Shown: positions 1 through 17,949 of the stretch, piece after piece
Layout: each line of letters begins with the position of its first letter
How positions within the stretch are numbered: position 1 is the first letter of the stretch
Assembly: GCA_018067325.1 (NCBI GenBank)
Contig: JAGPUU010000224.1
Span: forward strand, 1 to 17,949
Direction: 5' to 3'
DNA length: 17,949 bases
DNA from: Amphritea sp.
GTDB lineage: Bacteria; Pseudomonadota; Gammaproteobacteria; Pseudomonadales; Balneatricaceae
Translations under genes and position numbers: made by a program
The notes under the pieces: model-generated
Database searches by the model: none
The model's input: the letters and a program-made list of their open reading frames with translations, nothing else
Told to the model about the DNA's origin: nothing

Positions 1-169
1 AGGGAATAAGGCCGGTGACAAAGCGTGCCTGCGTGTTTTCAGGGGATGACAAACTACGTGCGTCATAACTACTCTTTTAGTTCAAATAGATACAGCTTTC
101 TCATCCACAGTCTTGCGGTGTCAAAACGCGCACGCACATAATTAAAATATTAGTTTGCTAGGAGACCTC

Positions 170-595
170 ATGAGCGCGAATATATATTTAAGTATCGGTG
201 CCGCTCTAAGTGCAATTGTTGCTGTTTTGCATATTGGCTGCATATATTTTGGTGCAACATGGTATCGCTTTATGGGGGCTGGAGAGAAAATGGCAACACT
301 TGCAGAAAGAGGCAGTGTTAAACCAACTATCATTACATCCTTTATCGTATTAGTTTTTGCAATATGGTCGCTTTATGCACTATCTGGCGCTGGCGTGATT
401 AGCCAATTGCCTTTACTTCGCTGGATGTTATCCGCAGTTACCGCGATCTATTTACTCAGAGGTGTAGCTGGTTTTTTCCTTTACACTAACCCGCTGGGGA
501 GAACACCTGGATTTTGGTTGTGGAGTTCAGGTATTTGCTTAGCTTTAGGGTTAATACATATGATCGGGCTTAAACAGGTTTGGGCTCAAATATGA
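170..595 (+). CDS. Small four-helix membrane protein in an integron cassette
   Basis: This 141-residue protein is almost entirely hydrophobic, with about four transmembrane segments (roughly residues 4-26, 52-73, 80-102 and 112-134) separated by short loops. The loop after the first helix is hydrophilic (GAGEKMATLAERG). I see no catalytic motif and do not recognise a named family, although small proteins of this look are common in gene cassettes. I chose the ATG at 170 because AGGAG lies five bases upstream; an in-frame TTG at 155 would add five residues but would place the ribosome binding site inside the gene. The gene ends 10 bp before a well-formed attC site in the same orientation, the layout of an integron cassette. 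Function unknown; inner-membrane location is inferred from hydrophobicity. Confidence 0.8.
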   Translation: MSANIYLSIGAALSAIVAVLHIGCIYFGATWYRFMGAGEKMATLAERGSVKPTIITSFIVLVFAIWSLYALSGAGVISQLPLLRWMLSAVTAIYLLRGVAGFFLYTNPLGRTPGFWLWSSGICLALGLIHMIGLKQVWAQI

Positions 596-605
596 CTATG
601 TCGAA

Positions 606-662
606 AACTAACAAATCACTCCAATCGACCGCCTCCGGCGGCGATTGAGCTCAGCGTTAGGC
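606..662 (+). other. attC recombination site (integron cassette 59-base element)
   Basis: The outer arms AACTAAC (606-612) and GTTAGGC (656-662, a perfect GTTRRRY core) share a 5-bp complementarity. Inside, CTCCAATCG pairs with CGATTGAG leaving one extrahelical C, and the centre is a CCGCC-TCC-GGCGG hairpin. A folded site with a bulged base on one arm and a conserved GTTAGGC end is the signature of attC sites recognised by integron integrases. It lies directly behind the membrane-protein gene. No second complete attC and no intI gene is visible, so this is a cassette outside a visible integron platform, or the edge of a larger array to the left of the window. Confidence 0.88.
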
Positions 663-683
663 TAATAAAGAAGGCAGAGAATA

Positions 684-1103
684 ATGTCACGCATTTGCGG
701 TATTGAATTAAGATCATCGGAAGCTATTTTTGCTGTTATTGAGTGCACTGAAGATGATGCTCAGTTCGTTGATATCGAACCCAAAAAGATAAAGCTCAAT
801 GATGATGAGTCCAGTGCGTTAATCAGATCGTTTTACGACGCAGTAGTGAACTTTTCTAAAGAGAACCAGATTGATGCTTTTGTAATAAAGAAACGAGCGA
901 AGAGAGGGCAAATGGCCGGTGGGGCTATCTCCTTCAAGCTAGAAGCCTTAATACAGCTGAATGGCGTAACTGAAGTCTTTTTTGTGTCTGGACAAGGAAT
1001 TGCAGCCTCACATAAAAAAGCGCCATTTGAAATGCCCGATGGCATGAAGAAGTATCAGGAAACAGCATTTATGGCGGCAAGTTTATATATCAGGCAGAAT
1101 TGA
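684..1103 (+). CDS. DUF3010-family protein, second integron cassette
   Basis: This 139-residue soluble protein resembles the DUF3010 family (family assignment from memory of its N-terminal RICGIELRSSEAIF and central KKRAKRGQMAGGAISFK). The family has no established function. The N-terminus reads as a beta strand, turn, beta strand (CGIELRSSEAIFAVIE), which vaguely recalls the first hairpin of RNase H-like folds; that is speculation. A basic patch lies at about residues 68-76. The gene starts 21 bp after the attC core GTTAGGC, the usual distance for the next cassette, with a weak GAAGG/CAGAG ribosome binding site. I could not find a complete attC behind it, so the cassette's 3' end may be lost or degenerate. 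Confidence 0.75.
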   Translation: MSRICGIELRSSEAIFAVIECTEDDAQFVDIEPKKIKLNDDESSALIRSFYDAVVNFSKENQIDAFVIKKRAKRGQMAGGAISFKLEALIQLNGVTEVFFVSGQGIAASHKKAPFEMPDGMKKYQETAFMAASLYIRQN

Positions 1104-1172
1104 TAAATCCCCATAGGCCGCAGTAACTGACTTAGGTATTTGGTCTGATAAATAGCTTAACGAGAAAATTCG

Positions 1173-1343
1173 ATGTCTAAGAAAGTAGTGAAGTTTGAAT
1201 TCGAGAAAGAAACGAAAAACAGTGTTCGCTATAAGGAAGTCCCAGATGAAGGCAGCGCGCCTATCGTCGGTTCTCTGTATGTACAGAAGTGGTTTGCAGG
1301 AGATAGTAAGTCGCTTGAGATAACCATTAGTAAAAATGACTAG
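1173..1343 (+). CDS. 56-residue conserved-looking small protein
   Basis: An ATG at 1173 opens a 56-codon frame ending at TAG 1341-1343. The product starts MSKKVVKFEFEKETKNSVRY and ends LEITISKND; it is lysine/glutamate rich and predicted as a small soluble beta protein. The pattern of charged strand, PDEG turn, then a GSLYVQKW strand is like small conserved hypothetical proteins I recall from other bacteria and from gene cassettes, which supports a real gene despite its size. There is no strong Shine-Dalgarno; CGAGAAAATTCG precedes the start. It is followed eight bases later by CTAACAAAGGC, which resembles the left end of an attC site with no right end. Function unknown. Confidence 0.65.
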   Translation: MSKKVVKFEFEKETKNSVRYKEVPDEGSAPIVGSLYVQKWFAGDSKSLEITISKND

Positions 1344-1377
1344 CCAGGCTAACAAAGGCATACAACAGTAGTCTCCA

Positions 1378-1505
1378 CTTAATACCGAAGGAGCCAGAGT
1401 AGCTAATTTCACCGTTTGGGGGGCTCGCTTTACTTTCTTGTTGGGGTTCGTACCTCACCCCAACCTACGGGTAGTCATTTTTCTAGGAAACGACAGCTGC
1501 CTTTC
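1378..1505. repeat. 128-bp tandem repeat unit, copy 1, with palindrome
   Basis: The unit starts CTTAATACCGAAGGAGCC and is repeated 128 bp later with about a dozen changes. It contains a perfect inverted repeat GTTGGGG (1440-1446) / CCCCAAC (1458-1464) around an 11-base loop, followed by CTACGGGTAG, a second tiny hairpin, and a short T-run. The hairpin resembles the REP-like palindromes common at gene ends in many proteobacteria (family resemblance from memory). Confidence 0.85.
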
Positions 1506-1631
1506 CTTAATACCGAAGGAGCCAGAGTAGCTGATCTCACCGTTTGAGAAGCTAGCTTTACTTTCTCGTTGGGGTTCCTACCTCACCCCAACCTACGGGT
1601 AGCAGTTTTTCTAGAAAACTCAGCGCCTTCA
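1506..1631. repeat. 128-bp tandem repeat unit, copy 2
   Basis: This is the direct repeat of 1378-1505 in the same orientation. The arms GTTGGGG and CCCCAAC are intact and the loop differs by one base (TTCCTACCTCA instead of TTCGTACCTCA). The right end is slightly degenerate, and a third unit seems to begin with CTTAATCCC at 1632 but stops at once at the end of the neighbouring gene. Confidence 0.85.
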
Positions 1632-1646
1632 CTTAATCCCATCTCC

Positions 1647-2438
1647 TTAACAAGCATTCCTGAGAATTTCGCTGTTTAATGCTGCCCCCAAGCGATTAAA
1701 GTAACACTGGAACGCGGCATTGATACGCTCTCGCTGTTCTCCTATCGGATAGAGGCCGTGCTCCGCTTCGGCAGATGCTTTCGTCCCTGAGACCAAAAAA
1801 TTATTCGATATAGCCGCATCCTGAACAAAGGCTTCAAATGCCCGGGCGCATAGCTCTTCAATCTGACTGTAATACACTTGATTCATGGCCCGGTCGATTT
1901 GAACGGATGCATCAAACAGTTGGCTGGGGGACTCACCATCCCCATCTAACATAATACTGCTGAAGCAGGCGTACAGATCATCATTCAACGGATGAACCAC
2001 AGGTGTCGCGTCTGACAACCATGCTTTTGAAGCAAACATTCCAGTCGTGGCATCAGCAAATGCAGTACCGCCGAGGTAGTGATCCAGCGCATGAAACCAC
2101 TCATGTGCGATACTTCCAGGCCCTGCATTTTTCGCCAACGAGAAGCAACGCGTCGACGGTTGATAATGAGCCGCAACGCCGGGACGCCCACCTATTCCAT
2201 ATTGCAAAGACAAGGTTCCGCGCAAAGATATCAAAGGCTCCGGACAGTTTAATATGGTCATAAGATCAACCAACGCATCATAAAACAGTCCTGCGGCTCT
2301 ATCCTGCTCAGGCTGTGTTACCCATCGCCCAATGCCGATGGACCTAAAATCAAAGCGTTTTCTGGCATCGAGAAAAGTAACAGACTGCCCCTGTCGGACA
2401 ACGGGTCCATGGCGATAATATTCACGAGATCTGGTCAT
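1647..2438 (-). CDS. CLCA_X-type protein with HEXXH metallopeptidase-like motif
   Basis: This 263-residue soluble protein carries an H112-E-W-F-H116 motif followed by ALDHYLGG, the classic zinc-binding helix of metallopeptidases; D119 or H120, or a later glutamate, could complete the site. Sequence around RRFDFRSIGIGRWV, SLRGTLSLQYG and AHYQPSTRCFSLAKNAG matches, from memory, proteins labelled 'CLCA_X family' in Vibrio, Shewanella and relatives. No signal peptide or membrane segment is visible, so action in the cytoplasm is inferred. The substrate is unknown. The ATG at 2436-2438 has no clear Shine-Dalgarno. The gene stands alone, convergent with the integron-like genes, and its 3' end abuts the tandem repeats. 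Confidence 0.75.
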   Translation of the reverse strand: MTRSREYYRHGPVVRQGQSVTFLDARKRFDFRSIGIGRWVTQPEQDRAAGLFYDALVDLMTILNCPEPLISLRGTLSLQYGIGGRPGVAAHYQPSTRCFSLAKNAGPGSIAHEWFHALDHYLGGTAFADATTGMFASKAWLSDATPVVHPLNDDLYACFSSIMLDGDGESPSQLFDASVQIDRAMNQVYYSQIEELCARAFEAFVQDAAISNNFLVSGTKASAEAEHGLYPIGEQRERINAAFQCYFNRLGAALNSEILRNAC

Positions 2439-2855
2439 AAGTGGTTAGGGTCTGTGTAATAACGTATAGATCAACATCAAGATGCCATCAACTACCTTGA
2501 GAAAATGGAAGCCGAGCAGCCTTAATTAAGAGAATAATGTCTTTATCAGCTCATCCTGTAAACAAATAACATGGAGGTGGATGATATCTAGATCTCTAAA
2601 AATTGGGTTTCAGGCGTGAGTATCATATAACAACAAGGCGGACGCTCGAAATAATTGGAAGCAGAGTAGATTTAAAATAGTTCAACTCTGAACAACATTC
2701 GAACCAGCCACGCAGATACACCCTAGCGGTTATGCTATCGGTGTTATTTGAAAAGCTGTTGAGGTTCGTACCTCGCCCCAACCTACGGGTAGCAGTTTTT
2801 ATAGAAAACGACAGCAGCCTTTCCTGAATGCCAAAGGAATCCCCTTAACTCTTCG
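2439..2855. other. Gene-free stretch with coding relics and a repeat copy
   Basis: This 417-bp stretch contains a plus-strand frame from 2463 to 2525 reading HQDAINYLEKMEAEQP then stop, which looks like the C-terminus of a lost gene. It also has a 12-codon frame at 2581-2619 with GGAGGTGG directly before its ATG, and a decayed copy of the hairpin repeat at 2759-2846. No intact gene is visible. The pattern suggests an old insertion and deletion site. Confidence 0.5.
2759..2846. repeat. Dispersed copy 3 of the hairpin repeat (degenerate left arm)
   Basis: The sequence from GAGGTTCGTACCTC through the CTACGGGTAG box to CCTTTCCTGAATGCC follows the 1440-1530 part of the tandem repeat, crossing the boundary between two units. 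This indicates that the natural element is longer than the 128-bp phase I used. The left arm is GTTGAGG against CCCCAAC, one mismatch. It sits ten bases from the 3' end of the LysR gene. Confidence 0.8.
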
Positions 2856-3752
2856 TTAATCCGACAGCATCGCAGCAATCACATCAAAAACCTTTCTTAC
2901 TCGCAGACTGGTATGCAACTCTCTGTGACAGACCAGCCACAAGGGCAAGGTAATAGGTGGGCCGAAGGACTCAAAGGCTCGAACAAAGGATGCTTCTCTG
3001 TCACCTATCGATTCAGGGAAAAGCGCTAGGCCCTGGTGACGCTTAACCAGTTCCCATTGCAGCATTTGCGATAGTGTGGAAATCTTCTGATTCGTAGCAG
3101 ATAGCGACCAACCATTGCCGCTGTTGTTAAGTAGTTCCTGAAGTTTATTGTTTTGTTCGAAACCGATAATCTGTATATTTTTTAACGCGTCGGCAGAACT
3201 GACATCTGCGTAGGGTGCCAGATATTGCACTGTCCCGTAGAGCCAGATCGGCGTTTCACAAAGTTTACGTACGATCAGGTCGGGTTGAGTAGGGCGAAAG
3301 CTCCGTAGGGCAATATCGGCTTCACGCTGCTTCAGGTTAGCAACTTCGTGAGATATCTGCAGATCCAGTGTAATTCCGGGCAGCTCAGTGCGTATACGTT
3401 CAATCACTGCAGGTAGCATAAACACAGCTTCAAGTTCACTGGCAGCAATAGTAACAATGCCCTCAAGAGTTTGTGACTGACCCGATGCCACCATTGAAAA
3501 GCGGCTGGCCGCGGCTCCCATCGCCTGCACATGTGCCACCAGTTCAGCCCCAGATTCAGTCAGTTTTAACCCCTGCCCCAGACGTTCAAACAGGGTAACA
3601 CCCAACTCCTGCTCCAAAGCCGTCACCTGCCGCCCCAGTGTCGGCTGAGTTAAACCCAGCGCTCTGGCACCCGCCGATAGCGACCCCTCTTCTACGGTGA
3701 CTAAAAACGCCCGTGCCCGATTCCAGTCAAAATTAACTGTTTGCCAGTCCAT
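2856..3752 (-). CDS. LysR-family transcriptional regulator
   Basis: This 298-residue protein has the LysR layout: an N-terminal winged helix-turn-helix (about residues 10-60, with the recognition region AGARALGLTQPTLGRQV and the following ALEQELGVTLFER), a linker helix, and a periplasmic-binding-protein-like effector domain from about residue 85. I chose the ATG at 3752 because GTGGAG lies six bases upstream; a further ATG at 3773 lacks such a site. The gene is divergent from the DUF4386-type membrane protein gene with about 150 bp between, the usual arrangement for a LysR regulator and its target, so control of that gene plus autoregulation is inferred. The effector is unknown. A relic of a similar LysR C-terminus lies at 4718-4792. 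Confidence 0.92.
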   Translation of the reverse strand: MDWQTVNFDWNRARAFLVTVEEGSLSAGARALGLTQPTLGRQVTALEQELGVTLFERLGQGLKLTESGAELVAHVQAMGAAASRFSMVASGQSQTLEGIVTIAASELEAVFMLPAVIERIRTELPGITLDLQISHEVANLKQREADIALRSFRPTQPDLIVRKLCETPIWLYGTVQYLAPYADVSSADALKNIQIIGFEQNNKLQELLNNSGNGWSLSATNQKISTLSQMLQWELVKRHQGLALFPESIGDREASFVRAFESFGPPITLPLWLVCHRELHTSLRVRKVFDVIAAMLSD

Positions 3753-3905
3753 ATAACACTCCACACCAACCATCTATACCGACCACCCAACACACAACCA
3801 TGCAAATACGCATATCCATTAGGCAATTAACGTCAATTTAACCTGCATAAAGTACTAGGTAAACTTATTTCAATCATCTACAAAAGTAATATTGGAAAGG
3901 TAACC

Positions 3906-4589
3906 ATGAAGTCATTGAACGATATTCGCCTGGCACAACTGGCAGGCAGCTTATACCTGCTACTCATTCCGATGGGCATATTCGGTATCATGTATATTCC
4001 AGAATTCGTGCACGTTGCGGGTGACGCAGCCAAGACTTTTACCAACCTGACAGACCATGAGACAGTCATACGATTCAGCGTTCTGTGCGCGTTCGCCATT
4101 CAGGTTATTCAGCTGTTCCTGGTCGTTGCACTCTATTACTTGCTGCGCCCATACGGTGCAGTCGCTGCACTATTTATGCTGTTGTTCACCCTAGTATCCG
4201 TACCCATAGCCATGTTGAATGAACTTAGTAATGTCGCAGCACTGCTTATCATCAGGTCTGATGGACTGAGCGGCCTATTTTCATCGGAACAGATTCAAGC
4301 CACAGCACTGTTTCTTTTACAGCTACATGAGCAAGGCATCATGATCGCTCATATATTCTGGGGGCTTTGGTTAATACCGATGGGATATCTGGTGTATCGC
4401 AGTGGCTTCCTGCCAAAAACCATTGGCGTGTTACTGGTTATTGCGGGGGTTGGCTATTGCGTGGATACCCTCACCTTTTTTGCTTTTGCGACCGACGAAT
4501 ACCTTATTGCGCAATATACATTTTTAGGCGAAGTGTTACTGCCTATTACATTGCTATGGCAGGCATTTAAAGCCCGTCGTTTACGATGA
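3906..4589 (+). CDS. DUF4386-type integral membrane protein
   Basis: This 227-residue protein has about six transmembrane helices. The features LAGSLYLLLIPMGIFG near the N-terminus, a GDAAKTFTNL loop, LYYLLRPY, and GYLVYRSGFLPKTIGVLLVI near residues 158-177 match my memory of the DUF4386 family, which is widespread and of unknown function. GGAAAGG lies about seven bases before the ATG. The divergent LysR gene is the likely regulator. Inner-membrane location follows from the helices. The 3' end is followed by a REP-like hairpin about 75 bp downstream that may stop transcription. It might be a small-molecule permease or sensor, but nothing in the sequence decides this. Confidence 0.85.
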   Translation: MKSLNDIRLAQLAGSLYLLLIPMGIFGIMYIPEFVHVAGDAAKTFTNLTDHETVIRFSVLCAFAIQVIQLFLVVALYYLLRPYGAVAALFMLLFTLVSVPIAMLNELSNVAALLIIRSDGLSGLFSSEQIQATALFLLQLHEQGIMIAHIFWGLWLIPMGYLVYRSGFLPKTIGVLLVIAGVGYCVDTLTFFAFATDEYLIAQYTFLGEVLLPITLLWQAFKARRLR

Positions 4590-4650
4590 ACTTATAGCGT
4601 TAGTCTGACCCATGGTGACGAGTTGATCCGAGTAGTTGAAATTATAGGCG

Positions 4651-4717
4651 TTCGCTTTGCTTTCTTGTTGGGATTCGTACCTCATCCCAACCTACGGTAA
4701 TGCTTTTTATAGCAAGT
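4651..4717. repeat. Dispersed copy 4 of the hairpin repeat, with compensatory change
   Basis: The copy has GTTGGGA (4667-4673) and TCCCAAC (4685-4691) with the same 11-base loop TTCGTACCTCA and the following CCTACGG. Relative to copies 1 and 2 both arms changed (G to A and C to T), so pairing is kept. The GCTTTACTTTCTTG-like stretch before it is also conserved as CGCTTTGCTTTCTTG. Confidence 0.85.
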
Positions 4718-4792
4718 AACTTGATCAATGAAGGCCTAGGATTCTCGCTGTTTCCTGAAGCGATTGGCACTGAGCCCTTAGTCGCTCAATAG
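4718..4792 (+). pseudogene. C-terminal relic of a LysR-type regulator gene
   Basis: The frame from 4718 reads NLINE then GLGFSLFPEAIGTEPLVAQ and stops at TAG 4790-4792. This aligns with the C-terminal HQGLALFPESIGDREASFV of the LysR protein encoded at 2856-3752 and with the usual LysR 'GLGI(A)LFP' element. Nothing upstream encodes the rest; the relic begins right where the hairpin repeat ends. It is on the opposite strand from the intact LysR gene. It is best read as what remains after a deletion or insertion at the repeat. Confidence 0.75.
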
Positions 4793-4988
4793 CTACATTG
4801 AACACCCCGCCTGAAAATAGCAGCTATCAAGACGCTAGCAAGACAGATCAGAGGGTACCCTGAATCATCGACTCTATAAACCAGCCCCTTTTACCTCTAA
4901 TATGAACGATATGCTCGGCCTTTGGTCCTAATAAATATCCGAAGAACGATTTCAGTATCACCTTCTTATTTAACTTTATGGAGGATCT

Positions 4989-5354
4989 ATGTCTAGAAAA
5001 AATAGGTTTTCAGCGCTGGTTATGGTGCTTTTGTTTACCCTACCCCTGTCGGCCTCAATACAAGCCGAATACAGCCTTATACAAGGTGAAAAGTGGAACG
5101 GCATTCAGATTGGTACTAGCGCACCCCGATCGCTTGATCTGATCTGTCATGATTCAAACTGTTTGCAAATTCTTAATCAATTCCAGATACCTGCTGAGCT
5201 TCAATCACTCGGCATCAGGAAACTGTCGCTTGAGACTTTGGCTGATATTAAAGGCGTAAGATCTGAGAGGGATCGTTTATTCCTACCGGACAATATGGGG
5301 CGTGCTATATACAGAGCCAACGATCGATTTTTCAAAGATAGATTCGAACGATGA
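4989..5354 (+). CDS. Small secreted protein of unknown function
   Basis: This 121-residue protein opens with a clear Sec signal peptide: basic MSRKNR, hydrophobic LVMVLLFTLPLSAS, and a likely cleavage after IQA at residue 26. The mature part of about 95 residues is mixed in charge, with two cysteines seven residues apart (ICHDSNC) that could form a disulphide bond in the periplasm. The C-terminus is basic (RANDRFFKDRFER). I recognise no family. The start is well supported by GGAGGA four bases upstream. It is a single gene convergent with the phosphonate unit and gives no contextual clue to its role. Confidence 0.75.
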   Translation: MSRKNRFSALVMVLLFTLPLSASIQAEYSLIQGEKWNGIQIGTSAPRSLDLICHDSNCLQILNQFQIPAELQSLGIRKLSLETLADIKGVRSERDRLFLPDNMGRAIYRANDRFFKDRFER

Positions 5355-5411
5355 CAATGACCAATGGGATCAGAGCAACGTTCTTTTTAATAGACTACCC
5401 ACGATCTACAT

Positions 5412-6296
5412 TTAAATGGAAGCCAGCAGCAGACCGATTAGCATTACCACTGTGCCTTGAATACGGGGCAGGCTCATTTTTTCCTGCAGCCAGATCGCAC
5501 CGATAATCACACCCAGTGGAATGCTGATCTGTCGCAGGGCGACCACATAGCTGACTTCCGTCACCAGAGTCATACTGGTCAGCACCAGCATATAGGTGCC
5601 GACGATAAAGAAACCGGCCAGTATGGCCATCCCCTTCTGTTGCAGACCCCTGAGCCGCTCTCCCGGTATCAAACCAATCAGCAGAACCATCCAGCTAACC
5701 GTTGTCACCGCCTGCAACACGACAAAACTACTGCCCGCCTGAAACGCGTTCATACCCGAATCACGCATGATCTGCAGCGCCATGCTATCAACGATGGAAT
5801 AGCCTGCTGTACCTACCGCTGCGAGCAGAACCCAGAACATCACCGGTTGCAGATAAAACCTGGGCCGCCAGTTTTTCCAGCGGCTCAGAGGCAAAGCGAT
5901 TGCACCCGCCAGAATAAACAGCATCCCCAGGCCTTCAACCGCGGTAACTGCAGTACTGCCATAGAGAATAACGATCACCAGCGGTACTACAACCACCGGT
6001 AACGCCCGAGCCAGGGGATATACCATACTCATATCACCGGAACGATAAGCCCGTGCTAAACCTATAAGATAGAGCCCCTGAAACAAGCCGGAGCAACAGA
6101 GCAACCACCAGAAAGTACTGGGTAGCCCCATCAATTGAATATCATGAAAAATCAGAAACGGGCTGAACATCAGCCCGCCCACCGCCATCGCCCAGATATA
6201 GAAGAGGAGCGTTTGTGCGACCCTCTTGCCGATCAGGTTCCAGCCCACATGAAACAGTGCAGAAACTATAATTAATATAAATGCGGTCAGTGTCAC
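5412..6296 (-). CDS. EamA/DMT permease associated with phosphonate catabolism
   Basis: This 294-residue protein has ten predicted transmembrane helices in two EamA-like halves (about residues 3-135 and 150-292), the drug/metabolite transporter fold. It starts with GTG inside the stop region of phnX (GTGA overlap of 4 bp), so the two are translationally coupled. A branch of this superfamily is known from phosphonate-degradation gene neighbourhoods (TIGRFAM 'phosphonate utilization associated putative membrane protein', from memory). Its substrate has not, to my knowledge, been shown; uptake of 2-aminoethylphosphonate or export of a pathway product are both possible. Inner membrane. It is the last gene of the phnW-phnX unit. 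Confidence 0.85.
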   Translation of the reverse strand: MTLTAFILIIVSALFHVGWNLIGKRVAQTLLFYIWAMAVGGLMFSPFLIFHDIQLMGLPSTFWWLLCCSGLFQGLYLIGLARAYRSGDMSMVYPLARALPVVVVPLVIVILYGSTAVTAVEGLGMLFILAGAIALPLSRWKNWRPRFYLQPVMFWVLLAAVGTAGYSIVDSMALQIMRDSGMNAFQAGSSFVVLQAVTTVSWMVLLIGLIPGERLRGLQQKGMAILAGFFIVGTYMLVLTSMTLVTEVSYVVALRQISIPLGVIIGAIWLQEKMSLPRIQGTVVMLIGLLLASI

Positions 6297-7120
6297 GGCT
6301 TCTCGCCAGTAGACATGCGCATCTCAATCTCTTCAAGCACAGGAATCAGATCGGCAATACTATCAATCACATAGTGCGCACCGGATCGATTAAAACGATC
6401 ATAGGCTCTGGCCCGCAACCGATCTTGTTGTTCAGCATCGGTTGCGTTCCACTCATTCAGACTCATACCCACCTCATTGCCGCTCACGGCTACGCCGACA
6501 GTCCACATCCCTGCGTTCAAGCCCTCATCAATACCCGTCAGAGTATCATCAACTTTTACGCAGGCGGCCAGATTCTCTACCCCTAATTCGATAGCATTCA
6601 TCATTGCCATATAGGGGTAAGGACGGCCTTTAGGCACCTGAGTAGCACAGACATTAGATGCGGGGTTGTAACCCTGCTCTGCGGCTTTCGCCAGCAACCC
6701 CTGAATCATAATATCCGCATAGCCGGTGTTGGCGCCGATCTTTACCTCGTTCGCATCAGCCCATGCAAGCAGGTCTGTGAGGCCGGGAATCAGAACCGCA
6801 GTTTCCGCAATGGCAGCAACCTGTAACGGCACGAACTCATCGTACATCCGATCGACATCGGCGTCTGTTGGCTCTGTGCCTTTAACCTCAACCCATGTAG
6901 CGCGAATACGGGGATGGCTGCACAGCTGACGGATATGTTCACGCTTCTCTGTGCCCATCGGCCCACGGGCTTCAACTTGCGAGATTGGTACCCCTTGGTT
7001 GGTAAACAACCCCTGAAATGCACGGATCGGTGCCATTGAACCAAAATCGACGGTAGTGCCCGCCCAGTCCATGATGATCGCCTGCAGTGGCCCGGTGTAT
7101 TGACGTTCGTAACGGTACAT
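6293..7120 (-). CDS. phnX: Phosphonoacetaldehyde hydrolase (phosphonatase)
   Basis: PhnX hydrolyses phosphonoacetaldehyde to acetaldehyde and phosphate, the second step of 2-aminoethylphosphonate breakdown, in the cytoplasm. The 275-residue protein is a HAD-superfamily member: nucleophile D18 in MDWAGTTVD, with alanine in place of the usual general acid aspartate two residues later as typical for phosphonatases. The Schiff-base lysine is K59 in GPMGTEKREHI in the cap domain. Motif II is at about GANTGY, the motif III lysine in VPKGRPYPY, and the acidic KVDDT motif near residues 190-194 binds Mg. Length is normal for the family. AGGAG lies before the ATG. It follows phnW by 41 bp and overlaps the permease gene, forming one operon. 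Confidence 0.95.
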   Translation of the reverse strand: MYRYERQYTGPLQAIIMDWAGTTVDFGSMAPIRAFQGLFTNQGVPISQVEARGPMGTEKREHIRQLCSHPRIRATWVEVKGTEPTDADVDRMYDEFVPLQVAAIAETAVLIPGLTDLLAWADANEVKIGANTGYADIMIQGLLAKAAEQGYNPASNVCATQVPKGRPYPYMAMMNAIELGVENLAACVKVDDTLTGIDEGLNAGMWTVGVAVSGNEVGMSLNEWNATDAEQQDRLRARAYDRFNRSGAHYVIDSIADLIPVLEEIEMRMSTGEKP

Positions 7121-7161
7121 TATTTTCTCCTGACAACAGTTTAGTTGTTGCCCTATATTAT

Positions 7162-8295
7162 TTAACTGTTTGGATTGCCATCAGGAATCTGCATCTCGTC
7201 CAGCACACTAACCATCGCTTCCAGTAGGCCATCGATCTGTTCATCATATAACTGACCGATGCAGCCCAAACGAAAGCTCTCAGCCGTCGTCAGTTTTCCC
7301 GGATAAATAATGTAGTTATGCGCTTTAAGCAGATCGTAAAACCGCTGAAAGCTAAAGTTTTCATGGCCAGGAGAGAAAAAGGTAACAATGATCGGTGACA
7401 GCCACTCATCCGCTAGTAGGGTGTGAAAACCGAGCTTACGCATCCCTGCCACCAGCCGCTGCTGGTTACGGCTATAGCGGGCAAAGCGACCGGCAATACC
7501 GCCCTCTTCTTCATGCTCTTTAAGTGCTTGTATAAAAGCGGAAACTACATGAGTAGGTGGAGTGAAACGCCACTGCCCGGTGTTCTCCAGATAGTGCCAC
7601 TGGTCGTACAGATCCAGACTCAGGGAGTGAGCATTAGATGCTGACTGTTGCAGCGCATCTTTTCTGATCAGCGCGAAGCCAAAGCCAGGAACGCCTTCAA
7701 AACACTTATTGGCCGAGGAGATAATGGCATCAAAGCGAACACTGCTACTGTGGATGTCGATAGCACCGAAAGCACTCATCGAATCAATAATCAGGCGGCG
7801 GCCATAGTGCTCCACCACATTAGCGATCTCTTCAACCGGATTCAGAATACCGGAGCTGGTTTCACAGTGCACCAAAAGCACATGAGTGATAGCGGCGTCC
7901 TGCTCCAGAACCGCAGCCACCTCGTCAGCCCGGGGCGGCTCATAGTCGCCTTTGTCCAGAACAACATAATCCCGGCCCATATAATCGAGAATTTTCGTCA
8001 TCCGCTGACCATATGCGCCGTTAATCAGCACCAGTGCTTTTCCCTGTTTAGGGATCAGCGTTCCGAGAGTAGCCTCCACAGTAAAGGTGCCACTGCCTTG
8101 CACTGGCACACAGACGAATTCACCGCTGTTATCCACATAGCTAACCAGTTGCTCACACAGCGATTGTGTCATAGCACGAAAATCACCGTCCCATGACCCC
8201 CAGTCCTGCAACATCGCCTGTTTAACAGTCTGACTCGTATTTATCGGCCCAGGGGTTAACAGCCAAGGCTGCTTAGGGGTTTGTGGCTGGTTCAT
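7162..8295 (-). CDS. phnW: 2-aminoethylphosphonate:pyruvate aminotransferase
   Basis: PhnW transfers the amino group of 2-aminoethylphosphonate to pyruvate, giving phosphonoacetaldehyde and alanine. The 377-residue protein is a class V-type PLP enzyme: N-terminal [25 protein letters not shown] near residue 64, the PLP-ring aspartate D171 in [10 protein letters not shown], and the PLP lysine K197 in [13 protein letters not shown]. The C-terminal domain has the expected [17 protein letters not shown] chose the ATG at 8295 because GGGAG lies five bases before it; in-frame starts at 8298 and 8322 are also possible. It leads the phnW-phnX-permease unit and is separated from polB by about 145 bp, room for its own promoter. 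Confidence 0.95.
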
Positions 8296-8440
8296 CATTA
8301 CTCCCGCAAAATCAGAAAACATCTGAATAAAAACAGAGGTTATTATCTGGGATTGATCAACTCATCACAGTGAAGTTTTAGTGAAACGCTAGGGGTAAAG
8401 CTTGTAGATATCAGCGCTATTTATAAGCAGTGAGATGCAA
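8296..8440 (-). promoter_or_regulatory. Probable promoter region of the phnW unit
   Basis: The gap between polB and phnW is AT-rich. Read on the minus strand it contains TATAAAT about 100 bases before phnW, but no convincing -35 at the right distance. It also contains a direct repeat TTCACT-N5-TTCACT and a TTGATCAA palindrome, either of which might be an operator. Read-through from polB cannot be excluded because I see no terminator here. Confidence 0.3.
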
Positions 8441-10822
8441 TCAAAAGAGACTGATCTGGGGAGCGGCGATGCCATCAAGACTGTCATCCATGAACATCAG
8501 TATTCCATCGGCGATAGGCACCAACTGACGATCAAAATAGTGCTGATAATCGATTAAGGAGGTTGTGATAGAGATCGGTTCTGGGCCATTTACAGTGATC
8601 AGGTACTCGATATAGGTCCCGGAAGAAAAAGTATCCAACTTTCTTCTTTTGGAAAGATGGTCGAATAGTTTTTGGGCTGCCTGCACATGGGGCGGACGAT
8701 TCTTACTGTACTCATCTAACGGGCGGCGCAGGCGTTTACGATAAACCAGTTCTTCATCCAGCTCCCCGGCTTTCATCTGAATAACGATCTGCTTAAGGTA
8801 AGCGGTATAGGGCGTATTACTGAAGATTAACCGGTAAAGCTCTCGCTGCACCCTACGCGCCAGAGGTGTCCAGTCTGAGCGTACCGTTTCAAGTCCTTTG
8901 AAAATAAGTTCTTCACTGCCATCGACAAAATGACGAATACCCGCATAACGCTTCTTAGTGCCTTTCTCAGAGTTTCGCATGGTCGGCATAAAAAAACGTC
9001 GGTAATGGGTTTCGTATTCCAGTTCCAGATGACAGGGCAAGCCGAAACGCTGTTGCACCTCTTCCTGCCACCACTGATTAAGAAAGATTTCCAGGCGACG
9101 CCCCTCTTGCTGGGTTTTATCCAAAGGGAAATCATCTCCCAGCCAGACAAACACCGAGTCGGTATCGCCATAGATCACCTGGTAACCAAACTCTTCCTCG
9201 ATTTTTTCCTGGGTACGGATGAGAATCTCGTGGCCTCGCAGGGTAATTGAGCCGGCAAGACGCTGATCAAAGAAGCGACAAACATTGGAGCCGAGTACCC
9301 CATAAAAGCTATTCATGATGATCTTAATCGCCTGGGACAACGGCGCATTCTTTTCAGCTTTTGCACGATCTCTTGCCTGCCACAGCCGTTCGATAATACC
9401 GGGCAGTATCGCCTCTTTACGATTAAAAATGGCGTGGTTAAAACCCGGCACCAGCTCTTCCGGGGGACACTCGGTGCCGGTCCCTTCCGCCAATGCAAAA
9501 GGATCGATCATGAAAGTACGAATAATACTGGGATACAGGCTCTTAAAGTCCAGCACCAGTACCTGATTATAGAGACCGGGCCGGGATTCCATTACATAAC
9601 CGCCGGGGGCGCCCATCTGCGATTCACCGGAGGCATACACAGGAGCAACATAACCTTTGCGATGCAGACGAGGCAGATACTGGTTATCAAAAGCAGCCGC
9701 AGAACCGCCCACCTTATCTAATGGCAGACCGGTCAAACGACTGCGCTCTATCAGGTAATGAAGCAACTTAGCGTGCTCAAAAATGTCCCAGACCAGCTTG
9801 CAGTCTTCCAGATTATATTCTGCCAACTGACGGGGGTTTTCCCGGTAAACCTGCTGAATCTCTTCCCCCTTGTTTAGGGTGAGTCCATCATCTTGCTGAT
9901 GACCGAGCAACTTACCTCTGTCCAGCAGTTGATTAGAGACATTCTCAAGGGAGAAGCTTTCAAATTGATAGGTTGCGCCCTTCAGGGTATCGATACCATC
10001 CAGCACCACCCGTCCGGCAATACGGCAAAACCACTTCCCATTGCCCGACTGAATAACCTGTATACGACTGCGATCACGGCCCAGACTCATGGGCACCTGG
10101 AGTCTTCGGGCCCGTTCTTCCAACACCCGAAAATCGAACCCGACGACATTCCAACCGATGAATATATCGGGATCACAGCGTTCTACTTCCCGAATAAACG
10201 CCTGCAGCAGTGCTCGCTCATCGTTTACATACTCTAGCCAGGGTTCATTCGGCCCCTCGCCGACAATCAGCACTTTACTGTATCGGTCTGAATAGAGTCC
10301 AATGGAGAAAATTCGGTCTGCCCGCATCGTGGTTTCAATATCCACCGATAGCATCGTCAGCTGAGGATCATAATCTGTCGGTAGCAGTTGTGCCGAATTT
10401 TCAGAGAAACGCACCCGAGCACTCTCCTGAATAAAACGCTCCATGAGAAAACGATCAACCGGACGTATATCCTCCTCGATCATCGAGATACCATAGGTCT
10501 GCAACAGGTCTGTCAGTTTTCGATAGGTGGCGATTGAACGGCTGTAAATGCCACAGATGGAACGTTGTTCAAGATCTTTCAGAGGTAGGGGTTTTAAGCG
10601 CCAATCGGTAACAGGTTCGAGTAATGGCTCGATTCGAGGAAGATCCTCTTCGAGGACAAAGAAGACAGCTTCCTGACCAGCCACCGTAACGGGAAACGCA
10701 CCCTGAGAACCTTTCAGCCAAAACTGAAAGCTAATTCCCTCAGGAGTATCAAACTGCTGACGCGTAAGAATAAAGCCGCTGGCTTCGCTATGTTCCCCAG
10801 ACTTAGGCTGATTAGACCGCAT
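8441..10822 (-). CDS. polB: DNA polymerase II (family B)
   Basis: This is a B-family DNA polymerase with 3'-5' exonuclease, in enterobacteria a damage-inducible repair and bypass polymerase. Numbering from the ATG at 10822 (793 residues; E. coli Pol II has 783): Exo I D161-I-E163, Exo II D230 in GWNVVGFDF, Exo III Y336/D340 in YNLEDCK, motif A D425 in LDFKSLYPSII, motif B K500 to NSFYG, motif C YGD553-T-D555. All catalytic residues are intact. The frame is open further up to a TTG at 10846 inside mvaD; I prefer the ATG four bases after the mvaD stop, implying termination-reinitiation. Being the last gene of the mevalonate operon is odd for a repair polymerase. I recognised no LexA box immediately upstream. 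Confidence 0.95.
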   Translation of the reverse strand: MRSNQPKSGEHSEASGFILTRQQFDTPEGISFQFWLKGSQGAFPVTVAGQEAVFFVLEEDLPRIEPLLEPVTDWRLKPLPLKDLEQRSICGIYSRSIATYRKLTDLLQTYGISMIEEDIRPVDRFLMERFIQESARVRFSENSAQLLPTDYDPQLTMLSVDIETTMRADRIFSIGLYSDRYSKVLIVGEGPNEPWLEYVNDERALLQAFIREVERCDPDIFIGWNVVGFDFRVLEERARRLQVPMSLGRDRSRIQVIQSGNGKWFCRIAGRVVLDGIDTLKGATYQFESFSLENVSNQLLDRGKLLGHQQDDGLTLNKGEEIQQVYRENPRQLAEYNLEDCKLVWDIFEHAKLLHYLIERSRLTGLPLDKVGGSAAAFDNQYLPRLHRKGYVAPVYASGESQMGAPGGYVMESRPGLYNQVLVLDFKSLYPSIIRTFMIDPFALAEGTGTECPPEELVPGFNHAIFNRKEAILPGIIERLWQARDRAKAEKNAPLSQAIKIIMNSFYGVLGSNVCRFFDQRLAGSITLRGHEILIRTQEKIEEEFGYQVIYGDTDSVFVWLGDDFPLDKTQQEGRRLEIFLNQWWQEEVQQRFGLPCHLELEYETHYRRFFMPTMRNSEKGTKKRYAGIRHFVDGSEELIFKGLETVRSDWTPLARRVQRELYRLIFSNTPYTAYLKQIVIQMKAGELDEELVYRKRLRRPLDEYSKNRPPHVQAAQKLFDHLSKRRKLDTFSSGTYIEYLITVNGPEPISITTSLIDYQHYFDRQLVPIADGILMFMDDSLDGIAAPQISLF

Positions 10823-10826
10823 TGGC

Positions 10827-11846
10827 TCAGCCAAAGGGGGCAACAACCTCCAATCCAGGGAAACGCAGCTTTACTTCAGCTTCAGCATCAGCGGTAAACA
10901 GTAGCTTAATATTCGGCCCCGCATCCATAGTAAAATAGAGCTCGACGCCTTCTGCCCTTGCCTGCCAAATACTTTGCATCGCGGCGACGGAGTCCGGTTG
11001 CCAATAGAGTAACGGCGGCCAGGAAGCTATCATCGTTGCATGCATAGAGAGCGCATTTTGCTCGGCGGTTTCACCCAATAGAGTAAAATTTTGATCGGCA
11101 ATCGCCCGGTGTAATCGCTCAAGGTCAGCCGCGGCCTGCAACGGCCAGCTCTGGTACAGGTGGGCGGTATCTACTGTTCGATTCATACCTGAACGAGAAT
11201 CTACCGCCTTCTCTCCGGTGCTCACCTTTACCAAGCCGACTCTCAGATCGCTCCAGCGAGTCGTTAACGGCAGCGCAAAGCTATCCATCCCATCTTCACG
11301 AACTCCCATCTGCCATTCGACAAAGCCTTCATAGAGGGAACGACTAGCACTGCCACTACCCATACGGGCAAAAGCGGATAGCACTTGAGGCTCCAAATCC
11401 AAACCATAAAAAGTGTTAACCGCCAGCATCAATGCCGCAAAGCCGGAAGCAGATGAGGCCAATCCGGCAGCGGTAGGAATATTATTCTCGGTTTCTACTT
11501 TAACTGAGTGAGCGGCACCACGGCGAAACAGCTCAATAAAGTTGATAACTTTGCGGGAAAACTTATCATCCGCAGCCACCAAATTGCCATTCAGCCAGAC
11601 CTGATCAGTATCGCTAACCGAGATACGGGTTTTACTACCCAGATGGGCAAGAGAGATCGACAAGCTACTGTTAATCGGCAGATTAAGCTCGGCATCGCGC
11701 TTACCCCAATACTTACACAGGGCAATATTGCTCGGTGCAAATACGGTATCTATGCTGTCCACCACCGGCACTACAGTAGCTGGCAGATAGCGTTCGATTA
11801 CGCTTTCTTTAGTGATAGCTTTAGAGCTGTCTTTAGATATATTCAA
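10827..11846 (-). CDS. mvaD: Diphosphomevalonate decarboxylase
   Basis: MvaD performs the ATP-dependent decarboxylation of mevalonate 5-diphosphate to isopentenyl diphosphate, the last step of the classical mevalonate pathway. The 339-residue GHMP-fold protein has NIALCKYWGK (40-49) with both conserved lysines, LPINSSLSISL, the phosphate loop AAGLASSASG (126-135), the GSGSASRS segment with R169, and D308 in MDAGPN, the catalytic aspartate of the family. These fit the diphosphate-specific enzyme rather than the monophosphate decarboxylases. The proposed TTG start overlaps the previous gene by 14 bp, giving an N-terminal extension of about 35 residues before APSNIAL; a GTG further in would shorten it. 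GAAGGG lies eight bases before the TTG. Confidence 0.93.
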   Translation of the reverse strand: MNISKDSSKAITKESVIERYLPATVVPVVDSIDTVFAPSNIALCKYWGKRDAELNLPINSSLSISLAHLGSKTRISVSDTDQVWLNGNLVAADDKFSRKVINFIELFRRGAAHSVKVETENNIPTAAGLASSASGFAALMLAVNTFYGLDLEPQVLSAFARMGSGSASRSLYEGFVEWQMGVREDGMDSFALPLTTRWSDLRVGLVKVSTGEKAVDSRSGMNRTVDTAHLYQSWPLQAAADLERLHRAIADQNFTLLGETAEQNALSMHATMIASWPPLLYWQPDSVAAMQSIWQARAEGVELYFTMDAGPNIKLLFTADAEAEVKLRFPGLEVVAPFG

Positions 11847-12774
11847 CGGTCACACCCTTCTGAGAAACAGCCACAGGTATTTGTTCATAAGATAACTGAT
11901 AGTCTGATGGGTTCCCTAGAGCCAGAACACAATCACCCAGGCCTGAACCGGATATTTTGGCACCAAGGACATCTGGAGAACTTCTTAATGCATAGATTAT
12001 CTCCGCCAGGTTGCGGTCATTTACGCCCAGCGCATCCATTAGTCCCTGGTAGATATTCATCAGGCGACCAAATTGCGGCCAGTCCGTGTTATCCACAGCC
12101 AATTCGGCTTGCTCGGCGGTTTGCCCCATCAAGCGGTACAGTTCAGCATAGAGTTCCGGCGACTGAGCCGAGAAGCCTTCAACCCGCTTCAATACATCCG
12201 GGGTTTTCATCTTATAACCGACGTAAAAAAGGCTAATAGTGGGGATGCCCTGCAATGCCCGTATCTGAGGGGCGGTATCGGCAGTGGCAACGGTATACCC
12301 AACCACACCCCCAAAGACCGCAGCCACCAGATCGGTACCTGACCCCCGACCATCCTGCACCTGATGGACTACCGCCAGGGTTTCATTAAACAGCGCCTGC
12401 TGATCTTCACACCTACTGCCTGTATAAGCTTGCAGCGCGGTCACAACCGCCACCGTTACCGCCGCAGAAGAGCCCAGCCCCACGGTATGAGAAAATTCAG
12501 AACGTATCTGCAGATCGAACCCACTCGGTAACCGTGCAGCCTGGCGCTCTATCGCGGCCAGAACAAAACTGAGCGCCGGCTCAGACTTCAACGGGTCAAG
12601 ACTCGAGTGGTACTGAGCCAAAGCTGAATCGATATTAACGTTGCGATCTGTGCGAGGAGTTAGCGTGACCGCGATACGTTTGTCCACTGCACAGGCCAGC
12701 GCCCGCTGCCCAAACAAGACTGCGTGCTCCCCCATCAACATCAGACTACCAGGGGCTGTGACTTTAATCTTCAA
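11833..12774 (-). CDS. GHMP kinase, likely mevalonate kinase (archaeal-like)
   Basis: This 313-residue GHMP kinase has PGSLMLMGEHAVLFG (8-22), the ATP loop GLGSSAAVTVA (99-109), the putative catalytic aspartate D148 in GRGSGTDLVAAVFGG, and a C-terminal GAKISGSGLGD in place of the usual GAKLTGAGGGG. The segment GRLMNIYQGLMDALGVN resembles archaeal mevalonate kinases as I remember them, so I lean to mevalonate kinase (mevalonate to 5-phosphomevalonate). A phosphomevalonate kinase role is not excluded because two GHMP kinases stand side by side. I chose the TTG at 12774: GGAGGAG is six bases upstream and homology begins right there. A longer frame from 12843 would overlap the preceding gene by 80 bp. 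It overlaps that gene by 11 bp and mvaD by 14 bp. Confidence 0.85.
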   Translation of the reverse strand: MKIKVTAPGSLMLMGEHAVLFGQRALACAVDKRIAVTLTPRTDRNVNIDSALAQYHSSLDPLKSEPALSFVLAAIERQAARLPSGFDLQIRSEFSHTVGLGSSAAVTVAVVTALQAYTGSRCEDQQALFNETLAVVHQVQDGRGSGTDLVAAVFGGVVGYTVATADTAPQIRALQGIPTISLFYVGYKMKTPDVLKRVEGFSAQSPELYAELYRLMGQTAEQAELAVDNTDWPQFGRLMNIYQGLMDALGVNDRNLAEIIYALRSSPDVLGAKISGSGLGDCVLALGNPSDYQLSYEQIPVAVSQKGVTVEYI

Positions 12775-13765
12775 GACGGGCTCCTCCACTGTCCTCTTCA
12801 ATCGCCATGATTGAATAACCGTTTTGTTCACAAAGCTCTGCAAGGTCGATCTCTGGAGAATAGGCGATCAAAGCACCGGCCCCAACACCCTTAACAGAAC
12901 CGGCTCCGCTCACTTTCGCAGCACCACCCAATTGTTCAACCGCCGTAATAAACTGTTGAACCGGCTTTGGCACTACCCCGATCTGAGTTAACAGGCGATG
13001 ATTTTCCCTAAGTGGTTCACGGGGGTCATCACCTTTAACAATAGCATCCGTCAGCTGTCTGGTAATCGCACTAAAATCCTGCCAGATACTAGACTGGCCG
13101 AAACGACTACGGACAAAATCGACACAGTCGCCGGTACCGGCTTCAGGTGTTCCACTGTGAATATAGTACCAACCTGCCCCAAGCTGTAGCGACAATGGCT
13201 CAACCTGACCGTTCGTGACCTGCACCAGCCCACCATAACTCACGGTCGCGGCATCGATGAGCCCGCCACGCCCATGACACAGGCGTTCACAGTAACGCAC
13301 CCGTTGAAAAAGCTCAGCGGTATTGAAAGGTTTAGAAAAGAGGTTTTGACCGAGAGAGGTAACCGCCGCACCCAACGCTGCGGAAGAACCCATACCTGAT
13401 CCGAGCGGCAATTGAGAATAGATCTCCAGCTGCAATCCAGTTTCAGGAGCAGCGTCAGGCAGACACAACCCCAAAGCATACAAAGCCAACTGCTGAGGCG
13501 CTTCAAGGATATCACCGGCCGTTAATTCACCCGCTTCAAAGAGGCTAAAACGATAATCGAGGTAGGAGACTAACTGACGCAGATCTGACCAACTGATGTG
13601 CCCTTGCCAACCCGCTTCAGGCAGATGCCAACTAAGGCCGTCGGTTTGAGTCTGTTCTGCACTGCATTTGATATAGCGGTTTACCGCCAAAGCGATAGCC
13701 GGGGCCCCGTAAACTGCTGAGTGTTCACCACTGAGAATCAGCTTACCCGGGGCACACGCCTTCAT
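12764..13765 (-). CDS. GHMP kinase, likely phosphomevalonate or mevalonate kinase
   Basis: This 333-residue GHMP kinase has an N-terminal APGKLILSGEHSAVYG (5-20), the ATP loop LGSGMGSSAALGAAV, HGRGGLIDAATVSYGG with the putative catalytic aspartate, SGTPEAGTGDCVDFV, and a C-terminal AAKVSGAGSVKGVGAG in which the usual GAGGGG is expanded. HGxGGxxD is mevalonate-kinase-like, while APGKL and the GTPEAGT segment recall phosphomevalonate kinases. By elimination one of the two tandem kinases must make mevalonate diphosphate if the pathway is complete here, because MvaD is of the diphosphate type. I mildly favour this one for that job. The gene follows mvaS by 12 bp with AAGGA before the ATG, in the middle of the operon. 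Confidence 0.83.
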   Translation of the reverse strand: MKACAPGKLILSGEHSAVYGAPAIALAVNRYIKCSAEQTQTDGLSWHLPEAGWQGHISWSDLRQLVSYLDYRFSLFEAGELTAGDILEAPQQLALYALGLCLPDAAPETGLQLEIYSQLPLGSGMGSSAALGAAVTSLGQNLFSKPFNTAELFQRVRYCERLCHGRGGLIDAATVSYGGLVQVTNGQVEPLSLQLGAGWYYIHSGTPEAGTGDCVDFVRSRFGQSSIWQDFSAITRQLTDAIVKGDDPREPLRENHRLLTQIGVVPKPVQQFITAVEQLGGAAKVSGAGSVKGVGAGALIAYSPEIDLAELCEQNGYSIMAIEEDSGGARLED

Positions 13766-13777
13766 GAAGGGGTTTCC

Positions 13778-14944
13778 TTAGCAGGAGATGTATTCACGCT
13801 TATGATGGGAGATACCCACTAGACGGAATCGCCCGGTGGTACCTTCAGCCTTAACATGCTCGCCACCATCAACCGGATCGACATCATTATAAAGCTTCAG
13901 ATATTCATCATAAGAGACTTCGCTACGTGCCTCTAGCATCAACTGGTGACGGTCTTTGTGCAGGTAGTTCTCGTAACCGGCAACAACCGTGCCTGAGAAA
14001 AACTCTGCAACGCAACCGGAGCCATAACTGAAAAAACCTACCCGGTTACCGGCCAGATTTTGCTTACAGTTTTCCAGCAGTGACGCCAGGCCAATATACA
14101 TCGATGCGGTGTAGCTATTACCGATGATACGGTTATATAACAGGGTATCTTCTACCTGAAGGTCCAGCAGCTCGGGTGTCAGATTACTCTGATTGATACG
14201 CGCAAGATGCTTATGTGCCTTTTGAGCCATACGGGTAAAAGGCAGGTGGTAGCAGAAATGTTGCATATCACTGAACGCCACCGAGCTGACTTCACGGAAG
14301 TGAGCCCAGGCATATTTCAGCGATTTCAAATAAATTTTAGTGGAGTACTTACCATCAACCAGTGCGGTTGAACGGTAATTAGGGCGCCAGAAGTCCATCA
14401 CATCTTCGGTGTGGTTGCCGACCTCGGGGTCCAGTTCAACCAGACGAGGGTTCGCTGTAATCAACATCGCAACAGCACCACAACCCTGAGTCGCCTCACC
14501 GGAAGTGCCCAGATCATAGCGAGCAACATCTGACGCAATCACCAGCACTTTCGTTTCCGGCTGGCGAGCAACAAGAGCACAAGCCATCTGGATCGCTGCG
14601 GTGGCGCTATAACATGCCTGTTTCAGTTCAACGACGCGACAATTCGGCGTTAAACCAAGCAAACGGTGAACGTAGACACCAGCAGACTTTGACTGATCGA
14701 TACCAGTCTCGGTCGCAAACATCACAGTGCTGATAGCATCTGTACCCACCCGCTCTATGAGAGGCAGGGCAGCGTTTGCAGCCATAGTCACTACATCTTC
14801 ATCCGGGGCAGGCATGCCCATTTTTTCTTGGCCTATCCCCTGATAATACTTTTCAGCATCAATTTCCTGAACCGTAGCAAGGTTCTTCAGATCCAGAAAA
14901 TAATTAGAGGTGTAAAAGCTGATTTCATCAATACCGACGGACAT
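13778..14944 (-). CDS. mvaS: Hydroxymethylglutaryl-CoA synthase
   Basis: MvaS condenses acetyl-CoA with acetoacetyl-CoA to HMG-CoA, the first committed carbon-building step of the pathway, in the cytoplasm. The 388-residue protein is a thiolase-fold enzyme of bacterial length. The catalytic triad sits at E79 (FATETGID), C111 (ELKQACYSAT) and H233 (FCYHLPFT), the same numbers as in the well-studied Staphylococcus enzyme. IASDVARYDLGTSGEATQG and SYGSGCVAEFFSG are further family hallmarks. It starts 15 bp after the isomerase gene; the only SD-like GAGG overlaps the isomerase stop codon, so coupling is likely. No acetoacetyl-CoA thiolase gene is in the window; it must be supplied from elsewhere. 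Confidence 0.97.
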   Translation of the reverse strand: MSVGIDEISFYTSNYFLDLKNLATVQEIDAEKYYQGIGQEKMGMPAPDEDVVTMAANAALPLIERVGTDAISTVMFATETGIDQSKSAGVYVHRLLGLTPNCRVVELKQACYSATAAIQMACALVARQPETKVLVIASDVARYDLGTSGEATQGCGAVAMLITANPRLVELDPEVGNHTEDVMDFWRPNYRSTALVDGKYSTKIYLKSLKYAWAHFREVSSVAFSDMQHFCYHLPFTRMAQKAHKHLARINQSNLTPELLDLQVEDTLLYNRIIGNSYTASMYIGLASLLENCKQNLAGNRVGFFSYGSGCVAEFFSGTVVAGYENYLHKDRHQLMLEARSEVSYDEYLKLYNDVDPVDGGEHVKAEGTTGRFRLVGISHHKREYISC

Positions 14945-14959
14945 ACGTACTTAAAATCC

Positions 14960-15991
14960 TCAACGCTCGCCCAGAATGAGAGCCCGATTCATAAATAAAC
15001 TATTCACATCCGGCATGCCCAGCAAAAACATCGCTGTGGTGAATTCACGCCGGCGCTGTTCTATCACCTTAACCACAGAATCCGCAGAATCCATCGCGGG
15101 TTTGAGGAAGGGAGCGGCCATGCCGCACAGCGAGGCGCCGAGTATAACAGATTTAACCATATCAATCCCATCCCTGAGACCGCCGCTAGCGATGAAACCT
15201 GCACTATTTTGATAGGGTTGGGCCAATTTTAGTGCCTGAGGAGTTGGAATACCCCAATCTTGGAAACAAAGCCCCAGATCATCACCCCTATCCGCACTCC
15301 GATGATGCTCTATTCTGCTCCAGGAAGTACCGCCGCAACCCGCCAGATCAAACCACTTGATACCGGCGGACAGACCAGCCTCGATATCCTGCGGAGAAAG
15401 CCCTGCCCCTACCTCTTTTAGTAGAACAGGCACATTCAGACCCGCTGAAACTGCGGCAATTTTTGCCTGAAGTTCGGAAAAATCAGTATCACCTTCCGGC
15501 TGTACCGCTTCCTGTAGTGGATTGAGATGCAAATATAGCCCGTCAGCCCCTAACAACTCTACCGCCTGCTGACACTGCTCCAAAGAAAAACCATAGTTAA
15601 GCTGTACAGCTCCTATGTTACCCAGCAACACAGTACTAGGCGCATAACGGCGCAGATCAAAACTTTCACGGGACGATGATTGGGTAAACATAACACGCTG
15701 AGAGCCCACCGCTAATGCAACTCCGGTGCGCTCAGCAGCTTCCGCCAGATTACGATTGATAGTTTTAATCAGCGTATGATCACCACCGGTCATCGAAGAG
15801 ATAAGCAGTGGAAAACTCAGCCTCTTCCCGAGAAATTCAACCGAAGTATCTATACTATCCAACGCCAGATTGGGTAACGCCCGGTGGCTCAGCTGGATCT
15901 GATCAAAATAGCGCCCATCCCGATCTGTTAACGGGTCGTTTTCAATTGCCCGGATATGTTCTATTTTTCGATCATTAGTCTGATCAGACAT
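14960..15991 (-). CDS. fni: Type 2 isopentenyl-diphosphate isomerase (FMN-dependent)
   Basis: This enzyme interconverts IPP and DMAPP with reduced FMN and Mg. The 343-residue TIM-barrel protein shows RKIEHI at residues 8-13, ISSMTGG (65-71), AVGSQR (94-99), HLNPLQE with the catalytic Q160 and the Mg ligand E161, LKEVGAG, DLAGCGGTSW and ASGGLRDG for FMN phosphate binding. It shares one base with the end of mvaA (TGATG), so translation is coupled. The presence of a type 2 rather than type 1 isomerase is typical of bacteria using the mevalonate pathway. The name idi2 is also used. Confidence 0.96.
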   Translation of the reverse strand: MSDQTNDRKIEHIRAIENDPLTDRDGRYFDQIQLSHRALPNLALDSIDTSVEFLGKRLSFPLLISSMTGGDHTLIKTINRNLAEAAERTGVALAVGSQRVMFTQSSSRESFDLRRYAPSTVLLGNIGAVQLNYGFSLEQCQQAVELLGADGLYLHLNPLQEAVQPEGDTDFSELQAKIAAVSAGLNVPVLLKEVGAGLSPQDIEAGLSAGIKWFDLAGCGGTSWSRIEHHRSADRGDDLGLCFQDWGIPTPQALKLAQPYQNSAGFIASGGLRDGIDMVKSVILGASLCGMAAPFLKPAMDSADSVVKVIEQRRREFTTAMFLLGMPDVNSLFMNRALILGER

Positions 15992-17028
15992 CAGCGTTCC
16001 ATTTTAAGGTGAGATTCCATCAACTCACCCGGGTTGGTCTGAGCCGCCATCAGAGAAAGCTCACCACAGAGTACCGTCGCAGCGCAGATAGCCGCCAAAC
16101 GACGTGCATTCGCGCCCGGTTCCCGGTCATCTTTACAACCTAGCTTACGGAGATTCTCCTCAACAAAGTCGATTCCCTTACCGTTACCCACACTACCCAT
16201 AATAAGGTTGGGCAGCGTGCATGAGAAATACAGGTCTCCACCCCGCACTTCCGCGTGCACAATACCCTGCGAGCCTTCAATAATATTAGCGGCATCCTGC
16301 CCAGTCGCCAGGTAAAACGCCAATAACATATTCGCAAAATGGGCATTCGCACTGCGTAAGCCACCCGCCACAATAGTACCGATCAGGTTTTTCTTAATAT
16401 TAAGATCAACCACTTTTTCAGGCGTAGTTTTAAGACGTCGCTCGCAAACATCCCGAGGAATCAGAATTTCACTCACCACATACTTACCACGACCGAGAAT
16501 ACCGTTAACCGCAGTGGCCTTCTTATCGGAACAGTAGTTGGCAGAAATAGATGAATAGCGAAGCTGAGGGTATTGTTCAAGAATCCAGGGGATCAACTTA
16601 TCGGCGGCATTAGTCACCATATTATGCCCCGACGCATCACCGGTATTAAATTCAAGTCGCAGGTAGATCAGATTGGCGACAATCTGGCTGTTCATATCAA
16701 TTAATTTTGCGAAACGGCTGCTTGTTGCTACAACTTCGTTAAGGTCATCTTTGCGGGCTTTAATCGACTCAAGCGCTTTAAGCGCTTCTAAAGCGTCATC
16801 AGCTTCCAGCAGAATAGAGCGGCTCATCCGCTCATCAATAACCGTCGTTTTAATCCCCTCTTCTGCCAGCACGGAGATTCGGGCTCCACGGCCAACGGAG
16901 GGCCACAGAGGCGTTTCATAAGTAGCCAGTGGCACTGCAATCTTTTCGTTAAGGACATGCCCACTAATTTTAATCGGACCGACGGTCCGCATAGGAATGG
17001 GGGCTTGCTGGATTTTATGGGATTTCAT
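15991..17028 (-). CDS. mvaA: Hydroxymethylglutaryl-CoA reductase, class I-like
   Basis: HMG-CoA reductase makes mevalonate from HMG-CoA with two NAD(P)H. The 345-residue protein lacks any membrane segment, so it is a soluble catalytic domain. Counting from the ATG at 17028, the tetrad is E38 (TYETPLW), K169 (NYCSDKKATAVNG), D245 (ATGQDAANI) and H340 (MESHLKM). The dinucleotide motif is NTGDASGHNMVT. The C-terminal histidine, the SDKKxxAVNxxxGRGK segment and the NAHFANMLLAFYLATGQD region look like class I (eukaryote/archaeal type) rather than the class II Pseudomonas mevalonii type. An in-frame TTG at 17043 is less likely because it would sit at the end of the leader U-run. First gene of the operon. 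Confidence 0.94.
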   Translation of the reverse strand: MKSHKIQQAPIPMRTVGPIKISGHVLNEKIAVPLATYETPLWPSVGRGARISVLAEEGIKTTVIDERMSRSILLEADDALEALKALESIKARKDDLNEVVATSSRFAKLIDMNSQIVANLIYLRLEFNTGDASGHNMVTNAADKLIPWILEQYPQLRYSSISANYCSDKKATAVNGILGRGKYVVSEILIPRDVCERRLKTTPEKVVDLNIKKNLIGTIVAGGLRSANAHFANMLLAFYLATGQDAANIIEGSQGIVHAEVRGGDLYFSCTLPNLIMGSVGNGKGIDFVEENLRKLGCKDDREPGANARRLAAICAATVLCGELSLMAAQTNPGELMESHLKMER

Positions 17029-17044
17029 AATCTCTCGACACAAT

Positions 17045-17095
17045 AAAAAAGGGCTGCCGCGATCAATATAGGTTTGATCTGCACTGCACCCCTTT
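17045..17095 (-). terminator. Terminator-like hairpin in the mvaA leader (possible attenuator)
   Basis: On the minus strand, AAAGGG pairs with CCCTTT (17090-17095 with 17048-17053), TGC pairs with GCA after one mismatch, and an inner GATCAA/TTGATC stem (17074-17079 with 17061-17066) encloses a seven-base loop. The outer stem runs into a run of six U that ends 16 bases before the mvaA ATG. No minus-strand gene ends nearby, so the structure seems placed in the leader itself. The stem is interrupted by an internal loop, so strength is uncertain. Confidence 0.5.
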
Positions 17096-17121
17096 AGGTA
17101 GCTCGTATTGAGTGAGGATTT

Positions 17122-17150
17122 TATATAGCCGCCGCTTAATATGCAATCAA
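17122..17150 (-). promoter_or_regulatory. Sigma-70-type promoter of the mevalonate operon
   Basis: On the minus strand TTGATT (17145-17150) and TATATA (17122-17127, running into AAA) are separated by exactly 17 bases. Transcription would start near 17114 and give a leader of about 85 nucleotides that contains the terminator-like hairpin. Each box matches the consensus at four of six positions. Confidence 0.55.
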
Positions 17151-17212
17151 AGGCCTGCCGGGTGAGTGATTCAGCAGACCGTACCTTTTGTACTCAATCT
17201 GTCAGATCAGAC

Positions 17213-17242
17213 TTGACCACCCAGAATCACCCCAGCCATACT
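17213..17242 (+). promoter_or_regulatory. Candidate promoter of the small gene at 17281
   Basis: TTGACC (17213-17218) and CATACT (17237-17242) are 18 bases apart and lie about 40 bases before the start codon, divergent from the mevalonate promoter. The -35 box is good and the -10 box weak. Confidence 0.35.
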
Positions 17243-17280
17243 TGCGTCTTTACTAAACCAGAAACAGTGGAAATCAGGAT

Positions 17281-17634
17281 ATGCTCTACGCAATCAGAAA
17301 TGAACAGGGACAGATCACTTCTCTGTCAATGCATCAGGTTGGCAACTCAGCCGTAGCGGATATAACTGATCCTGAAGTTGTAAGCTTCCTATCCAATAGC
17401 AATGAAGCGAGCAGTCCTCAAGATTTTTTGGAAAAATCAGATGCTGATGTCAGCCGAATCATTGAGGATCTTATCGAGCTACTAATCTCAAAAAACACCA
17501 TCCTGTTTACTGACCTTCCAGAAGCCGCGCAACAGAAGCTCCTGACCCGTAAACTCGCTCGCTCAGCTTACGATACCAACCCGGAAAAAATTTCTCTGGC
17601 GAATTCTATTCTTACTGATGATGACACTATCTGA
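17281..17634 (+). CDS. Small conserved protein ('tryptophan synthase subunit beta-like')
   Basis: This 117-residue soluble acidic protein begins MLYAIRNEQGQITSLS and contains DVSRIIEDLIELLISKNTI, then LFTDLPEAAQQKLLTRKLAR. It matches, from memory, a small family common in Pseudomonas and relatives that databases call 'tryptophan synthase subunit beta like protein'; it lacks every catalytic feature of TrpB, so the name should not be read as a function. It is likely a helical protein with an N-terminal beta hairpin. The ATG at 17281 has only a close-set AGGA upstream. It is transcribed away from the mevalonate operon and convergent with the next gene. Function unknown. Confidence 0.8.
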   Translation: MLYAIRNEQGQITSLSMHQVGNSAVADITDPEVVSFLSNSNEASSPQDFLEKSDADVSRIIEDLIELLISKNTILFTDLPEAAQQKLLTRKLARSAYDTNPEKISLANSILTDDDTI

Positions 17635-17662
17635 TTTAAGCTAATTGAAAGAAGCAGGATAC

Positions 17663-17949
17663 TCAAAGACCGGTTTCAGTCTCATGCTTTAACTGCGCCT
17701 TAGAGCGAATCATCTCAGCGCAACGATCGGACAGAGAGAGATAACGTTTCTGCTGTCGCACACTCAAAGAACCATAATTAATGCTATACATTGCATTATC
17801 ACACTGCAGCAGTAACTCATGACATTCTGGACCGGGATGCCGAGCCTGCTCCAGAGCCGTCTGCACCAAATTCAATGTCAGACTGGGATTATTCGGCAAA
17901 ATCCCATCGGCACGCACAAAGAACCCCAGCGCTTTGCGGTACTCTTTCT
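17663..17949 (-). CDS. C-terminal part of a gene running off the window (TPR-like)
   Basis: The frame is open to the right edge, reading KEYRKALGFFVRADGILPNN and on through SLTLNLVQTALEQAR and QQKRYLSLSDRC to the stop at 17663. A GTG at 17917 is in frame, but the coding pattern continues upstream, so I treat the gene as partial at its 5' end. The helix-rich pattern with LPNNPSLTLNLVQ resembles the last repeats of the tetratricopeptide response regulators of pseudomonads, a resemblance from memory only. It converges on the preceding small gene with 28 bp between. Confidence 0.6.
   Translation of the reverse strand, partial: KEYRKALGFFVRADGILPNNPSLTLNLVQTALEQARHPGPECHELLLQCDNAMYSINYGSLSVRQQKRYLSLSDRCAEMIRSKAQLKHETETGL

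Follow-up and report, generated by a model that had tools for sequence, protein, structure and literature searches.

The mvaA leader in the window, a whole 17,949-nt contig of Amphritea sp. DNA, contains a terminator-like hairpin lying between the predicted promoter and the start codon of the first gene of the mevalonate operon, and a hairpin with a U-run in this position is present in 72 of 114 mvaA leaders of the Nitrincolaceae. The simplest reading is that the hairpin would be an intrinsic terminator in the operon's own leader, that is, an attenuator. With a probability of about 0.62, we favour a Rho-independent leader terminator that would act as a fixed or generally modulated attenuator and would, in relatives, also end the tolC message; such an element would probably turn the isoprenoid pathway down. 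The initial annotation of this DNA had suggested an attenuator here, and the attenuator-like placement and terminator-like make-up that it described hold up well at the level of sequence, given their conservation in several genera, the paired changes of the arms and the controls. The features of the window are as follows.

10827..15991, minus strand: remaining mevalonate operon, from open reading frames (ORFs) and Pfam (FMN_dh-type protein, HMG-CoA synthase, two GHMP kinases, diphosphomevalonate decarboxylase)
15991..17028, minus strand: mvaA, HMG-CoA reductase, first gene of the mevalonate operon (Pfam PF00368, 282.9 bits)
17031..17036, minus strand: likely ribosome binding site GAGAGA, outside the hairpin, judged from the sequence
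17045..17050, minus strand: run of six T (U-tract) directly 3' of the G+C-rich stem, from the sequence
17048..17095, minus strand: terminator-like hairpin, from folds and relatives
17095-17090 and 17053-17048, minus strand: outer stem, AAAGGG with CCCTTT, from sequence and fold
17079-17074 and 17066-17061, minus strand: inner stem, GATCAA with TTGATC, loop 17073-17067, from sequence and fold
17109..17113, minus strand: expected transcription start, from the usual distance to the -10 element
17118..17123, minus strand: -10 element TAAAAT, 17-nt spacer from the -35 element, from sequence and conservation
17141..17146, minus strand: -35 element TTGCAT of the mvaA promoter, from sequence and conservation
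17281..17634, plus strand: divergent neighbour ORF of 117 aa from the ORF list, without a Pfam family
17663..17947, minus strand: 3' end of a TPR-type protein gene, cut by the window edge, the next upstream gene on the mvaA strand

The two-part stem, the six U and the 16 bases (17044-17029) that separate the hairpin from the mvaA ATG at 17028 are all found where the initial annotation had placed them, and in the fold additional pairs in the middle join the outer and inner stems. The region 17100-17040 folded at -20.7 kcal/mol, whereas shuffled sequences averaged -12.1 (sd 2.5; z -3.4), and 2 of 200 shuffles folded as well. Using a terminator score, d, with a formula from the literature, we obtained a value of 23.6 for the hairpin; none of 200 dinucleotide shuffles of the leader reached this value and one scored above zero. 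When both strands of 17029-17949 were scanned the hairpin was the only site with d > 0. It has the make-up of an intrinsic terminator, a G+C-rich stem directly followed by the U-run, the last three T of which are unpaired in the fold and identical in all 12 aligned hairpin-bearing Amphritea leaders, the window included.

A promoter had been proposed within 17122-17150, and this is borne out by TTGCAT (17146-17141) and TAAAAT (17123-17118), each identical in the same 12 leaders, so that TTGCAT-17-TAAAAT can be described as a conserved, predicted mvaA promoter. TTGCAT also precedes mvaA in leaders without the hairpin, for example in the genus groups g2, g8 and g28. Simple promoter and terminator scans of the window picked up neither the promoter nor the hairpin, because TTGCAT matches the -35 consensus in three of six letters and the stem is interrupted; the support for both elements is their conservation, not these scans. 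We also observed that the region after TAAAAT is often G+C-rich (such as CCCGCGCAGCC) in many leaders of the family, and such a start region may resemble promoters under stringent control. The suggestion that the hairpin might hide the ribosome binding site fared less well. GAGAGA (17036-17031) sits outside the hairpin, which makes masking unlikely, although the fold from the assumed start places weak pairs near the ribosome site.

A match to mvaA was present in all 116 family genomes searched and the leader could be read in 114 of them; G106 and G115 (no leader) were left out and the leader of G008 was 69 nt. The hairpin is found in 12 of 16 genus groups; by our own matching to named relatives the groups fall among Amphritea, Marinobacterium, Neptuniibacter, Neptunomonas, Nitrincola, Motiliproteus, Pokkaliibacter and Osedax symbionts. 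It is present in 13/17 leaders of the window's own group, g1, and in every leader of g3 (7/7), g4 (6/6), g5 (8/8), g6 (1/1), g7 (8/8), g22 (1/1), g26 (11/11), g27 (8/8) and g29 (7/7), in 1/6 of g25 and 1/11 of g28, and in none of g2 (13), g8 (5), g23 (1) and g24 (4). Absence in 42 leaders was established from leader scans and reading of the sequences, followed by the d score. Scanning the last 100 nt of each leader gave d > 0 in 71 of the 72 with the hairpin, the lone exception being Pokkaliibacter G021 (d = -5), compared to 3 of the 42 others, where the highest value was 13.5. The g25 leaders G068 and G070 contain other weak hairpins with T-runs approximately 100 nt before the ATG, outside the region scanned. 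Every one of the 72 stems is followed by three or more T. In most leaders measured 14-28 nt separate the end of the hairpin from the ATG, and in six g5 leaders and G093 this distance is 38-73 nt. In the groups without the hairpin the same promoter leads straight into mvaA, and the absence of the hairpin from 42 of 114 leaders indicates that it is dispensable.

Outside the family, mvaA (E <= 1e-60, 69-73% identity) was found in 4 of 372 genomes sampled from the same order, and none of these four leaders carried the hairpin. On a tree of mvaA proteins the hairpin state needs at least 7 changes; this was a quick tree of 84 proteins, 81 of which carried labels, including three from outside the family, and many of its forks are weakly supported. 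The hairpin occurs on deep branches, namely Motiliproteus sediminis (L113), Pokkaliibacter (L119) and the Osedax symbionts, and an old element lost several times would for this reason be the simpler reading of these sequences. L119 was labelled hairpin-bearing by inspection, as it was not among the hits of the model search.

We also observed paired changes in the stem. The pair counts used 57 of the 72 hairpins, omitting five exact duplicates, six further duplicates or near-duplicates, and G004, G021, G037 and G069, in which the MAFFT alignment was out of register or an arm was gapped. In these rows 98.4% of the cells of the nine core pairs are paired, and both sides have changed in 15 cells, in three pairs; five of the 15 cells (g29) can alternatively be read as a stem one pair shorter. 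Covariation among relatives had been suggested as a check, and the arms do change in step: the covariation score was 0.203 compared to 0.146 +/- 0.006 in shuffles, none of 500 being as high, it fell to 0.033-0.130 with the pair partners slid, and uncorrelated changes were not seen. Neither the number of pairs with changes on both sides (three; 90/500 shuffles as high) nor the number of further pair types (nine; 216/500 as high) exceeded the shuffles. Outside the 57 rows, GGGAAA pairs with TTTCCC in G021, and in G004 the 5' arm has been rewritten and the stem restored. The loop is variable in both length and letters. Within the 12 aligned Amphritea leaders the two promoter elements, -35 and -10, and the last three T each had a mean conservation of 1.00. 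The 3' arms scored 0.93, the outer and inner 5' arms 0.83 and 0.91, and the loop 0.65; the comparison regions gave 0.85 (start to hairpin), 0.79 (promoter spacer), 0.68 (upstream of the promoter) and 0.92 (T-run to ATG). At 0.83-0.91 against 0.85 for the flank, the 5' arm is conserved no better than this flank within the genus.

One exact pattern of the hairpin occurs in the window's genome only at mvaA. A covariance model of the hairpin, R1, found matches elsewhere in many genomes, including seven at E <= 0.01 in G000 and matches scoring as high as 40.6 bits where mvaA itself has no hairpin, and the idea of the stem as a unique mvaA signature was rejected on these grounds. At L203:1501-1534 and in L206 near 1501 we observed terminators with nearly the same GGGTTGC stem, the mvaA leaders there being without the hairpin. 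The two R1 matches looked at follow a prolyl-tRNA synthetase-type gene in L203 and an M16 peptidase-type gene in L206, and as they follow other genes they look like ordinary terminators.

Whose transcript the hairpin would end is also a question of its neighbours. Among 80 named loci we sorted out those with a TolC-like gene, a TPR-type gene, the divergent ORF or argininosuccinate synthase next to mvaA. A gene for a TolC-like outer membrane protein (PF02321 in all six examples scanned) lies upstream on the same strand in 34 of the 80, and all 34 have the hairpin. The TolC-like stop codon falls between 0 nt (L053, L054, L055, L064) and 65 nt (L108) before the -35 element, measured at the 32 of 34 loci with a promoter found, with a larger gap in L111. 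Between this stop codon and the mvaA ATG the hairpin is the only site with d > 0 in 28 of the 34, and in the other six it is the stronger of two, preceded by a weaker site. With an adjacent TPR-type gene the hairpin is present in one of 11 loci (L103 and L104 sharing one assembly), and behind argininosuccinate synthase in 3 of 5. That presence tracks the neighbour in this way, 34/34 against 1/11, also fits a role for the upstream gene, and it is possible to argue that the hairpin is only the terminator of that gene, TolC-like or TPR, with an incidental effect on mvaA. We consider this improbable. The hairpin is kept with a divergent ORF in between, in 10 of 11 named Amphritea loci as well as the window, and at three Marinobacterium loci (L060, L074, L077) where a separate terminator of the upstream gene precedes the mvaA promoter (d 52, 43 and 32). 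In Amphritea the TolC-like gene, 39-41% identical to the Marinobacterium one, is located elsewhere, and the mvaA-type hairpin follows it in none of the eight genomes checked; another site with d 4-17 does so in six and no site in two. A hairpin that belongs to and follows tolC was accordingly rejected. Together, the divergent neighbour, the separate upstream terminator and the absence after tolC elsewhere suggest that the hairpin goes with mvaA and is not merely the end of the upstream gene, and because it is located after the mvaA promoter it would act on mvaA transcripts too.

A baseline from the complete Amphritea genome G015 points the same way. In 20 stretches of 20 kb (400 of 3833 kb, one stretch picked for mvaA) the 100 nt before the start contained a terminator with d >= 20 for one of 94 ORFs with a divergent upstream neighbour, this being mvaA itself (d 22.6, close to the threshold of 20) and leaving 0 of the 93 others, and for 10 of 168 with a co-directional neighbour. 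Taking d > 0 and the first ATG only, the counts were 2/98 (mvaA at 22.6, the other at 0.05) versus 17/187. These counts are blurred by start errors since the ORFs were called mechanically. The initial annotation had held that no gene needs a terminator here. This is fair for the adjacent divergent neighbour in the window, but the TolC-like gene of 34 of 80 named relatives would use the hairpin and, in the window itself, the hairpin is the first and only terminator candidate between mvaA and the end of the co-directional TPR gene at 17663, about 520 nt above the -35 element.

Another possible role would be a regulated attenuator, in which a signal such as isoprenoid flux, another metabolite or a protein relieves or imposes termination, giving feedback at HMG-CoA reductase. 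A place in front of a pathway that is probably the only source of isoprenoids would suit such a device. To look for an anti-terminator, we compared the pairing of the 5' segment with the 5' arm against shuffles in 66 of the 72 leaders, six having no promoter match. Pairing was no better than in shuffles in g1 (mean z -0.07, 12 leaders), g3 (+1.29, 7), g4 (0.16, 6), g5 (-0.35, 8), g7 (0.25, 8) and g27 (0.13, 8). The values for g26 (-1.63, 9 leaders) and g29 (-1.80, 4 leaders with segments of approximately 100 nt) were lower; for G093, with a segment of 1 nt, z is meaningless. A clear, repeated 5' partner occurs only in Neptuniibacter (g26), where in most leaders CAACCUU can pair with the 5' arm AAGGGUUG. 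No conserved anti-terminator was found family-wide, g26 alone being suggestive, and most leaders tested have only 13-21 nt before the arm. Rfam gave no match over the window at gathering thresholds, a lax search of the leader region returned three hits, all far below threshold, and in the window's leader the 16 nt between the assumed start and the arm contain no ATG, GTG or TTG. As neither a conserved alternative structure nor a known RNA family was found, and the window's leader holds no ORF, the feedback from isoprenoid flux that had been proposed is not supported, and we regard a regulated attenuator as unlikely. The narrower proposal, that the leader is an RNA attenuator sensing isoprenoid supply or growth state with the Neptuniibacter CAACCUU as its anti-terminator, appears more doubtful again. 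In L059, L061, L062, L066 and other Neptuniibacter loci, CAACCUU is complementary to the 5' arm, a possible anti-terminator of this genus alone.

Two further roles can be considered. The hairpin could steady the mRNA or shape ribosome access from its 5' position, with the U-run as a by-product, and the 14-28 nt between its end and the ATG in most leaders would fit this. We think this very unlikely, as the T-run present in all 72 leaders would be needless for such a role, the ribosome site is outside the hairpin and the distance to the ATG grows to 38-73 nt in the six g5 leaders and G093. The leader could also be a gene for a small RNA of about 65 nt acting elsewhere, having as it does its own promoter and a terminator-like end. 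From one genus group to another, the leader 5' of the stem varies greatly, and in leaders without the hairpin mvaA is transcribed directly from this promoter; these two points leave the small RNA gene with hardly any likelihood.

Returning to the leader terminator, the predicted promoter, hairpin and U-run, the order of these parts, their conservation, the paired changes and the adjacency to tolC suggest the following model. RNA polymerase starting at the mvaA promoter would reach the hairpin after about 65 nt, where part of the transcripts would stop and the remainder would read through to feed the operon, so that the hairpin would hold expression of the operon at a reduced and more or less constant level. 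At loci with a TolC-like gene ending close to the mvaA promoter, it would terminate the tolC transcript as well. Termination, its strength and read-through without a dedicated sensor are what we infer from this arrangement.

As a marker for the other isoprenoid route we searched for PF02670 (deoxyxylulose-phosphate reductoisomerase), the one gene of that route sought. It was matched in 11/11 genomes outside the family (E <= 4e-22), and in 17 of 23 family genomes searched nothing was found. The remaining six gave partial matches at the profile end (21.5-23.7 bits, E 2e-4 to 9e-4), flagged above the family cut-off of 21.7; with these E-values we rejected them as reductoisomerase and take them for other proteins. 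Since the family genomes searched have no convincing PF02670 match, the mevalonate operon is probably the only isoprenoid source in the family, and strong termination would then need ample read-through.

Terminators in the leaders of biosynthetic operons are familiar from riboswitch and leader-peptide attenuators, and the mvaA terminator would likewise lie in such a leader; the mvaA leader differs in having no aptamer match, leader ORF or family-wide alternative structure. A closer likeness is to E. coli ampC/frd, where the promoter lies at the end of the upstream unit and a leader hairpin terminator serves both units, with growth-rate-dependent read-through a feature of the ampC-type attenuator (PMC6045580). 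As judged from sequence, the mvaA loci with a TolC neighbour would have this anatomy, and as in the ampC type the mvaA hairpin sits between its own predicted promoter and the start codon. The genes are different, however, the adjacent ORF in the window is divergent and start codons are absent from the leader there up to the hairpin. In the nlpD1 terminator and penA attenuator, the terminator of the upstream gene is the attenuator of the next, and there the promoter between gene and terminator arises by mutation, unlike the conserved mvaA promoter (PMC6045580).

In a literature search that took in titles and the openings of abstracts, with few subscription journals, we recognised no account of a terminator in the leader of a bacterial mevalonate operon, nor of control of such an operon by RNA. 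The hairpin would be a cis-acting control of such an operon, in a family seemingly without another isoprenoid pathway. It would also add a widespread example to the cases in which a single hairpin terminates one unit and attenuates the following one. Since leaders with and without the hairpin occur naturally behind the same promoter, its effect is directly testable. The regulated reading, if true, would be a bacterial RNA-level counterpart of feedback on HMG-CoA reductase.

The surroundings of the operon gave some additional observations. The closest named relative found was Amphritea sp. OB2, with an mvaA 99% identical to that of the window, and the FMN_dh-type protein of the operon is, from its family, likely to be a type 2 isopentenyl diphosphate isomerase. 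The 117-aa ORF keeps its divergent place next to mvaA in Amphritea, with relatives at 52-97% identity in 11 named loci. The TPR-type protein of the window shares 36% identity with a TPR/response-regulator protein whose gene lies immediately upstream of mvaA in Nitrincola schmidtii (L088). In G002 (C1:3590051-3591081) mvaA seems to be split into two frames, possibly through a sequencing error, and the two mvaA loci L103 and L104 (Nitrincola sp. A-D6), on separate contigs of a single record set, encode identical proteins. Downstream of the operon there appear, by eye, to be a family B DNA polymerase gene (8441-10846) and two phosphonate-degradation genes (7162-8322 and 6293-7120), all on the minus strand.
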